Shown: piece after piece, positions 1-64,000 of the stretch
How the letters are laid out: each line of letters opens with the position of its first letter
How positions within the stretch are numbered: the stretch's first letter is position 1
Assembly (NCBI RefSeq): GCF_019947135.1
Contig: NZ_JAGSHT010000016.1
Coordinates: 62,001-126,000 of the forward strand
Origin: Occultella gossypii
Lineage (GTDB): Bacteria > Actinomycetota > Actinomycetes > Actinomycetales > Beutenbergiaceae
DNA: 64,000 nt
Reading direction: 5' to 3'
Position numbers and translations under genes: made by a program
The notes under the pieces: model-generated
Database searches by the model: none
What the model saw: the letters and a program-made list of their open reading frames with translations, nothing else
Told to the model about the DNA's origin: nothing

Positions 1-1964
1 AGCCTTGGGGCACCCTGCTCCGGCCAGCACCGCGTCACCTGACCCCAGCCGTCACCGAGGTCGTCCTCGATCGCGTGCTCCGACTCGCGGACTTCGGTGT
101 CGAGGATGAACCTCACATGCTCGAGATACTCCCCCGCCACGGTGATGTTGATGCCACCGAGCACATCGCCGCACTGCAGCAGCGGCTGGTACCGGATCTC
201 GTCGCCGTCCTCCAGATCCAGGACGGGGGCTTGGAAGAGGTACGGTCCCACCGGCGCCGTGGGGGTCGAGGCATCACTGACGTCATCCAGAGCGCGGTTG
301 GCGGCGGCGGAGTCGACGCCCGGGCCGGCATCAGCGCCCGCATCAGGCAGCGTCTGGGTCGCGCGGTACCAGGTCTCTTCCCCGTCCGTGGCCGGGGCCG
401 GGATCGCTGACCATGACTCGTCGTCGGCCACGACTGCCGTCGCCACCGTGACGTCGGCATCGTCGAGGATCGTGATGGTCGCACCCGGCTCCCCCACACC
501 GGAAAGCTCCGGCGAGACGAGCACAGGACCAGTGTCCGTGCCGACGAGGGTCACGGCCACTGGTGGGTCGGGCTCGACCGGGCCCGGGTCAGTGGGCTCG
601 TCCGTGGGGTCGGGGTCGACCGGCGTGGGATCGACGGGAGTCGGGTCGACAGGGGTGGGATCGACCGGGGTGGGCGTCTGATCCGTGGCCGGCGGCGTGG
701 GGTTCGTTCGGACGACGGGCCTCGTGGGGACGGGCGCCGTCCTCACCGGCGGACTCGTCGGCGACGTCGGGGTGGCTGTCGGGTTCGGGGTCGGCAATGT
801 AGTTGTCGGCGCGTCCGTCGGCGTCGCGCTCGGGTCCGGGTCGGCGGTGGCGGTGGCGGTGGCGGTGGCGACGATCGCCCCCGGGTCGGTCCCTGCGCCG
901 GGCGGCGCGGGCGGGTTCGACCAGGCCACCGCCGCAACGACGACGAGCGCGACCATCGCAACGGACGTGCCCGCGACGATCGGGTTCGCCTTCACCACGC
1001 GTCCGACCGTGCGTGCCGCGGCGAACCCACCTGACGCGGCGCCCGTCTTCGCGACTGTTGTCCCGGCCGCGCCAGCGGCCTTCGTCGCGGCGCCGGCACC
1101 GGCGGCGCCCCCGAGCACGATGCCGGCCTTGACCACGGCCGAGGTCAGGAAGAACAGCGGCAGTGTGACGACCACCGGCACGAGCACGGCGCCGAGCTTC
1201 TCCGAGACCGCCGTCAGCTCGAGCGCGACAGCGCTGCAGTCCACGCACCCCTGGAGGTGGTTCTGCACGGCGAGTCGGCGTCGCGCCGTGAGACGCCCGG
1301 TCTCGTAGTCCCCCAGTTGCGGGACGACCTTGGCGCACTCCGCGGGCAGGTCGGTGCGCCGTCCGGCACCGACGTGTGCCTGCAACCAGGCCGACCGGAA
1401 CCCGCTGCGCGCCCGGGAGGCCAGCACGGCCACCGCCGTCGGCTTGATCCCCATCTCCTCGGACAGCGCCGCGGGACCGTAGCCCTCGACCTCGGTCAGC
1501 CAGAGGACCTGCTGCCAGCGGGCCGGCAGGGACCTGAACGCGTCGGTGACGATGCCCCGTTCCAGGACGTCGTCGCTGGCGTCGGCGACCACCATCGGTT
1601 CGACTGCTCCAGCGACGTCGTCCAGATCGTCGACCGGGATCTCACCGACCCGCCGGGACCGGTCGATCGCCACGTTGCGCAGGGCACCGAAGAGATACGG
1701 GGCGAAACCCTGCGTGGGCCCGCCTCCGGATCGGATCGCGCGGAGCACCCCGACGAACGCGTCCTGCACGACGTCCTCAGCGTGCTCGCCGGCGCCGTTG
1801 CGCTTGGCCGACCGCACCGCCTGGTCGCGATACCGGTCGTAGAGCACGGCAAAGACCGCCACGTGCCCGGCCCGGACCTCGTCGAGGAGGCTCTCGTCAG
1901 TCTCCTCGCGCCAGTCCCTGGCTTCGGCCACCTGACGAGGGAAGCCCAACGCCATCTGTGCCAT
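1..1964 (-). CDS. ECF-type sigma factor fused to zinc-finger, membrane and extracytoplasmic domains (C-terminus beyond window)
   Basis: This frame is open from the ATG at 1964 (preceded by AAAGGG) to the left edge, giving at least 654 codons. Residues about 25-95 look like sigma-70 region 2 (EDVVQDAF) and about 138-190 like region 4 (LPARWQQVLWL, then a helix-turn-helix). An anti-sigma-like zinc-finger motif follows, H236-x3-C240-x2-C243, then hydrophobic segments near 255-290 and a clear membrane helix near 325-348. Beyond it lie a Thr/Pro-rich linker with four PTPVD repeats (about 432-455) and a domain resembling bacterial Ig-like repeats (GEPGATITI). Sigma factors of about 180 residues are the norm, so this is a sigma/anti-sigma-like fusion whose tail should face outside. 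Actinobacterial ECF groups with such C-terminal extensions are known. The true C-terminus is not visible. Confidence 0.88.
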   Translation of the reverse strand, partial: MAQMALGFPRQVAEARDWREETDESLLDEVRAGHVAVFAVLYDRYRDQAVRSAKRNGAGEHAEDVVQDAFVGVLRAIRSGGGPTQGFAPYLFGALRNVAIDRSRRVGEIPVDDLDDVAGAVEPMVVADASDDVLERGIVTDAFRSLPARWQQVLWLTEVEGYGPAALSEEMGIKPTAVAVLASRARSGFRSAWLQAHVGAGRRTDLPAECAKVVPQLGDYETGRLTARRRLAVQNHLQGCVDCSAVALELTAVSEKLGAVLVPVVVTLPLFFLTSAVVKAGIVLGGAAGAGAATKAAGAAGTTVAKTGAASGGFAAARTVGRVVKANPIVAGTSVAMVALVVVAAVAWSNPPAPPGAGTDPGAIVATATATATADPDPSATPTDAPTTTLPTPNPTATPTSPTSPPVRTAPVPTRPVVRTNPTPPATDQTPTPVDPTPVDPTPVDPTPVDPDPTDEPTDPGPVEPDPPVAVTLVGTDTGPVLVSPELSGVGEPGATITILDDADVTVATAVVADDESWSAIPAPATDGEETWYRATQTLPDAGADAGPGVDSAAANRALDDVSDASTPTAPVGPYLFQAPVLDLEDGDEIRYQPLLQCGDVLGGINITVAGEYLEHVRFILDTEVRESEHAIEDDLGDGWGQVTRCWPEQGAPR

Positions 1965-2022
1965 GCATGCCCTTTGGTGGGTTCAGGCCTCCAAGGGTAG
2001 GTGACTCCAAGGGGTCGCCCGG

Positions 2023-3207
2023 TCAGTGCGCCTGTCCCGAGCCGGGCTGCCCGGCGTCGAAGTAGGCGACGAGGTCCTCCTCCAACGGGGGCACCGGCAA
2101 CGCGGAGCCGTCGCCGCGCAGCGACGCGGTGGCCACGATCCCGGCGGCCACGGCCTCACGCGCCGCGACCGGGGACGTCTCGGTTCGACCGCCGTCCCGC
2201 ACGAACCGCAGGAACTCGCTGATCAGCATTGAGTCCGCGCCGCCGTGCCCGCCGATACCGGCGGGGACCTCGACGCTCTCGTCCGGTTCGCCGGTGCCGT
2301 TGTGCCGGCGGTTCCACAGGTGCACCCGGGCGCCCGCGGCGTCCCCGGTGTTCTCGATCCGTCCCTGCGTGCCGATCACGGTGTAGTTGCGCCAGTAGTC
2401 CGGCGTGAAGTGACACTGCTGGTACGAGGCCAGCACCCCGCCGTCGAGCACCATGTTCATCATCGACAGGTCCTCGACGTCGATGATCGGGTGCAGGCCA
2501 CGCTGGGCGCTCGGCGGCCAGTTGTCGAGGCTGAACCAATCCGTCATGCGCTCGTCGGACCGGTCGGCGCGGTCGGTGACGTCGCCGTAGACGCTCAGCG
2601 CCCCGACAGCAGCGACCCGGCGGGAGTAGCCACCGGCCAACCAGTGGATGACGTCGATGTCGTGCGCGCCCTTCTGCAGCAGCAGGCTCGTGCTGCGGCT
2701 ACGGTCGGCGTGCCAGTCCTTGAAGTAGTAGTCGCCGCCGTGGCCCACGAAGTGCCGGCACCAGATGGCCTTGACCTCGCCGATCCGGCCGTCGTCGATC
2801 AACTCCTTCATCACCGTGATCACGGGCATGTGCCGCATGTTGTGGCCGACGTACAGGCGGGCACCGGTGCGGCGGGCGGTGGCCAGGATCCGGTCGGTGT
2901 CCTCGATGCGGACCGCGAGCGGCTTCTCGCAGAACACGGCCACGCCCGCCTCGAGCGCGGCGAGGACCGGGCCGGCGTGCCGATCGTCGGGGGTGAGCAC
3001 CATGACGGCGTCCACGCCGTGGTCGAGCAACTCGCCCAGGTCCGCGGTGATCAGGGCGTCCGGGAACGCCGTGCCGGCTTCATCCCGGGCCCGTGCACTC
3101 GGGTCGCACACCGCCACTACTTCCGCGCCGGCCCCCTGCCGGTGCGCCTCCCGTGCCAGCGGCCCCCGGGCCCCGTACCCGATCACGCCGATCCTCAGGT
3201 CCCTCAC
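2023..3207 (-). CDS. Gfo/Idh/MocA family oxidoreductase
   Basis: This is a 394-residue NAD(P)-dependent dehydrogenase of the Gfo/Idh/MocA superfamily, whose members oxidise or epimerise sugars and cyclitols in the cytoplasm. The N-terminal Rossmann nucleotide-binding motif is VIGYGARG (about residues 8-15), and the family signature EKPL lies near residue 95. The C-terminal half is the alpha/beta substrate domain, with a histidine pair in KGAHDIDVIHWL near residue 183. Length is normal for the family. It is transcribed alone towards the sigma-fusion gene, 58 bp away, with the GC-extreme tract upstream. The substrate cannot be read from the sequence. Confidence 0.9.
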   Translation of the reverse strand: MRDLRIGVIGYGARGPLAREAHRQGAGAEVVAVCDPSARARDEAGTAFPDALITADLGELLDHGVDAVMVLTPDDRHAGPVLAALEAGVAVFCEKPLAVRIEDTDRILATARRTGARLYVGHNMRHMPVITVMKELIDDGRIGEVKAIWCRHFVGHGGDYYFKDWHADRSRSTSLLLQKGAHDIDVIHWLAGGYSRRVAAVGALSVYGDVTDRADRSDERMTDWFSLDNWPPSAQRGLHPIIDVEDLSMMNMVLDGGVLASYQQCHFTPDYWRNYTVIGTQGRIENTGDAAGARVHLWNRRHNGTGEPDESVEVPAGIGGHGGADSMLISEFLRFVRDGGRTETSPVAAREAVAAGIVATASLRGDGSALPVPPLEEDLVAYFDAGQPGSGQAH

Positions 3208-3288
3208 GTGCCACCACTCCCGCTCGGTTCACGCCCGACGCCACGCCGGGTCCGACCCGAGCATAGGCGGGGAGCGCGTCCGGGCGTG

Positions 3289-3420
3289 GGGGGCCCCGCA
3301 CCCGCCGCGGGGGGGGGGGGGCGGCCCCGCCCCCCCCCGCCCCGGGGGGGCTGCGGGCGGGGGGGTTCCCCCCGCACCGCGCGGGGGGTCCCCGGCCCCC
3401 AGCGCCGCGAACCTCTGCCC
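3289..3420. repeat. Extreme poly-G/poly-C low-complexity tract with a hairpin
   Basis: This intergenic stretch contains a run of 13 G (3309-3321), nine C (3330-3338), seven G (3344-3350), another seven G (3359-3365) and six C. A hairpin can form from CCCCCCGC (3368-3375) and GCGGGGGG (3381-3388) with a 5-nt loop. It lies downstream of the eight-gene operon ending at 3458 and upstream of the dehydrogenase start at 3207, so it could act as a terminator. It may equally be a slippage-prone or mis-assembled patch, because nothing else in the window is so homopolymeric. Confidence 0.8.
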
Positions 3421-3457
3421 GTGGCGCCCGGGATCCGGGCCACCCGCGGCCGAACGA

Positions 3458-4102
3458 TCAGCTCAGTTCCAGGTCCCCGTGGGCGCCACGTACGACGGCG
3501 GTCAGGGCGGGTTCCTCCCCGGCGTCGACAGCGAGGTCCACGCCAAGCAGATCGAGCACCTGCCGAGCCCGGGCGGCATCGGGGTGCCGGCCGCGCATGG
3601 CCTCCAGTTCCACCGTGGGCAGGTCCCCCTGTCCGGGGTTGCGGGTGGTGCCCCAGTCGATGAGGAACGGCAGCACCGGGTCGGGTCGGCCCTCGAGCAC
3701 CCGGGTCAATCGCCAGGACAGCACCTCACCGTCGGGCTTGGTGCGCGAGAGCGGCCGGATCGCTCCGGTGTCGTGACCGCCGCTGGCCGCTCGCGCCACC
3801 GTCTCCTCGATGTCGTCGGGGTGGACGGCGAACGTGGCCAGCCCGGGTGCGTCGCGCTCGTCGATGCCGAACGTGGTGACGGGCCCGGTGGTGGTGCGGT
3901 CCGGGTCGGGGCCGATCAGTTCCAGGTAGTGCGGGCCGCGCCGCCCGGCGACCGTGAACGCGACGAGCGCATTGGCGGTGCCAGTGGGGTGCGTCCCGCC
4001 GGGCACGGGCTCCACGCCGGTGGCCTCGGTGAACCACGACACCAGCTCAGCCAGGGACGGCCCAGCCAGGACCAGATGGTCCAGGATCGCGGGGACGCTC
4101 AC
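3458..4102 (-). CDS. VOC (glyoxalase-like) family protein
   Basis: The protein has 214 residues from a GTG start at 4102 that overlaps the stop of the preceding AhpD-type gene by 4 bp (GTGA). The open frame extends further upstream, but that part is antisense-like and out of frame with the AhpD gene, so the coupled GTG is preferred. The N-terminus (LDHLVLAGPSLAELVSWF) is a vicinal-oxygen-chelate beta-alpha fold resembling the Glyoxalase_3 type; HYLELIGPDP near residue 58 continues the fold. It is the last gene of the ABC/luciferase operon. The reaction is unknown; family members bind a metal and act on small organic substrates or resistance ligands. Confidence 0.82.
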   Translation of the reverse strand: MSVPAILDHLVLAGPSLAELVSWFTEATGVEPVPGGTHPTGTANALVAFTVAGRRGPHYLELIGPDPDRTTTGPVTTFGIDERDAPGLATFAVHPDDIEETVARAASGGHDTGAIRPLSRTKPDGEVLSWRLTRVLEGRPDPVLPFLIDWGTTRNPGQGDLPTVELEAMRGRHPDAARARQVLDLLGVDLAVDAGEEPALTAVVRGAHGDLELS

Positions 4103-4773
4103 GCGCTCGCCCGGCGCCTGGGCAGCCTGGGCTCGCCGAGAGAGAGCATCAGCCGGTTCGCCCAGTTGAAGAACGCGGAACCGTTGATCACGTCGACGAT
4201 CTCCTCGTCCGCCAGGCCCGCCTCGCGCAGGGCCCGCACGTGACTGCCGTCGAAGGTCGGCGGCGTCGCGGTGAGCGCGACGGAGGCGGCCACGATCGCG
4301 TTCCAGCGAGGATCGAGATCGGTGGTCACACCGTCGGCGAGGAGGCGATCCACGTCCGCGTCGCGGCCGGATTCCTTGACGGCGAGCCGCGCGTGCACGG
4401 AGGCGCAGAAGACGCAGCCGTTGACCCGGGAGGTCGCCGCGGCCGCGAGTTCGCGCTCGGCCCGCGGCAGTCCGCCGTCGGTGTTGTAGAAGATGTCGAG
4501 GTCGGTGCGGGTGCGGGCGCCGAGCACCTCGGGGTCGCGGGCGAGCAGCGCGAAGTAGTCGTTCTTCGCGCGGGCGGGCTCCACGAGCCCCTCGTAGTGC
4601 CGCTCGGTGAGTTCGTCCTCGCGCAACGGGGTGAGCCACGGCAGCCAGCCGAGCGGCTCGCGGGTGAAGGCCTCGGGGTGCGCCACGTCGTGGTGGATGG
4701 TGACGCGCTCCGCGGCCCGCTCGGCGACTCCGGCGGTCTCGGTCGTCTCGGCGGTCTGCGTCGTCTCGGTCAT
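4099..4773 (-). CDS. Alkylhydroperoxidase (AhpD/CMD) domain protein, Avi_7169-like
   Basis: This 224-residue protein has the AhpD/carboxymuconolactone-decarboxylase signature CVFCASVHAR near residue 120: a CxxC pair followed by a histidine, the redox-active site of AhpD-type peroxidases. The segment DLDIFYNTDGGLPRAERELAAAA before it, and a second helical region after it, fit the peroxidase-related family named for Agrobacterium Avi_7169. It starts 3 bp after the stop of the partner CMD gene and overlaps the VOC gene by 4 bp. Context with a luciferase-like monooxygenase suggests detoxification of peroxides or of an oxidised substrate intermediate, which is an inference. Confidence 0.87.
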   Translation of the reverse strand: MTETTQTAETTETAGVAERAAERVTIHHDVAHPEAFTREPLGWLPWLTPLREDELTERHYEGLVEPARAKNDYFALLARDPEVLGARTRTDLDIFYNTDGGLPRAERELAAAATSRVNGCVFCASVHARLAVKESGRDADVDRLLADGVTTDLDPRWNAIVAASVALTATPPTFDGSHVRALREAGLADEEIVDVINGSAFFNWANRLMLSLGEPRLPRRRASA

Positions 4774-4776
4774 GGC

Positions 4777-5364
4777 TCAGGCCTCCGTGGTGGCCAGCAC
4801 GCGCAGGCCGTGGACTTCGCGGATCTGGTAGGACAGGAACGCCACCAGCTGGGACAGGGTGACCACGCCGGTGGTGGACCAGCCGGCGTCCAGCAACCGC
4901 TGCAGCGCCTCCGGGCTGGCCTCCCGTGGACGGAACACGAGCAGGTGGGCGTGTTCCAGCGCCGCGCTCAGGCGACTGCCGAGCTCCAGCGCACCCTCCT
5001 CGGACACGGCGAACCGGGGGCCGTCGCTCGACTCCGCGGCCAGGCCGGTCTCGGCGTAGGTGCCATAGGGCCCGGTCGTCAGTCCTGCGTCCGCCTGCGT
5101 CACGACCAGGGCGAGCAGGTTCGCGTCGACGGCGCCCAGCGCCACCGCGTAGTGGTCCGCGAGCTCCTCCTGCCGGTGCAGGCGGCTCACGAACGCCGCG
5201 ACCGCCAGGCGCTCGACCCTGGTGACGTCCGCGGTGTCCACCGGGGTGAACAGCGCGTCGTAGGTGCGTTGGCTGTTCTCCTTCGCCGCAGGGCGGGAGT
5301 CGCGGATCCGGTCCAGGTGGTCCCCGGGTGCCACGTCCAGCACCGTGTTGATGACGTCAGGCAT
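4777..5364 (-). CDS. CMD domain protein, Avi_7170-like
   Basis: This 195-residue protein starts at an ATG preceded by AGGAG at 4-nt spacing. The sequence (VERLAVAAFVSRLH, then DANLLALVVTQADAGL) has the helical carboxymuconolactone-decarboxylase-like fold but lacks the CxxC pair of its downstream neighbour, so it is probably a non-catalytic or structural partner. It resembles the CMD-domain family named for Avi_7170, which is found next to Avi_7169-type peroxidases, luciferase-like monooxygenases and peptide-type ABC importers. It lies 39 bp after the luciferase-like gene in the same operon. Confidence 0.83.
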   Translation of the reverse strand: MPDVINTVLDVAPGDHLDRIRDSRPAAKENSQRTYDALFTPVDTADVTRVERLAVAAFVSRLHRQEELADHYAVALGAVDANLLALVVTQADAGLTTGPYGTYAETGLAAESSDGPRFAVSEEGALELGSRLSAALEHAHLLVFRPREASPEALQRLLDAGWSTTGVVTLSQLVAFLSYQIREVHGLRVLATTEA

Positions 5365-5403
5365 CGTTCTCCTTCATGGTCGAGAGGGTGGTGCGGCTCG
5401 CCC

Positions 5404-6456
5404 TCACCGGGCCGCGGCTGCATGGTCGCGCCCATGGCCGGGGGCAGGCGCCCAGCCCAGCGCCGGGGCAACCTCCCGGGCCGTCAGTTGGATGGACCGC
5501 AGGATGTAGGCGTGCGGCGGGTCGATGGAGTGCACCTGGAACGACAGGTGCGTGGCCCGGGCGAGCGCGGAGTCCGCGCCGAGCGTGGCGATGACGGCGG
5601 CCGGGTCGCCGACATGGGCGTCCGTGGCTGCGATCAGCTCGTCGACCGAGAGGGCGGCCGGGTCCTGGCCGGTGATGGTCCGGACGAAGCCGGCGCCGCG
5701 CAGGCCGGTCTCGGCGAACGCCCGGGCCTGGTCGTGGTCGTCGGCCACGAACAGCGAGCGGGCCACGCTGATCCGCGGGGCCACGCCGCTGGGCAGGTGC
5801 TCGAGGTAGGCGTCGATCAGTTCGTTCTGCACGTCAGCCAGGGACCGTCCGTCCTCGCGCGGCTGGGTACGCGAGAGCATCAGGCCGTGCCCGCGCCGGC
5901 CCGCCTCGATCGCCCAGGGTGCGGAGAACGTGGCGATCCAGAGCCGCTGCGCCAGGGACTGCGCGCCGGGGTAGAGAACCGCGCCCTGGCCAACCTCCTC
6001 GCCGCCCAGCGCGGCCTCGACGGTCGCGAGGTTCGCGGCGAAGATCTCCCGGCGCTCGGCGAAGTCGAGACCGAAGGTGGCGAACGCCGTCGGCGACCCG
6101 CCGGAGGCGAACCCGAGCTCGAGGCGCCCGCCGCTGAGTACGTCGAGCACGACGGCGTCCTCGGCCACCCGCACCGGGGACTCCAGGGCGAGGGTGATCA
6201 CGCCGGTGGTCAGCCGCACCCGGCTGGTGCGTGCGGCCGCCTGGGCCAGGAACACCAATGGCGAGGGCAGACCGCCCTCGTCGCCGTCGAAGTGGTGCTG
6301 CGCCACGGCGACCGCGTCGAAGCCCTCCGTCTCGGCGGTGGTGATCTGCTCCAGGGCGAGCTCGTAGCGCTGCGCGGCCGGAACCTGGTCCAGGACCCGG
6401 GTGAAGAACCCGAGCTGCTTGCGTGTCATGTCCAACCTCGTGTCTTCGATACTCAT
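5404..6456 (-). CDS. FMN-dependent luciferase-like monooxygenase, KPN_01858-like
   Basis: This is a 350-residue bacterial-luciferase-like flavin monooxygenase: an (alpha/beta)8 barrel that uses reduced FMN and O2. Visible signatures are DAVAVAQHHFDGDEGG near residue 50, TGVITLALESPVRVAED near 85-100 and ELGFASGGSP near 113. Length and motifs fit the KPN_01858-type family. The ATG at 6456 overlaps the ABC ATPase stop by 4 bp, so monooxygenase and importer are translationally coupled. The inferred role is oxygenation of the imported compound; organosulfur compounds are typical substrates of such enzymes, but nothing here proves the substrate. Confidence 0.88.
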   Translation of the reverse strand: MSIEDTRLDMTRKQLGFFTRVLDQVPAAQRYELALEQITTAETEGFDAVAVAQHHFDGDEGGLPSPLVFLAQAAARTSRVRLTTGVITLALESPVRVAEDAVVLDVLSGGRLELGFASGGSPTAFATFGLDFAERREIFAANLATVEAALGGEEVGQGAVLYPGAQSLAQRLWIATFSAPWAIEAGRRGHGLMLSRTQPREDGRSLADVQNELIDAYLEHLPSGVAPRISVARSLFVADDHDQARAFAETGLRGAGFVRTITGQDPAALSVDELIAATDAHVGDPAAVIATLGADSALARATHLSFQVHSIDPPHAYILRSIQLTAREVAPALGWAPAPGHGRDHAAAAR

Positions 6457-8177
6457 GCGGATGGCTCCTGCGGCAGCCCGGCCGGGGCGAGCCGCCCCGG
6501 GATGGCCGCCAGGAGCGCGCGGGTGTAGGGCTCGGCCGGATCCGTGAACACCGACTCGGTCAGCCCGCTCTCCACCACCCGGCCCTGGTTCAGGACGGTC
6601 ACGGTGTGCGAGATGTGCCGCACCACCGCCAGGTCGTGGGAGATGAACAGGTAGGTCAGGCCGAGGTCGTCCTGGAGCTGTTCGAGCAGCCGCAGGATCT
6701 GCGCCTGCACACTCACGTCCAGCGCGGAGACCGCCTCGTCCAGGACCAGCAGCTGCGGCTCGAGCACCAGCGCCCGGGCGATCGCGACCCGTTGCCGCTG
6801 GCCACCGGAGAGTTCCGCGGGCCGGCGCGTGGCGAGCCCGGCCGGCAGCGACACCTGATCCAGCAGGGCGGTCACCTTCGCCGCCCGGCCGGCCCGGTCA
6901 CCGAGACCGAAGTTCGTCAGCGGCTCGGCGATGATGGTCGCCACGTCCTGACGCGGGTCGAGGGAACTGAACGGGTTCTGGTAGACCATCTGCAGCACCC
7001 GCCGTAACTGGCGCAACTGCTCCCCGCGGAGCCCGGTGAGCTCCTGCCCGCCGACGGCGATCGACCCCGACGTCGGTGTGTGGAACCCGAGCACCGCCCG
7101 CGCGATCGTGGTCTTGCCCGAGCCGGATTCGCCCACGATGGCGTGCGTGGTGCCCGGCTGCACCGAGAACGAGACACCGTCGACGGCACGCAGCGGGTCC
7201 CGGCCACGGCCCAGGGAGAACTCCTGCACCAGGTCACGCACGACGAGGGTGGGCCGGGCGCCCGCGCCGTGGGCGACGATCCGTTCGGCCTCGGCCAAGG
7301 TCCGCCGGCCCGCGGTGGCCAGGGCCGGGGCGTCGGCGAGCAGCTGCCGGGTGTAGGCCGACGTGGGCGCGGTGAGCACCTCGTCCTTCGGACCCTGCTC
7401 CTGGACCCGGCCATCCTTGAGGACCACGACGGACGTCGCCCGGTCCGCTGCGACCGCCAGGTCGTGGGTGACCAGCAGGATCGCGGTGCCGAGTTCGGCG
7501 CGCAGTTCATCCAGCAGGTCGAGGATGTTGCGCTGCACGGTCACGTCCAGGGCGGAGGTGGCCTCGTCGGCGATGATCAGTTCCGGGTCGAGCGCGATCG
7601 CGGAAGCGATCAGAACCCGCTGCTTCATGCCCCCGGACAGTTCGTGCGGGTACTGGCGCGCGCGCAGTTGCGGGTCGGGGATGCCGACCCGCTCGAGGAG
7701 CTCGACGACCCGGGCCCGGATAGCCCGCTTGTCACCCCACCGGTGGATCCGGAGCACCTCGCCGAGGCTGTCCCCGATGCGCTTGACCGGGTTCAGGGAG
7801 TTGTTCGGGTCCTGTGGCACCAGCCCGATCCGGCTCCCCCGGACCGCCTGCAGCTGTTTGGGCGACCACGCGGTGATGTCCGTCCCGTTGAGCAGGATCT
7901 GCCCGGCGGTGACCGATCCGTTCTCGGCCAGCAACCCGATCACGGCCTGCGCGGTGGTGGTCTTGCCGGAGCCGGACTCCCCCACCACGGCCACGACCTC
8001 ACCGGGGTGGATGCGCAACGACACCTCGTGCACGACGGTGGTCGACTCGTGGCCGCTGGAGTAGGCCACCGAGAGGTCACGGACCTCCAGGACGGGCGCT
8101 GCGCCGTCGGGCCCGTCCTGCCCGACGGCGGAACGCGCCCCGGCGAGGGCGCGCACCGGTGCGCTCGCGCCGCTCAT
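6453..8177 (-). CDS. Double-ATPase subunit of a peptide/nickel-type ABC importer
   Basis: This 574-residue protein carries two complete ABC ATPase domains, equivalent to DppD and DppF fused. The first has Walker A GESGSGKTT near residue 64, signature LSGGMKQR near 173 and Walker B LIIADE. The second repeats the set with GESGSGKTT near 353, LSGGQRQR near 462 and LLVLDE. The ATG at 8177 overlaps the permease stop by 4 bp; a longer upstream frame exists but would run antisense-like through the permease. It energises import by the two permeases and the lipoprotein encoded upstream in the same operon. Confidence 0.93.
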   Translation of the reverse strand: MSGASAPVRALAGARSAVGQDGPDGAAPVLEVRDLSVAYSSGHESTTVVHEVSLRIHPGEVVAVVGESGSGKTTTAQAVIGLLAENGSVTAGQILLNGTDITAWSPKQLQAVRGSRIGLVPQDPNNSLNPVKRIGDSLGEVLRIHRWGDKRAIRARVVELLERVGIPDPQLRARQYPHELSGGMKQRVLIASAIALDPELIIADEATSALDVTVQRNILDLLDELRAELGTAILLVTHDLAVAADRATSVVVLKDGRVQEQGPKDEVLTAPTSAYTRQLLADAPALATAGRRTLAEAERIVAHGAGARPTLVVRDLVQEFSLGRGRDPLRAVDGVSFSVQPGTTHAIVGESGSGKTTIARAVLGFHTPTSGSIAVGGQELTGLRGEQLRQLRRVLQMVYQNPFSSLDPRQDVATIIAEPLTNFGLGDRAGRAAKVTALLDQVSLPAGLATRRPAELSGGQRQRVAIARALVLEPQLLVLDEAVSALDVSVQAQILRLLEQLQDDLGLTYLFISHDLAVVRHISHTVTVLNQGRVVESGLTESVFTDPAEPYTRALLAAIPGRLAPAGLPQEPSA

Positions 8178-9094
8178 GCCCGACCCCGTCGCGCGATGTC
8201 GGCGGAGATCCGGTTCGCGGAGAGCACCACAGCCACGACGACGAGGCCGGGCAGGGTGGTCAGCCACCAGGCGGTCGCCACGTAGTTGCGACCCTCGGCG
8301 ATCATCAGTCCCCACTCGGGGGTGGGCGGCGGTGCGCCGTAGCCGAGGAAGCCGAGGGTGGAGATGGCCAGGATCGCGGTCCCGAACTGCAGCGCGGCGA
8401 GAGCGATCACGGCGGTCAGGGAGTTCGGCAGCACGTGCCTGCGGACCACGTTGAAGAAGGTTCCACCGGAGGCGAACGCGGCCTCCACGTAGTCGCTGCG
8501 CCGTACCCGGACCACCTCCGACCGGGACAGCCGGGCGAACGCGGCCACCGAGGCTATCCCGACCGCGACCGCGGCCTGGACGGTGCCGAAGCCGAGCAGG
8601 ATGATCACGCTCAGCGAGAGCAACAGGGTGGGCACGGCCAGCAGCACGTCGACCACCCGCATCAGCACGTCGTCGACGAATCCGCCGACCGAACCCGCGA
8701 TCACTCCGATCCCGGTGCCCAGCACCAGGCCGACGCTCACCGCGACCAGGGCGCCGGACAGGGAGTGCACGGAGCCGTACACCACCCGGGTGAACATGTC
8801 CCGGCCGGTGGCGTCGGTGCCGAACAGATGCTCGCCGCTGGGGCCCTGCAGCGCGGCCGCGGCGTCGCCGGCGGTCGGGCCGTAGGAGGTGAACAGGCCC
8901 GGCAGCGCGGCCCAGGCCACCACGATCGCGATGACCAGCCACGGGATCACCTCGGTGACGCGGATCCGGCCGCCGCGGCGCCGGCGGGGCTGAGCGTGCG
9001 GCGTCGCCGAACCCGGCAGCGCGGGCGTACCCGGCACGGGCTCGGCCACCTGCGGCAACATCGGGGTCGCCTCGAGGAGTCGGGACTCGGTCAT
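8174..9094 (-). CDS. ABC importer permease, DppC-like
   Basis: This 306-residue inner-membrane permease has a cytoplasmic Arg-rich N-terminus, a first membrane helix near residue 48 (VIPWLVIAIVVAWAALPGLF) and the DppC-type segment LFGTDATGRDMFTRVVYGS. The BPD-transporter coupling loop (EAAFASGGTFFNVVRRHVLPN) lies near residue 205-225. It overlaps its neighbours by 4 bp on both sides, which indicates obligate co-translation. It forms the translocation channel together with the DppB-like permease. Confidence 0.92.
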   Translation of the reverse strand: MTESRLLEATPMLPQVAEPVPGTPALPGSATPHAQPRRRRGGRIRVTEVIPWLVIAIVVAWAALPGLFTSYGPTAGDAAAALQGPSGEHLFGTDATGRDMFTRVVYGSVHSLSGALVAVSVGLVLGTGIGVIAGSVGGFVDDVLMRVVDVLLAVPTLLLSLSVIILLGFGTVQAAVAVGIASVAAFARLSRSEVVRVRRSDYVEAAFASGGTFFNVVRRHVLPNSLTAVIALAALQFGTAILAISTLGFLGYGAPPPTPEWGLMIAEGRNYVATAWWLTTLPGLVVVAVVLSANRISADIARRGRA

Positions 9095-10167
9095 CGGGAT
9101 GCCCCTACCTGGCGCGCCAGCCGCGGATCGAGCTTCGGGTAGATCAGGTCCACGGCGAGATTGATCAGGACGAACGCGGTAGCGGCGAGCAGCACCACCG
9201 CCTGCAGCACCGGGGTGTCCTGGTGGGCCACCGCCTGCTCGGTGATCCGGCCGATGCCCGAGCGCCCGAACACGGTCTCGGTGACCACCGCCCCTCCGAT
9301 CAGTTCACCGAAGAGGATGCCCGCCATGGTCAGGGTCGGCAGGGTCGCGTTCTTGAGCACGTTTCGCCAGAGCACCCAGGACGGCGAGGCCCCCTTGGCC
9401 TGGACCACCCGCACGAACGGCTGGGTGTAGACCTCGTCGATGCTGCGGGTGAGGATCTGCGCGATCGGGGCCGCGATCGGCACCGCGAGGGTCAGGACCG
9501 GCAGGATCAGCCCCTCGACCGGACCCGGGTTGATCACGGCGACCCAGCCGAGCCGGAACGAGAAGGACTGGATCAGCACGATGCCGAGCCAGAACACCGG
9601 CACCGAGACGAACAGCGACGGCACCGAGCGCAGTGCCGTGCGGATCCAAGCGAAGGAGGCGGAGGCGCTCAGGAACGCGATGGCGAACGCGAGCAGTACG
9701 GCCAGGACGAACCCCGCCGCCGCCAGCACGAGCGTCTGCGGGAACGCCTCGGCGATCAGCTGCTGCACCGGGGTGCCGGACTGCACCGAGTACCCGAAGT
9801 CGCCCCGGACGAAGCCGGCGAAGGTGTGCAGGTACTGGATCAGCACCGGGTCGTCCACGCCGTAGGAGGCCCGGATGTCGGCGATCTGTTCCGGGGACAG
9901 CCCGAGCTCGGGGTTCTCGAACCGGATCATGATCGCGTCCCCGGGCAGCGCCTGGAGCAGCACGAACGCCGCGGTGAACGCGATCCACAGGACGATCAGG
10001 GCCTGCCCGAGCCGGCGCGGCACGTAGCCGGTGAGCAGCGCGACCACGCGACCGCCGCCCGTGGGCGGCGTGGAACGCCCGACGGCGCCACTGCCCCGGG
10101 TGCGCGGCGCACCCGGGGTGGGTGCGCCGTCGGGCACCCGGACGTCGGTGGGGGCCTCAGCGGTCAA
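9091..10167 (-). CDS. ABC importer permease, DppB-like
   Basis: This 358-residue permease has the N-terminal DppB signature (YVPRRLGQALIVLWIAF, then LLQALPGDAIMIRF) and the coupling loop near VVQAKGASPSWVLWRNVLKN. The assigned start is a TTG at 10167 that overlaps the substrate-binding-protein stop by 11 bp; about 45 residues precede the first helix, so an internal GTG could be the real start. It belongs to the same operon and pairs with the DppC-like permease. Confidence 0.9.
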   Translation of the reverse strand: MTAEAPTDVRVPDGAPTPGAPRTRGSGAVGRSTPPTGGGRVVALLTGYVPRRLGQALIVLWIAFTAAFVLLQALPGDAIMIRFENPELGLSPEQIADIRASYGVDDPVLIQYLHTFAGFVRGDFGYSVQSGTPVQQLIAEAFPQTLVLAAAGFVLAVLLAFAIAFLSASASFAWIRTALRSVPSLFVSVPVFWLGIVLIQSFSFRLGWVAVINPGPVEGLILPVLTLAVPIAAPIAQILTRSIDEVYTQPFVRVVQAKGASPSWVLWRNVLKNATLPTLTMAGILFGELIGGAVVTETVFGRSGIGRITEQAVAHQDTPVLQAVVLLAATAFVLINLAVDLIYPKLDPRLARQVGASR

Positions 10168-11818
10168 GCCACACCTCGTAGAAACTCGGGCGGCCGACCG
10201 ACTCGAAGGAGAATCCCGCCACGTCGGTCTGGGAGCCGAACACCTGCGGCTCCTCGAACAGCGGGATCACGTAGGCGTTCTCGGCCAGGTAGGTCTGCAC
10301 CGCCTGGGAGTTCGCGATCCGGGTGTCGCCGTCGGCCTCTGAGGCGACCGCCTCGAGCAGGGCCTCCAGCTCCGGGTCGGCGATCGTGTCCGTGGCCGGG
10401 TCCCGGTTCAGCAGGGTGTTGCGGTTCGTGGAGTAGTACTGGCTCTTGATGACGTCGAGGTCGGCCCGGCCCACCATCGAGTGGTAGATCTGCACCTGGC
10501 CGGCGTCCTGGATGGCCTCGGTGTAGGTGCCGGCGTCCGCCCGCAGGATCTGCAGGTCCACGCCGATCTCGGCGAGCTGCTGACTGATCAGCGTGAGCGC
10601 CTCGAACGAGCGTGGCTGCGGGGCGGCCTCGTTGACCACGAGGGTCAGGCTCTGGCCGTCCTTCTCACGGATCCCGTCGGCGCCGAGCGTCCAGCCGGCC
10701 TCATCGAGGAGGTCGGCGGCCCGCTCGGGGTCGAATGCGTAGTAGTCCTCGAGGTTCTCGTAGCCGAGCGCGGTGCTGCTCAGCGAGGAGGTGGCCAGCG
10801 GGTAGTTCTCGGTGTAGATGGTGTCCACCACCTCCTGGCGGTCGATGCCGGCGATGAGCGCCTGCCGCACCCGGATGTCGGACAGGATCGGGTTCGTGAA
10901 CCGCAGGCTCAGGGAGTTGTTCACGCCGCGGGTCTGCGGCGCGTAGATCTCCAGTCCGGCGCCCGCGACCTGGGCCTCGTCCTGCGCCTCGACGTACCGG
11001 ATCACGTCGGCCTGTCCGGACGTCAGGGCGCCCACCCGGACGCTGTCCTCCGGGGTGACCGTGACCTGCACCTCGTCCACGTACGCACGGCCCTGGTTCT
11101 CGCGAGAAGCCGGCGCCCAGGCGTAGTCCTCGCGAGCACCGAGCGTGACACTCGTGCCGATCTCCTCGGCGGTGATCACGAACGGTCCCGAGCCGATCAC
11201 GTTCTGGCCGTTGCCGGGCCCGAAGTCCTCGAACGCTCCCTCCAGTGTGCTCGCCGAGACCAGGCCGGAGTTGATCGTGGACGTGGCCTGCAGGAAACCC
11301 GGGGCCGGGGCGGAGAAGTTGAAGACCACCGTGTCCGCGTCCACCACCTCGCTGGAGGCGTAGTTGTTCACCGCCTCGGAGACGGTTAGCGCCCGGTCAG
11401 GGTCGCCCAGGCCGTAGAGGTCGAAGTTCGCGGCGACCACCTCGGCGTCCAGCGCTGAGCCGTCGGAGAACGTGACATCGCTGCGCAGGTCGAACGTGTA
11501 CTGCGTCGCGTCCTCGTTGACCTCCCAGTCGGTGGCGATCCACGGTTCGAACTCGAGCGTCTCCGGGTTCTGGTACACGAGCCGGTCGGTGATGTTGTTG
11601 ACCAGCCCGCCGTTCGGGTAGAAGCCCGCTGCCGGCGGGTAGAGGGTGTCATGCGGCTGGTGCTCGAGGTAGACGAGGGTCCCGCCCGTGACCGGGTCGC
11701 CGCTGGGCTCGCCGTTCCCGCTGCTGTCCCCGCCGTTGGATCCGCACGCGGTGAGAACCAGAGCGAGTGTGGCGCCGAACGCCGCTGCGCCCTGCCATCC
11801 GCGGTGGGTTCTGCTCAT
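10157..11818 (-). CDS. Extracellular solute-binding lipoprotein (family 5), KPN_01854-like
   Basis: This 553-residue protein starts with a lipoprotein signal peptide ending in the lipobox LTAC (cysteine near residue 26), followed by a Gly/Ser linker. The rest is a family 5 (peptide/nickel/opine) binding protein: TDRLVYQNPETLEFEPWIAT, FDLRSDVTFSDGS and the typical RVRQALIAGIDRQ motif. It is the first gene of the operon, preceded by GAGAGGA and by a structured leader. With the luciferase-like and AhpD-like genes it matches the conserved KPN_01854/KPN_01858/Avi_7169/Avi_7170 gene set, whose ligand is not known. Confidence 0.92.
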   Translation of the reverse strand: MSRTHRGWQGAAAFGATLALVLTACGSNGGDSSGNGEPSGDPVTGGTLVYLEHQPHDTLYPPAAGFYPNGGLVNNITDRLVYQNPETLEFEPWIATDWEVNEDATQYTFDLRSDVTFSDGSALDAEVVAANFDLYGLGDPDRALTVSEAVNNYASSEVVDADTVVFNFSAPAPGFLQATSTINSGLVSASTLEGAFEDFGPGNGQNVIGSGPFVITAEEIGTSVTLGAREDYAWAPASRENQGRAYVDEVQVTVTPEDSVRVGALTSGQADVIRYVEAQDEAQVAGAGLEIYAPQTRGVNNSLSLRFTNPILSDIRVRQALIAGIDRQEVVDTIYTENYPLATSSLSSTALGYENLEDYYAFDPERAADLLDEAGWTLGADGIREKDGQSLTLVVNEAAPQPRSFEALTLISQQLAEIGVDLQILRADAGTYTEAIQDAGQVQIYHSMVGRADLDVIKSQYYSTNRNTLLNRDPATDTIADPELEALLEAVASEADGDTRIANSQAVQTYLAENAYVIPLFEEPQVFGSQTDVAGFSFESVGRPSFYEVWLDR

Positions 11819-11940
11819 CGGGGGGTTCCTCTCGTGGCCTGCCTGGGCAGGGGCAGTGCACCCGAATCACGGGTGTCACCTGCGGGACTGTGGGTCGCTC
11901 CAGAGTCGCGCTCGTCCGACCGACTCTCAATGTGGTCCCC
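11819..11940 (-). promoter_or_regulatory. Structured leader/promoter region of the ABC-luciferase operon
   Basis: Upstream of the solute-binding protein, three inverted repeats lie in a row: AGAGTCG/CGACTCT (arms 11902-11908 and 11921-11927, 12-nt spacer), CACCCG/CGGGTG (11859-11864 and 11870-11875, 5-nt loop) and CCTGCC/GGCAGG (11838-11851, 2-nt loop), the last just before the GAGAGGA ribosome site. The outer repeat may be a protein operator; the inner two would form hairpins in the leader RNA. I could not match the leader to a riboswitch class I know. Confidence 0.4.
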
Positions 11941-11988
11941 GTGAGTCTCAGATGATGGACAGCGCGCCTGGGCGGCCCCCTCGCCGGC

Positions 11989-13179
11989 TCAGCCCTCGAC
12001 CAACGGCCCCGGCGGCAGCTTGCGCACCTTGCGCCGTCGGCTGCGCCGGGCGGGGATCATCGAACGCATCTCCTCCAGCCTGCCGAAGCACAGCAGCCGG
12101 TCCTCGGCCTCGAGCTCGGTGCTGCGCCGCGGGTTCGGGATCACCGAGGTCCCGCGGTGCAGCGTCAGCACGGTGATGTCACGTTCCTCGAGGCCGGAGT
12201 CGCCGATGGTGCGTCCCACCAGGTCGGCGCCGGTATGCACGAGCAGCTCCGCGACGCCGTACCCGGTGGAGACGGTCAGCCGCTGCCGCACGTCGATCTC
12301 CGGGAACGCGACCTGGTCGGCGATGTGGTCGATGATCGCGCCGGCCACGTCCAGGTTCGTGGCGGTCTCGATGCCCTCAAGGCCCGGGGAGGAGTTCACC
12401 TCCATCACGAGCGGCCCGTCGGCCCCTTCGAGCATGTCGACACCGGCGACCCGCAGCCCCATGATCTGCGCCGAACGGACCGCCAGCTCCTCGAACTCCT
12501 TGTCTAGCGTGACGGGCTCGACCGAGCCGCCGCGGTGCACGTTCGAACGGAACTCGTCCCCGTGCGCGATCCGGCGCATCGCGGCGACCACGCGGTCGCC
12601 GACCACGAGGGCCCGCACGTCCCGACCCTTGCTCTCCACCACGAAGCTCTGGATGAGCACGTTCTGCTTGGTGCTGTGCAGGGTCTCGATGATCGCCTCG
12701 GCGACCTTGACCCCGGGAGCGAGGATCACGCCGATGCCCTGGGTGCCCTCGAGCAGCTTGATCACCACGGGCGCCCCGCCGACCCGCTCGATCGCGGGCC
12801 GCACGTCCGCGCGGTTGCGCACGAACGCCGTCGCCGGCATGCCGATCTGGTGCCGCGCGAGGATCTGGCTCGCCCGGAGCTTGTCCCGCGCGTTCGAGAT
12901 CCCGTTCGCCGTGTTCGGCGTGTACACATCCATCTGCTCGAACTGCCGGACGACGGCGGTGCCGAAGTAGGTGATCGAGTTGCCGATCCTGGGCAGGATC
13001 GCGTCGTAGTCCGAGATCGGCTTGCCACGGAACTGCAGGTCCGGCTCCGGGCCGGACAGGTCGATGGCGAACCGGAGGGTGTCCAGGACCTTGACCTGGT
13101 GCCCACGGTCAGCCGCAGCGGTCCGCAGCCGTTGGGTGGAGTACGCACGGGGCGCGCGCGAGAGGATCGCCAGTTTCAT
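11989..13179 (-). CDS. RimK-family ATP-grasp ligase with C-terminal RCK_C-like domain
   Basis: This 396-residue protein begins at the ATG at 13179 (MKLAILSRAPRAYST). An N-terminal RimK pre-ATP-grasp region is followed by an ATP-grasp domain (residues about 95-290: KLLEGTQGIGV, the catalytic-loop region RALVVGDRVVAAMRR, metal-binding EVNSSPGLEGIE). After it comes a roughly 70-residue TrkA-C/RCK_C-like domain (GRTIGDSGLEERDITVLTLHRG). RimK enzymes add glutamate to protein or small-molecule carboxyl ends; the RCK_C tail suggests ligand sensing. It is divergent from a RimB-type protease gene with no space between them. The alternative product (a gamma-glutamyl peptide) cannot be excluded. Confidence 0.9.
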   Translation of the reverse strand: MKLAILSRAPRAYSTQRLRTAAADRGHQVKVLDTLRFAIDLSGPEPDLQFRGKPISDYDAILPRIGNSITYFGTAVVRQFEQMDVYTPNTANGISNARDKLRASQILARHQIGMPATAFVRNRADVRPAIERVGGAPVVIKLLEGTQGIGVILAPGVKVAEAIIETLHSTKQNVLIQSFVVESKGRDVRALVVGDRVVAAMRRIAHGDEFRSNVHRGGSVEPVTLDKEFEELAVRSAQIMGLRVAGVDMLEGADGPLVMEVNSSPGLEGIETATNLDVAGAIIDHIADQVAFPEIDVRQRLTVSTGYGVAELLVHTGADLVGRTIGDSGLEERDITVLTLHRGTSVIPNPRRSTELEAEDRLLCFGRLEEMRSMIPARRSRRRKVRKLPPGPLVEG

Positions 13180-13204
13180 GCTGTTCGCCTGCGAGGATGA
13201 GGAG

Positions 13205-13684
13205 GTGACCGGGCCGACCCATCTAAGCACCCCGACGGGGTGGCGGGAGTGGGTCGCGATGCCCGGGATCGGCGTGCCGTGGGTCAAGGCGAAGATCGAC
13301 ACCGGGGCCCGCTCGAGCGCCCTGCACGCCTTCGGCGTGACCGAGTTCGAGCGCGACGGCGGCCCGTGGGTCTCGTTCATCGTGCACCCTTTGCAGAACT
13401 CGGCCCGGGACGAGGTGGAGGTCACCCTCCCCGTGCACGACCGCCGGCTCGTGCGCAGTTCCTCGGGCCACGCCCAGCGCCGGATCGTGGTGCTCCTGGA
13501 CCTGGTGGTCGCCGCCCGCCCGATCACCGCCGAGGTGACCCTGAGCAACCGGGACCGGATGGGCTTCCGAATGCTGATCGGGCGTGAGGCGCTGCGCCAG
13601 GGCTTCCTGGTCGACCCCGGCCGCTCCTACCTCGGCCCGCGCCCGCCGAAGGCGATCCGGCGCCGCCACCGGGCGACCGGGTAG
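13205..13684 (+). CDS. RimB-type retropepsin-like protease (ATP-dependent zinc protease family)
   Basis: This small protein (159 residues from GTG 13205; 168 from ATG 13178) has the family motif KIDTGARSSALHA with the D-T-G of aspartic retropepsins, and LIGREALRQGFLVDPGRSYL at the C-terminus. Such proteins are annotated as ATP-dependent zinc proteases and in Pseudomonas a homologue (RimB) works with RimK to reverse or tune glutamylation. GTG 13205 has GAGGA at 7-nt spacing. The alternative ATG at 13178 would share the CATG with the start codon of the opposite ligase gene. Pairing with RimK strongly supports the role. Confidence 0.87.
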   Translation: MTGPTHLSTPTGWREWVAMPGIGVPWVKAKIDTGARSSALHAFGVTEFERDGGPWVSFIVHPLQNSARDEVEVTLPVHDRRLVRSSSGHAQRRIVVLLDLVVAARPITAEVTLSNRDRMGFRMLIGREALRQGFLVDPGRSYLGPRPPKAIRRRHRATG

Positions 13685-13715
13685 CGGCCCTCTCGCGGCC
13701 ACCTTGTCCGTGGGA

Positions 13716-13750
13716 TGCGTCACTGACCCGGGTGGCGGGTCAGTGACGCA
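13716..13750. terminator. Perfect 15-bp hairpin
   Basis: TGCGTCACTGACCCG (13716-13730) and its exact reverse complement (13736-13750) flank a 5-nt loop. It lies 31 bp after the protease stop and 87 bp before the phosphoglucomutase start. There is no T-run on either side, as is common for actinobacterial terminators. A dimeric-regulator operator for the downstream sugar operon is the alternative. Confidence 0.6.
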
Positions 13751-13837
13751 ACGCGCAGGAACAAGCCGATTTCGCCATCTCGCGACCTGCCGAGCGCGTT
13801 TGGCCATATCTGCGCGGCGAGGGCTAGCGTCGTTGTC

Positions 13838-14596
13838 ATGCCCCACGCATCATCGACCGGCCTCGGCCGGCTCGGTCTCCCGCCCACCATCCTCGCCGTC
13901 CTGTTCGACCTCGACGGCGTACTGACCCAGACCTCGGTGCTGCACCGCACCGCGTGGAAGCAGACCTTCGATCCGATCCTGGCCGCGCATGGTCAGGGCG
14001 AGTTCACCGAGGCGGAGTATGCCGCCCACGTGGACGGCCGCCGCCGGTACGACGGCGTGCGTGCCTTCCTCGCCTCCCGCGGGATCCACCCTCCGGAGGG
14101 CACCCCCGAGGACGGGCCGGAGGCCGACACGGTCTGCGGCATCGGCAACCGCAAGAACGAGGAGGTCGGTCGCCGGTTGGCGGCCGACGGCGTCGCGAGC
14201 TACCCGGGATCGGTCGCCTATCTGCACGCCGTGCGTGCCGCGGGGCTGCGCACCGCGGTGGTGACCGCGTCCGCGAACGGCGCGGACGTGCTCGCCGCGG
14301 CCGGCCTGAGCGACCTGCTCGAGGCCCGCATCGACGGCGTGATCGCGGCCCGGGACAACCTCCCGGGCAAGCCCGCCCCGGACACGTTCCTGGCCGGCGC
14401 CCGCGCCCTCGGTGTGGACCCGGCGCAGGCCGCGGTGATCGAGGACGCGATCGCCGGCGTCCAGGCGGGCCGGGCCGGGAACTTCGGCTACGTCGTCGGG
14501 GTCGATCGCCTCGACCAGGCCGCCGAGCTCGCCGCGAACGGGGCCGACGTCGTCGTCTCCGACCTGGCCCAGCTCCTCGACGAGGAGGCATCATGA
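13838..14596 (+). CDS. pgmB: Beta-phosphoglucomutase (HAD superfamily)
   Basis: This 252-residue HAD-superfamily protein has motif I DLDGVLT with the nucleophile Asp and general acid Asp two residues on, a cap domain, motif II VVTASANG and motif III KPAPDTFL then VIEDAIAGVQAG. Beta-phosphoglucomutase interconverts beta-glucose 1-phosphate and glucose 6-phosphate. The stop overlaps the start of the GH65 phosphorylase by 4 bp, which releases exactly that sugar phosphate, so the pair makes a phosphorolytic disaccharide pathway. The N-terminal 18 residues before the HAD core are extra. Confidence 0.9.
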   Translation: MPHASSTGLGRLGLPPTILAVLFDLDGVLTQTSVLHRTAWKQTFDPILAAHGQGEFTEAEYAAHVDGRRRYDGVRAFLASRGIHPPEGTPEDGPEADTVCGIGNRKNEEVGRRLAADGVASYPGSVAYLHAVRAAGLRTAVVTASANGADVLAAAGLSDLLEARIDGVIAARDNLPGKPAPDTFLAGARALGVDPAQAAVIEDAIAGVQAGRAGNFGYVVGVDRLDQAAELAANGADVVVSDLAQLLDEEAS

Positions 14597-17028
14597 CCGA
14601 CTTCACCGGCGTGAACCCCGCGGACCGGGGCAGCAAGGACGCGGACGCGACCGAGTACGAGCGGGACAGCGCGTACCGGGTGGACCCGTGGACGCTTAGC
14701 CGCACCGGCCTGGACCTGCACACGCTCGCCGCGAGCGAGTCGCTGTACTCCCTCGCGAACGGCCACATCGGGCTGCGCGGCTCCCTCGAGGAGGGTGAGC
14801 CGCGCGCGGTGCCGGGCACCTACGTGAACGGGTTCTACGAGGAGCGCCCGCTTCCGCACGCCGAGTCCGGCTACGGCTTCCCGGAGTCCGGGGAGACCGC
14901 CGTCAACGTCACCGACGGCAAGATCATCCGGTTGTTCGTGGGCGACTCCCCGTTCGACATGCGGTACGGCTCGATCGAGCATCACGAGCGGGCCCTTGAC
15001 CTGCGGTCCGGCACCCTGGACCGGCACACGGAGTGGACCTCCCCCAGCGGCACCCCGGTGCGGGTCACCTCGCGCCGGCTGGTGTCCTTCGCCCAGCGCT
15101 CGCTCGCGGCGATCTGTTACGACGTGGAGCCGCTCGACGGCGACGCCTACGTCGCGCTGCAGTCCGACCTGCTCGCGAACGAGTCCGGCTCCACGCCCTC
15201 CAGCGACCCGCGCGATGCCGCCCACCTGGACCGGCCACTGCGTGCGGAGTTCGCCGCCGCCCGGGACAGCCGGGCCGTCCTGGTGCACCGGACCCGCCGC
15301 AGCAAGCTCCGGGTGGCCGCCGGCATGACGCACCTGCTCGAGGTCCCGGACGAGGTCGAGACCACCATCGAGGCCGCCGGGGATCTGGCCCGCTACACGG
15401 TGACGGCGAAGGTCCCGCGCGGCTCCCGGCTGCGGCTGATCAAGCTGGTCGCCTACGGCTGGTCGCACCGACGCTCGGCACCGGCGCTGCGTGACCAGGT
15501 GGAGGCGGCCCTGTCCGTCGCGAGGCTGACCGGCTGGGACGGACTCATCGAGCAGCAGCGCAACTTCCTTGACGAGTTCTGGAGCCGGGCCGATGTCGAG
15601 ATCGACGGCGACCCGGCCCTGCAGCAGGCGGTGCGCGTCTCGATGTTCCACATCCTGCAGTCCGCGGCCCGGGCCGAGGGGCAGGCGATCAGCGCGAAGG
15701 GTCTGTCCGGGGTCGGCTACGACGGGCACACGTTCTGGGACGCCGAGGTCTTCGCGCTGCCCATGCTCACCTACACGATGCCCGCCGCCGCGCGTGACCA
15801 CCTGGTCTGGCGCCACGCCACCCTCGGCGAGGCGCGCGCCCGGGCCAAGGAGCTCGGGCTGCGCGGGGCGGCCTTCCCGTGGCGGACGATCTCCGGCAAG
15901 GAGAACTCCGGGTACTGGCCCGCCGGGACCGCTGCCTTCCACGTGAACTCGGCCGTCGCGGCGGCCACGGCGCGATACCTGGCGGTGACCGGTGACAAGG
16001 ACTTCGAGATCGGGGCCGGCGTGGAGCTGCTCACCGAGACCGCCCGGCTGTGGGCCTCGATCGGGCACTTCAACGGCGACGAGTTCCACATCGACGGGAT
16101 CACCGGCCCCGACGAGTACACGGCGATCGTCGACGACAACCTCTACACGAACGTCATGGCGGCGGAGAACCTCACCGACGCGGCGGATGCCTGCGAACGC
16201 CGTCCGGAGGTCGCCGCGACCCTCGGCGTGGACGCCGACGAGATCGCCCTCTGGCGGCGGGCCGCGGCCGGTGTCGCGATGCCCTACAACGACGACCTCG
16301 GGGTGCACGAGCAGTCGCTCGGCTTCACCCGGCACGCCGAGTGGGACTTCGCTACCACGAAGAAGAAGTTCTACCCGCTGCTGCTGCACTACCCGTACTT
16401 CCAGCTGTACCGGCGCCAGGTGATCAAGCAGGCGGACCTGACCCTCGCGATGCACCTGCGCGGGGACCTGTTCACGCCCGAGCAGAAGGAACGCAACTTC
16501 GCCTACTACGAGGCCCGCACGGTCCGGGACTCGTCCCTGTCCGCGGCCACGCAGGCGGTCATGGCGGCCGAGACCGGACACCTCGAGCTCGCCTACGACT
16601 ACTGGGCCGAGGTCGCGTTCGTGGATCTGGGCGACCTGCACGGCAACGTCGACGACGGCCTGCACATCGCCGCCATGGGCGGTTCCTGGATGGTCGCGGT
16701 GGCCGGCTTCGGCGGGATGCGCGATCACGGCGGCCGGGTGACGTTCGCGCCCCGCCTGCCGCTGGCCCTGCAGCGGATCGCGTTCCAGCTCACCTATGGC
16801 GGCAACGTGCTGCGGGTGAGCATCCGCCGCGATGCCGACACGGGCGCCGAGGATGCGACCTACGAGGTCGAGGCCGGCCCGGGTCTGCGGACCTGGCACC
16901 ACGGCGAGCCGGTCGACGTGCGCCCCGACCAGCCGGTCACCCTGCCCGTACCCGCGGCACCGGACGTCGAACCGGTCCAGCAACCCGCGCGGCGGGCCCC
17001 CAAACGACGACACTCGAACGGACGCTGA
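14593..17028 (+). CDS. Glycoside hydrolase family 65 disaccharide phosphorylase
   Basis: This 811-residue protein belongs to GH65, which includes maltose, trehalose, kojibiose and nigerose phosphorylases acting with inorganic phosphate. The catalytic acid Glu lies in DGITGPDEYTAIVDDN near residue 513. KGLSGVGYDGHTFWDAEVF near 371-389 is the conserved active-site wall, and the final 80 residues form the beta-sandwich cap. The length is typical. Translation is coupled to the beta-phosphoglucomutase gene through ATGA. Maltose or trehalose is most likely as substrate, but the family does not allow a choice from motifs alone. An Arg/Lys-rich tail ends the protein. Confidence 0.93.
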   Translation: MTDFTGVNPADRGSKDADATEYERDSAYRVDPWTLSRTGLDLHTLAASESLYSLANGHIGLRGSLEEGEPRAVPGTYVNGFYEERPLPHAESGYGFPESGETAVNVTDGKIIRLFVGDSPFDMRYGSIEHHERALDLRSGTLDRHTEWTSPSGTPVRVTSRRLVSFAQRSLAAICYDVEPLDGDAYVALQSDLLANESGSTPSSDPRDAAHLDRPLRAEFAAARDSRAVLVHRTRRSKLRVAAGMTHLLEVPDEVETTIEAAGDLARYTVTAKVPRGSRLRLIKLVAYGWSHRRSAPALRDQVEAALSVARLTGWDGLIEQQRNFLDEFWSRADVEIDGDPALQQAVRVSMFHILQSAARAEGQAISAKGLSGVGYDGHTFWDAEVFALPMLTYTMPAAARDHLVWRHATLGEARARAKELGLRGAAFPWRTISGKENSGYWPAGTAAFHVNSAVAAATARYLAVTGDKDFEIGAGVELLTETARLWASIGHFNGDEFHIDGITGPDEYTAIVDDNLYTNVMAAENLTDAADACERRPEVAATLGVDADEIALWRRAAAGVAMPYNDDLGVHEQSLGFTRHAEWDFATTKKKFYPLLLHYPYFQLYRRQVIKQADLTLAMHLRGDLFTPEQKERNFAYYEARTVRDSSLSAATQAVMAAETGHLELAYDYWAEVAFVDLGDLHGNVDDGLHIAAMGGSWMVAVAGFGGMRDHGGRVTFAPRLPLALQRIAFQLTYGGNVLRVSIRRDADTGAEDATYEVEAGPGLRTWHHGEPVDVRPDQPVTLPVPAAPDVEPVQQPARRAPKRRHSNGR

Positions 17029-17035
17029 CCCGGAG

Positions 17036-18094
17036 ATGAATCACGCCCTGCCCGCTGCGCCGAACCATCTGCCCACCCATGTCCCGAGCACCATGCGGGC
17101 CGCCTTCCTCGACGGCCCGCGCACGATCGTGGTCCGCGAGACCCCCGTGCCCACCCCGGGTGACCTCGACGTGCTCGTGGCGATCACCGCCGTCGGGCTG
17201 TGCGGCTCGGACGTGCACTTCTACGACCACGGCCGGGTCGGCGACCTCGTCGTCGAAGGGCCGCTGATCCTGGGCCACGAGGCCACCGGCGTGATCGCCG
17301 CCGTCGGCGCCGGGGTGCCCCCGGAGCGGATCGGCGAGCGGGTCGCCGTGGAGCCACAACGCCCGTGCCGGCGCTGTCACTACTGCCGCACCGGCCGCTA
17401 CAACCTCTGCCCGGACATGGAGTTCCCCTCCGCTCCCCCGGTCGACGGTGCGTTCGCCCAGTACCTGGTGGCCCCGGCCGACTTCGCCCACCCGGTCCCC
17501 GACGAGGTCTCCGACGCCGCCGCGGCGCTCGTCGAGCCACTCTCGGTGGGGATCGCGGCCGTCCGGAAGGCGGGCGTGGTGCCGGGTTCCAGCGTGCTGA
17601 TCGCCGGGGCGGGGCCGATCGGGATCCTGACCGCGGTGGCGGCGCGCGCCTTCGGTGCGACCGAGGTGATCGTCTCCGACCCGCTGCCGACCCGCCGCGA
17701 CATCGCGCTGGCACACGGGGCGACGGCGGTCCTGGACCCGGTCTCCGACGCGCCCCTCGACGGCGTGGTCACCTCGTTCATCGACGCGTCCGGTAACGCC
17801 CGCGCGATCGACGCGGGCCTGCGGGCGCTGGCCCCGGATGGGCGGGCCGTGCTCGTGGGCATGGGCGTGGAGCGGATCGACGTGGACCTGTTCCTGCTGC
17901 AGAGCCGGGAGCTGAAGATCGAGGGCCTGTTCCGGTACGTCGACACCTGGCCGACCGCGATCAAGCTCGCCGCGTCCGGGGCGATCGACCTGGATGGGCT
18001 CGTGTCCGGCACGTTCGGTCTGGACGAGCTGGCACAGGCCATCGCCCGGAACGGCGACGCGGACGTGATGAAGTTCCTGATCGACCCGCGCTGA
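17036..18094 (+). CDS. Zinc-dependent medium-chain alcohol (polyol) dehydrogenase
   Basis: This 352-residue medium-chain dehydrogenase is closest in pattern to sorbitol/xylitol dehydrogenases. The catalytic zinc site is GLCGSDVHFYDHG with GHEATGVI, the structural zinc site has four cysteines in CRRCHYCRTGRYNLC, and NAD binding uses AGAGPIG. It starts 7 bp after the phosphorylase stop, so it is in the same operon. The 19 residues before MRAAFLDGP are unusual and the Met at 17093 could be the real start. Substrate unknown; a sugar alcohol would fit. Confidence 0.88.
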   Translation: MNHALPAAPNHLPTHVPSTMRAAFLDGPRTIVVRETPVPTPGDLDVLVAITAVGLCGSDVHFYDHGRVGDLVVEGPLILGHEATGVIAAVGAGVPPERIGERVAVEPQRPCRRCHYCRTGRYNLCPDMEFPSAPPVDGAFAQYLVAPADFAHPVPDEVSDAAAALVEPLSVGIAAVRKAGVVPGSSVLIAGAGPIGILTAVAARAFGATEVIVSDPLPTRRDIALAHGATAVLDPVSDAPLDGVVTSFIDASGNARAIDAGLRALAPDGRAVLVGMGVERIDVDLFLLQSRELKIEGLFRYVDTWPTAIKLAASGAIDLDGLVSGTFGLDELAQAIARNGDADVMKFLIDPR

Positions 18095-18123
18095 CCGGCC
18101 GAACCGATCGGCCTGCACCGGCC

Positions 18124-18157
18124 GGCACGGCTGACCGGGCGGCACAGCTGACCGGCC
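18124..18157. repeat. Tandem 17-bp repeat between convergent genes
   Basis: Two adjacent 17-bp units, GGCACGGCTGACCGGGC and GGCACAGCTGACCGGCC, match at 15 of 17 positions and lie in the 69-bp gap between the dehydrogenase and the convergent regulator gene. No clear terminator stem is present. Function unknown. Confidence 0.6.
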
Positions 18158-18163
18158 CGCTCG

Positions 18164-18742
18164 TCAGCGCGGCTCGGGCAGCGTGGGGTGCTCGGTCGGG
18201 TACAGGCCCACCGCGAACCCGTAGACGGTGTCCCCTTCGCGAGGCAGCCGGGCGAACTCCCCGATCACCTCGTCGACACGCTTCCAGAACTCGTTCGCCC
18301 GCTGCCTGGGGATCCGGGCGTGCATGTGCTGCGCCCACATCGTGTCCGCGTGATAGGCGGGCATCGACTCGGCGGCAGCATCCGCGAGATAGTTCGTCCA
18401 CGGCAGCGGCGTGACGTCCTCCAGCGGCACCGCTCCGACGTAGAAGGTGCGGGCCACCCGCCCGTAGAACCGTTCCTCGATGGCCCGGACCTTCCGGGTC
18501 CGGACCACCTTGAAGATGTCGTTCTCGACGAGCACCTTCACGTGGTGGGCGATGGTGCTCTTCGGCCGGCCGACGGCCGCGGCGAGCTCGCTGACCGTCG
18601 CGGCCCGTTCCAGGACCAGGTCCATGAGCTGCCCGCGCAACGGGTCGAAGATCGCCCGCAGCTTCGTGGGCTCGGTGACGGCGACCGTCTCGAGGAGGTC
18701 GTAGTCGGGTGAGACCGGCGAGCCTGACTCGGCTGCGTCCAT
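18164..18742 (-). CDS. ArsR-like winged-helix transcriptional regulator
   Basis: This 192-residue protein has an ArsR-type winged helix: FDPLRGQLMDLVLERAATVSELAAAV, then the recognition helix in KSTIAHHVKVLVENDI and a wing at VVRTRKVRAIEERFY. The C-terminal half is an effector or dimer domain without a cysteine metal site. ATG 18742 has GGAG at 5-nt spacing; the frame extends to 18799, but that would translate through the operator palindrome. It is divergent from the dienelactone-hydrolase-like gene and probably controls both itself and that operon. Confidence 0.87.
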   Translation of the reverse strand: MDAAESGSPVSPDYDLLETVAVTEPTKLRAIFDPLRGQLMDLVLERAATVSELAAAVGRPKSTIAHHVKVLVENDIFKVVRTRKVRAIEERFYGRVARTFYVGAVPLEDVTPLPWTNYLADAAAESMPAYHADTMWAQHMHARIPRQRANEFWKRVDEVIGEFARLPREGDTVYGFAVGLYPTEHPTLPEPR

Positions 18743-18760
18743 CGATTCTCCGCTCCCTAT

Positions 18761-18801
18761 TGATCCAAACTGTTGGATCATTCTAGACTCATGGATCATT
18801 C
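18761..18801. promoter_or_regulatory. Operator: 8-bp inverted repeat plus repeated half-site
   Basis: TGATCCAA-ACTG-TTGGATCA (18761-18780) is a perfect 8-bp inverted repeat in the divergent promoter between the ArsR-like regulator and the hydrolase. Its right half recurs: GGATCATTC is found at 18774-18782 and again at 18793-18801, 19 bp apart, about two helical turns. This is a strong candidate binding site for the adjacent regulator. Confidence 0.7.
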
Positions 18802-18846
18802 GGCGTCATCCAGACCCGCCGGATGATCACCACGGAAGGAAGCGTC

Positions 18847-19422
18847 ATGGCTGAGGTTCTGCTGTTCCACCACGCCCAGGGCCAGACCCCGGGCTTCCAC
18901 GCCTTCGCCGACGACCTGCGGGCCGCCGGGCACACCGTGCACACACCGGACCTGTTCTCCGGCCGCACCTTCGCCTCCATTCCCGACGGCATGGCCCATG
19001 TCGGGGAGATCGGGTTCGAGGAGGTGCTGGCCCGTGGCGCGAAGAGCGCCGAGGACCTGCCCACCGAGCTGGTCTACGCCGGCTTCTCCCTCGGGGTGGT
19101 GCCCGCGCAGCAGCTCGCCCAGACCCGGCCGGGCGCACGCGGCGCCCTGCTCATGTACTCGTGCGTGCCGTACACCGAGTTCGGGCAGGCATGGCCGGCC
19201 GGGGTTCCGGTGCAGATCCACGGCGCACAGGAGGACCCGTACTTCATGGACGAGGGTGATGTGGACGCCGCCCGCGAACTCGTCGAGGCCACCGACGATG
19301 CCGAGCTGTTCCTCTACCCCGGCGACCAGCACTACTTCGCGGACTCGAGCCTGCCCTCCTACCAGCCCGAGGCCGCAGCGCTGCTGACCGAGCGGGTGCA
19401 CGCGTTCCTCGCGGGAAGGTGA
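18847..19422 (+). CDS. Dienelactone hydrolase family protein
   Basis: This 191-residue alpha/beta hydrolase starts at ATG 18847 behind GGAAGGA. It carries the nucleophile elbow GFSLG near residue 79; true dienelactone hydrolases use cysteine there and this protein has serine. The acid and base are probably Asp in HGAQEDPYF and His in GDQHYF. Length fits the compact dienelactone hydrolase fold. It heads a three-gene operon with a pterin-dehydratase/VOC fusion and a DNA glycosylase, controlled by the divergent ArsR-like regulator. Substrate unknown. Confidence 0.87.
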   Translation: MAEVLLFHHAQGQTPGFHAFADDLRAAGHTVHTPDLFSGRTFASIPDGMAHVGEIGFEEVLARGAKSAEDLPTELVYAGFSLGVVPAQQLAQTRPGARGALLMYSCVPYTEFGQAWPAGVPVQIHGAQEDPYFMDEGDVDAARELVEATDDAELFLYPGDQHYFADSSLPSYQPEAAALLTERVHAFLAGR

Positions 19423-19427
19423 CGATC

Positions 19428-20075
19428 ATGTCCGACGCGATCACGCCGTCGGCCTTCGACGCCAGCGAGGGCGTGGCCGACTGGCGGGTACTGTTCGGCG
19501 GGGCCACCGCCAACTTCGAGACCCGTTCGTTCGCGACCGGGGTGGCCCTGGTCGCCAGGATCGGTGACCTGGCCGACGCGGTGAACCACCATCCCGACGT
19601 CGACCTGCGCTACGGCAGCGTCACGGTCCGGCTCATCTCCCACGACGTCGGCACGATCAGCCGCCGGGATGCGGACCTGGCACGGCAGATCTCACTCGCG
19701 GCGGCCGAACTCGGCATCGTGGCCCGGCCCGACTCCGTGCAGGCCGTGCAGCTCGCCATCGACGCCCACGTGCACGCGGCCGTGATGCCGTTCTGGCGGG
19801 CCGTGCTCGGCTACGAACCCCGCGGCGAGGAGGACCTGGACGACCCGCTCGGCCGTGGCCCGTCGATCTGGTTCCAGCAGATGGACCCGCCCCGGGCCGG
19901 CCGCAACCGGATCCACGTGGATGTCTGCGTGCCGCCGGACCAGGGCGAGCAGCGGGTGGCCGCCGCCCTGGCCGCCGGTGGCCGGCTCGTCTCGTCGCAC
20001 GCGCCGACGTGGTGGACACTGGCCGACGCCGAGGGCAACGAAGTGGACGTGGCAACCATGGCGGGCCGCGAGTGA
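19428..20075 (+). CDS. Pterin-4a-carbinolamine dehydratase / VOC fusion protein
   Basis: The N-terminal half (about residues 5-95) is a 4a-hydroxytetrahydrobiopterin dehydratase domain with the signature VNHHPDVDLRYGSVTVRL, including the two histidines and the Asp of the active site. The C-terminal half (about 100-215) is a glyoxalase-like VOC domain (MPFWRAVLGYEP, then IHVDVCVPPDQ). The usual stand-alone dehydratase has about 100 residues. ATG 19428 has GGGAAGG at 8-nt spacing and is preferred over GTG 19419. No aromatic amino-acid hydroxylase, the usual partner, is visible in the window. Confidence 0.87.
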   Translation: MSDAITPSAFDASEGVADWRVLFGGATANFETRSFATGVALVARIGDLADAVNHHPDVDLRYGSVTVRLISHDVGTISRRDADLARQISLAAAELGIVARPDSVQAVQLAIDAHVHAAVMPFWRAVLGYEPRGEEDLDDPLGRGPSIWFQQMDPPRAGRNRIHVDVCVPPDQGEQRVAAALAAGGRLVSSHAPTWWTLADAEGNEVDVATMAGRE

Positions 20076-21148
20076 CGCACCACCTCTCCCGCGCCGACGC
20101 CCGACGGATCGCCGTGCGCGCCCAGCTGTTGGACCGCCGTCGACCCACGGACGCCCGCGAGGTGGTGCGGCACCTCGCCATGCTGCAGGTCGACCCGACG
20201 GCGGCCGTCGCCCCGAACGCCGATCTGGTGCTGTGGAGCCGGCTGGGTTCGGCGTACGAGCGCGCGGACCTGCAGCGCGCGCTCGCCGAGCACACCCTCA
20301 TCGAGGTGCTCGCGGTGATCCGGCCGGCCGAGGACATCGCGCTGTACCGGGCGGACATGATCGCCCGGGTGGGCCGCGACGGCCCGACCCAGGAGTGGGT
20401 CACGGCGAACGACGCCTGCCGACGGGACATCCTGGCGCGCCTGGAGGCCGGCGGCCCGATGCTGTCCCGGGACCTGCCGGACACCTGCGCGGTGCCGTGG
20501 GGTTCGACCGGGTGGACGAACAACCGCAACGTCACGATGATGCTGGACTGCATGACGGCGCGCGGCGAGGTCGCCGTCGCCGGCCGAACCGGGCGGCAGC
20601 GCCTGTGGGATCTGGCGGACCGGGTCTACCCCGACGTCCCGGTGGTGCCGGCCGAGGATGCCCGCCGGATCCGCGACGAGCGCAGGCTGCGCTCGCTCGG
20701 GATCGCGCGCGCCAGGACCACGCAGTCCCCGGTCGAGGCCTGGGACGTCGGCGAAGCCGGGGAGGAAGCCGTCGTCGACGGTGTGAAGGGCACCTGGCGG
20801 GTGGATCCGACCCTGCTCGGGCAGCCGTTCACGGGCCGGGCGGCCCTGCTCTCCCCGTTCGACCGGCTCGTGCACGACCGGACCCGCGCCGTCGAGCTGT
20901 TCGATTTCGAGTACCTGCTCGAGATGTACAAGCCGGCCGCCAAGCGCCGTTGGGGCTACTTCGCGCTGCCGATCCTGTACCAGGACCGGCTGGTCGGGAA
21001 GCTCGACGCGACGGCGGACCGCAAGGCCGGCGTGTTCCGCGTGCACGCGCTGCATCAGGACGTCCCGTTCAGCGCCACGATGATGACCGCGGTCGATGCC
21101 GAGCTCGCCGATCTGGCCGACTGGCTCGGCCTCGACCTCGCCCGCTGA
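20072..21148 (+). CDS. YcaQ/AlkZ-type winged-helix DNA glycosylase family protein
   Basis: This 358-residue protein belongs to the HTH_42 family that includes AlkZ and YcaQ (AlkX), which unhook DNA interstrand crosslinks and remove bulky alkylated bases. The catalytic-site motif QxD occurs as LQVDP near residue 36; YcaQ-type enzymes have QxD and AlkZ has QxQ. Winged-helix segments follow, and LLSPFDRLVHDR near residue 260 is typical for the family. The GTG start overlaps the stop of the pterin-dehydratase fusion by 4 bp. A stress or antibiotic self-protection role is possible but not shown. Confidence 0.85.
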   Translation: MTHHLSRADARRIAVRAQLLDRRRPTDAREVVRHLAMLQVDPTAAVAPNADLVLWSRLGSAYERADLQRALAEHTLIEVLAVIRPAEDIALYRADMIARVGRDGPTQEWVTANDACRRDILARLEAGGPMLSRDLPDTCAVPWGSTGWTNNRNVTMMLDCMTARGEVAVAGRTGRQRLWDLADRVYPDVPVVPAEDARRIRDERRLRSLGIARARTTQSPVEAWDVGEAGEEAVVDGVKGTWRVDPTLLGQPFTGRAALLSPFDRLVHDRTRAVELFDFEYLLEMYKPAAKRRWGYFALPILYQDRLVGKLDATADRKAGVFRVHALHQDVPFSATMMTAVDAELADLADWLGLDLAR

Positions 21149-21159
21149 GACCGGTGCGG

Positions 21160-21510
21160 TCAGAAGTCCTCGTTCACGCACCAAGTGCCGCCGCTGGTTC
21201 GGCCGCCGCAGGTGTCGCCGAACTCCTCGTACTCGGAGTTGGCCGGGGACTCGTTGTACAGGTCGTCGCAGGCCTGGTTGTCACCGGCCTCGCACTGGTC
21301 GTAGAGGCGGTCGAGCTCGGGATCGGACCCGTAGCTCCCGCGGTTGCCGAGGACGTTGCCGAGCACCACGACGATGATGAGAACGAGCACGGCACCGCCG
21401 ACCGCGAGGCCGACGATGAGGCCGGTGTTCGACCTCTTCGGCGGCGGGTAGCCCCCATAGGCACCCGGCGCCCCGTACCCTCCGGCCGCGGCGTAGCCTC
21501 CGGCGGGCAC
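21160..21510 (-). CDS. Single-pass membrane protein with GYG-rich N-terminus; start uncertain
   Basis: From GTG 21510 the product has 116 residues: a Gly/Tyr/Pro-rich cytoplasmic segment, a membrane helix (TGLIVGLAVGGAVLVLIIVV) and a C-terminal domain with a Cys-rich motif (LYDQCEAGDNQACDDLY ... EFGDTCGGRT). That last motif recurs at the ends of many actinobacterial membrane proteins; its function is unknown. In the same frame, repeats of the type PSPYGAP continue upstream to about 21620 without any ATG, GTG or TTG at a sensible position, so the annotated start is probably not the original one. Confidence 0.6.
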   Translation of the reverse strand: MPAGGYAAAGGYGAPGAYGGYPPPKRSNTGLIVGLAVGGAVLVLIIVVVLGNVLGNRGSYGSDPELDRLYDQCEAGDNQACDDLYNESPANSEYEEFGDTCGGRTSGGTWCVNEDF

Positions 21511-21629
21511 GCCGTAACCGCCGGCCGCCGGTGCACCGTAGGGGCTCGGCGTCTCGGGAGCGCCGTAGCCACCGGGTGCGCCGTAGGGGCTCGGGTTCTG
21601 CGGACCGCCATAGCCACCGGGTGGCAGAA

Positions 21630-23705
21630 CTATCCATCCGTGACGGCTGACCGGCTCAGCCGCACCGCCGGTTGTCCGTGCTCGTCGAGCTCGCGCGGCA
21701 GGAAGCCCGCCGACCGCAGCTTCGCCAGCACCTCATGCCGCGGTGCGGCGGCCGCGAGCACCGTCGGAGCGACCTGACGCAGGCCGAGCGCGTGCAGGGA
21801 CCGGGTGGCCGCGACCTCGGCGAGCAGGGCCTCGTCCTCGCTGACCAGCACGGCGCCGGCCGGCTGCACCTCCAGATGCCCGTACCTGCGGCCGACGTCG
21901 TGGAGCAGGTAGGTGACGGCCTGCGGCAGCGGCTTGTCCGAGAGCGCGGCGAGGTCCTCCAGGAGGGTGTCGACATCGTGGCCGGCGTCGAGCGCGCCGC
22001 GGATGGTGTCCGCGGAGATCCGCCACGTACTGGCCGCCCCGCGGGCCTCCCGCGTCGCCATCGCGTCGAGCAGGTCCACGACCCCGGCGGCCGGGCTGCC
22101 AGGCACCACCACGGTCAGGTCCGAGCCGAACAGGATGTGCGCCTCGATTGCGGGCAGCATGTCCGTGAGCGCGGCGAGCAGGTCCGGGATGTCCTCGGAC
22201 CGGTGCTCGCTGAGTGCCCGGCCGATGCGGCTGAGCCGTCGGTGCGCGAGGGCACCGAGGCGATGTGCCTCGGCCCAGGTGACCTCGGCGTCCCCGCGGG
22301 GTCGTTCGTACTCCCCGCTGCCCCAGGCCGCGAGCGCGAACACCTCCTCTGCCGAGACCACGGCCACGTCCCGATCGAGGCCGGCGAGAGTGTCCAGTAG
22401 GAGCGCCGGGTTCGGCAACCACCCCGGGCCCTGCCGGGTGAGCGCCGGGAGCGGGCGCCCGCGATCGGAGTCGACGCTGGTGGCCACGTCCACGTGGAAC
22501 CACTGGTGCAGGAGTTCGGCGGCGCGTTCGGCCGGCTCGAGGCGGCGCCACTGCTCGAACCGGGGCGCGGTGCCGATCGAGCCGTCCGCGGTGACGTCGA
22601 ACAGCCCGATCCGGTAGCCGAGCTCCACGGCCATCCGGGCCTCGGTGGGCTCGACGGCGGCGGCCTTGGCGAGGCGGGCCAGTTCGCGCGCTCCGACACC
22701 GCCGGCCTTGAGTTGCGTGAGCGGGGTCCGGGCCACCGACTCGAGCGTCGCCATCACCGCTGCGAGGAAGTCCGAGACCGAGGCTGCCGCGGCCGACTCG
22801 GCCTGGCCCGGATCCACCGGGGTGGTGACCGGCATCGGCGGGTGCACCCGGAACGGGGCCCGCAGCGTCGGCGGCAGCATCGCGCGCGTCACCTCGGCCG
22901 GGATGTGGGTCGCGGACCTGGAGTAGGTCGACTCCGAGAGGATCAGCCCGTTCTCCGTGAGCCAATCCAGCGCCCGGCGCCCGGCGAGGTAGGTGGCCCG
23001 GTCGAAGTGGGATGGCTCGAACTCCTCCTCCTCGGGTGCCTCATGGAAGCTGATCGCGGGCACGGTGCGGATCAGGTGCGCCACGGAGTCGGCATGCCCG
23101 GTGATCCAGGCGAGGACGGGCTCCGGCGCCCTCGCGACGATGCGGCGCACATGGTCCGGCTCGGCGAGGTAGGCACAGACGGCGGCGATCACCTCGGGCC
23201 GGCGGCTCGGCACCTGCACGGCACGGTCGGCCCAGCCGCGCATGGCTCGCTGCAGTACCGGCACGGTGACGGCCTCAGCGAGCATCGACGCCGGGCGCCC
23301 GAGCCACAGTGGCGAGCCGATCGTCTCGTACAGGCCGGGGTTGACGTACAGGCGCCTCCCGGCACCCCAGCACAGAGCCGCCGAGCGCGCGTGCTCCCAC
23401 CACGACTGCACCACCCGGCGATGGGTCGGAGCGTCGTTGCCGGCCGGTTCGAGGAACTCCGCCAGCCGGTCCAGATCGAGCCCGGACCCGAGTCCCATCG
23501 CCGCCTCGATCAGGTCGCGGCCGGGCTGGGGCAACCCCACGAACGCCCCCACCACGCCGTACGGGTGCATCAGCCGCCGGGCGAGATCGCCCAGATCTCG
23601 CGGCTTGGACGTGAGGGTCACGTCCGGGCGCCGCGCGACGAGATCGTCGACCTCCTCCTGCCCGAGGCCGCCGAGCCACTCCAGGAGCGCGTCGCCAGGT
23701 TCCAT
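21630..23705 (-). CDS. Helicase-associated (XPB/Ssl2-like N-terminal) domain protein
   Basis: This 691-residue actinobacterial protein starts at ATG 23705 (MEPGDALLEWLGG). The C-terminal third (ILFGSDLTVVVPGSP ... WRISADTIRGALDAG ... YLLHDVGRRYGHLEV) fits the XPB/Ssl2-like helicase-associated family, while no Walker motifs of a functional helicase are visible. In many actinobacteria such a gene lies beside a separate DNA repair helicase; here none is in the window. A 75-bp longer frame exists but lacks a good start. Confidence 0.82.
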   Translation of the reverse strand: MEPGDALLEWLGGLGQEEVDDLVARRPDVTLTSKPRDLGDLARRLMHPYGVVGAFVGLPQPGRDLIEAAMGLGSGLDLDRLAEFLEPAGNDAPTHRRVVQSWWEHARSAALCWGAGRRLYVNPGLYETIGSPLWLGRPASMLAEAVTVPVLQRAMRGWADRAVQVPSRRPEVIAAVCAYLAEPDHVRRIVARAPEPVLAWITGHADSVAHLIRTVPAISFHEAPEEEEFEPSHFDRATYLAGRRALDWLTENGLILSESTYSRSATHIPAEVTRAMLPPTLRAPFRVHPPMPVTTPVDPGQAESAAAASVSDFLAAVMATLESVARTPLTQLKAGGVGARELARLAKAAAVEPTEARMAVELGYRIGLFDVTADGSIGTAPRFEQWRRLEPAERAAELLHQWFHVDVATSVDSDRGRPLPALTRQGPGWLPNPALLLDTLAGLDRDVAVVSAEEVFALAAWGSGEYERPRGDAEVTWAEAHRLGALAHRRLSRIGRALSEHRSEDIPDLLAALTDMLPAIEAHILFGSDLTVVVPGSPAAGVVDLLDAMATREARGAASTWRISADTIRGALDAGHDVDTLLEDLAALSDKPLPQAVTYLLHDVGRRYGHLEVQPAGAVLVSEDEALLAEVAATRSLHALGLRQVAPTVLAAAAPRHEVLAKLRSAGFLPRELDEHGQPAVRLSRSAVTDG

Positions 23706-23875
23706 GAATCCCAGTCTGCACGGTTGCCGCGCCCGGTCGGCATCGACCTGTGGACAGCGCCGCCGGGTGAGTCTGCGCACACCGGCCCCATATCGGCGAC
23801 CCGCCCACTAGAATCGTTTCGACCCCACGGCTCCCAGCGTCGGCAGCACCTCCCCACCAGCCCCAGGAGCGCCCG

Positions 23876-25207
23876 ATGACCAGCCGGACCGACGCCGTCG
23901 TGACCGCCGTGCCCCACGCCGGGCCGAACCCGCCCGCGCGACCCGCGCCCACGCCGTCGTCCGGCTCGCCGTACCTGACCGGGGCCGACGCACACGCACC
24001 AGCCCGGCCCACGCCGTCGCCCCTCCCGCCCCGGCGGCTGCGGGCCGCGATCATCGCGATGGCGATCGGCGGCTTCGCGATCGGCACCACCGAGTTCGCC
24101 ACCATGGGTCTGCTGCCGCAGATGGCGACGACCCTCGGCGTCTCGGTGCCGGCCGCCGGCCAGCTCATCTCCGCCTACGCGCTCGGCGTCGTGATCGGCG
24201 CGCCGCTGATCGTCGTGGTCGCGGCCCGGCTCGAGCGCAAGCAGCTCCTGGTCCTGCTCGCCGTAGCGATCGCCCTCGGCAACGCGTTCTCCGCGCTCGC
24301 GCCGGAGTTCGGCTCGATGGCGGTGTCCCGGTTCGTGGCCGGTCTGCCCCATGGGGCGTACTTCGGCGTCGCCTCGCTGATCGCGGCGACGCTCGCCCCG
24401 GCCGGACGGCGAGCGCGGGCGGTGTCGCAGGTGATGCTCGGGCTCACCATCGCGACCATGATCGGCGTGCCCCTCTCGACGGCGCTCGGCCAGTGGGCGG
24501 GCTGGCGCTCGGCCTATGCGGTGGTCGTCATCGTGGCGCTCGCAGCCGTGGCCGCGATCTGGCGGTTCGTGCCGGCGTTGCCACGCCCGGCCGGCCAGCG
24601 CGCGAGCGCCCGCGGGGAGTTGCGCGCGTTCCGGCACGCACAGGTCTGGTTCACCCTCGGCATCGCGGCCGTCGGGTTCGGCGGCATGTTCGCCGTGTAC
24701 AGCTACATCGGCGAGATCGTGCCGGAGGTCCTGGGCCTGTCGATCGGCGCCGTGCCCCTGATCCTCGCCGTGTTCGGCACCGGGATGACCGTCGGCACCA
24801 TGATCGCCGGGCGCCTGGCCGACCGGTCGGTGATGGGCACCGCGATCGCGGGCCTGGCCGGGATGGCCGTGCTGCTCGCCGGCTTCGCGCTCACCGCGCA
24901 CTGGGCCGTCGTCGGGATCATCGGGCTGTTCGCGATCGCCACGATCTCGCAGTTCCTCGGTCCCTCGTTGCAGACCCGGCTGCTGGACTCCTCCCCGGAC
25001 GCACCGTCGCTGGCCGCCGCCCTGCACCACTCCGCGCTGAACATCGGCAACGCCGTGGGCGCGTGGGTCGGTGGCCTGGTCCTCGCGGCCGGCCTCGGCT
25101 ACCTGGCGCCCGCGTGGGCCGGGTCCGTGCTGGCCGTCGGTGGGCTCGTGATCGCGCTCATCGCCGTGGGTGCGCAGCGGCGCGCCGACGCCGCAGGAAG
25201 AGGTTGA
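23876..25207 (+). CDS. MFS transporter (DHA1-type exporter)
   Basis: This 443-residue, 12-helix major facilitator has an unusual 50-residue Pro/Ala-rich N-terminus before the first helix. The DHA1 family motif GFAIGTTEFATMGLLP near residue 63-78 is typical of sugar-efflux/arabinose-efflux and drug-exporter members. AGGAG lies 6 nt before the ATG. It ends inside the 3' end of the convergent DUF2306 gene (50-bp overlap). Substrate unknown. Confidence 0.92.
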   Translation: MTSRTDAVVTAVPHAGPNPPARPAPTPSSGSPYLTGADAHAPARPTPSPLPPRRLRAAIIAMAIGGFAIGTTEFATMGLLPQMATTLGVSVPAAGQLISAYALGVVIGAPLIVVVAARLERKQLLVLLAVAIALGNAFSALAPEFGSMAVSRFVAGLPHGAYFGVASLIAATLAPAGRRARAVSQVMLGLTIATMIGVPLSTALGQWAGWRSAYAVVVIVALAAVAAIWRFVPALPRPAGQRASARGELRAFRHAQVWFTLGIAAVGFGGMFAVYSYIGEIVPEVLGLSIGAVPLILAVFGTGMTVGTMIAGRLADRSVMGTAIAGLAGMAVLLAGFALTAHWAVVGIIGLFAIATISQFLGPSLQTRLLDSSPDAPSLAAALHHSALNIGNAVGAWVGGLVLAAGLGYLAPAWAGSVLAVGGLVIALIAVGAQRRADAAGRG

Positions 25208-25892
25208 CGAACAACAGGTTCGGGATGAACGCGAGCCAGCACGTCATGGCGTAGGCGACGTCGAACAGGGCGTCGAAGTCCCCGCCGTACACCGACTCCA
25301 GGATCGGCAACTGCCCGACGATCGTCAGGCCGAGCCAGGCCCGGAAGGTGACCGCGGCGAACGTCACCGCGAAGTTGCGGATCATCCACTGGCCGTGCTG
25401 CCGATAGCGGCCGGCGCGCGCATGCCGATAGGCGAGGGCCGCCGTCGAGATCCAGAGCACGTCCCCCACCACGAGGCCGGCCGCGGCCACCGGACCGGAC
25501 GTGGTCAGCAGCGCCACCACGATCCCGACGATCGAGGACGGGACCACCCCCGCGAACAGATACACCCGCCCGATGTAGCGGTGCACACGCGGCACCCGTC
25601 GGATCCGCCGCACGAACTGCAGCGGCCCGAGCGTGAGCGCGATGGCGCCGGTGGCGATGTGCGTCCACAGCACCGGGTAGTGCCAGGACAGCTCGTCCCG
25701 GGTGTCGACCATCGAGGTGGACACGTCGAAGCCCCCGTAGATGACCGCCGCGTAGGCGACCACACCGAGGGACAGGAACGTCACCACCACCACCCGGTAG
25801 CGGTTCTTCCCCGCGGCCGGCGGCTTGGACATGGCGGCGACGATCGCGTCGCGCCGGTCGGGGTTCACGGGCCGGGTGAGCTGGTCGGTCAT
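25158..25892 (-). CDS. DUF2306 family membrane protein
   Basis: This 244-residue protein has about six membrane helices. HYPVLWTHIATGAIALTLGPLQF near residue 70-92 and VHRYIGRVYLF near 103 are the DUF2306 signatures, with histidines that may bind haem or metal. Function is not established for the family. Its 3' end overlaps the convergent MFS gene by 50 bp. The start is ATG 25892; a longer frame upstream only reads antisense-like through the response regulator. Confidence 0.85.
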   Translation of the reverse strand: MTDQLTRPVNPDRRDAIVAAMSKPPAAGKNRYRVVVVTFLSLGVVAYAAVIYGGFDVSTSMVDTRDELSWHYPVLWTHIATGAIALTLGPLQFVRRIRRVPRVHRYIGRVYLFAGVVPSSIVGIVVALLTTSGPVAAAGLVVGDVLWISTAALAYRHARAGRYRQHGQWMIRNFAVTFAAVTFRAWLGLTIVGQLPILESVYGGDFDALFDVAYAMTCWLAFIPNLLFVNLFLRRRRAAAHPRR

Positions 25893-25966
25893 ACCCGCGA
25901 TCCTGCGCCGCACGGCACGGCCGCCACATCGGCCCCCGGTCCAGAACCCGCCCTGCCACCGTGGTC

Positions 25967-26638
25967 CTAGGCCGCGGGCGGGCCCTCCCCCGGACTGACG
26001 ACGCCGTGGTCGAACGCGTACACGATGGCGGCGGCCCGGTCCCGCACGCCGAGCTTGCCGAACACGGCCCCGACGTGGGATTTCACCGTGCCGTCGCTGA
26101 CGTGCAGGCCCGCGGCGATCTCGGCGTTCGTGGCGCCCCGGGCCATCCACCGCAGCACCTCGGCCTCCCGCTCGGTGAGCTCCTCGAGGCGCCGGCGCTG
26201 CCGCTGGTCCGGCACCACGGAGCGCCGATACGCGGCCAGCACCCGGGGGCTGACCGCCGGGTCGAACCAGGCCGCGCCGCCGGCCACGGCCCGGACGGCG
26301 TGGATCAGGTCGGTGGCGCCGGCGTCCTTGAGCAGGAACCCGGCGGCGCCCGCCTCGAGGGCGCTCCAGAGCACCTCGTCCTCGTCGAACGTGGTCAGGA
26401 TCAGCACCGGCGGCGGCTGTGGCAGCGCCCGCACCTCCCGCGTCGCGGCGAGCCCGTCCCGGCGCGGCATCCGCACGTCCATCACCACCACGTCGGGCCG
26501 GGACCGGGCAACCGCGGCCGCGACCTCGGTGCCGTCGGCACACTCGGCGACCACCTCGAACCCGTCCGCCGGGGCGAGGATGCGGGCGATCCCGGCGCGC
26601 ACGATCGCCTGGTCGTCGGCGAGGACGACCCGGATCAC
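25967..26638 (-). CDS. NarL/LuxR-family response regulator
   Basis: This 223-residue two-component regulator starts at GTG 26638, overlapping the kinase stop by 4 bp. The receiver domain has DD near residue 8-9, the phosphoacceptor Asp in VVVMDVRMP near 53, a Thr in LILTTFDED and Lys in FLLKDAG. The C-terminal LuxR helix-turn-helix is LTEREAEVLRWMARGATNAEIA ... VKSHVGAVFGKLGVRDR. It should be phosphorylated by the upstream kinase; its targets are unknown. Confidence 0.94.
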   Translation of the reverse strand: MIRVVLADDQAIVRAGIARILAPADGFEVVAECADGTEVAAAVARSRPDVVVMDVRMPRRDGLAATREVRALPQPPPVLILTTFDEDEVLWSALEAGAAGFLLKDAGATDLIHAVRAVAGGAAWFDPAVSPRVLAAYRRSVVPDQRQRRRLEELTEREAEVLRWMARGATNAEIAAGLHVSDGTVKSHVGAVFGKLGVRDRAAAIVYAFDHGVVSPGEGPPAA

Positions 26639-27873
26639 GGCGCACCGTCGATCGGCACGTCGCACCGCACCGTCCACCCCGCCGGCGTGGGGCCGGCGTG
26701 GAACTCCGCACCGATCACCTCGGCCCGCTCGCGCATCCCGAGCAGGCCGTAGTGGCCGTGCACCGGCCGCGACGGGACGGGTCGGAGCGGCCCCTCGGTG
26801 ACAACCTCCAACGTGAGGGAGCCCGGCCCGACGGCGGTACGCACCCGGGTGCGCGCGTCGGGCGCGTGGGTGGCCGCGTTGGCGAGCGCCTCCTGCGCGA
26901 TCCGGTAGAGCGTGAGCCCGACGGCGGAGCCCGGTTCGGCAGCGCCGGTGGCGGCTGGTCCGCCGGTCCCGTCGGGCGCCCCGGGCGCACCGGGCGTACC
27001 GGGTACGCCGGTCCCGCCGGGTACGCCGGTCCCGCCCGGGCTGCGCTCCAGCTCCACATCCAGCCCGCGCTCGGCGTAGCCGGCCACGAGCGCGGGCAGT
27101 TGCGCCAGGCCCGGCAGCGGGGCGTTCCCGGATGGTTCGCCGTCGGCGCGGAGCAGGTCCATGGTCGCTCGCAGATCCTGCATGCTCGCCCGGCCGACCT
27201 GCTCGGCAGTGGCCAGGGCCTCGTCGGCGGAGTCGATGTCGCGGCGCAGCACGTGCCGAGCGCTGGTGACCTGCAACAGCACGGCCGCCAGCCCGTGGCC
27301 GACCAGGTCGTGCAGATCCCGGGCGATCCGGCGTCGCTCGTCCTGCACGGCCCGTTCGGCGAGCTCACGCCGGGCCCGGGTCAACTGGGCGGTGGTCTGC
27401 TCCTGGCGGCGTACCACCCAACCGAGGACCGCCGGGAACGAGATGCCGACGACCCACGGCGCCCACGCGACCTCGGCCTCCGGCCGCCCCAGCGCCAGTC
27501 CCAGGACTGCGGCGACCGACATCACGGCGAGCGCCCACGCCGTCGGGCGGTGCTCGCACCAGGCCACACTCACCAGCGCGAGCAGGGCGAGCAGGAACAG
27601 GCCCGGCTCGAAATCCCCACCCCAGAGCGCGCCCGTCACGCCGACGATGACCAGGGCGGCCAGCACCGGGATCGGCAGGGCCGAGCGGTACCAGGCCCCG
27701 AACGCCACGACCGGGATCAGCAGGAAGAGTCCGTTGCGCCAGTCGCCGGCGTCCGCGATCACGGCGAGCAGCGCGAATGCCACGGCCAGTGCCGGCACCA
27801 GCCGGCGGGCTGGTCCCACCTCGCGGGCCGGGGCCGGCTGCGCCTCGGGGCGGGCCCGCTCCATCGAGGTCAT
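26635..27873 (-). CDS. Sensor histidine kinase (HisKA_3 type) with collagen-like insert
   Basis: This 412-residue kinase has about six N-terminal membrane helices, a HisKA_3 dimerisation domain with phospho-His in DERRRIARDLHDLVGH near residue 190, and a HATPase_c domain with N-box RIAQEALANAATHA and G-box YGLLGMRERAEVIGAEF. Between the two lies a roughly 40-residue Gly/Pro/Thr insert of repeated GTGVPG/GAPG units, unusual at this place. It is translationally coupled to the response regulator (GTGA). Confidence 0.92.
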   Translation of the reverse strand: MTSMERARPEAQPAPAREVGPARRLVPALAVAFALLAVIADAGDWRNGLFLLIPVVAFGAWYRSALPIPVLAALVIVGVTGALWGGDFEPGLFLLALLALVSVAWCEHRPTAWALAVMSVAAVLGLALGRPEAEVAWAPWVVGISFPAVLGWVVRRQEQTTAQLTRARRELAERAVQDERRRIARDLHDLVGHGLAAVLLQVTSARHVLRRDIDSADEALATAEQVGRASMQDLRATMDLLRADGEPSGNAPLPGLAQLPALVAGYAERGLDVELERSPGGTGVPGGTGVPGTPGAPGAPDGTGGPAATGAAEPGSAVGLTLYRIAQEALANAATHAPDARTRVRTAVGPGSLTLEVVTEGPLRPVPSRPVHGHYGLLGMRERAEVIGAEFHAGPTPAGWTVRCDVPIDGAP

Positions 27874-27967
27874 GGCCACGACGGTACCGCCGCCGGTCCG
27901 CCCCCGGGCGAACGGGACGAGCCACCCGCCCCGGGACCTGAACCGGCCATGCGCCACGATGGGAGCC

Positions 27968-28453
27968 ATGATCTCGATCCGCACCGCCACCCCGGCCGAC
28001 GACGCCGCCATCGTGGCCATCGATGAGGCGACCTGGTCTCCCGCGAACTCTCCGGTACCGGCGCCCGAGGGGCCGCGTTCGGCGTTCACGGACCTGCCCA
28101 CAACCGATGTGCTCGTGGCCGTCACGGCCGAGGACCGGGTGGCCGGATACGTCCAGTGGCACAACGTCTTCGGCATCGACTCCCACGCCCACGTGCTCGA
28201 GATCAACGGGCTCGCCGTGGACCCGGCCCACGCCGGGCGCGGGATCGGCACCGCCCTGGTGGAGGCGGCGGTCGCCGAGCTCGGCCGGCGCGGCGTGCGG
28301 AAGGTGAGCCTGCGGGTGCTCTCCACCAACCCCGCCGCACGCCGGCTGTACACCCGTTGCTCGTTCGTGGAGGAGGGCGTGCTGCGCGGGGAGTTCCTGC
28401 TCGAGGGTGCCGAGGTGGACGACGTGCTCATGGCCCGCCACCTGCCCGGCTGA
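27968..28453 (+). CDS. GNAT family N-acetyltransferase
   Basis: This 161-residue acetyltransferase shows the acetyl-CoA-binding motif A: LEINGLAVDPAHAGRGIGTAL (loop R/Q-x-x-G-x-G/A near residue 95-102), then LRVLSTNPAARRLYTRCSFVEEG, the motif B region. Such proteins acetylate amines of small molecules or proteins. It is divergent from the kinase gene and convergent with the phosphodiesterase gene. Substrate unknown. Confidence 0.91.
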   Translation: MISIRTATPADDAAIVAIDEATWSPANSPVPAPEGPRSAFTDLPTTDVLVAVTAEDRVAGYVQWHNVFGIDSHAHVLEINGLAVDPAHAGRGIGTALVEAAVAELGRRGVRKVSLRVLSTNPAARRLYTRCSFVEEGVLRGEFLLEGAEVDDVLMARHLPG

Positions 28454-28484
28454 GCCGCCGCTCCGACCCGCCGGCGCCCCGCGG

Positions 28485-29792
28485 CTAGCGCTCGGCGAGT
28501 TCCGCGGCGAGCACCTCGGCGATGACGGTGCCCTCGGCGGTGGGCAGGTCGAGGCCGAGCACGGCCGCGAACGTGGGTGCCTCGTCCAGGATGGAGCGCC
28601 GTCCCGCGTGCACGCCCGGTGTGAAGTCCGGGCCGGACGCGATGAACACGGGCTGCCCGCCGTGCTTGGGGTCGTGCCCGTGGTTGCCGACGTAGCCGAT
28701 GAAGTCCGCGTCGCCCGGCACGGCGATGACCGCGCGGTCCAGGTGCGGCGCCACCAGCACCCCCGGCTCGGAGATCACCACGTAGGAGAACGGGCCGTCC
28801 AGCCCGAAGCACTCCCGGGCGGCCGCCGCCGAGATGATCTCCTCGATCCGGTAGGCGGGTTCCTCGACGATCTCGGCGAGCACCGCCTCGACCTGCGCGC
28901 GCCGGGCGTCGTCCAGGTCCTCGGCGAGGAAGAGCTGTGCGGACAACCCGGCCCCGTGGCAGTACACGTCGTAGTCGACGAGCGCTCCGGCGTCATCCAG
29001 GCGCAGCAGCCCCCGTTCGGCGAACAGGGCGTTGAGGTTCGTGTGCTGGGTGGTGGCGAGGTGCCCGTGGTCGCTGACCAGGACGATGTTCGTGGACTCG
29101 AACGTGCCGACCTCCTCCATGGTCGCGACGATCTCGCCGAGGATCGCGTCGATACGGCGAAGGGCCGCGTCCACCTGCGGGCTGTGTGGCCCGGTGGCGT
29201 GCCGGGCGGCGTCGACGGCGACCAGGTGCAGGAACATCACGTCCGGGCGTTCCACGCGCAGGATGTCCTGGGCGACGCCGGAGGCGAAGTCGTTGAAGTC
29301 CCGCCTCGGGGACCAGACGACCTTGTGCACGTGCGGGGCCACATAGGTCTCCCACGCTCCGGGCGACGCGGTGCCCCGGTACAGCTCCTCGATGCCGCCC
29401 CACTGCTCGATCTGCCACACCTCGGGCACGAGTACGTCGATGTTCGGATCGTGCGCGGTCACCGGCCACTGCACGGCCGCGGTGCGCAGGCCGGCCGCCT
29501 TCGCGACGGCGAACAGGGTGGGCACCCGGATGTGCCGGGACTCCCAGAACCAGGCCGGGACCGTGGCGTACGGGTCGAAGGTCAGGTTGTTGAAGATCCC
29601 GGACGTCGCCGGCGGGCACCCGGTCGTCTGCGCCGTGTGGTTCGGGTAGGTGACGGTCGGGAACACGGACTCGATCTCAGCGATCGCGGACCGCTCGATC
29701 AGCCGGGAGAACGTGGGCAGGGTGCGCGCGTACTCGAGGTCCTCCCCCACCATCGCGTCGACGGAGATGACCAGCAGGCGGTTGCGTGCCAT
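28485..29792 (-). CDS. Alkaline-phosphatase-superfamily nucleotide pyrophosphatase/phosphodiesterase
   Basis: This 435-residue protein belongs to the NPP-type branch of the alkaline phosphatase superfamily. Metal-binding Asp is in ISVDAM at the N-terminus, the nucleophile Thr is in FPTVTYPNHTAQTTG, and later metal ligands are in HLVAVDAARHATG and VSDHGH, with a C-terminal NHGHDP. ATG 29792 has GGAAGG at 7-nt spacing and is chosen over the ATG at 29807. No signal peptide is visible, so it is probably cytoplasmic. It is last in the glycerophosphodiester operon. Confidence 0.88.
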   Translation of the reverse strand: MARNRLLVISVDAMVGEDLEYARTLPTFSRLIERSAIAEIESVFPTVTYPNHTAQTTGCPPATSGIFNNLTFDPYATVPAWFWESRHIRVPTLFAVAKAAGLRTAAVQWPVTAHDPNIDVLVPEVWQIEQWGGIEELYRGTASPGAWETYVAPHVHKVVWSPRRDFNDFASGVAQDILRVERPDVMFLHLVAVDAARHATGPHSPQVDAALRRIDAILGEIVATMEEVGTFESTNIVLVSDHGHLATTQHTNLNALFAERGLLRLDDAGALVDYDVYCHGAGLSAQLFLAEDLDDARRAQVEAVLAEIVEEPAYRIEEIISAAAARECFGLDGPFSYVVISEPGVLVAPHLDRAVIAVPGDADFIGYVGNHGHDPKHGGQPVFIASGPDFTPGVHAGRRSILDEAPTFAAVLGLDLPTAEGTVIAEVLAAELAER

Positions 29793-29838
29793 GGGTGTGC
29801 CTTCCATGAAGGTTCGTCAAGCCGGCGACGGCGGGGGT

Positions 29839-29898
29839 GCCGTCGGGCGGGGGCGTGCGGACGCCGTCGGGCGCGGGCTGTGCGGGCGCCGTCGGGCG
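29839..29898. repeat. Three direct copies of an 11-bp GC-rich unit
   Basis: GCCGTCGGGCG occurs at 29839-29849, 29863-29873 and 29888-29898, with a period of 24-25 bp, in the gap between the glycerophosphodiesterase and the phosphodiesterase genes. The spacing is near two to two and a half helical turns. No function can be assigned. Confidence 0.6.
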
Positions 29899-29927
29899 GG
29901 TTCGGTTCGCCCGCGCGGCCTCCCGGC

Positions 29928-30656
29928 TCAGCCGGTCTGTTGCGCCGCGACCGCCGCCTCGGCGGTGCGGCGTGCCCAGGCCGGGTCGTCCGCCGTCATG
30001 AAGTCGGCGCCGGCGGCCAGGCCGGCGGCCACGTCGGCGTCGACCAGCGTTGGCCAGCCGGTCACGGTGAGGCCCTGCGCCTGCCAGTGCGCCACCTCGT
30101 CCCGGGTCAGCCCGGAGTAGCGCAGCGAGTAGTTCCCGCAGCCCAGCTCCGCCAGGGCGGTGCGCTGGACGTCGGTGGTCTCGCTCGCGATGAGGCCGGT
30201 GCGGTAACCGGGGTCGACCCGGAGCACCTCGGCGAGTGCCTCGGGCTTGAAGCTGATGAAGATCGACTTCTCCACGTACCCGCCCTCGGCCACCAGGCGG
30301 GCGACCGGGCCGGCGGCCTCGAGCGCCTTGATCTCGATCAGGACCGGCACGTCGATCGCGTCGAGCGCGGCCTCGATGGTCGGGATCCGCTCGCTCCCGG
30401 CGAGCTCGACCTCCTGGAGCTCGGCCCAGGTGAGCTCGGCGATCGCGCCGGTGGTGCGGCCCGATCCCACGGCGGTGCGGTCGACGGTCGGGTCGTGGTG
30501 GACCACCACGCGCCCGTCCGCGGTCAGGTGCACGTCCAGCTCGATCTGGTCCGCGCCGTCGGCGACGCCACGGGCGAACGAGGTGAGCGTGTTCTCCGGC
30601 GCCAGGGCGCACGCGCCCCGGTGCCCGACGATCCGTGGGATCGAGCCGGCAGTCAT
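29928..30656 (-). CDS. Glycerophosphodiester phosphodiesterase
   Basis: This 242-residue GDPD enzyme hydrolyses glycerophosphodiesters to glycerol 3-phosphate and an alcohol. The N-terminus has the catalytic HRG (VGHRGACALAPENT), then ELDVHLTADGRVVVHHDPTVDRT with the metal-binding Glu, Asp and second catalytic His; IEIKA near residue 110 is also conserved. No signal peptide is visible, so it acts in the cytoplasm like UgpQ. It overlaps the stop of the Ugp-like binding-protein gene by 4 bp. Confidence 0.93.
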   Translation of the reverse strand: MTAGSIPRIVGHRGACALAPENTLTSFARGVADGADQIELDVHLTADGRVVVHHDPTVDRTAVGSGRTTGAIAELTWAELQEVELAGSERIPTIEAALDAIDVPVLIEIKALEAAGPVARLVAEGGYVEKSIFISFKPEALAEVLRVDPGYRTGLIASETTDVQRTALAELGCGNYSLRYSGLTRDEVAHWQAQGLTVTGWPTLVDADVAAGLAAGADFMTADDPAWARRTAEAAVAAQQTG

Positions 30657-32059
30657 GAACCCTTGACCTCCTCAAGGTCTTCGCGGTTGTCCTCGATGAC
30701 CTCCTCGAAGGCGGCCTGCAGACCCTCGAGGACGCCTGCGACATCCGCGTTGTCACCGTAGACCTGCGCCATGGCCGTACCGAACTCGGTGGCGCCGGCC
30801 TGGTACCAGGTGGGCTCGTCCGCGGTCTGGGCGTTCGGCAGCTGCGCCAGGGCCACGCCGAAGTTCGGGTTCTCCGCCACGAGGTCCGTGACCGTCGCGG
30901 TCTCGAGGGACTCGGTGACGATCGGCAGGTAGCCGGTGCCGGCGTGCCAGAAGGCGGCGTTCTCCGGCTGGGCGAGGAACCGGAACAGCACGGCGCAGGC
31001 GTCCTGACGCTCCTGGGACTCCGCCTTCACGATGGACAGGCCGGAGCCGCCGGTGGGCACCTTCGTCTCGTCCTCGATGCCGCCGAGCATGAACGCGGTG
31101 CCGATCTCGAACTCGGCGGACTCGGTGGCTCCGCGCAGGGAGGCGGTGGAGCCGTGCGTGCCTGCGGACAGGCCCGTGGTGAAGTCGGTCATCGCGGACT
31201 GGGCCATGTAGCCGAAGCCGTCGTCGTGGATGAACTTCGCCTTCCACTCCAGCCACTCCTGCATCGGGCCGTCGGTCACGGTCACCGTGAGCTCGTCGGA
31301 GAGCTGACCGCCCCAGGCCCAGGTGTGCGCCTGGCCGTACCAGTTGTCACCGGCGCCGAACGCGAACGGCATCAGCGGCTGTCCCGCGACGCTCACGCTC
31401 TTGAGCGCGGGTGCGAACTCGGCCAGGTCGGACCAGCGGGTGGGGCCCTCCTCGGGCAGGCCGACCGCCTGGTACTGGGTCTTGTTGTAGTAGAACAGCG
31501 GCGTCGAGCGGGCGAACGGCACCACGTAGGTCTTGCCGGCCGCGACGCCCTCGTTGACGTAGTTCTGGAGGTACACGTCCAGGGACCACTCGTCGTCGAA
31601 GTAGTCGTCGAGCGGGGCGAGAGCGTCCGAGAAGTAGAACTGGATCCACTGCATCTCGGGGAAGCAGACGATGTCCGGCACCTGACGGGCCTGCAGGGCC
31701 GCGGTGAACTTGGTGTTCAGGTCCGCGTAGCTGCCCTGCGACTCCAGCGCCGCGTAGATCTCCTCCTGGGAGTCGTTGAATGCGGTGAACAACTCCTGCA
31801 GGGCTTCGAAGTTCACGCCGGTGAACGGCGCCCAGAACAGGATGTTGGTGCGGTCGGCGTACTGCGACGGGATCTCCGTGACCGGTGCCTGGGAGAACTC
31901 GGGACGCAGGTTGGAGCCTGCCTCACCGTCGTCCGCCGCGGCGCCGCCACCAGGGGCGCCGCAGGCGGCCAGGCCGAGGCCCGCCGCGGAGGCGCCGAAC
32001 GCCGTCAGCAGGGTTCGACGGTTCAGCATCAGCGAGGTGTCCAGACGGGACGAGGACAT
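30653..32059 (-). CDS. ABC sugar/glycerophosphodiester solute-binding lipoprotein (UgpB-like)
   Basis: This 468-residue family 1 binding protein has a twin-arginine motif (NRRTLL) and a lipobox LAAC within the first 35 residues, so it may be exported folded by Tat and lipidated. The body has features of carbohydrate-binding proteins (FTAALQARQVPDIVCF, TPLFYYNKTQYQAVGLPEEGPTRW split over the first half). AGGAG lies 6 nt before ATG 32059. Coupling to a glycerophosphodiesterase suggests glycerol-3-phosphate or glycerophosphodiesters as ligand. Confidence 0.9.
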   Translation of the reverse strand: MSSSRLDTSLMLNRRTLLTAFGASAAGLGLAACGAPGGGAAADDGEAGSNLRPEFSQAPVTEIPSQYADRTNILFWAPFTGVNFEALQELFTAFNDSQEEIYAALESQGSYADLNTKFTAALQARQVPDIVCFPEMQWIQFYFSDALAPLDDYFDDEWSLDVYLQNYVNEGVAAGKTYVVPFARSTPLFYYNKTQYQAVGLPEEGPTRWSDLAEFAPALKSVSVAGQPLMPFAFGAGDNWYGQAHTWAWGGQLSDELTVTVTDGPMQEWLEWKAKFIHDDGFGYMAQSAMTDFTTGLSAGTHGSTASLRGATESAEFEIGTAFMLGGIEDETKVPTGGSGLSIVKAESQERQDACAVLFRFLAQPENAAFWHAGTGYLPIVTESLETATVTDLVAENPNFGVALAQLPNAQTADEPTWYQAGATEFGTAMAQVYGDNADVAGVLEGLQAAFEEVIEDNREDLEEVKGS

Positions 32060-32114
32060 GCGGATCTCCTGTGGGTTGCTTGGGGATTGAGGTCTGGTGG
32101 TGCGGGTGCGGAAC

Positions 32115-33050
32115 TCAGCCCTTGAGCGCGCCGGCGGCGATGCCGCCGATGATGCGCTTCTGGGCGAAGAAGAAGACGAGGAGCATCGGCAGGGCGACCA
32201 TCACGGTGCCCGCCATGATCGAGCCCCAGTTCGAGTAGCCCTCCTGGCTGCGCAGGAACATCAGCCCGATCGGCAGCGTCCGCATGTCCGCCGTGGACGT
32301 CACGATCAACGGCCAGACGAAGTCGTTCCACTTGCCGAACATCACGATCAGGGTTCCGGTGAGGATCATCGGGCGGCACATCGGCAGCACCACCGACCAC
32401 ATCCGCCGCAGGTGCGCGGCGCCGTCGATCTTCGCGGCGTCGACGATCTCCGTCGGCACCACCCGCATCTGCTGGTAGATGAGGAACATCGCGAACGCGC
32501 TGCCGATGCCGGGCAGGATCAGGCCGGCGTAGCTGTTCAGCCAGCCGAGGTGGCCGACGGTGATGTAGTTGACCAGCAACGTGACGTGCCCGGGCAGCAT
32601 CAGCGAGCCGATCATCACCAGGAACAGCGGCGTCTTGAACCGGAACCGCACGAACGCGAACGCGTAGGCGGACAGAATCGCGAGCCCGATCTCCAGCGTG
32701 GTGCCGAAGAACGTCGTGATGATCGAGTTGATGAAGAACCGGTCGAACGGGGCCGAGCGCCACGCCTCGGCGAAGTTCTCCGGCTCGAGCATCGTCGGGA
32801 TCCACTGCAGCGGGTAGGAGTAGATCTCGTTCTCGGCCTTCAGCGCCGAACTGAACAGCCAGTACAGCGGCAGCACGAACACCGCGACCACGAGCGCGAG
32901 GGCGAGGTACTGCAGCACCCGCAGCACCGGGTTGTGGACCACCTTGCGGTTCGGCGCGCGTGGGGCGTCGTTCACGACCGCATCGGTCGGCTCCACCGGG
33001 TTCGAAGTGGCCACCGGCGCGGTGATGGGCGGCTTGACGTCGAGGCTCAT
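32115..33050 (-). CDS. ABC importer permease, UgpE-like
   Basis: This 311-residue permease of the MalG/UgpE type has six membrane helices after a 45-residue Pro-rich cytoplasmic start. The coupling loop EIVDAAKIDGAAHLRRMWSV near residue 205 contacts the ATPase. It overlaps the UgpA-like gene by 4 bp. No ATPase gene is present in the operon, so a shared MsiK/UgpC-like ATPase from elsewhere must power it, as is usual for actinobacterial carbohydrate importers. Confidence 0.92.
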   Translation of the reverse strand: MSLDVKPPITAPVATSNPVEPTDAVVNDAPRAPNRKVVHNPVLRVLQYLALALVVAVFVLPLYWLFSSALKAENEIYSYPLQWIPTMLEPENFAEAWRSAPFDRFFINSIITTFFGTTLEIGLAILSAYAFAFVRFRFKTPLFLVMIGSLMLPGHVTLLVNYITVGHLGWLNSYAGLILPGIGSAFAMFLIYQQMRVVPTEIVDAAKIDGAAHLRRMWSVVLPMCRPMILTGTLIVMFGKWNDFVWPLIVTSTADMRTLPIGLMFLRSQEGYSNWGSIMAGTVMVALPMLLVFFFAQKRIIGGIAAGALKG

Positions 33051-34027
33051 GAGTAGTGCACCTGCCTGCCCTGCGCACGGGCCTGGATGAGGGTGACGAC
33101 GAGCAGGATCAGGAACAGCACCGTGGCCGCCGCCGCCGAGGTCCCGACGTCGAACTTCTTGAACGCCTCCTCGTAGACCATCCAGTTCAGGGTCGTGGAG
33201 GAGGAGCCGGGCCCCCCGTCGGTGAGCGTGGCGATGATGTCGAACGCCTGCGCGGCGCTGATGATCCCGGTGACGGACAGGAAGAACGTCACCGGCGAGA
33301 GCAGCGGCCGGGTGATGTACCAGAACAGCTTCGACCCGCGCGCGCCGTCGAGCTCGGCGGCCTCGTAGACGTCCTGCGGCAGGTCCTGGATGGCCGTGTA
33401 GTAGATGATCGTGACGAAGCCGAGACGCTGCCACGAGTACGCGATGATCACCGCCCACAGCGACCAGTCGGACGTGGTGGTCCAGCTCGGTGAGTCCAGG
33501 CCGATCATGTTGAAGAGCCACCGGCTCAGGCCGTAGGTCGGGTCGAACATGAACAGCCACAGCACCCCCACGGCCGCGCCGGGCAGCATGTGCGGGGCGA
33601 ACGCCATGGTGCGGGCGAACCCGGAGAACTTCAGCCGCTGGGCGAGCAACTGCCCGACGCCGAGTCCGAGTACGAGGGTCCCGCCGACCGCCACCAGGGT
33701 GAACAGGAGCGTGTTGGCGAGCACCTCGACGAACCGAGGGCTGGCGAACATGCGCTGGTAGTTCTCCAGGCCGACCCACTCCGGGAACGGGGCCACGAGG
33801 TCCCAGTCCATGAAGCTGAGGATGAAGTTGTAGGCCGTCGGGTAGTACGAGAACACGACGATCGCCGCGATGTTCGGCAGGATCAGGACCAGGAAGAGGA
33901 TGGCCTCGCGCCGGTTCGAGCGGCGACGCTCGGGCGTCACGGGTCGCTGCGGCGGCTTCGCCGCCTTCGACTTCCCGACGGCGATCGGCGCCTTGGTCAG
34001 CGCGCTCACGGACGCCTGCCGAGACAC
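33047..34027 (-). CDS. ABC importer permease, UgpA-like
   Basis: This is a MalF/UgpA-type permease of 326 residues from GTG 34027, or 320 from GTG 34009. First helix AILFLVLILPNIAAIVVFSY near residue 42; coupling loop DVYEAAELDGARGSKLFWYI near 225. The GTG at 34027 has no ribosome site nearby, whereas GTG 34009 overlaps the stop of a 12-codon mini-frame that does have AGGAGG, so coupled initiation at 34009 is a serious alternative. It is the first gene of the importer operon. Confidence 0.88.
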   Translation of the reverse strand: MSRQASVSALTKAPIAVGKSKAAKPPQRPVTPERRRSNRREAILFLVLILPNIAAIVVFSYYPTAYNFILSFMDWDLVAPFPEWVGLENYQRMFASPRFVEVLANTLLFTLVAVGGTLVLGLGVGQLLAQRLKFSGFARTMAFAPHMLPGAAVGVLWLFMFDPTYGLSRWLFNMIGLDSPSWTTTSDWSLWAVIIAYSWQRLGFVTIIYYTAIQDLPQDVYEAAELDGARGSKLFWYITRPLLSPVTFFLSVTGIISAAQAFDIIATLTDGGPGSSSTTLNWMVYEEAFKKFDVGTSAAAATVLFLILLVVTLIQARAQGRQVHYS

Positions 34028-34044
34028 TGGGTTGAATGGAGCAC
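34006..34044 (-). other. Possible 12-codon leader ORF coupled to the UgpA-like gene
   Basis: An AGGAGG at 34050-34055 sits 5 nt before a GTG at 34044 that opens a 12-codon frame (VLHSTQCLGRRP). Its TGA overlaps the in-frame GTG 34009 of the permease by 4 bp. This is the only good ribosome site upstream of the permease, so it may be a leader peptide feeding ribosomes into the operon. It could also be chance. Confidence 0.4.
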
Positions 34045-34135
34045 CGGTACCTCCTGAGGGCCCGGAACGTGTTCCGCGGGCCGTTGGGAAAGGTACGAGC
34101 CGAGGGTGAATACCAGCGCGTCCGTAGTCGACGCC

Positions 34136-34155
34136 CCGGTGAACACCGGTGAACG
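34136..34155. repeat. Tandem 10-bp repeat upstream of the Ugp-like operon
   Basis: CCGGTGAACA followed at once by CCGGTGAACG lies about 110 bp upstream of the UgpA-like start, enclosing the palindrome CACCGGTG (34144-34151). It is in the promoter region of the importer operon and may be a regulator site. The rest of the gap 34028-34283 shows nothing else I can name. Confidence 0.4.
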
Positions 34156-34283
34156 AGCCGACGAACCCGCAGGTCAGCCACCCCGACCAGGCCGCCTTGT
34201 GACGTGGCGCACAGCGCGCACCGTTGCAGATGCCGCAACCGGGAGGTTTTGGCTGAGCACCCTCGGTGGCTCGGGCGCCGGGC

Positions 34284-35021
34284 TCAGGCCCCGGCGAGCA
34301 GGCCTCGCAGCAGGGTCGCCGCGCCGCCTGCGTACGCCATCACGATCACGACCACCCGGGCCTTCGCAGGGCCCACCCGCCGCGCGAGGACCGTCCCGAC
34401 CGCGAGTCCGAGCAGCACGGCGACCGCCACGCCCAACCAGACCGACCAGCCGAGCGCCGCGAAGGCCTCGGGCGCGCCGACGCCCTTGACCGCGAGGGAG
34501 ACCAGACCCATCACGAGGAAGACGGGTTGCAGGGTGGCGGCGAAGGACAGCTGCGACCAGCGCGAGGCCACGCCGTACACGCTGAGCGCAGGTCCGCCCA
34601 CCCCGGCGGTGACGTTCATGAAGCCGGAGGCGCCGCCGAAGGCCAGCATCGGCGCCCGGCCGGACATGGTGCCGAGCCGGGCGGCCAGGAACGACGCGGA
34701 CATCCCGAGCACCACGGCAAGGCCGATGCCGATGTCCAGGACGCGGTCGGCGACGGTCAGCGCCACCCACGCCCCGGGGATCGTGCCCACGAGTGCACCT
34801 GCCGTGAGGTAGCGGAACCGGTGCCAGTCGATCATGTCGCGCAACCGCACCAGCAGGAGCAGCGACGACAGCGCGCCACCCGCGTTGGCGACCACGACGC
34901 CGTCGAACGGTCCGAGCAGCAGGACCAGGAACGGCGCCGAGACCAGGGCGAAGCCCAGGCCGGTGATCCGCTGCAGGGCGGCCCCCGCCACCACGGCGAG
35001 CAGCGCCAACGCGACGATCAC
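34284..35021 (-). CDS. TauE/SafE family membrane exporter
   Basis: This 245-residue protein has about eight hydrophobic helices and the TauE/SafE repeat features: GLGFALVSAPFLVLLLGP in the first half and ASGFMNVTAGVGGPALSVYG in the second. Family members export sulfite, sulfoacetate or related anions. The GTG start at 35021 has AGGGGG at 7-nt spacing; no better upstream start exists in frame. It is divergent from yigZ. The substrate is unknown. Confidence 0.88.
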   Translation of the reverse strand: MIVALALLAVVAGAALQRITGLGFALVSAPFLVLLLGPFDGVVVANAGGALSSLLLLVRLRDMIDWHRFRYLTAGALVGTIPGAWVALTVADRVLDIGIGLAVVLGMSASFLAARLGTMSGRAPMLAFGGASGFMNVTAGVGGPALSVYGVASRWSQLSFAATLQPVFLVMGLVSLAVKGVGAPEAFAALGWSVWLGVAVAVLLGLAVGTVLARRVGPAKARVVVIVMAYAGGAATLLRGLLAGA

Positions 35022-35169
35022 GGGCGGGCCCCCTGGGACTCCTCGGGTGTGCTGGGGATGGTGCTGACCTCCGCTGCCGCGCTCACGTCCGGCGACCCTA
35101 TCTCGCCCGCAGGCAGCACCTGGACGGCGGACGGGCCTGCGCACGAGGCGGCTGCGGGAGGATGGGCCG

Positions 35170-35844
35170 ATGACCGATCTGACCCTTCGCGGCGGGCCCG
35201 GCGCGCGCGTGGACGCCGAGACCGAGGTCAAGCGCTCACGCTTCCTGTGCCGACTCGTCAGGGTGAGCGACGAGGAGGAGGCGAGGGCCGCCGTCGAGCA
35301 GGCTCGCAAGGAGCACCACAGTGCCCGGCACCATTGCTCGGCGTTCGTGCTCGGCGGTTCGGGTGAGCCGGGGCAGGTTCGCCGTTCGAACGACGACGGC
35401 GAGCCGTCCGGCACGGCCGGTGCACCGATGCTCGAGGCCCTGACCGGGCGTGGCCTGATCGACTGCGTCGCGGTGGTGACCCGGTACTTCGGGGGCGTTC
35501 TGCTGGGGGCGGGAGGCCTGGTGCGGGCGTACTCCGATGCGGTCCTGGCCGCCGTCGACGCCGCTGCGGCGGACGCTCTGCTGGTGGCCCGCGAGCGCCG
35601 GGACCTGTTCTCGGTCGCGTTGCCGCACGCCGACGCCGGCCGGGTGGAGGCCGAGCTGCGCCGTCATGCCGGCGTGGTGGTCCTGGACACGACGTACGCC
35701 GAGCGGGCCGTGCTGCGCCTGGCCGGGGACGGCGGCGAGTTGGAGTCGCTCGTGGCGGCGGCCACCGCCGGCGCGGGCGAGGTGGTGCCGCTCGGCCACG
35801 AGTGGGTGGACGTCGAGACGACGGGTCCGAGCGAGCGCATGTAA
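35170..35844 (+). CDS. YigZ/IMPACT family protein
   Basis: This 224-residue protein has the IMPACT-family core: KRSRFLCRLVRV near residue 21, SNDDGEPSGTAGAPML near 77-92 and RYFGGVLLGAGGLVRAYSDA near 104-123, followed by the DUF1949-like second domain. The eukaryotic homologue modulates Gcn2 signalling, but the bacterial role is unclear and may relate to ribosome or translation stress. GGGAGG lies 8 nt before the ATG. The stop codon is embedded in the iron box that controls the next gene. Confidence 0.91.
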   Translation: MTDLTLRGGPGARVDAETEVKRSRFLCRLVRVSDEEEARAAVEQARKEHHSARHHCSAFVLGGSGEPGQVRRSNDDGEPSGTAGAPMLEALTGRGLIDCVAVVTRYFGGVLLGAGGLVRAYSDAVLAAVDAAAADALLVARERRDLFSVALPHADAGRVEAELRRHAGVVVLDTTYAERAVLRLAGDGGELESLVAAATAGAGEVVPLGHEWVDVETTGPSERM

Positions 35845-35860
35845 GGTAAGGCTCGCCTCA
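35842..35860. promoter_or_regulatory. DtxR/IdeR-type iron box
   Basis: TAAGGTAAGGCTCGCCTCA matches the 19-bp DtxR/IdeR consensus TTAGGTTAGGCTAACCTAA at 14 positions. It lies 24 bp before the start of the siderophore-interacting protein gene and overlaps the stop codon of the yigZ homologue. Repression by an iron-loaded DtxR-family regulator is expected; the regulator itself is not in the window. Confidence 0.72.
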
Positions 35861-35884
35861 GTCCCGATCGATCAGGAGTCCACG

Positions 35885-36721
35885 GTGGTTCGCACGAACA
35901 TGACGGCGGTGCGGTCGAAGCCCGAGACCACGACGCTCGTCACCCTCGAGGTGCTGCGTGCCGAGCGGATCTCGCCGAGCTTCGCCCGCGTGAGCCTCGG
36001 CGGGCGCGACATCGAGCGGTTCGTCCCGATGGGCTACGACCAGTGGTTCCGGCTGTTCATCCCGATCACGGACCCCGAGTCGCTGGGCTGGGTGCCGAGC
36101 AAGCTGGACACGCTCAGCTACCTGAAGTACCTGACCCACGCCAAGACCGAGCGGCCGGTGCTGCGCAACTACACGGTGCGCGCCTACCGGCCCGACGGCC
36201 CGCTGGGTCCGGAACTCGACATCGACTTCGTGCTGCACGGCAGCCCCGCGGCAGGCACGGCCGGGCCGGCCGCCTCGTGGGCGCAGACCTGCGCGCCGGG
36301 CGACGTGGTGGCCATCCTCGACGAGGGCATCGCCTTCCGCGCCGAGCCGGAGCCGGAGCGGGTGCTGCTCGTCGGGGACGAGACGGCGCTGCCCGCCGTC
36401 GCCGGGATCCTCGCCTCCCTACCCCGGGCGACCACCGGCCGGGCTCTGATCGAGATCCCCGCCGAGGGCGACCAGCAAGTGCTCGACGGGCCCGACGGCG
36501 TCGCCGTCACCTGGGTGGTCCGGGCCGACGTCCACGACACCCCGGGCCGCACGGTGCTCGCCGCGGCGCAGGCACTGCCGACCCCGGCCGCGGACACCTA
36601 CGCGTGGGTGGCGGGCGAGCAGGCGCTGCCCGTCGCGCTGCGCCGGCATCTGGTCCGGGGCGGCGTCGGAAAGGACGACGTCACGTTCTCGGGATATTGG
36701 AAGGCGCCCCGGCGGCACTGA
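35885..36721 (+). CDS. Siderophore-interacting protein (FAD-dependent ferric reductase)
   Basis: This 278-residue protein is of the SIP/ViuB type: an FAD-binding barrel with RNYTVRAYRPDG near residue 98, then an NAD(P)H-binding domain (VLLVGDETALPAVAGIL near 162) and a C-terminal YAWVAGEQ ... GYWKAPRRH. It reduces ferric siderophores in the cytoplasm to release iron. GTG 35885 has AGGAG at 6-nt spacing and is preferred over ATG 35900. An iron box precedes it, and the siderophore importer lies downstream with its own iron box. Confidence 0.93.
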   Translation: MVRTNMTAVRSKPETTTLVTLEVLRAERISPSFARVSLGGRDIERFVPMGYDQWFRLFIPITDPESLGWVPSKLDTLSYLKYLTHAKTERPVLRNYTVRAYRPDGPLGPELDIDFVLHGSPAAGTAGPAASWAQTCAPGDVVAILDEGIAFRAEPEPERVLLVGDETALPAVAGILASLPRATTGRALIEIPAEGDQQVLDGPDGVAVTWVVRADVHDTPGRTVLAAAQALPTPAADTYAWVAGEQALPVALRRHLVRGGVGKDDVTFSGYWKAPRRH

Positions 36722-36787
36722 GGCCCGCACCCAGGTCGAGGAAGTTGGCGAGGAACCAGCCAGCACTCGACTCAGTCGACCAGCCCT

Positions 36788-36817
36788 CGAATCAGTCGTT
36801 TCCAACCGGCTGATTCG
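36788..36817. terminator. Inverted repeat downstream of the siderophore-interacting protein gene
   Basis: Arms CGAATCAG and CTGATTCG are 8 bp, perfect, with a 14-nt loop, 67 bp after the gene end. There is no T-run. It may be a terminator or a regulator site. Confidence 0.4.
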
Positions 36818-36939
36818 ATGGCGCCGCGACTGACTCGCGGTACCTGAGGCCGCTCCAGCAGGCGGCCCGCGAGGAGGCCTGCGAGGAGGCCCGAGCCGTG
36901 TGCCAGCCCTCCGACATTGTCGGCGGCCGGTCGCCAGTG

Positions 36940-36958
36940 TTAGGGTCGCCATACCTTA
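36940..36958. promoter_or_regulatory. Probable DtxR/IdeR-type iron box
   Basis: TTAGGGTCGCCATACCTTA matches the 19-bp iron-box consensus at about 13 positions, with well conserved outer arms TTAGG and CCTTA. It lies about 85 bp upstream of the siderophore-binding-protein start and is a good place for iron-dependent repression. Confidence 0.62.
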
Positions 36959-37043
36959 GCGAGCGGGGACCTCTCCGGCCGCCCGGGGCTTGTCTGCGCG
37001 CCCCCCTGCTGCATCCCCACACCGAGAGTGGAGTCCGTTTCCC

Positions 37044-38096
37044 GTGCGTTCCTATCGACCCCTGGCCGTGGCCGTTGCCGCGGCGGCCGCCCTGACCCTC
37101 GCCGCGTGCGGCTCCACCGCCACTGGCGCCGACAGTTCCGACGGCGCCGACGATGCCGCCACCACGGCCGACGCGGGCGCCGAGTACCCGATCACCATCG
37201 AGCACGCGCTCGGCACCACCGTGATCGAGTCCCAGCCGGAGCGGGTCGCCACGGTGAACTGGGCCAACCACGAGGTGCCGCTGGCCCTCGGCGTGGTCCC
37301 GGTCGGCATGGCCGCTGCGAACTTCGGCGATGACGACGGTGACGGCCTGCTGCCGTGGGTCGAGGAGAAGCTGGAAGAGCTCGGCGGCGAGCCTCCGGTG
37401 CTGTTCGACGAGACCGACGGCATCGACTTCGAGGCTGTCGGCGACACCGCCCCGGACGTCATCCTGGCCGCCTACTCGGGTCTGACCCAGGAGGACTACG
37501 ACACCCTCAGCGTGATCGCGCCGGTGGTGCCCTACCCCGAGGCCCCGTGGGCGACCCCGTGGCGCGAGATCATCGAGGTGAACGCGACCGCGATGGGCAT
37601 GGCCGCGGAGGGCGAGGAGCTCGTCGCCTCCCTCGAGGCCGAGATCGCCGAGGCCGCGGCGGCCTACCCGCAGCTCGAGGGGCGGTCGGCGATGTTCCTG
37701 ACCCACGTGGACACCACCGACCTCAGCGAGGTCAGCTTCTACACCACCCATGACACCCGGGCCCTGTTCTTCGAGGATCTCGGCCTGAGCACGCCGGAGT
37801 CGATCGCGACGGCGTCCGCCGAGACCGACCAGTTCGCCCTCACCCAGAGCGCCGAGCAGGCCGACGCGTTCAACGACGTCGACATCATCGTCACCTACGG
37901 CGGCGACGAGCTCGTCACCGCCCTCGAGGCGGACCCGCTGCTGTCCCAGATGCCCGCCGTCGAGAACGGGGCGATCGTGAACCTCCCGGGCACCAGCCCG
38001 CTGGGTACCGCCGCGAACCCGACCCCGCTGTCCATCTCCTGGATCCTCGACGACTACCTGGCCCTGTTGGGTGAGGCGGCCGACGCCTCGCAGTGA
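37044..38096 (+). CDS. Iron-siderophore ABC solute-binding lipoprotein (FepB/FecB-like)
   Basis: This 350-residue class III binding protein starts at GTG 37044, giving a compact lipoprotein signal with lipobox LAAC (Cys near residue 22). The segments VATVNWANHEVPLALGVVPVG and FEAVGDTAPDVILAAYSGL are typical of ferric-siderophore binders. A start further upstream (TTG 36990) would bury the signal peptide and is rejected. It overlaps the first permease by 4 bp. Confidence 0.92.
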   Translation: MRSYRPLAVAVAAAAALTLAACGSTATGADSSDGADDAATTADAGAEYPITIEHALGTTVIESQPERVATVNWANHEVPLALGVVPVGMAAANFGDDDGDGLLPWVEEKLEELGGEPPVLFDETDGIDFEAVGDTAPDVILAAYSGLTQEDYDTLSVIAPVVPYPEAPWATPWREIIEVNATAMGMAAEGEELVASLEAEIAEAAAAYPQLEGRSAMFLTHVDTTDLSEVSFYTTHDTRALFFEDLGLSTPESIATASAETDQFALTQSAEQADAFNDVDIIVTYGGDELVTALEADPLLSQMPAVENGAIVNLPGTSPLGTAANPTPLSISWILDDYLALLGEAADASQ

Positions 38097-39142
38097 ACAC
38101 GACCACCACCGACGCTCCGGGCGCCGTCGCCGAAGTTCGGCGGCGGCGCCCGCGGCGCGCCCGCGGTCTGTGGCTGCTGGCGGTCCTCGCCGTGCTCGCG
38201 GCCCTGATGGTGGCCTCGATCCTGATCGGCTCCCGGGACGTCGACCTCGCCGACGTGATCGCGGCCCTCGGTGGTGGCACCGACGGTTTCGGTCAGGGTT
38301 CGGTGGCCAAGCGGATCCCGCGCACCCTGCTCGCCGTCATCACCGGCGCGGCCCTGGGAGTCTCCGGTGCGGTGATGCAGGGGGTCACGCGCAACCCGCT
38401 CGCCGATCCGGGCATCCTCGGCATCAACATGGGCGCCTCGCTCGCCGTGGTGGTCGGCATCGGGTACTTCGGGCTCACCGCGGCGACCAGCTACATCTGG
38501 GTGGCCATCACCGGTGCGGCGATCACCGCCGTCGCCGTCTACGTGATCGGCTCGCTCGGCCGCGGCGGCGCCACCCCGCTCAAACTCGCCCTCGCCGGCG
38601 CCGCGACGGCAGCGGCGCTCGCCTCGTTCATCAGCGGGATCCGGCTCATCCGCGGCGACATCTCCGACAGTGCCCTGTCCTGGCAGATCGGCGGCGTCGG
38701 CGGGGCCACGTTCGCCTCCATCGGGCAGGTCGCGCCGTTCCTGATCGGCGGGTTCGCGATCTGCCTGCTGTGCGCCCGCGGCCTGAACTCCCTCGCGCTC
38801 GGGGACGACCTGGCCGCCGGGCTCGGTGAACGGGTCGCCGTCGCGCGCGGGGCGTCCTCGCTCGGTGCCGTGGTGCTGTGTGGGGCGGCGACGGCGGTGA
38901 CCGGGCCGATCGGGTTCGTCGGCTTGGTCGTGCCGCACGCGTGCCGCCTGCTGGTCGGCGTGGACCACCGCTGGCTGCTCCCGTTCTCCGCCGTCACCGG
39001 CGCCGCCCTGCTGACCGCCGCGGACATCGTCGGCCGCATCGCGGCCCGGCCGAGCGAGGTCGCCGTCGGGATCGTGACCGCCCTGATCGGGGCGCCGTTC
39101 TTCATCGCGATCGTGCGCCGCCAGAAGGTGCGCGAACTATGA
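38093..39142 (+). CDS. FecCD-family siderophore ABC permease 1
   Basis: This 349-residue permease of the BtuC/FecCD family has about ten helices. GAALGVSGAVMQGVTRNPLADPGILGI-type sequence (starting near residue 85) is the family signature, and GFVGLVVPHACRLLVG near 285 is the coupling region. It has a GTG start overlapping the binding-protein stop and an ATGA overlap with permease 2. Confidence 0.94.
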   Translation: MNTTTTDAPGAVAEVRRRRPRRARGLWLLAVLAVLAALMVASILIGSRDVDLADVIAALGGGTDGFGQGSVAKRIPRTLLAVITGAALGVSGAVMQGVTRNPLADPGILGINMGASLAVVVGIGYFGLTAATSYIWVAITGAAITAVAVYVIGSLGRGGATPLKLALAGAATAAALASFISGIRLIRGDISDSALSWQIGGVGGATFASIGQVAPFLIGGFAICLLCARGLNSLALGDDLAAGLGERVAVARGASSLGAVVLCGAATAVTGPIGFVGLVVPHACRLLVGVDHRWLLPFSAVTGAALLTAADIVGRIAARPSEVAVGIVTALIGAPFFIAIVRRQKVREL

Positions 39143-40203
39143 CGACGCAGACGCACCGACCGCCGCCGTCGACGCTCGACACCCTGGTCGCGGTCCGCAG
39201 CGGCCGTACGCGACGCACGTCCCGCCGTCGGACCATCATCGTGGTGCTCGCGGTGGCGGTCGCCGTGGTCTTCGCGGTGACCCTGATGGTCGGGCGGACC
39301 TTCTACCCGCCCGCGGACGTGATCGCGGTGATCCTCGGGCAGGACGTACCGGGCGCCTCGTTCACGGTCGGCACCCTGCGGCTGCCGCGCGCGGTGCTCG
39401 CCGTCGCCGCGGGCGCCTGCTTCGGCCTCTCCGGCGTCACGTTCCAGACGATGCTGCGCAACCCGCTGGCCAGCCCGGACATCATCGGGATCTCCTCCGG
39501 CGCGAGCGCGGCCGCGGCGTTCGCGATCGTGATGCTCTCCCTCGGTAGCACCGGGGTGTCCGTGTTCGCGATCGTCGCCGGCCTGGCCGTCGCACTGATC
39601 GTGTACGTGCTCGCGTTCAAGGACGGGGTGGCCGGGACGAGGCTGATCCTGATCGGCATCGGGATCTCCGCGATGCTGGACAGCGTCACCGCCTACGTGC
39701 TCTCCCAGGCCGCGCAGTGGGACCTGCAGGAGGCGACGCGCTGGCTCACCGGCAGCCTGAACGGCACGACGTGGCCGGAGACGGTCACCGTGCTGATCGC
39801 CGCCGCGGTGCTCGTGCCGGTCCTGCTCGCACAGTCGCGCAACCTCTCCGCGCTGCAGCTGGGCGAGGACACGGCCGCGGCGCTCGGCGCCCGCCCGGAG
39901 CGCACCCGGCTGGTACTGATCGTCGCCGCCGTGCTGCTCATCTCCTTCGCGACGGCGGCCGCCGGGCCGATCGCGTTCGTCGCCTTCCTCTCGGGTCCGA
40001 TCGCGGCCCGGCTGGTCGGCCCGGGCGGTTCGCTGCTGGTGCCGTCGGCGTGCGTCGGCGCGCTGCTGGTGCTCGTGGCCGACCTGGCCGGCCAGTTCGC
40101 GTTCGGCACCCGGTTCCCGGTCGGCGTGATCACCGGCGTGCTCGGGGCGCCGTACCTGATCTACCTGATCATCCGCACCAACCGCGTGGGAGGCTCCCTG
40201 TGA
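39139..40203 (+). CDS. FecCD-family siderophore ABC permease 2
   Basis: This 354-residue partner permease carries the same family signature (FGLSGVTFQTMLRNPLASP near residue 95, then IIGISSGASA) and GPIAFVAFLSGPIAARLVGP near 275. A basic 30-residue N-terminus precedes the first helix. Two different FecCD permeases form a heterodimeric channel in ferric-siderophore importers. Coupled on both sides by 4-bp overlaps. Confidence 0.94.
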   Translation: MTTQTHRPPPSTLDTLVAVRSGRTRRTSRRRTIIVVLAVAVAVVFAVTLMVGRTFYPPADVIAVILGQDVPGASFTVGTLRLPRAVLAVAAGACFGLSGVTFQTMLRNPLASPDIIGISSGASAAAAFAIVMLSLGSTGVSVFAIVAGLAVALIVYVLAFKDGVAGTRLILIGIGISAMLDSVTAYVLSQAAQWDLQEATRWLTGSLNGTTWPETVTVLIAAAVLVPVLLAQSRNLSALQLGEDTAAALGARPERTRLVLIVAAVLLISFATAAAGPIAFVAFLSGPIAARLVGPGGSLLVPSACVGALLVLVADLAGQFAFGTRFPVGVITGVLGAPYLIYLIIRTNRVGGSL

Positions 40204-41024
40204 CCACGGACCATTCGCTGACCGTCGAGGCCCTGACGGCCGGCTACGGCGACCGCACTGTGCTGACCTCGCTGGACCTGCTCGTCCCACCGGGCGCGAT
40301 CACCGCGATCGTCGGCGCGAACGCGTGCGGCAAGTCCACCCTGCTGCGCGCGATGTCCCGCCTGCTCGCCCCGCGCGGCGGGCAGGTGCTGCTCGACGGG
40401 CGCCATGTGCACAAGATGCCGGCGAAGGAGCTCGCGCGCACCCTCGGCCTGCTGCCGCAGGCGCCGATCGCCCCGGAGGGCATCACGGTGGCGGACCTGG
40501 TCGGCCGCGGCCGGCACCCGCACCAGGGACTGCTCTCGCGCTGGTCCGCCGCCGACGACGCCGCGGTCGCGGCCGCCCTGGACGCCACGGCGACGGCGGA
40601 CCTCGCCGACCGCGCCGTGGACGAGCTCTCCGGTGGTCAGCGCCAGCGGGTCTGGATCGCGATGGCCCTGGCGCAGCAGACCGACGTGCTGCTCCTGGAC
40701 GAGCCGACCACGTTCCTCGACGTGAGCCACCAGATCGAGGTGCTCGACCTGCTCACCGACCTGAACGCCGACCGCGGCACCACCATCGTCATGGTCCTGC
40801 ACGACCTCAACCTGGCCGCCCGGTACTCCGACCACCTGATCGCCATGGCCGAGGGGCAGGTGCACGCCGTCGGGGAACCGGGTGCGGTGCTCACCGACGA
40901 GACCGTGCGTACGGTGTTCGGTCTGGAGTCCAGGGTCATCCCGGACCCGGTCTCCGGCAAGCCGCTGATGCTCCCGATCGGGCGGCACCATGCGGGGACG
41001 CTGGAACCGAGCGGGTTGCCCTAG
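40200..41024 (+). CDS. Siderophore ABC importer ATPase (FecE/FepC-like)
   Basis: This 274-residue ATPase has Walker A GANACGKST near residue 39, Q-loop LLPQAP, signature LSGGQRQRVWIAMALAQ near 140 and Walker B VLLLDEPTTFLD; RGRHPHQGLLSRW is characteristic of the iron-siderophore subfamily. GTG 40200 follows GGGAGG. It is the last gene of the importer operon, which runs straight into the PucR-type regulator 9 bp on. Confidence 0.94.
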   Translation: MTTDHSLTVEALTAGYGDRTVLTSLDLLVPPGAITAIVGANACGKSTLLRAMSRLLAPRGGQVLLDGRHVHKMPAKELARTLGLLPQAPIAPEGITVADLVGRGRHPHQGLLSRWSAADDAAVAAALDATATADLADRAVDELSGGQRQRVWIAMALAQQTDVLLLDEPTTFLDVSHQIEVLDLLTDLNADRGTTIVMVLHDLNLAARYSDHLIAMAEGQVHAVGEPGAVLTDETVRTVFGLESRVIPDPVSGKPLMLPIGRHHAGTLEPSGLP

Positions 41025-41033
41025 AGTCACGGA

Positions 41034-42203
41034 ATGGACGCCCTCGGAGAAGACCTGTTCGAGGTCGCCGAGTCGCTGGCCGGGTCGATCGACGCACCCG
41101 TGACCATCGAGGACGAGCACTCCACGGTGCTCGCCTACTCCGCCGACGCCCAGACGGTCGACGACGTCCGGATCGACACGATCCTCGGCCGTCAGGTGCC
41201 CGGCCGATACCGCACGATGCTCGCCGAGGCGGGGGTCTTCGACCGGCTCCGGCGCGAGCCCGGCGTCGTCTACGCGGACCTCGGCGCCGGCAGCGTCACG
41301 CGGGCCGTGGTGGCCGTGCGCACCGGTGACGGCGCCCTCATCGGCTCGATCTGGGCCGCCCGATCCGGCCGGCTCGCCCCCCCCGAGGAGGAGACCCTGC
41401 TGGCCGCCGCGCCGGGGGTGGCCCGCCTGATCGTCGCCCACCGGGCGCGGGCGGACCGGCACCGGCGGCTGCGGAGCCGGCAGGCGCGCACCATCCTCGA
41501 CGGCGGCCCGGAGGGCTTCGACATCGCCACCGAGCTCGGCCTGACCGGCCAGATCACGGTTGCCCTGGCGGCGCCCGTCGACGGCCCGGAGGTGCCCACC
41601 GGGCTCGCCGGTGCGCTGGCGATCCACCTCGACGCCCGCGGCGTTCGCGCCCTGACCGCGGAGCTGGATGCGACCGTGTGCGCGGTCCTCGCCGCCGGCG
41701 AGGAGACCGCGACCCGGGTCCTGCGCGCGTTCACGAGCACGGCGCGGGTCCGCGACCACGTGATCATCGCCGTCGGGCGCGAGGCTCCCTCCCCCGGCCA
41801 GGCGCACAGTTCCCACGCCGACGCCGTCCGGATCCTGCGCGTGCTGCGCCGCCGGCGCCGGCCCGGCGCGGTGGCGACCACGAGCGACGCGCTCGCCGAC
41901 CTCGTCGCGCTGCGAACCGAAGGGCTGCTCGACGACCTGGACGGGGTCACGCCGCTGGCGAGGCTGGTCGGGTACGACGAGGCGAACGGGAGCGAGCTGG
42001 TGCCCACGGTGCGAGCGTTCCTCGACCATGGCGGGGACGTCGCCGTGGCCGCGGCCGAGCTGCACGTGCACCCGAACACGTTGCGGAACCGGCTCCGGCG
42101 CGCCGCGGACAGCTGCGACGTGGACGTGGCCGATCCCGACGCGCGGCTGGTGCTCATGCTCCAGTTCGCGCTGACGGCCCTGCGGCCGGCGTCCCAGGAC
42201 TGA
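41034..42203 (+). CDS. PucR/CdaR-type helix-turn-helix regulator
   Basis: This 389-residue protein has an N-terminal GAF-like region (about 15-140: DAPVTIEDEHSTVLAYSAD), a GGDEF-like middle region and a C-terminal PucR helix-turn-helix: VRAFLDHGGDVAVAAAELHVHPNTLRNRLRRA near residue 325-355. Family members control catabolism of purines, sugar acids or amino acids. It starts 9 bp after the iron importer, so it may be co-transcribed with it, yet it more likely serves the oxidase gene downstream. Confidence 0.9.
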   Translation: MDALGEDLFEVAESLAGSIDAPVTIEDEHSTVLAYSADAQTVDDVRIDTILGRQVPGRYRTMLAEAGVFDRLRREPGVVYADLGAGSVTRAVVAVRTGDGALIGSIWAARSGRLAPPEEETLLAAAPGVARLIVAHRARADRHRRLRSRQARTILDGGPEGFDIATELGLTGQITVALAAPVDGPEVPTGLAGALAIHLDARGVRALTAELDATVCAVLAAGEETATRVLRAFTSTARVRDHVIIAVGREAPSPGQAHSSHADAVRILRVLRRRRRPGAVATTSDALADLVALRTEGLLDDLDGVTPLARLVGYDEANGSELVPTVRAFLDHGGDVAVAAAELHVHPNTLRNRLRRAADSCDVDVADPDARLVLMLQFALTALRPASQD

Positions 42204-42253
42204 GCGGCGCGCGCGGCGACCTGTCCGATCGCACCGCCGCCGGCCGGGAACCC

Positions 42254-42267
42254 TGGCCGATCGGCCA
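42254..42267. promoter_or_regulatory. 14-bp palindrome upstream of the FAD oxidase
   Basis: TGGCCGATCGGCCA is perfectly self-complementary and lies 65 bp before the oxidase start in the 128-bp gap behind the PucR-type gene. It could be the site of that regulator; in DNA this GC-rich, chance is a real alternative. Confidence 0.4.
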
Positions 42268-42331
42268 GTCCGGGTTGCCGCGGTACCAGGCAGTGTGGAA
42301 AGCCACAGCCCAGTCGAGGAGGTCGGTGACC

Positions 42332-43645
42332 GTGACCAGCAGGCACCCCGAGCACGTGATCGTCATCGGAGCTGGCGCCGTCGGGCTGTCGACGGCCTGG
42401 CACCTTCAGAGGCACGGCATCGGTGTGACCGTTCTCGACCGGGCCGGCGTGGCCGCGGACTCCTCGTGGGGCAACGCCGGCTGGCTCGCCCCCGCGCTGA
42501 CCCTCCCGCTCCCGGAGCCGGCCGTCCTCAGGTATGGGATTCGCGCCGTCTTCGACCCGGCTTCCCCGGTGTACGTGCCGCCGTCGGCCGACCCCCGGCT
42601 GCTGCAGTTCCTCGTCACGTTCGCCGCGCACTGCACCAAGCAGCGGTGGGAGTCGTCGATGGCCGTGTTCGCCGAGCTGAACAAGCTCGCCCTGGGCGCC
42701 TACGACGAACTGTCCGACGGCGGTGTGGCCGAGCCGGTCCGCACCGCCGAGCCGTTCCTTGCTGCTTTCGCCAACGAGGCGGACCGCCAGGTCCTCGCCG
42801 AGGAGTTCCGCTACGCCGGCGAGCACGGCGCCCCGGTCGACCACGCGTTCCTGACCGGGGACCAGGCCCGCGCCGTCGAGCCGGTCCTCGGCGAGGGTGT
42901 CCGCGCCGCGATCACCATCGAGGGGCAGCGGTTCATCGACCCGCCCCGGTTCGTGAACTCGCTCGCCGACGCGGTCCGCGCCCGCGGCGGCGCGATCATC
43001 TCCGGGTTCGAGGTCGACGAGATCCTCGACCACGGGCGCACGGGCGTCGAAGTACTCGACCGCAACGGCGCCACCCAGTCGGCCGACGCCGTCGTCCTCG
43101 CCTCCGGTGCCCGGCTGAACGCCCTGGCCCGCCGGTTCGGGGTGCGGACCATCGTCCAGGCCGGCCGTGGGTACAGCTTCACGGTGCGGCCCGACCGGCT
43201 GCCGGAGAACCCGGTGTACCTGCCCACCCAGCGCGTGGCCTGTACGCCCTTGCAGGACCGGTTCCGGGTGGCCGGGATGATGGAGTTCCGCAGGCCGGAC
43301 GCGCCGCGCGATGACCGCCGGATCAGGGCGATCATCGACGCCGCCCGGCCGATGCTCACCGGCATCGACTGGGACGTGCGCGAGGAGGAATGGGTCGGCT
43401 CACGCCCGTGCACCGCCGACGGGCTGCCGCTGGTCGGTGGCACCCGGTCCCCGCGGGTGCACGTCGCCGGCGGGCACGGGATGTGGGGCATCGCCCTCGG
43501 CCCGTTGACCGGGCGGCTGCTCGCCGACCAGATGACGGGCGAACCGACCCCGGCCGTCATGGCGCACTTCGACCCGCTTCGCCGGGGCGGTAGCCGCCGC
43601 GCGCCACAGAGCGGGGCGACGACCACGGCGGGACTGCCGGCCTGA
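42332..43645 (+). CDS. FAD-dependent oxidoreductase, D-amino acid dehydrogenase (DadA)-like
   Basis: This 437-residue DAO-family flavoprotein has the dinucleotide motif VIVIGAGAVGLSTAWHL at the N-terminus, SSWGNAGWLAPALTLPLPEP near residue 38-57 as in DadA, and a C-terminal GMWGIALGPLTGRLLADQ that closes the FAD site. It probably oxidises D-amino acids or related amines at the membrane, passing electrons to quinone. GTG 42332 with AGGAGG at 9-nt spacing is preferred over GTG 42326. It is likely controlled by the adjacent PucR-type regulator. Confidence 0.9.
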   Translation: MTSRHPEHVIVIGAGAVGLSTAWHLQRHGIGVTVLDRAGVAADSSWGNAGWLAPALTLPLPEPAVLRYGIRAVFDPASPVYVPPSADPRLLQFLVTFAAHCTKQRWESSMAVFAELNKLALGAYDELSDGGVAEPVRTAEPFLAAFANEADRQVLAEEFRYAGEHGAPVDHAFLTGDQARAVEPVLGEGVRAAITIEGQRFIDPPRFVNSLADAVRARGGAIISGFEVDEILDHGRTGVEVLDRNGATQSADAVVLASGARLNALARRFGVRTIVQAGRGYSFTVRPDRLPENPVYLPTQRVACTPLQDRFRVAGMMEFRRPDAPRDDRRIRAIIDAARPMLTGIDWDVREEEWVGSRPCTADGLPLVGGTRSPRVHVAGGHGMWGIALGPLTGRLLADQMTGEPTPAVMAHFDPLRRGGSRRAPQSGATTTAGLPA

Positions 43646-43677
43646 GCGCTCGGCTCAGGGCGCGGCGCCGGTGGTGA

Positions 43678-44762
43678 TCACCAGCCGTCGCTGACACCCT
43701 CGTGCGGCTGCGGTGTCTGCGTCACGTCCCGCAGCAGCGCGACCATGTGCTCCATCGCGGTGCGTGCCTCGGGAGTGTTGAGATCGAGCTGGTACTCGTG
43801 CCCGATCGCCTCCTCCGTCGTGGTCGAGTCGAACAGGAGCAGATCGACGTCGCCGCCCGCGTCCTCGAGGGCCCCGCCATGGCCTCGGTGTGCGAGAGCA
43901 GCGGGTCATAGGGTCCAGTGGTCAGGAACGTTGGCGGATAGGTGGCACCGACGTGCCGGGGCAGCGCCGCGAAGTCGAACACCGGTGAGTTCTCGAAGTC
44001 CTTCGTCCCCGAGTACGCCCACAGGACCGTGCGCAGCAGGAAGCCCCAGGTCGGGTTCGAGGTATCCACCAGGCTCGGGTCGAACGCCCCGCTGCACAGG
44101 ATCGTGCCGCGCAGCTGGTCGGCGCCGATCACGGCGGGCAGGCCGGCCTCGGCTGCGTAGGAGGGATCGGAGATCGCCAATGCCGACTGCGCGGCGATGT
44201 GCGCCCCGGCCGAGTCGCCGGCCAGGACGAACTGGTCGGGGTCCACATGGAGTTCCTCGGCGTTGGCGACCAGGTACTCCAGCGCGAGGTTGACCTGCTC
44301 GACCGGACGCGGGTAGGTCGCCTCCGGCGCCTTCGTGTACTCGATGCTCACCACCGTGTAGCCGTGTGAGGCCAGCACCGAGAGGTAGCCGACCAGCGCG
44401 TCCTTCGTGCCCGCGACGAACGCGCCACCATGGACCCAGACCACCGTCGGCAACGGTTCGGTGGTGCCGGACGGGTAGAGCACGTCGAGCCTGCCGTCCG
44501 GGCTGGAAGCGTCGTAGACGACGTCGAGGTGCTGCTCCACGTCCTCCGGCAGGTAGTCCGCGATCAGCTCGGCGCCGTCCAGCCCGTCGCTTCCGGAGTG
44601 CCGGATCAGCATCGCACCCGGCCAAGGGCTCACCTGGAACCAGAGGAACACCGCCAGCACGAGTGCGAGCAGGGCCGCCAGCACCCGCACCGGCCATCGC
44701 CACCAGCGGCGACGAACAGGTCGTTGTTGCTCCTGGCGCTCGCCCGTCTCGGCCATCGCCAC
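43678..44762 (-). pseudogene. Alpha/beta hydrolase (lipase/esterase family), frameshifted near 43875
   Basis: From about 44756 the frame encodes an N-terminal membrane anchor (VRVLAALLALVLAVFLWF) and a hormone-sensitive-lipase-like esterase: oxyanion HGGAF near residue 110 and nucleophile GDSAG near 185. After YDPLLSHTEAMAG the frame turns into Arg/Ser-rich nonsense. Dropping back one base at the G/C run 43871-43878 restores a sensible end (ALEDAGGDVDLLLFD ... EGVSDGW) that stops at 43678. So one base is missing in GCGGGGCCC, by mutation or sequencing error. The Asp of the triad lies just before the break and the His (GHEYQ) just after, so the shifted product would be inactive. Confidence 0.8.
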
Positions 44763-45041
44763 ATCCTGGCAGATGCCGCGTTGGCGGCACCGTCAGGCCC
44801 AGGCCGACGCCGGCCGGAAGTCGCTCGACGTTCGTGGTTGTCACGCCACGCACCCCCGGCATCGAGGTCCACCACCTACTCGACGGTCTCCGGGCACGCG
44901 GCGGGGCTGGTGCTCACCAGCACCCCCGAACTCGGCGTGCGCCGGGTGGTCGGACTCGCGCTACGGTCGCCTGACGGCCCGGGTGCGTGTGATCGGCGCC
45001 AGTGTTAGGTTCGGGGCGAACTTCGAAGGAGAGGTGACGCT
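44763..45041. other. Divergent intergenic region between the esterase and urease
   Basis: This 279-bp gap must contain the promoters of the esterase (minus) and the urease operon (plus). GAAGGAGAGG at its end is the ribosome site of ureA. I see no clear operator, riboswitch or small gene in the rest. Confidence 0.5.
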
Positions 45042-45344
45042 GTGTATCTAACCCCCTCCGACACGGAGAAGCTGCTGCTGAGCGTCGCGGGCATGATCGC
45101 CCGGGACCGCCGGGAGCGTGGCGTCCGTCTGAACTACCCCGAGTCGGTGGCGCTGCTGTCTTGCTGGGTCCTCGAGCGGGCCCGCGAGGGCGCAATGGTG
45201 GCCGACCTCATGAACGACGGCCGGCACGTACTCAGCCGGGACGAGGTCATGGAGGGGGTCGCCGAGATGATCTCCGACGTCCAGGTCGAGGCCACCTTTC
45301 CGGACGGGCGCAAGCTGGTCACGATCACGGAGCCGATCCAATGA
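45042..45344 (+). CDS. ureA: Urease gamma subunit
   Basis: This 100-residue protein matches the urease gamma subunit in full: an N-terminal [40 protein letters not shown] near residue 30-50 and a C-terminal [20 protein letters not shown]. It forms the scaffold of the (alpha-beta-gamma)3 trimer. GTG start with GAGAGG at 7-nt spacing. First gene of ureABCFGD; it overlaps ureB by 4 bp. Confidence 0.95.
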
Positions 45345-45826
45345 TCCCCGGGGAGGTCCGCATCGGGGGCGCGCCGGTCGAGTGCAACGCCGGACGAGCC
45401 CGCCGTTCCATGGTCGTGGTCAATGACGGCGGCCGGCCGATCCAGATCGGCTCGCACCTGCACCTACCCGATGCGAACCCCGCGCTGAGTTTCGACCGGG
45501 AGCTCACGCAGGGCTTCCGCCTGGACATCCCGGCGGGGACGTCGGTGCGGCTGGAACCCGGCGTGAGCCGAACCGTCGACATCGTCGCACTCGGGGGCCG
45601 GGGCCACGTCCCCGGCCTGCAAGTACGTGGCATCGACAGTGATCTGCCCACCCACCGGCGCGAACCCAAGCGGGTGGTGCCGTTCGGCACACCCGGCACG
45701 CACGTCGAGGATCCACACCGGGCGGGGGCGGTGCGCGCCCGGGTCAGCGGCGAACCGGCCGACCGGTCAACGGCACCACCTGGAGCGGTGGAACACGAGC
45801 CGACACCCGAGCAGGAGACACCGTGA
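45341..45826 (+). CDS. ureB: Urease beta subunit, divergent and C-terminally extended
   Basis: This 161-residue protein has the beta-subunit opening [18 protein letters not shown] and the core [16 protein letters not shown]. The normally conserved SHYHFFEVN segment reads SHLHLPDAN here, so two aromatic residues and the Glu are changed. About 55 extra residues (Pro/Arg/Glu-rich) follow the usual end near residue 105. It overlaps ureC by 4 bp (GTGA). It should still pack on the alpha subunit, but the altered segment sits at a subunit contact. Confidence 0.9.
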
Positions 45827-47532
45827 GCCGGGTCGACCGCCGTGAGTACGTCCAGATGTACGGACCGTCCGTGGGGGACCAGGTGCGCCTCGGCGACACC
45901 GACCTCTGGCTGGAGATCGAGCAGGATCTCAGTGGTGGCGGCGACGAGTCGACCTTCGGTGGTGGGAAGACCATCCGCGAGTCGATGGGGCAGGGCACCA
46001 CCACCCGCGACCAGGGCGCCCTCGACCTCGTCATCACGAACGTCGTGGTGCTGGACCACTGGGGCATCGTGCGCGCGGACGTCGGCGTCAGAGACGGTCG
46101 CATCGTCGCCGTCGGCAAGTCCGGCAACCCGGACGTGATGGACGGCGTGCACCCGGACCTGCAGATCGGCCCGAGCACCGACGTGATCGCGGGCGAGGGC
46201 AAGATCCTGACCGCGGGCGCCATCGACACCCACGTGCACTTCCTCAGCGAGATCGAGATGCTCGAGGCGCTCGCAACCGGCACCACCACGGTGATGGGGG
46301 GCGGCACGGGACCGACCGAGGGGTCCAAGGCCACCACCGTCACCCCGGGCGCCTGGTCCCTGGCGATGATGCACCGCGCGCTCGACCACATCCCGCTGAA
46401 CGTCATCCTGTTCGGCAAGGGCAGCACCGTGAGCGCGGAGGCGCTCCGGCAGGAAGCGCTGGCCGGGGCCGGCGGCTACAAGGTCCACGAGGACTGGGGT
46501 GCCACCCCGGCCGCGATCGATGCTGCCCTGCGTGCTGCCGACGAGTTCGGACTGCAGGTGGCGTTGCACGCCGACAGCCTGAACGAGACCGGCTACGTCC
46601 AGCACACGATGGACGCCATCGCGGGGCGCGGGATCCACGTGTTCCACTCCGAGGGCGCAGGCGGCGGGCACGCTCCCGACATCATCGTGGTGGCGAGTGA
46701 GCCGAACGTGCTGCCGGCCTCGACGAATCCGACGTTGCCGCACACCGTCAACACGGTCGCGGAGCACCTGGACATGCTGATGGTGGTCCACCACCTGAAC
46801 CCCCGAGTGCCTGAGGACCTGGCATTCGCCGAGTCGCGGATCCGCGGGACCACGATGGCGGCCGAGGACATCCTGCAGGACATGGGTGCCATCTCGATCA
46901 CGTCCTCGGATGCCCAGGCCATGGGCCGCATCGGCGAACTGGTGTGCCGTACCTGGCAGGTGGCGCACGTGATGAAGGCGCAGCGGGGTCCGTTGAGCTC
47001 GTCCCTACCGGCCGACAACGAGCGCGCCCGCCGGTACGTCGCGAAGTACACGATCTGCCCGGCCGTGGCGCACGGCATCGATCACGAGGTCGGGTCGATC
47101 GAGGCCGGCAAGCTGGCCGACCTGGTGTTGTGGGACCCGGCCTTCTTCGGCATCCGGCCGTCGGCGGTGATCAAGGGCGGTGCCATCGTCTCCGCCCCGC
47201 TCGGTGACCCCAACGGGGCGGTCCCGATGCCGCAACCGGTGTTCCTGCGACCCACCCTGCCCGGTGCGCCCGGTTCGGCGCCGCACCTGGCCACCAGCTT
47301 CGTGTCACCGGCGGCGATCGAGGACGGCCTCGCCGACCGCCTGGGCCTGCGCCGTCGCCTGACGGCGGTGCGCCCCACCCGCGACGTGACGAAGGCGGAC
47401 ATGCCCAACAACCAGGCACTGCCGGCGCTGGAGGTGGACCCGGAGACGTTCGCGATCACGATCGACGGTGACCTGGTCCGGCCGAACCCGGTGGACGTGG
47501 TGCCGCTCGCGCAGCGCTACCTGATGTTCTGA
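45823..47532 (+). CDS. ureC: Urease alpha (catalytic) subunit with altered active-site flap
   Basis: This 569-residue protein is full length. Nickel ligands are in place: H137 and H139 (THVHF), the carbamylation Lys K220 (GYKVHEDWG), H222, H249, H275 and D363 (SSDAQAMGR); numbering is 3 above Klebsiella urease. The catalytic His follows in VHHL. The mobile-flap Cys (C319 in Klebsiella) is Val322 here, SSDSQ is SSDAQ, and the usual PQQ after the HxH site is replaced (FLSEIEM). It hydrolyses urea in ordinary ureases; the changes mark a divergent clade whose rate or substrate may differ. GTG start overlapping ureB. Confidence 0.92.
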
Positions 47533-47539
47533 GCGCGCG

Positions 47540-48208
47540 ATGACCGCTGAGCTGGGAGTCCTGCTGCTCGCCGACGCACGGTTGCCGACCGGCGGGCACG
47601 CGCATTCCGGTGGCCTGGAACCGGCCCTGGCCGCGGGACTGACCGCCGCCCAGGTGCCCGACTACATCACCACCCGGCTGCGCACGGTGGGCCTGGTCGA
47701 GGCCGCCGCCGCGGTCCTGGCGCTGCGGTCGGCTCGGACCGACCCGGACCGCCTCGGTGCCGTGCAGGAGGCGCTCACGGCGCGGACCCCGAGCGCCCCG
47801 CAGCGCCACGCGTCCGGCCTGTTGGGCCGGGGTCTGGTCCGGCTGGCGGAGCGCCTCTGGCCGGAGAACCCGGCGGTACGGGCGCTCGGCGGCCTGGGTC
47901 TGGCCCCACTGCGCCCGGTTGTGCTCGGTGTGGTGGCGGCCGCCGTCGGGATGGACGAAGTGCAGGTGGCCCGCGCCAGCCTGTACGACGACGCGCAGAC
48001 GGTGGCGGCCGCGGCCCTCAAGCTGCTGCCGGTGGACCCCACCGAGGCGACCCGGTGGCTGTTGCGGGCCGAGCCCACCATGACCGACATCATCACCAGG
48101 GCGATCAGGGTCACCTGCCCGGACGATCTCCCCGCCGTCACCGCGCCACTGATCGAACAGTGGTCACTCGAGCACCATGGACGAACCAGGAGGATTTTCG
48201 TTGCCTGA
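47540..48208 (+). CDS. ureF: Urease accessory protein UreF
   Basis: This 222-residue helical protein has the UreF opening [23 protein letters not shown] and [18 protein letters not shown] in the second half. UreF bridges UreD and UreG on the apo-urease and gates nickel delivery. It lies 7 bp after ureC; its end overlaps the ureG start by 8 bp. Confidence 0.9.
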
Positions 48209-48971
48209 GCACACCCACACCCATGAGTCCCCGGAGCACACCCCGCACGGCCGGGCCCGGGACACCCGGCCCCTGCGGCTCGGCGTGGCCGGCCCGGTCG
48301 GCACCGGCAAGAGCACGCTGATCGCCACGCTGTGCCGGCAGTTGTCCGGCCGGCTGCAGATCGCCGTGGTCACCAACGACATCTACACCGACGAGGACGC
48401 CCGCCTGCTCCGCGCGGCCGGGGTGCTGCCCGTCGAGCGGATCCGGGCGGTGGAGACCGGGGCCTGCCCACACACGGCCATCCGGGACGACGTGACGCCG
48501 AACCTGATCGCCGTCGAGGACCTGGAACGGGAGTTCGCACCGCTGGACCTGGTCATCGTGGAGAGTGGCGGGGACAACCTGACCGCCACGTTCAGCCCCG
48601 CGCTCGTGGATGCCCAGATCTTCTGCCTGGACGTCGCCGGCGGCGGGGACGTGGCTCGAAAGGGCGGCCCGGGCATCGAGCGGGCTGATCTGCTGATCAT
48701 CAACAAGACCGATCTCGCCCCGTACGTCGAGGTCGATGTGGAGCAGATGGTCAGCGATGCCGGCGCCGTGCGGGACGGCCTGCCCGTGCTGGCACTCAGC
48801 CACCACGATCCCGCCTCGGTGGACCGGCTCTGCGCGTGGGTGGAGGCGGTGGTGGCCGAGTACCGGCAGGGCGGCCACGTCGCCCGTGATCCCGGCCCGA
48901 TGGCCCCGCACTTCCACGCCGAGGACGAGCACACACACGCCCATGACGAACATGAGCACGTGCACGGGTGA
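48201..48971 (+). CDS. ureG: Urease accessory GTPase UreG with His-rich ends
   Basis: This 256-residue SIMIBI GTPase has the P-loop GPVGTGKST, the metal-site motif CPH in [20 protein letters not shown] (Walker B region) and NKTD for guanine. The TTG at 48201 has a perfect AGGAGG at 7-nt spacing and is chosen over ATG 48177. Both ends are His-rich ([16 protein letters not shown] and [20 protein letters not shown]); since the operon has no ureE, these tails may take over nickel storage and transfer. Confidence 0.93.
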
Positions 48972-49702
48972 GCCGACCGGCACCGGCGCGGATCGCCGTC
49001 GACGTCGCTGACGGGAGGGCACGCATCGGCCGGCTCGATGCCAGCCAGTTCCTCCGGCCCCGGCTGCTCGGCGTGCGGGGCCGCCGGGCGGAGGTCGCGC
49101 TGATCGGAGCGTGCGCGATGCTGCTGGCCGGCGACGACCTGCGGATCGACATCGACGTCGGCCCCGGCGCCCACCTGGTGCTGGTCGAGCCCTCCGGGAC
49201 CGTGGCCTACAACGCCCGCGGTGGCGACGCGCACTGGAGCGCCCAGGTCCGGTTGGCCGACGGCGCCCGCCTCACCTGGGCAGCGGCGCCGTTCGTGCTG
49301 GCGCAGGGCGCGCACGTGCACCGGCACACCGACCTCGACCTGGCCCTGGGTGCGCGGGCACTGCTGCGGGAGGTGCTGGTGTTCGGACGCAGCGGCGAGG
49401 TCGGCGGAGCGCTGCGCGCGGCCCTGCGCGCGAGTTACGACGGCACCCCGCTCCTCGTCGAGGACCTGGACCTGCACGGCGGTGACCACGGGCTGCGCAC
49501 GGCCCCCGGTGTGCTCGGCGAAGCGCGCGTGCTCGCCACCCTGGCAGTGCTGGGGCTGACGCCCGATGAGGTCACGGATCGGCATACGACCACGCTCGCC
49601 GGCCCCGGCGCACTGGTGCGGGCGATCGCGAGCGAGGCTCACCTGGCCGAGGATGCTCTCGCCGCCACCTGGCAGCGCTGGCGCACCGCCGTGGAACTCT
49701 GA
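48968..49702 (+). CDS. ureD: Urease accessory protein UreD
   Basis: This 244-residue protein matches the UreD/UreH family: [31 protein letters not shown]-type sequence (from about residue 53) and [25 protein letters not shown] after it. UreD binds apo-urease and channels nickel from UreG through UreF. GTG start overlapping ureG by 4 bp; last gene of the operon. It is shorter than many UreD proteins. Confidence 0.9.
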
Positions 49703-49721
49703 CTCACCAGGACTTCCGCCA

Positions 49722-49740
49722 ACCTCGCAGGCTGCGAGGT
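49722..49740. terminator. Hairpin between convergent ureD and the SorC-type gene
   Basis: ACCTCGCA and TGCGAGGT form an 8-bp perfect stem with a GGC loop, 20 bp after ureD and 56 bp from the end of the opposite gene. It can serve as a terminator for both directions; no T-run is present. Confidence 0.6.
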
Positions 49741-49795
49741 CCGCACGCGCCCGCGACACGAGGCCGTCGAGCGGCGGCCCGCACCGGTCCAGGCC

Positions 49796-50800
49796 TCAGT
49801 CCACCAGGCGGCGGGCGGTGAAGCTGTCCGTGATGAGCACGTCGATCCATCCGCCGCGCGCCGCTGCCCGGATGGCCTCGAACTTGCGCGGCCCCCCGGC
49901 CACCCCGATCTTGCGGGGTATGGCCCGCAATGCGTCGGCGCTGATACCGAGGATCCGATCGTGCAGGTCGGTCTCCACGAGGGCGCCGTCCGCGTCGAAG
50001 AAGCGCAGGCAGACATCCCCGACGGCACCGGCGGTCCGCAGCGCGTCCAGGTCCGCGGTGGGCAGTGCGTTCCCGGAGGACACCAGCAGCGGCGAGGGCT
50101 GCACGGACCCGATGCCCACCAGGACGACGCTCAGCGAGGACCAGGCGGCGGCGACGTCGGAGATGTAGGGGTCGGCGAGCAGCGCGTCCCGCACCGCCGA
50201 GGAGGAGACCACGCCGGGTGCCGGGAAGTACAGGCCGGTCCCGCCGGTGACCTGGGCGAGCCTGTCGGTGAGCCGGGTGGCCTGCACCTGCACCCGTGGG
50301 TTCCCCACCCCGCCGAGCACCTGCACCACCACGTCGGCGGTGCGGGTGGCCCGCGGCGACATCGCCTCGACCACGGCCAGCAGGGACGCGGACCAGGACG
50401 AGATGCCCACCCGCTCGGCCCCGATCAGGGTGGTCTCCAGGTAGGCCGCGCCGGCGCCGCCGATGGCCGCGAGCACCGCGGAGTCGTCGTCGGTGGACGG
50501 CCCGGCCACCACCACGTCGCTCAGGCCGTACTGGTCGCGGACGGCCTCCTCCAGCTCGGAGAACACCCCGGGTGGGGGCACCACGACGGTGCGCACGATG
50601 CCGATCGAGACGGCCTCCTTCAGGAACCGGGACACCCTCGACTGGGAGATGTGCAGCCGGTCGGCGATCTCCGGCTGGCGCAGCCCCTGCTCGTGGTACA
50701 TCCGCGCGATCTTGACGAGCAGGGACATCCGATCGCTCGAGACGCGGCCCGCGCCGCCGGGTCCGGAAGACATGGCGTGAACACTACTGCCCGTGGTCAT
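49796..50800 (-). CDS. SorC/DeoR-type sugar-responsive transcriptional regulator
   Basis: This 334-residue protein has an N-terminal helix-turn-helix (KIARMYHEQGLRQPEIADRLHISQSRVSRFLKEA, residues about 30-63) and a long sugar-phosphate-binding domain (GVGNPRVQVQATRLTDRLA ... GDVCLRFFDADG ... VAGGPRKFEAIRAA). Members sense a phosphorylated sugar and repress or activate its operon. It starts 6 bp after the stop of the isomerase gene and is last in the sugar regulon; the sugar is probably the kinase product, which is an inference. Confidence 0.92.
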   Translation of the reverse strand: MTTGSSVHAMSSGPGGAGRVSSDRMSLLVKIARMYHEQGLRQPEIADRLHISQSRVSRFLKEAVSIGIVRTVVVPPPGVFSELEEAVRDQYGLSDVVVAGPSTDDDSAVLAAIGGAGAAYLETTLIGAERVGISSWSASLLAVVEAMSPRATRTADVVVQVLGGVGNPRVQVQATRLTDRLAQVTGGTGLYFPAPGVVSSSAVRDALLADPYISDVAAAWSSLSVVLVGIGSVQPSPLLVSSGNALPTADLDALRTAGAVGDVCLRFFDADGALVETDLHDRILGISADALRAIPRKIGVAGGPRKFEAIRAAARGGWIDVLITDSFTARRLVD

Positions 50801-50806
50801 CGGCGC

Positions 50807-51787
50807 TCAGTAGGACGTGAACAGGGCCTGCTGAACGAGCCGCAGCGCGGTGATCGAGTCGTGCCGCGACTGTGCCTCGACCACACCGGCCACGTCGAGC
50901 TTGTCCAGGCCCCGTTCCACCGCCTTGAGGAAGTCGATGGCCAGGTCAGCGGCGGCCACGGAGTCCTCCCGGAACGGGAACTGGTCGAGCTGCCACACGC
51001 CCGCCCAGTTGTTGCGGCGCAGCGTGTAGAAGAACTCGAACAGCTCGATCGGATGCACCGTGCCGGCGATCATGTCGTCGTCCCAGCCCCGCAGGTTGTC
51101 GTTGACGTCCATCCCGAACAGGCGCCCGTAGTCGATCGCGAGCTGCGCCGAGTCCGCCGGGGACTCGCCGCCGAACAGGGCGTGCCCGAAGTCCAGCAGG
51201 ATGCCCACGTTCGGCAGTCCGATCCGCTCGATGCCGAGCAGAGTGCGCGAGACCGAGTCGAAGCTCATGTGCACGCGCGGCTCCCGCGGCTTGTACTCGA
51301 TCACGAACTTCAGGTCCGGGTTCTCGCTCGCGAGCGCGCCGACGCCGTCGAGCGAGGCCTTCCAGAGCGCGCCGTGGTCCACCTGGAACGGGTAGTCCCA
51401 GCCGTCCTGGCCCGGCCAGAGCTTGACGTAGTCGGCGCCGAAGTGGCGCACCACGTCCGCGGCCTCGGTGACGAGTTCGTGGGTCAGCCGACGCACGCCC
51501 GGGTCCGGGTTCGTGAACGACCCCTTCGCGAACGCCCGGGTGTAGATCTCCGGCGTGATGCCGATGACGTCCAGCCCGGCCGTCGTCAGTGCGGTGCCCA
51601 CCTGCTCGTTGCTGAAGTCGCCGCCGAAGAACGGGTAGTTCAGGTCCACGACGGACAGGTCCCGCACCTGCCCGGCGAGGTCGATCGCGTCCAGGATGGT
51701 GCGTGGTTCGCCGTAGCCGTCGGTGGCGTAACGGTCCACGTAGGTGGCGAAGTGCCAGATGCCCGCGCCGTAGCGTTGGTTGCTCAT
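50807..51787 (-). CDS. Sugar isomerase/epimerase (TIM barrel), candidate D-apiose isomerase
   Basis: This 326-residue xylose-isomerase-like TIM barrel starts at ATG 51787 with GAGGAG at 4-nt spacing. Metal-binding acidic residues are likely in [11 protein letters not shown] (Glu), [15 protein letters not shown] (Asp, His), DVNDN and the C-terminal WQLDQFPF. With the FGGY kinase and split transketolase it forms the set isomerase-kinase-transketolase described for D-apiose (ApiI, AplK, AptA/AptB). A rhamnose- or erythrose-type isomerase is possible as well. Confidence 0.85.
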
Positions 51788-51795
51788 GGGTCTCC

Positions 51796-53286
51796 TCAGG
51801 TGGTGGTGGGGACTGCGGTGATGCCCGACGGCGTAGCGCGAGCCAGGCGGACGGCTCGCCGCCACGCCTCGCGGCGCGGGCCGGCCCGGTCGGCCGGGAT
51901 GGCCGGGGTGAAGGTGGTCGCGGGCGCGTCCGGCGGGACCCTCAGGCCGAGGGTCTCGGCCGCCAGCAGACCGGCTCCGCACGCCGAGAGCGAGTCCCGG
52001 GCGCCGCGGTGCACCCGGCGGCGGCTGACGTCCGCCTGGAGCTGCATCAGCCAGTCGTCGGAGGACGGGCCGCCGTCCACGAGCACGTCGGTGACCGGGC
52101 CGGCGGTGTCCGCGGCGGCGAGCACGTCCTCCACCTGGTGCGCGATCGACTCGGCACCCGCCCGGGCGAGGACGGCGGCGTCGGTGCCGAGATCGAACCC
52201 GGTCAGGATCGCACCGGCGCCCGGATCCCAGTACGGCGCGCCGAGGCCGGCGAACGCGGGTACCAGGTGCACGCCGTGGTCGGCCGGGGCGGTCCGGGCC
52301 AGTGCCGCCAGGTCCGGGACCGGCCGTCCGAGCAGTCGCGAGAGCCAGGCCATGGTGGCCCCGGTGGCGAGGATGTTGCCCTCGAACGCGAGTCGGTGCG
52401 GAGCATCGCCCAACTGCCACGCGATCGTGCCGACGAGCCCGGGCGGGATCTGCCCGTCACCGGCCAGCAGCCCCATCACCGAGGACCCGGTCCCGTAGGT
52501 GACCTTCACCGCGCCGGGTTCACGCACGCCGTGGGCGTAGAGGGCGGAGTGGGAGTCGCCGAGCACGGCGTGGATCCGGGCGCCGCCGAACTCGGCGATC
52601 GGGCGGGTCGGCTCGGTGGAGGCGACCACGCGCGGCAGCACGGCGGCGGGCACGCCGAAGATCTCCAGCAGGTGCTCGTCCCAGCCGCCGGTGGCCAGGT
52701 TCAGCAGCTGGGTGCGGCTGGCGTTGCCGATCTCGATCCGGTGCTCGCCGGTGAGGGCGTGGACGAGCCAGGAGTCCACGGTGCCGGCGGCGATCTCGCC
52801 ACGGGCACTGCGGGAGCGATCCGGGTCCACCCGGTCGAGCAGCCAGGCGAGCTTGAGCGCGGAGAACATCGGGTCGATGGGCAGCCCGCTGCGTTCGCGC
52901 ACCTGTTCCTCGTGCCCGGCGAGACCGGCGGCCGCGGTTGCGGTGCGCCGGTCCTGCCAGCCGAGCATCGGACCGAGCGGCGCCCCGGTCCGGGTGTCCC
53001 ACAGCAGCGCGGACTCGCGCTGGCTGCTCAACCCGAGGCCGAGCACGGGCGCGTCGACCCGGTCGAGCAGCTCGGCCACGGCCGAGCGCACCCCGGCGAG
53101 GATCTCGGCGGCGTCCTGCTCCACCCAGCCCGGCCGCGGGTGCGACTGACCCACCGAGGTGGTGACGGACGCGATCAGGCGACCTGCGCCGTCGAGCGCG
53201 ATCGCCTTCGTCGCGGACGTGCCCTGATCGATGGCGACGATCACGCCCGGCCCGGCTCCGCCGTCGGGCATCGGCCCATTGCTCAT
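51796..53286 (-). CDS. FGGY-family carbohydrate kinase, candidate D-apulose kinase
   Basis: This 496-residue FGGY kinase has the phosphate-1 motif [30 protein letters not shown] near residue 85, [11 protein letters not shown] near 262 and [18 protein letters not shown] near 400, as in glycerol and pentulose kinases. It phosphorylates a ketose or polyol with ATP. It overlaps the transketolase C-subunit gene by 4 bp and is followed by the isomerase gene. By context the substrate is a ketopentose such as D-apulose; glycerol is less likely. Confidence 0.88.
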
Positions 53287-54236
53287 ACCGCGAGCGCCTC
53301 CCGCGCGGCGGCTGCGATCGCGGGCGCGGTGAGGCCGAAGTACTCGAGCAGCATGTCGGTGCTTCCCGTCGGCGCGAAGTCGGACAGGCCCAAGGTTCTC
53401 ACCACCGGGCCGCCACCCTGTGCGGCCACGGTGAGCGCGACGGCAGCGCCCAGGCCGCCGGAGATGTTCGCCTCCTCGGCGGTGACGATCGCCCCCGTCT
53501 GTGCGGCGGCACGGATGGCCTCGACGTCCAGCGGGGCGATGTAGGCAGCGTTGAGCACACGCGCCTCGATCCCGTCGGCGGCCAGCAGGTCGGCTGCGGC
53601 TAAGGTCCGGGAGACCAGGGTGCCGGCGCCGATCAGGGTGACGTCGGCGCCCTCACGCGCGAGCTGGAACCGACCGCGCTCGAGACGGTCGCCGGGCGCG
53701 GTGACGTCCGGGACCTTGTAGCGACCGACCCGGATATAGGTCGGGCGTGGATCCGCGGCGGCCTGGCGCACGGCCTGGCGGGTCTGGTGCCGGTCCGCTG
53801 GGACCACGATGTCCAGGCCCGGCAGGGCACGCAGCCAGGACAGGTCCTCGACCGAGTGGTGCGTGGGGCCGAGCTCGCCGTAGGCCATACCGGGACTCAT
53901 CCCGCAGAGGATCACGTTGTGGGCGCTGTAGACGACGTCGGCCTTGACCTGCTCGAGGGCACGGCCGGTGAGGAAAGGGCCCGCGGCGCAGACGAATGGG
54001 ATCAGGCCCGCGGCAGCGAGTCCCGCACCCACGCCCACCATGTTCTGCTCGGCGATGCCGACGTTGATGAGGCGGTCGGGGAACTCCTGCCGGAACGCGA
54101 CCAGGTTCGAGGAGCCCACCGAGTCGTTGCATACGGCGACCACCCGCTCGTCAGCGCGGGCCCTCTCGATCAGTTCATCGGCGAACGCGGCGCGGTTGTC
54201 GTAGGTGGCGGCTGTAGCGGCCTCGGCGAGGGTCAT
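53283..54236 (-). CDS. Transketolase, C-terminal (pyrimidine-binding) subunit
   Basis: This 317-residue subunit holds the pyrimidine-binding and C-terminal domains of a split transketolase. The catalytic Glu that activates thiamine diphosphate is in INVGIAEQNMVGVGAGLA near residue 57-74; YGELGPTHHSVEDLSWLRALPG follows and supplies phosphate-binding His. The N-terminal subunit precedes it with a 4-bp overlap. In the D-apiose pathway a two-subunit enzyme (AptA/AptB) cleaves apulose 4-phosphate; the split form here agrees with that. Confidence 0.92.
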   Translation of the reverse strand: MTLAEAATAATYDNRAAFADELIERARADERVVAVCNDSVGSSNLVAFRQEFPDRLINVGIAEQNMVGVGAGLAAAGLIPFVCAAGPFLTGRALEQVKADVVYSAHNVILCGMSPGMAYGELGPTHHSVEDLSWLRALPGLDIVVPADRHQTRQAVRQAAADPRPTYIRVGRYKVPDVTAPGDRLERGRFQLAREGADVTLIGAGTLVSRTLAAADLLAADGIEARVLNAAYIAPLDVEAIRAAAQTGAIVTAEEANISGGLGAAVALTVAAQGGGPVVRTLGLSDFAPTGSTDMLLEYFGLTAPAIAAAAREALAV

Positions 54237-55126
54237 GCCAACTCCTTCAGGGCGAGCGCGATCTGATCAGGGCTGGGCACCTTGTGGTGCCACTCCACGC
54301 GGTCCTCGATGAAGGAGACGCCCCTGCCTTTGATGGTGTTGGCGATGACCGCGACGGGTCGGGTGCCCGCCGCGGGGGCGAACGCGGCGAGGAGCGCGGT
54401 GTGGTCGTGGCCGTCCACCTCGCGCACCTCCCAGCCGAACGCGGCGAGCTTGTCCGCCAGGGGGTCGAGCGCGTTGGTCTCCTCGGTGCGGTCGCCCTGT
54501 TGGAGCCGGTTGCGGTCGATCACCAGGGTCAGGTTCGCCAGGCGGTAGTGGGCCGCGGACATGAGCGCCTCCCAGTTGCTGCCCTCCTGCATCTCCCCGT
54601 CCCCGCACACCACGAAGACCCGGCTGTCGTGGCCGAGCAGACGGGCGCCGAGGGCCTCCCCGACAGCCACGGGTAGCCCGTGCCCGAGGGGGCCGGTGTT
54701 CGTCTCGACGCCGGGCACCTTGACGCGGTTCGGGTGTCCGTTCAGCGGCGAGTGGGGACCCATGAACGTGTCCAGCGCGGCGGGGTCGAAATAGCCCGAG
54801 AACGCGAGCGTGGAGTACAGGGACGCGGCGCAGTGGCCCTTGCTCAGGATGAACCGGTCGCGGACCGGGGCGTCGGGCCGGGCCGGGTCGATCCGGAGGA
54901 CCCCGAAATAGAGCGTGGCGAGGACGTCCGTGACGGAGAAGTCGCCGCCGATGTGGCCGGCCTGCGCCCTACCGATCATGGCGAGAACGGATCGCCGGAT
55001 CAGTCGGGACTGCTCTGCCAGGACCGCGGCACGTTCAGCCGGCGAACCCGTCTCGACGACGTCGCGCACCACACGCCAAGCACTCACCTGCTGGGAGTCG
55101 GTCACCAACACTGCGCTACCTCGCAT
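54233..55126 (-). CDS. Transketolase, N-terminal (thiamine diphosphate-binding) subunit
   Basis: This 297-residue subunit has the thiamine-diphosphate motif GDGEMQEGSNWEAL (ending in N for Mg binding) near residue 173-186, SKGHCAASLYSTLA near 94 and TGPLGHGLPVAVGEALG near 143-159. The ATG at 55126 is inside the shared upstream motif; a GTG at 55111 with GAGG 8 nt before it is an equally good start. Coupled to the C-terminal subunit by a 4-bp overlap. Probably the first gene of a sub-operon that runs to the SorC-type regulator. Confidence 0.92.
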   Translation of the reverse strand: MRGSAVLVTDSQQVSAWRVVRDVVETGSPAERAAVLAEQSRLIRRSVLAMIGRAQAGHIGGDFSVTDVLATLYFGVLRIDPARPDAPVRDRFILSKGHCAASLYSTLAFSGYFDPAALDTFMGPHSPLNGHPNRVKVPGVETNTGPLGHGLPVAVGEALGARLLGHDSRVFVVCGDGEMQEGSNWEALMSAAHYRLANLTLVIDRNRLQQGDRTEETNALDPLADKLAAFGWEVREVDGHDHTALLAAFAPAAGTRPVAVIANTIKGRGVSFIEDRVEWHHKVPSPDQIALALKELA

Positions 55127-55148
55127 ATCTATTCATACAAGAATGAAT
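55123..55148 (-). promoter_or_regulatory. Shared 14-bp motif and inverted repeat upstream of the transketolase genes
   Basis: GCATATCTATTCAT (55123-55136 on the plus strand) recurs exactly at 61006-61019 upstream of the glycoside hydrolase gene, at the same position relative to the start codon. Here it merges into ATTCAT-acaaga-ATGAAT (55131-55148). The A+T content is far above the surroundings. It is a candidate promoter element or regulator site for the sugar regulon. Confidence 0.6.
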
Positions 55149-55228
55149 CTGCTCAAGCATGGCACGCCGATCCCTGCGGCGTCCACCGGGCTTGGCCGGA
55201 CGGCGGCCGGATCTCCGCCTGGGTGCGG

Positions 55229-56149
55229 TCAGGACGAGCCCATGCGGGCGTGCCGCGCGATCTTGTGGAACATGTCCTCCAGCAGCCAGCGGGTGTCATA
55301 GGACTCCGCTACCAGGACGTTCCGGGCTCCCCCATGACTGACGTCGGTCGACCCGTCATCGGCGAACACCGGGGCGGGCCGGGACGAGAAGTGCGCGCTG
55401 TTCGGGTTCAGGATCAAGCCGATCGCCGGGGAGTCTCCGAGCGAGCGGTGCTCGATCGGGGTCGCGTGGTGAGTCGCGTTCCACTCATGCAGCTGGTCCA
55501 CCAGGTATCGCCCGAGCCGGCCGTGCGGCGCGACCCGTTCCTCCAGCTCGGCGTAGCCGACGGACACCTGCCGGTAGATCGAGCTCGGCACCTGCCACAC
55601 CGGCAGCCGCGACGCCATCACCACATTGGCTGACTCGATGTCATTGGAGAGGTTGAACTCGACCTTCGGCTCCAGGGGATAGATCGGGTCGTAGTAGTGG
55701 TGTCCGCCGATCCAGATCACAACCGTGTCGGTGTCCTGGATGCTGGGATCCAGCAGCAGCGCGCTCGCCATGTCCGTCAACGGCCCGAGGAACGCCACGT
55801 AGAGCGGCCCATCTCCCCCGGCGTGCGCCTCCTCGATGATCATCCGAGCACCCGGGGAATCGACCGCCGTGCTCACGTCCGGGATGGCCCGGCCAGCGCC
55901 GTTCGCCACCGGCACCTCGTGATCGAGCGCGAGCAGCTCGAGGATCAGGTCGATCTCGTCCCGGGAGTCCTCCATGCTGCGCGGCGATCTCACCGTGCCG
56001 AAGTGCGCGGCCACCAGGCCACGGACGTCGATGGTCGGCGAGAGCAGGGCATGCACGATCGCGAACTGATCATCCGCCTCGTTCTTCGCGTCGGTGTTGA
56101 TGATCGCGCGGTGCCGTCGGGGCGATCCGATGGGTCGGGTCTGCGCCAT
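55229..56149 (-). CDS. Nucleoside hydrolase-like protein
   Basis: This 306-residue protein is of the inosine-uridine nucleoside hydrolase superfamily, which cleaves N-ribosides using a Ca-bound Asp cluster. The usual DTDPGxDDA site reads INTDAKNEADDQFA here, a variant with extra residues between the first Asp and the DD pair. FLGPLTDMASALLLDP near residue 118 and the region NLSNDIESANVV near 165 (canonical EFN-D) are present. It lies between the sugar importer genes and the transketolase genes, in the same direction. It may release a pentose from a nucleoside or glycoside. Confidence 0.85.
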   Translation of the reverse strand: MAQTRPIGSPRRHRAIINTDAKNEADDQFAIVHALLSPTIDVRGLVAAHFGTVRSPRSMEDSRDEIDLILELLALDHEVPVANGAGRAIPDVSTAVDSPGARMIIEEAHAGGDGPLYVAFLGPLTDMASALLLDPSIQDTDTVVIWIGGHHYYDPIYPLEPKVEFNLSNDIESANVVMASRLPVWQVPSSIYRQVSVGYAELEERVAPHGRLGRYLVDQLHEWNATHHATPIEHRSLGDSPAIGLILNPNSAHFSSRPAPVFADDGSTDVSHGGARNVLVAESYDTRWLLEDMFHKIARHARMGSS

Positions 56150-56170
56150 GTGTCACGTTTCCTTTGATCT

Positions 56171-57103
56171 CTAGCCCTTGACCGCTCCGGCCAGGGCGCC
56201 GTTGACGAAGTAGCGCTGGAACGTCAGGTAGACGACCAGCACCGGGATGATGGTGATCACGATGAACGCGTTGAGTTCGCCGTAGTCACTCGAGAACTGC
56301 GAGTTGAAGCTCTGGATGGCCAGTGGCACGGTCCACGAGTCCTGCCGTTGCAGGAGCGTGGTCGCCATCGGGTATTCGTTCCAGGTCGCCACGAAGTCCA
56401 GGATGAGCAGGGCCGCGAGCGGAGCGCGGGCCAGTGGGAGGATGACGCTGCGGAAGATCCGAAAGGTGCTCGCGCCGTCGATGCGCGCGGCCTCCTCCAG
56501 ATCGTCCGGGATGGCTGAGAAGAACCCGAACAGAACGAACGTCTGGTACGGGAGCCCGAATGCCAGATATGGGAACAGGAGACCGAGCCAGCTGTTGAGC
56601 AGGTCCAGTTCGAGCATCAGGGCGAACAGCGGGCCCAGGGCGATCTGCACGGGGATCATGGCCCCGAGCGCGATGATCCCGGTGACGACGAGGTTGAACC
56701 GGAACCGGATGCGGGCGAGCGCGTAGGCGGCCAGCGCGGAGACGGCCAACCCCAGAGGCACCTTGACCACGGTGATCAGTGCCGAGTTCAACCCGGTGGT
56801 GACCAGGTTCCCCCGGTCGATGGCATCCGCGTAGTTGCCCCACTCCCAGATCGCCGGGAGCGCCCAGGCCGGGTTCGCGTTGATGTCCGCCGGAGACTTC
56901 ACAGAGGTCAGGAAGACGAACAGGAACGGCGCCACCCAGATCAGCGCACCGAGGAGGAGGCCGAGCGTGAGCAGGGCACGGCCGAGATGGAATCCACCGC
57001 GCCGGCCGGTCGTCGAAGCGTTGCCGGGCAACGGGTCGCGGCGTCCCCAGGACGACTGCACCCGGGATCGTTGCGCCGAACCAGGCAGTTGCGAGGTGGT
57101 CAT
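56171..57103 (-). CDS. ABC sugar importer permease, MalG-like
   Basis: This 310-residue permease starts at ATG 57103 and has six helices after a 38-residue basic start. The coupling loop DLEEAARIDGASTFRIFRSV near residue 200 is typical of MalG/LacG-type permeases. It overlaps the MalF-like gene by 4 bp. The importer has no ATPase gene of its own, so a shared MsiK-like ATPase is expected. Confidence 0.92.
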   Translation of the reverse strand: MTTSQLPGSAQRSRVQSSWGRRDPLPGNASTTGRRGGFHLGRALLTLGLLLGALIWVAPFLFVFLTSVKSPADINANPAWALPAIWEWGNYADAIDRGNLVTTGLNSALITVVKVPLGLAVSALAAYALARIRFRFNLVVTGIIALGAMIPVQIALGPLFALMLELDLLNSWLGLLFPYLAFGLPYQTFVLFGFFSAIPDDLEEAARIDGASTFRIFRSVILPLARAPLAALLILDFVATWNEYPMATTLLQRQDSWTVPLAIQSFNSQFSSDYGELNAFIVITIIPVLVVYLTFQRYFVNGALAGAVKG

Positions 57104-58029
57104 CGTCCACCTCCCCGCAGGCTCCGCATGTTCCAGAGCATGTAGGGCACGACGATCAGCAGGGTCACCAGGAGCAGGATCGTGGCGAGCGCGTTGCCCT
57201 GCCCGAAGTTGTGGTTGCCGAAGGATTGCGTGTAGGACCACAGGGCCAAGACCTGTGTCGACTGGGCCGGGCCACCGCCGGTCATGCCGACGATGAGGTC
57301 GAACACCTTCAGGGCGTGGATGATCGTCAGGACCAGGACCACGAGAGTGGTGGGGCGCAGTGACGGCAGCGTGACGGCGCGAAAGACCTGCCACCTGTTG
57401 GCCCCGTCGACGCGGGCCGCGTCGACGAGTTCGGTCGGTACCGACTGCAGCCCCGCCAGATACAGGACCATGTTGAAGCCGGCCACCTGCCACACGAACG
57501 CCACGAACACCGAGTAGAGGGCGAAGCTCGGGGTACCGAGCCAGTTCTGCGCCCACGACCCGAGGCCCACCGCCTCGAGTACCTGGTTGAGAAGGCCGAC
57601 CGTGGGGTTGTAGATCCACTTCCACACGGTGGCCACGGCGATCGGCGCGAGCACGTTGGACACGTAGAAGATGGAGCGCAGCACACCGCGGCCGCGCATC
57701 GGACGATTGAGCGCGATCGCCAGTCCGAGGCCGAGGGTCGTCGGCACCACCACCGACAGAGCGGTCCAGATGATGGTGTTCGTGAAGGCCGTGCCGAAGA
57801 CCGGGTCCTTCGTGAACACCCGGATGTAGTTGTCCAGACCGACGAAGATCTGCTCCGAGAGCTTGAACCCGTCCCAGGAGAAGAAACTGAGGCGGATCGC
57901 ATCCAGGATCGGATAGACCAGGAACGCCCCGTACAGCACGAGCGCAGGGGCGAGATAGGGCAGCGCCGAGCGGAATCCACCCCGTTTCATCCGCTTGCCC
58001 GCTCGCGCTTCTCGAACGACTGTGGTCAT
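57100..58029 (-). CDS. ABC sugar importer permease, MalF-like
   Basis: This 309-residue permease starts at ATG 58029 (MTTVVREARAGK) and has six helices and the coupling loop ELVDAARVDGANRWQVFRAV near residue 205. A longer frame to 58095 exists but would overlap the binding-protein stop with no better ribosome site; GGAGG lies 11 nt before the chosen ATG. It forms the channel with the MalG-like permease. Confidence 0.9.
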   Translation of the reverse strand: MTTVVREARAGKRMKRGGFRSALPYLAPALVLYGAFLVYPILDAIRLSFFSWDGFKLSEQIFVGLDNYIRVFTKDPVFGTAFTNTIIWTALSVVVPTTLGLGLAIALNRPMRGRGVLRSIFYVSNVLAPIAVATVWKWIYNPTVGLLNQVLEAVGLGSWAQNWLGTPSFALYSVFVAFVWQVAGFNMVLYLAGLQSVPTELVDAARVDGANRWQVFRAVTLPSLRPTTLVVLVLTIIHALKVFDLIVGMTGGGPAQSTQVLALWSYTQSFGNHNFGQGNALATILLLVTLLIVVPYMLWNMRSLRGGGR

Positions 58030-58091
58030 GCGTGAGTCACCTCCAGTCCTGCGGGCGGGCCCGGCAGGCCGAGCCCGCCCGCTTCGGACGA

Positions 58092-59351
58092 TCAACGAGC
58101 GTCAATGAAGTCCTGGAGGGTCGACCCGGCGTCGGCCGGGTCGATGTCGCCGGTGAGCACCGAGTTCTGCACCCGCCAGTACTCCGTGGTGACGTCCAGC
58201 GGGAGCGCCTGGTCGTTGTTGACATAGCTGCCGGTGGCCTCACCGGCAAGCTCGGCGACCACGGCGTTCAGCGGGTTGTCCGCGGAGACGGGCACGTTGA
58301 CGTTGACGGACCGGGCGCCGAAGACTCCGGCGATCTCGCTCTGGGACTCCTCCGAACTGACGAAGTCGAGGAACGCCATGACCTCGTCCGGGTGCTCGGT
58401 GTTCGGGCTGACGTACAGGGCCTCGCTGAGCCCGTAGAGCCGGCCCGTGTCCGTGGGGAAGGCGAAGATCCCGATCTCCTCCACGTCCACGCCGTTGTCG
58501 ACCATCTGGGCGTTGAACCAGTCCCCCTCGTAGGCCATGGCAGCGTCACCGGTGTAGAAGAGTTGGGAGGACTGGAGGTTGTCGATCCCGAGGTAGCCCT
58601 CGTTGAAGTAGTTGTCGCCCCACGTCTTCAGCTCGGCGAACGCTTCCTCCACGCAGGCCTCGGCTCCCCAGTCACCCTCGAGTGCGAGCAACGTGTCCAT
58701 GGTGTCCGCGCCGCACGACGTCTCGAGCAGGGAGTCCAGGAAGCGCATGACATGCCAGTTGACGGTGCCACCGAACTCGATCGGCGTCACGCCCTGCGCG
58801 CTGAGCGTCTCGGCCACCTCGACGAAGGCGTCGTAGGTCTCGGGCACCTCGAGGCCGGCCTGCTCGAACAGGTCCTTGTGGTAGTAGATGAACTCACCGG
58901 CAGAGGTCCAGGGCACCCCGTCGTACTGTCCGTACTGAGTGATCGCACCCATCGTGGCCCCGTCGAAGCGTTCCTCCCAGCCGTACTCCGCGTACGCGTC
59001 GGTCAGGTCCATGCTCGCTCCGAGCCCGACGAACTCCCCGCCGAGGCCGTACCCGGTCCACATGAAGTAGATGTCCGGCGCCCCGGACGTGCCGACGCTG
59101 GTTCGCAGTGCTTCCTTGTGCTGATCGGTGGCGCGAGTCTCGAGATTGATCGTGACGCCCTCGTTGGCACTCTCGAACTCCTCGATCAGCGCGTCGAACG
59201 CGGCAACCTCGCTCTCCTCCGGAGTGAGCATCCACCACGTGATCTCGACGGAGTCGTCAGAACCCCCGCCGGAAGATCCGGAGCAACCGGCCAGGAGTAG
59301 CGCCGCAGCGGTGGCGCCGATGACCAATGGGCGTGCTTGTCGAAACTTCAT
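58092..59351 (-). CDS. ABC sugar solute-binding lipoprotein
   Basis: This 419-residue family 1 binding protein has a lipoprotein signal ending in LLAGC (Cys near residue 23) and a Gly/Ser linker. The body (ITWWMLTPEESEVAAFDALIEEFE, then AMAYEGDWFNAQM and the aromatic sites in between) is typical of mono- or oligosaccharide binders. Its start is 77 bp from the end of the glycoside hydrolase gene upstream, with a hairpin between. The ligand is predicted to be the sugar released by that enzyme. Confidence 0.91.
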   Translation of the reverse strand: MKFRQARPLVIGATAAALLLAGCSGSSGGGSDDSVEITWWMLTPEESEVAAFDALIEEFESANEGVTINLETRATDQHKEALRTSVGTSGAPDIYFMWTGYGLGGEFVGLGASMDLTDAYAEYGWEERFDGATMGAITQYGQYDGVPWTSAGEFIYYHKDLFEQAGLEVPETYDAFVEVAETLSAQGVTPIEFGGTVNWHVMRFLDSLLETSCGADTMDTLLALEGDWGAEACVEEAFAELKTWGDNYFNEGYLGIDNLQSSQLFYTGDAAMAYEGDWFNAQMVDNGVDVEEIGIFAFPTDTGRLYGLSEALYVSPNTEHPDEVMAFLDFVSSEESQSEIAGVFGARSVNVNVPVSADNPLNAVVAELAGEATGSYVNNDQALPLDVTTEYWRVQNSVLTGDIDPADAGSTLQDFIDAR

Positions 59352-59394
59352 CCTCGAAGTCCAATCTGTGTTGGGGATGGGTTGGGGGTGTTGT

Positions 59395-59414
59395 CCCTGT
59401 TCGGCCGAACGGGG
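59395..59414. terminator. Inverted repeat between the glycoside hydrolase and binding-protein genes
   Basis: CCCTGTTCGG/CCGAACGGGG forms a stem centred on the perfect palindrome GTTCGGCCGAAC (59399-59410), extended by one T-G and three C-G pairs. It lies just after the glycoside hydrolase stop. It may end or attenuate transcription into the importer, or be an operator. Confidence 0.5.
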
Positions 59415-59428
59415 GGAGGTGGTTGCTC

Positions 59429-61009
59429 TCAGGACGCCACCTGACAGATGAAGACGGCCGGGCCCTCGCCGTCGTGGGGTATGACACGGTCCTCGGGTCG
59501 GCGGTGGCCCTCGGCGAGCTGTGCGCCGGTTCGCGGGTCCACCACCCGGTAGGGCAGTGGGATGTCGTTGTCCTCGGCGAGCAGTACCGGGCCACCCATC
59601 TCGTTGTAGAAGATCGCCAGCCGGCCCGGGACAGTGAGCGCCCGCCGCTGGATAGCCTGGGTCCAGTCAGGTGCCATGTCCGTGAAGGGCAGCCCGGCGA
59701 GCACCGTGCGGACCAGTCCCACGTACGCCGAGCCCTCGAAGTCGAGAGCCTCGCGCCAGCCCGCGCCGGGAGCGCTGAAGAAGTCGCTGTGACCAGCCTC
59801 GTCGGCCGCCAACTTCCACTGCCACAGACTTCCGGCGCCGTAGAAGACGCCCATCGTGCCGCCGGCACAGAGGTTGGACCAGGCCTCGTGCCCCTGCCAC
59901 CAGCCCGAGGCCAGTCCGGTACGGCCGGTGTTCTCATAGCTGGGCTCGCCGTTGGCGACGCCCTTCGCCGGTAGGTTGCGCCACTGGTCCGCGACCCGCT
60001 CCGGCACGTGCTCACCACCGTGCCCGGTCTGGCTCCACTGGAAGTCCAACCAGTGCGCGTCCTGGTGCGCGTCGTTGCGTGCGTGCGGACGGTAGTGGAT
60101 GCCGCACGGCTGCCCGTAGGCGTCCCACTCCTCGACCTCGCGGCCTCCCGCCTCGATCTGGGGCTCTGTGCCGGCACCGTCCGCACCCACGAGGTAGATC
60201 GCCGGCCCGGCACCGTACCGGGCCACGAGAAACCGGCAGTAGCGGGCGTAGTCGGCCGGGGGCACCAGCGGCCCGGCCGCCCGCAGACCCTTCCAGCCGA
60301 ACCCGTGGAAGACCGGTTGCAACACCGGCACGATGCCGTGCCGACGCAGGGTGGCGACGATGGCATCGAGGGTCCGGAAGTAGTCGATGTTCACCTGCTC
60401 CAAGCGACCCTCCCTCAGGTCCTCGAAGCCGACGTCGAATCCGCCGGGCAACGTGCGCTCACGTGGACCTCGGGCATCCATGTCCGGCTGCACGCTCATC
60501 AGCAGCACGGCATTGAAGCCCTTACCACTGCGGTCGCGTGCGTAGGTCTCGACATCCGGCAGGGTCGCGCGCCAAGGCAACGCCCATGCGGTGTCGGCGG
60601 CGATGAGATCCGGAGCCCCGTTCGGGTGGACCACGTTCCGTCCACCCTCCGACATCCGCCAGAAGCCGCTCCGGTAGAACTCGAGCGGCTCGTCGGCAGG
60701 ATGGCCGGTGACATCGAACGACCCCGACGCCGGTTCGACCGAGATCCCCTTCGGGGCCACGGCCCGCCACGTCCATGTTCCGGTGGTGCCGGGGGCGGCG
60801 AACCGAACACGCCACGAGTTGCCGCCGTCCCAGAACGCGGGCCGGATGAGGAGCTCGCCGCTCTCGTGGCGGAACTCGGCGAACACGTCGACATCGGTGT
60901 AGGCATTCGTCCATCGACCATCGAGACGCAACTCGAGCTCGACCTCCCGCCACACGGCGACGGCCCCGTCTGCCTCGGTCACACTGGCACCTTCCTTGGT
61001 GTCTTGCAT
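59429..61009 (-). CDS. DUF5060/DUF4038 glycoside hydrolase, GH140 (apiosidase)-like
   Basis: This 526-residue protein has an N-terminal DUF5060 beta-sandwich (residues about 15-105) and a DUF4038 TIM barrel (about 110-430). HTGHGG-like QWSQTGHGG near residue 332 and ANGEPSYE near 353-359 (likely catalytic Glu E355) are the marks of the family. The characterised GH140 enzyme of Bacteroides is an endo-apiosidase acting on rhamnogalacturonan II. No signal peptide is seen, so it acts inside the cell on an imported oligosaccharide or glycoside. First gene of the regulon; its ATG lies in the shared 14-bp motif. Confidence 0.85.
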   Translation of the reverse strand: MQDTKEGASVTEADGAVAVWREVELELRLDGRWTNAYTDVDVFAEFRHESGELLIRPAFWDGGNSWRVRFAAPGTTGTWTWRAVAPKGISVEPASGSFDVTGHPADEPLEFYRSGFWRMSEGGRNVVHPNGAPDLIAADTAWALPWRATLPDVETYARDRSGKGFNAVLLMSVQPDMDARGPRERTLPGGFDVGFEDLREGRLEQVNIDYFRTLDAIVATLRRHGIVPVLQPVFHGFGWKGLRAAGPLVPPADYARYCRFLVARYGAGPAIYLVGADGAGTEPQIEAGGREVEEWDAYGQPCGIHYRPHARNDAHQDAHWLDFQWSQTGHGGEHVPERVADQWRNLPAKGVANGEPSYENTGRTGLASGWWQGHEAWSNLCAGGTMGVFYGAGSLWQWKLAADEAGHSDFFSAPGAGWREALDFEGSAYVGLVRTVLAGLPFTDMAPDWTQAIQRRALTVPGRLAIFYNEMGGPVLLAEDNDIPLPYRVVDPRTGAQLAEGHRRPEDRVIPHDGEGPAVFICQVAS

Positions 61010-61019
61010 ATCTATTCAT
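61006..61019 (-). promoter_or_regulatory. Second copy of the shared 14-bp motif
   Basis: GCATATCTATTCAT overlaps the start codon of the glycoside hydrolase (ATG 61009), exactly as the copy at 55123-55136 does for the transketolase gene. On the coding strand it reads ATGAATAGATATGC. It marks a common start of transcription or common control for the two transcription units. Confidence 0.6.
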
Positions 61020-61103
61020 GCGTAGTTCTTCTTGCACGAAGATAGCGCGCGCATCTGTTGCGGTCAACGCTCACTGCCATCGCGCCACCCCTTGCGCATC
61101 TCG

Positions 61104-61120
61104 GCTAATGCCATTAGCTT
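61104..61120 (+). promoter_or_regulatory. TetR-type operator overlapping a probable leaderless promoter
   Basis: GCTAATG-C-CATTAGC (61104-61118) is a perfect 7-bp inverted repeat. It overlaps TAGCTT (61115-61120), which fits an actinobacterial -10 element 7 nt before ATG 61128, and no ribosome site is present. This suggests a leaderless transcript that is shut off when the TetR protein of the same operon binds. Confidence 0.68.
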
Positions 61121-61127
61121 TACGGGT

Positions 61128-62003
61128 ATGGACATTAACCAAGCCGAGATCCACCACCTCGCCCGACCAGAGGGCAGGCTCGCCTACACCGTGACCGGTA
61201 CCGGGCCGCTCGTCATCGCCGTCCCCGGGATGGGCGACCTGCGCTCCGCCTACCGCGACCTCGCGGGGCCGCTCACCGAGGCCGGCTACCGCCTCGCCGT
61301 CATGGACCTGCGCGGTCACGGCGATAGTGACACCACGTTCACCACGCACGGCGACGCCGTGACCGGCGCCGACATCCTCGCCCTCGCCGACGAGCTCGGC
61401 GAGCCGGCGATCGTGATCGGCAACTCGATGAGCGCCTCCGCGGCGGCGTGGGCCGCCGCCGAGCGTCCGGACGCCGTCGCCGGCATGGTCCTGGTCAGCC
61501 CGCTCCTGCGCGAGCCGATCAGCAACCGGTTCGCCCAGGCCGCCATGCGGGTGCTCTACCGCGTGATGTTCGCGCGTCCGTGGGGTGCCGCGTTCTGGGG
61601 CGCCTACTACGCCGGCCTCAACAGGGTGACGAAGGCGCCGTGGCTCGACGAGCACGTGCGCGCCATCCGCAGCAGCCTCCGCGAGCCGGGCCGGCTGCGC
61701 TCGCTGCGCCACCTGGCCGTGCAACTGAACCACTCGGAGGTCGAGGTGCGGCTGCCCGAGGTCTCCGCGCCCGCACTGGTCCTCATCGGCGACCACGACC
61801 CGGACTTCCGCTCCCCCGCCGACGAACTCGCCTGGGCCACTGCCGCGATCGACGCCGAGGGCACGCTGATCGCCGACGCGGGCCACTATCCGCACGCCCA
61901 GCGCCCCGACCTCGTGGCACCTGCGACGCTGTCCTTCCTGTCCAAGGTCCGTCCGACCGCCCAGAACCCGGGCTCCCAGACGACTGGCGGCACCGTTGCC
62001 TAG
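61128..62003 (+). CDS. Alpha/beta hydrolase
   Basis: This 291-residue alpha/beta hydrolase has VIAVPGMGDLRSAYRDL (oxyanion region) near residue 25, nucleophile elbow GNSMSA near 98-103 (Ser in G-x-S-x-S/A form), Asp in LIGDHDPDF near 225 and His in AGHYPH near 258. It could be an esterase, lactonase or haloperoxidase-like hydrolase. ATG 61128 has no Shine-Dalgarno and is likely the first base of the message. Coupled to the TetR regulator by an 8-bp overlap. Confidence 0.89.
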   Translation: MDINQAEIHHLARPEGRLAYTVTGTGPLVIAVPGMGDLRSAYRDLAGPLTEAGYRLAVMDLRGHGDSDTTFTTHGDAVTGADILALADELGEPAIVIGNSMSASAAAWAAAERPDAVAGMVLVSPLLREPISNRFAQAAMRVLYRVMFARPWGAAFWGAYYAGLNRVTKAPWLDEHVRAIRSSLREPGRLRSLRHLAVQLNHSEVEVRLPEVSAPALVLIGDHDPDFRSPADELAWATAAIDAEGTLIADAGHYPHAQRPDLVAPATLSFLSKVRPTAQNPGSQTTGGTVA

Positions 62004-62583
62004 GGCCGGCCTGAGCAGGAAGGCCCTGACCGAGACCGCCCTCGCCATCATCGACGAGGGCGGGCCCCGGGCCTTCGACAACCTCACCCTGGCCGCGGTC
62101 GCCGCCAAGCACGGCGTCTCGACGCCGAGCCTGTACAAGCACGTCGGTTCGCTGGCGGACCTGCGGCGGGACGTCGCTCTGGAGTCGGTCCGCGCCTTCA
62201 CCCGAGCGCTCAGCCGGGCGACCGTCGGGCGCGCCGGAGCGGACGCCGTCGTCTCCCTCGCGGAAGGTATGCGCGCCTTCGCGGAAGGAACGCCCGCCCG
62301 GTACCTTGCCGCCCAGCACGCCGGCGATCCGGACGAGCCCGCGGATGCCGCGATCATCGAGGCGAGCGCAGAGACCTTCGAGGTCACGACGAGCGCCCTG
62401 CGCGGCTACGACTTCACGCCGGACCGGGCGATCGACGCCATCCGCGTGTTCCGTTCGGCGATCCACGGGTTCGTGCTGCTCGAGCTGGAGGGCGGCTTCG
62501 GGCTCCCGCGCGATCTCGACATCAGCTTCGACGCGCTCGTGATCATGCTGGTGCGGGGCCTCGAGGAGCTCGCCCGAGACTGA
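61996..62583 (+). CDS. TetR/AcrR family transcriptional regulator
   Basis: This 195-residue regulator has the TetR helix-turn-helix: LTETALAIIDEGGPRAFDNLTLAAVAAKHGVSTPSLYKHV-type sequence in residues 10-50. The C-terminal ligand domain resembles the WHG type. The start is TTG 61996 (MPRAGLSRKAL), overlapping the hydrolase stop. Probably it represses the operon through the palindrome at 61104-61118. Confidence 0.92.
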   Translation: MPRAGLSRKALTETALAIIDEGGPRAFDNLTLAAVAAKHGVSTPSLYKHVGSLADLRRDVALESVRAFTRALSRATVGRAGADAVVSLAEGMRAFAEGTPARYLAAQHAGDPDEPADAAIIEASAETFEVTTSALRGYDFTPDRAIDAIRVFRSAIHGFVLLELEGGFGLPRDLDISFDALVIMLVRGLEELARD

Positions 62584-62683
62584 TCGCAGCCGGGCGTGGG
62601 GAAGAATGACGTCGCGTGCTCGGGGTACCGGCAGGCGGCATCGAGCGGCCACCCGCGAGACCACACCGATGAGGAGCCCGGGC

Positions 62684-63508
62684 ATGTCGGCGGACCAACC
62701 CACCCCGGGCGAGCGAACCCGGCGCCCCTTGTCGATCGCTGCCCTCGGCAGCTCGTTCGCGTCAGGACCCGGCATCGACCCCCTCATCGACCCGATCGCC
62801 ATGCGGTCCGGTCGGAACTATGCCCATCAGCTCGCGGACCGCATCGGCGCCGACCTCGTGGACGTCACCACGTCGGGTGCGACCACGGCGAACCTCCTCG
62901 ACACCCCGCAGGAGGCCGGTCCGGGACAGGCGCTGCGACCTCAGCTCGACCGGGTGCCGGCGGACACCGACATCGTGACGATCACCGCCGGCGGTAACGA
63001 CCTCCAGTTCTCGGCGGCGCTGCTGCACACCGCCTGGGCCCACACGGACCCGCAGCAACTCATGGATGGCGTGTTCCCCGACGGCGTCCCGTTCCCGAGC
63101 GATGAGGACGTCGAACGGGCGACCGCCGGCCTGGTGCGGGTGGTCGATGCCGCCCGCAGCAAGGCCTCCCGAGCGCGCGTCATCCTGGTCGACTACCTCA
63201 CCGTGCTCGACCCGGTTTCGAGCCGGTCCGCCCTGTTCTCCGAGGACGAGGTCCGAGACTTCCTCGTCATCCAGGCGGCCCTCGCCCGGGCGTTCACGGA
63301 TGCCGCGGACCGCACCGGCGCCGACTTGGTCCGCGCCTCCACCCTCAGCGCCGCACACGCGTGGGACTCCTCGGACCCCTGGGTGCAGCCGTTCCACACG
63401 GACCTGACCCGCACCGGCGCGTCGTTCCACCCCAACGACGCGGGTATGACCGCGATCGCCCTCGCCCTGACCCGGCTCATCGCAGCCCACTCCGACCCCG
63501 CCCGCTGA
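62684..63508 (+). CDS. SGNH/GDSL-type hydrolase
   Basis: This 274-residue protein has SGNH block I with the nucleophile Ser in ALGSSFASGPGI near residue 24, block III GGND near 102 and block V with Asp and His in SFHPNDAG near 253-260. It lacks a signal peptide, unlike many secreted lipases of this family. ATG 62684 has GAGGAG at 7-nt spacing and is preferred over ATG 62669. It may be a lipase, esterase or acyl-hydrolase. Confidence 0.9.
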   Translation: MSADQPTPGERTRRPLSIAALGSSFASGPGIDPLIDPIAMRSGRNYAHQLADRIGADLVDVTTSGATTANLLDTPQEAGPGQALRPQLDRVPADTDIVTITAGGNDLQFSAALLHTAWAHTDPQQLMDGVFPDGVPFPSDEDVERATAGLVRVVDAARSKASRARVILVDYLTVLDPVSSRSALFSEDEVRDFLVIQAALARAFTDAADRTGADLVRASTLSAAHAWDSSDPWVQPFHTDLTRTGASFHPNDAGMTAIALALTRLIAAHSDPAR

Positions 63509-63519
63509 TCGCAGCGCGC

Positions 63520-64000
63520 TCAGAGCGTGCTGTGCAGCACCCGCCCGCCACCGATGACCAGGTCCCGCGGCGGGGTGCGCACGAGTGCGTCCATCGGGTT
63601 CTCCGCGTCCAGCAGGATCAGGTCCGCGCGCGAGCCGGGGACCAGATCGTGGACGTCACGTCCCACGAACCGAGCGGCGGCCGACGTCGCGATCCGCATC
63701 ACCCGGAGCAGGTCCTCGTCGCGCACGATCCCGGCGGCACGGCCGTACTGCCATGCGATCCCGAGGGTGTCCCCGGTCCCGTAGGGCGACCACAGGTCCC
63801 GGATGCCGTCGGTGCCGAAGCCGAACGCGACGCCGGCGTCGTCGAACTCGTGCAGCGGCAGTTGCGGCACCCGCAGCGGCGCGACCGTGGTCATGGTGAC
63901 GTCGAGCTCGGCCATGGCCGCGAGCAGGTCCGCGCGCCGGGAGGCCGGCAGCTGCGCGATCGCGAACCCGTGCGCCACGTTGACCCGGCCGGCCAGCCCG
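63520..64000 (-). CDS. Amidohydrolase, cytosine-deaminase-like (C-terminal part; N-terminus beyond window)
   Basis: Reading continues to the right edge (GLAGRVNVAHGFAIAQL), so the start is outside the window; 160 codons are visible. The conserved HG in AHGFA, FGTDGIRDLWSPYG (catalytic Asp) and the C-terminal beta-sandwich segment LVPGSRADLILLDAENPMDALV fit the cytosine deaminase and related amidohydrolases. Substrate unknown. Convergent with the SGNH hydrolase gene. Confidence 0.85.
   Translation of the reverse strand, partial: GLAGRVNVAHGFAIAQLPASRRADLLAAMAELDVTMTTVAPLRVPQLPLHEFDDAGVAFGFGTDGIRDLWSPYGTGDTLGIAWQYGRAAGIVRDEDLLRVMRIATSAAARFVGRDVHDLVPGSRADLILLDAENPMDALVRTPPRDLVIGGGRVLHSTL

Follow-up and report, generated by a model that had tools for sequence, protein, structure and literature searches.

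A urease operon with valine in place of the flap cysteine in Occultella gossypii, and recurrent cysteine-less flaps among actinobacterial ureases

Organization of the urease operon

The window, that is, the whole stretch of 64,000 nucleotides analysed here, encodes a complete six-gene urease operon, ureABCFGD, at 45042-49702 of the forward strand, in which the genes overlap or almost touch (Table 1), ureB overlapping both ureA and ureC by a few bases. The ureC gene starts with GTG and encodes a full-length alpha subunit without internal stop. The beta subunit scored above the cut-off of one family model (Table 1) and under that of another, NF009682 (119.3, cut-off 129). The neighbouring genes encode a PucR-type regulator, an FAD-dependent oxidoreductase, an esterase-like alpha/beta hydrolase and a sugar-binding regulator, none of which would suggest a special substrate. 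The initial annotation had proposed looking for a second canonical urease; none was found in the genome of this organism, where the UreC of the window was the only one detected. The NicO nickel permease (PF03824) was searched for in the same genome and was not found.

Table 1. Coordinates of the urease genes and of the features discussed in the text
Feature	Position	Strand	Product or description	Evidence
ureA	45042..45344	+	urease gamma subunit, 100 aa	NCBIfam NF009712, 148.7 bits (cut-off 123)
ureB	45341..45826	+	urease beta subunit, 161 aa	Pfam PF00699 over residues 3-94; TIGR00192, 103.3 bits (cut-off 90.3)
UreB C-terminal tail	45626..45823	+	66 aa, typical of the urease clade of the window	
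ureC	45823..47532	+	urease alpha subunit, 569 aa	TIGR01792, NF009685, alignment to 1ejw
First HxH nickel ligands and clade E-x-E-M sequence	46231..46260	+	UreC residues 137-146	row comparison
Codon 322	46786..46788	+	GTC (Val), replaces flap cysteine (Klebsiella Cys319)	
ureF	47540..48208	+	urease accessory protein	Pfam PF01730, 85.2 bits (cut-off 23.3); no NCBIfam match
ureG	48177..48971	+	nickel-insertion GTPase, His-rich ends	TIGR00101, 232.6 bits (cut-off 204.2)
ureD	48968..49702	+	urease accessory protein	Pfam PF01774, 97.6 bits (cut-off 27); no NCBIfam match

Active site and family assignment of UreC

The flap cysteine is usually taken as a hallmark of urease and as a target of inhibitors. 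The UreC of the window aligned end to end with UreC of Klebsiella aerogenes (1ejw_C, E 1.5e-222) and scored above the cut-offs of the TIGR01792 equivalog (834.9 bits, cut-off 680) and of NF009685 (1007.3 bits, cut-off 907). We compared 18 active-site and flap residues, a list that includes all ten residues enclosing the Klebsiella active site according to a review of urease (PMC7433671), and 17 of them were identical at an offset of +3. These were the nickel ligands (Klebsiella H134, H136, H246, H272 and D360, which are H137, H139, H249, H275 and D363 in the window), the carbamylated lysine (K217, here K220), the pocket residues A167, H219, E220, D221, G277, H320, R336, A363 and M364 (Klebsiella numbers) and, in the same numbering, H312 and H321. 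The sole difference was Klebsiella Cys319, which is Val322 in the window, so that nine of the ten listed pocket residues are unchanged and the flap cysteine is the exception. Both the constant offset of 3 for nickel ligands and lysine and the replacement of the flap cysteine by valine had been read by the initial annotation, and alignment and residue-by-residue check agree with it on both. The protein has two cysteines, at 375 and 412, and none at the flap position. Its residue numbers are the same as those used for Sporosarcina pasteurii urease (Lys220, Cys322, His323, Arg339) in PMC7433671, and the catalytic flap His323 and its clamp Asp224 and Arg339 are all present.

The equivalog score, nickel ligands, carbamylated lysine, flap histidine and clamp place the protein among nickel urease alpha subunits, the flap cysteine being the one tested membership feature that it lacks. 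Although conserved in most ureases, this cysteine is not treated here as defining for the family; it is also absent from the Cys319 variants of Klebsiella urease and, judging by a title, from the urease of Staphylococcus xylosus. The Klebsiella structures (1ejw, 1fwa, 1fwh) share with the window the nickel ligands, the carbamylated lysine, the flap pair His320-His321 and the other pocket residues. In Klebsiella, however, the cysteine is the natural residue, whereas valine is natural in the window; the Klebsiella variant structures carry alanine (1fwa) or tyrosine (1fwh), and valine did not occur among the five alignments shown. The S. xylosus enzyme has threonine for the active-site cysteine according to the title of Jose, Schafer and Kaltwasser (1994), cited in PMC4266091; going by that title it is likewise a natural urease without the cysteine, but with threonine rather than valine and from Staphylococcus rather than Actinobacteria. 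The dN/dS values of the window ureC against nine relatives ranged from 0.11 to 0.20, which indicates that the gene is under purifying selection.

Two further features had been listed as oddities, namely SSDAQ in place of SSDSQ and a rewritten stretch after the first HxH. Among 86 UreC rows, taken from the window, from five relatives of its family and from the best 80 of 300 confirmed named loci, SSDAQ was found in 81, of which 74 have cysteine at the flap, and the five rows without it were L028, L029, L030, L031 and L038; it is therefore ordinary among actinobacterial relatives. The stretch after HxH is highly variable among Cys-bearing actinobacterial ureases (ICPQ, LSPSQ, LMPET and others), so that its being rewritten is not special, while what holds of that remark is that the form E-x-E-[MIV] is typical of the clade of the window (L002/L211 has R-x-E-M). 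The E-x-E-M stretch is not strictly tied to loss of the cysteine, since L017, L023, L025 and L026 combine E-x-E-M with Cys.

Distribution and gene content of the urease clade

The closest named relatives of the window UreC, at 81-89% identity, come from Nocardioides, Ornithinimicrobium, Janibacter, Pseudonocardia, Candidatus Stackebrandtia, Rhodococcus, Saccharopolyspora, Nocardiopsis and Mycolicibacter. Members of this clade (at least 81% identity) occurred in 5 of 40 genomes of the genus of G406, which is Nocardiopsis since L028 and L029 fall by position and sequence in two of these genomes, and in 3 of 147 genomes of the genus of G068. Among three congeners of the organism studied here, another urease (68% identity) was present in two and none in the third. 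This patchiness suggests that the urease operon of the clade has been transferred horizontally. The plasmid search gave best matches of 73% for the window UreC and 64% for L215, with no close named relative among them.

The order ureA, B, C, F, G, D was found in 19 of the 21 clade loci examined (a set without L020 and L022), the remaining two, L014 and L017, ending inside the operon; some accessory genes of L210 and L212 match in pieces. A single full-length UreC was present in all eight other clade genomes with valine or alanine at the flap that were reached via named loci, and also in two Cys-bearing clade genomes (L017, L023), while two Saccharopolyspora clade genomes have a second UreC at 44-45% identity. 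Next to ureD, four Nocardiopsis loci and G002 carry genes similar to those of nickel/peptide-type ABC transporters, which run against the urease operon; such genes were noted at L028, L211, L212, L213 and L214. Their best matches included NikD, NikE and Opp models (nickel or oligopeptide), all below the curated cut-offs, and in L214 (10199-11980) the permease and ATPase parts are joined in one protein.

Most members of the clade also share a conserved extension of UreB of about 60 residues past its usual end. Its [FY]GTP motif was found in 20 of 24 rows labelled as clade (absent or altered in L027, L030, L209 and L210), in 10 more rows that belong to the window or duplicate clade loci, and in 0 of 186 other counted rows; the count covered rows with a UreB match reaching at least residue 85 and with the end of the tail inside the DNA read. 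The tail is independent of the flap state, as it is present in Cys rows such as L023 and L025 and missing from the Val row L027. Tails on the corresponding subunit of Helicobacter contribute to higher assembly, and by this analogy the UreB tail may have a role in assembly.

Flap residues inside and outside the clade

We compared 25 distinct clade rows (23 above 81% identity, with L209 and L210 at 68-73%) with 149 other rows above 60% identity, taking one match per locus, so that second copies in a locus were left out, and without the loci of genera g21 and g22. Position 322 was Cys in 11, Val in 9 and Ala in 5 of the clade rows, whereas outside the clade it was Cys in 147 and Ala in 2. The second flap histidine, at 324, was likewise variable inside the clade (His 18, Ala 7) and invariant outside it (149 of 149), and positions 320, 362, 373 and 465, among others, were more variable inside than outside. 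Substitutions that separate the Val and Ala rows from the Cys rows were few and weak (85, 354, 490, 568); the search for companion changes of the cysteine loss returned only such weak ones.

The Cys-bearing ureases of the clade, from Pseudonocardia parietis (L023, 88%), Saccharopolyspora (L025, L026) and Candidatus Stackebrandtia (L017), share the operon, the E-x-E-M stretch and the UreB tail with the window but keep Cys322. The group of Rhodococcus erythropolis (L019-L022, L024) belongs to the same clade at 83-84% identity and has the UreB tail, yet it keeps Cys322 with alanine at 324, and each of its five genomes holds a second UreC at 55% identity. The same Cys-His-Ala flap beside a second UreC in the genome was seen for L209 and L210.

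Recurrent loss of the flap cysteine

The initial annotation had proposed mapping the flap position onto a UreC phylogeny, and the result speaks against a single loss. A careful tree of 37 rows (the 25 clade rows with a chosen outgroup of 12 Cys-bearing rows), computed under LG+G4 with the flap columns excluded, required at least five changes between Cys and non-Cys. Monophyly of the 14 non-Cys rows was rejected (AU p 0.0026), and monophyly of the nine Val rows less firmly so (p 0.0216). As the analysis used one substitution model, its groups were named with earlier trees already known, and several forks near the window are unresolved, the number of changes is uncertain and reversions to Cys are possible; the sequences nonetheless point to several changes from Cys to Val or Ala within the clade. 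A wider quick tree of 86 rows, composed of the non-CHH rows except L202-L206, five selected Cys rows and a random sample of 40 CHH rows from which L142, L148 and L207 were left out, required at least seven changes between Cys and non-Cys. Seven were also obtained with an earlier quick tree, which had 81 rows, L202-L206 among them.

The 86-row tree set apart, with good support, a lineage of 16 rows with alanine throughout, from Nocardiopsis, Streptomyces and the genera g21, g22 and g413 (L055b, L061b, L157, L158, L215-L219, L222-L226, L228 and L230), and a further pair formed by L227 (Ala-His-His) and L221 (Ala-His-Asn). The 16-row lineage resembles the window in combining a Cys-less flap with an intact nickel site, and its one tested member, L215, passes the urease cut-offs. 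It differs in having alanine instead of valine, in being only 58-63% identical to the window and in its position on the tree. Its accessory genes usually follow the order F, D, G, some of them not being found in the DNA read.

The frequency of Cys-less flaps was surveyed with a DNA pattern for the flap, a kind of pattern that can miss divergent ureases, in 396 genomes of the order. It gave 96 matches, one of which (G328) was not urease-like, and the other 95 comprised 78 Cys, 15 Ala and 2 Val flaps, the latter from the window and G002. The 17 of 95 urease-like motifs without Cys reflect few groups, as alanine was concentrated in genus g21 (9 of the 15, and 9 of the 11 matches in g21) and genus g22 (four, out of 13 matches there). 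Applied to 396 genomes of the phylum, the pattern matched 61 times; 57 of these matches had a His-His flap, namely 56 with Cys and one with Val, that of the window. With a related pattern, 12 matches were obtained from 13 genomes of genus g61, and every one of them had Cys. A flap without cysteine is thus not unique to the window, as alanine or valine recurs in Actinobacteria and, by its title, threonine is reported in S. xylosus.

In 57 genomes of genus g21, ureases of the 57-60% identity type (the Ala lineage and L221) and of the 67-70% type never co-occurred, where co-occurrence was scored by identity class and the flap residue was read in part of the 57 genomes. In Streptomyces sp. B-S-A6 and B-S-A8 (L055, 9380-18731, and L061, 9380-18742), two complete urease operons stand tail to tail, one with a Cys flap and the other with an Ala flap. 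G1446 has two equal-scoring UreC copies in opposite orientation about 1.4 kb apart (C1:470542-475380), while a third copy lies broken into pieces on C20. The Ala-type UreC of L220 (3471-5172, G1255) is split over two frames by a frameshift either in the gene or in the assembly.

Predicted function and inhibitor response

Laboratory Klebsiella urease with Cys319Ala is reported to keep good or high activity. According to PMC7433671, urea bound to the two nickel ions contacts Ala170, Gly280, Ala366 and His222, after which the flap closes and locks His323 between Asp224 and Arg339. The same review places the flap Cys319 too far from the amide to serve as general acid, describes it as implicated in the steric orientation of the neighbouring His320 and as a possible acceptor of a hydrogen bond, and attributes inhibition by chemicals that target it to improper closure of the flap. 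A Cys-less urease that is active and escapes flap-thiol inhibition, as considered in the initial annotation, would plausibly be consistent with this account.

Our preferred reading, to which we assign a probability of roughly 0.83, is that ureABCFGD encodes a nickel urease performing standard urea hydrolysis, in which the flap cysteine alone has been replaced by valine. UreD, UreF and UreG would load two nickel ions onto His137, His139, His249, His275, Asp363 and the carbamylated Lys220, urea would be placed among Ala170, His222, Gly280 and Ala366, and on closure of the flap His323, clamped by Asp224 and Arg339, would take part in catalysis. Val322 would fill a similar space and take over the steric role of the cysteine without offering a thiol. 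Hydrolysis of urea with the closed-flap His323 is expected since all active-site residues except the cysteine are present, and urea is the likely substrate because none of the remaining nine listed pocket residues has changed. The rate or pH profile may be altered, and inhibition through a modified flap cysteine would be lost, so that insensitivity to thiol-directed inhibitors at the flap is plausible. These expectations of activity, kinetics and inhibitor response draw on sequence, operon, conserved residues, purifying selection and recurrence. The preferred reading is further favoured by the single UreC in this genome and in the eight other Val or Ala clade genomes, by the transporter-like genes beside ureD in related loci and by the existence of Klebsiella structures that lack Cys319. 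The beta-branched side chain of valine might hamper flap closure, and this, like the missing NicO permease, counts against the preferred reading. The enzyme is a real natural flap variant, probably functional, and not a new kind of enzyme.

The surprise lies in the repeated loss and in the share of Cys-less ureases in some Actinobacteria more than in the single gene of the window. Ureases of at least 81% identity that carry Cys, Val or Ala at the flap, or Ala at the second flap histidine, form a natural series with which the long-debated role of the flap cysteine becomes testable in natural enzymes. If the predicted insensitivity holds, inhibitors directed at the cysteine would miss part of the ureolytic actinobacteria.

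No urease phenotype of the named strains with Val or Ala flaps emerged from the partly accessible literature searched, and activity or inhibitor data for the window urease or its clade relatives were not found there either. PMC10350862 and PMC9363871 report a urease-positive Nocardiopsis isolate and negative results for N. rosea, N. gilva and N. rhodophaea, strains that are not among the loci of known flap here. The literature searched, likewise available in part, yielded no survey of natural urease flap variants, the S. xylosus title being the only item to emerge.

Alternative explanations

Nearly neutral drift, in which the clade can dispense with the flap cysteine and position 322 changes between Cys, Ala and Val almost without consequence for fitness, is a serious contender to which we give somewhat less than even odds. 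It competes over the reason for the change and not over the function, and it is compatible with a working valine-flap urease. The several changes within 25 close rows, the variability of 320 and 324 in the clade where both are almost fixed outside, and the scarcity and weakness of companion substitutions speak for it; free drift would, however, be expected to bring in more residue types than the three observed, Ala and Val codons each lie two base changes from a Cys codon, and the separate 16-row lineage has kept alanine throughout.

A tentative proposal, less likely than not, is that replacement of the flap cysteine by alanine or valine arose repeatedly in Actinobacteria as an adaptation that evades thiol-reactive inhibitors and oxidants, among them quinones, catechols and soft metals as well as nitrosative or oxidative stress. 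With an operon that would move between genera, a substantial share of actinobacterial ureases would then be intrinsically insensitive to Cys-directed inhibitors, in the clade of the window together with a derived UreB tail that perhaps alters assembly.

The initial annotation had considered that the enzyme might be tuned to another amide or ureide. The changes in the flap and in the stretch after HxH would fit such a shift, as would the divergent UreC-like proteins with rewritten flaps that adjoin other hydrolases and transporters, but nine of ten listed pocket residues are unchanged, the accessory operon is standard, the neighbouring genes are unrelated and no second UreC was found in the genome to take over urea hydrolysis, so that this idea is not supported and appears improbable. 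That the protein is a dead or moonlighting urease retained for some other reason fits the missing NicO permease and is slightly less probable still, as the catalytic residues, the accessory genes and purifying selection are all in place. A sequencing or assembly error masking a cysteine is hardly conceivable and was rejected, since the GTC codon at 322 is two substitutions away from any Cys codon and valine recurs there in assemblies of other genera with different codons (GTC, GTG or GTT), which makes a simple base-call error unlikely.

Divergent UreC-like proteins

Five loci (L202 at 6011-8256 in the genome of Saccharopolyspora dendranthemae, L204 at 6354-13755 in G910, L203, L205 and L206) encode UreC-like proteins of 42-44% identity that keep the nickel ligands and the flap histidine, with VHG, VHR or VHK as flap and glycine for Ala366. 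L202 and L204, the two tested, scored below the TIGR01792 equivalog cut-off and above that of the broader NF009686. No match to ureD, ureF or ureG was obtained in the 12-14 kb around these loci. All five have UreB-type partners and all except L203 UreA-type partners as well. L202 adjoins an Amidohydro_3 protein and an MFS transporter, and in L204 the neighbours of a UreA-UreB fusion are a hydrolase of the histone-deacetylase type and an ABC transporter whose binding protein is of the sugar type. These proteins are candidates for urease-derived hydrolases with another substrate.
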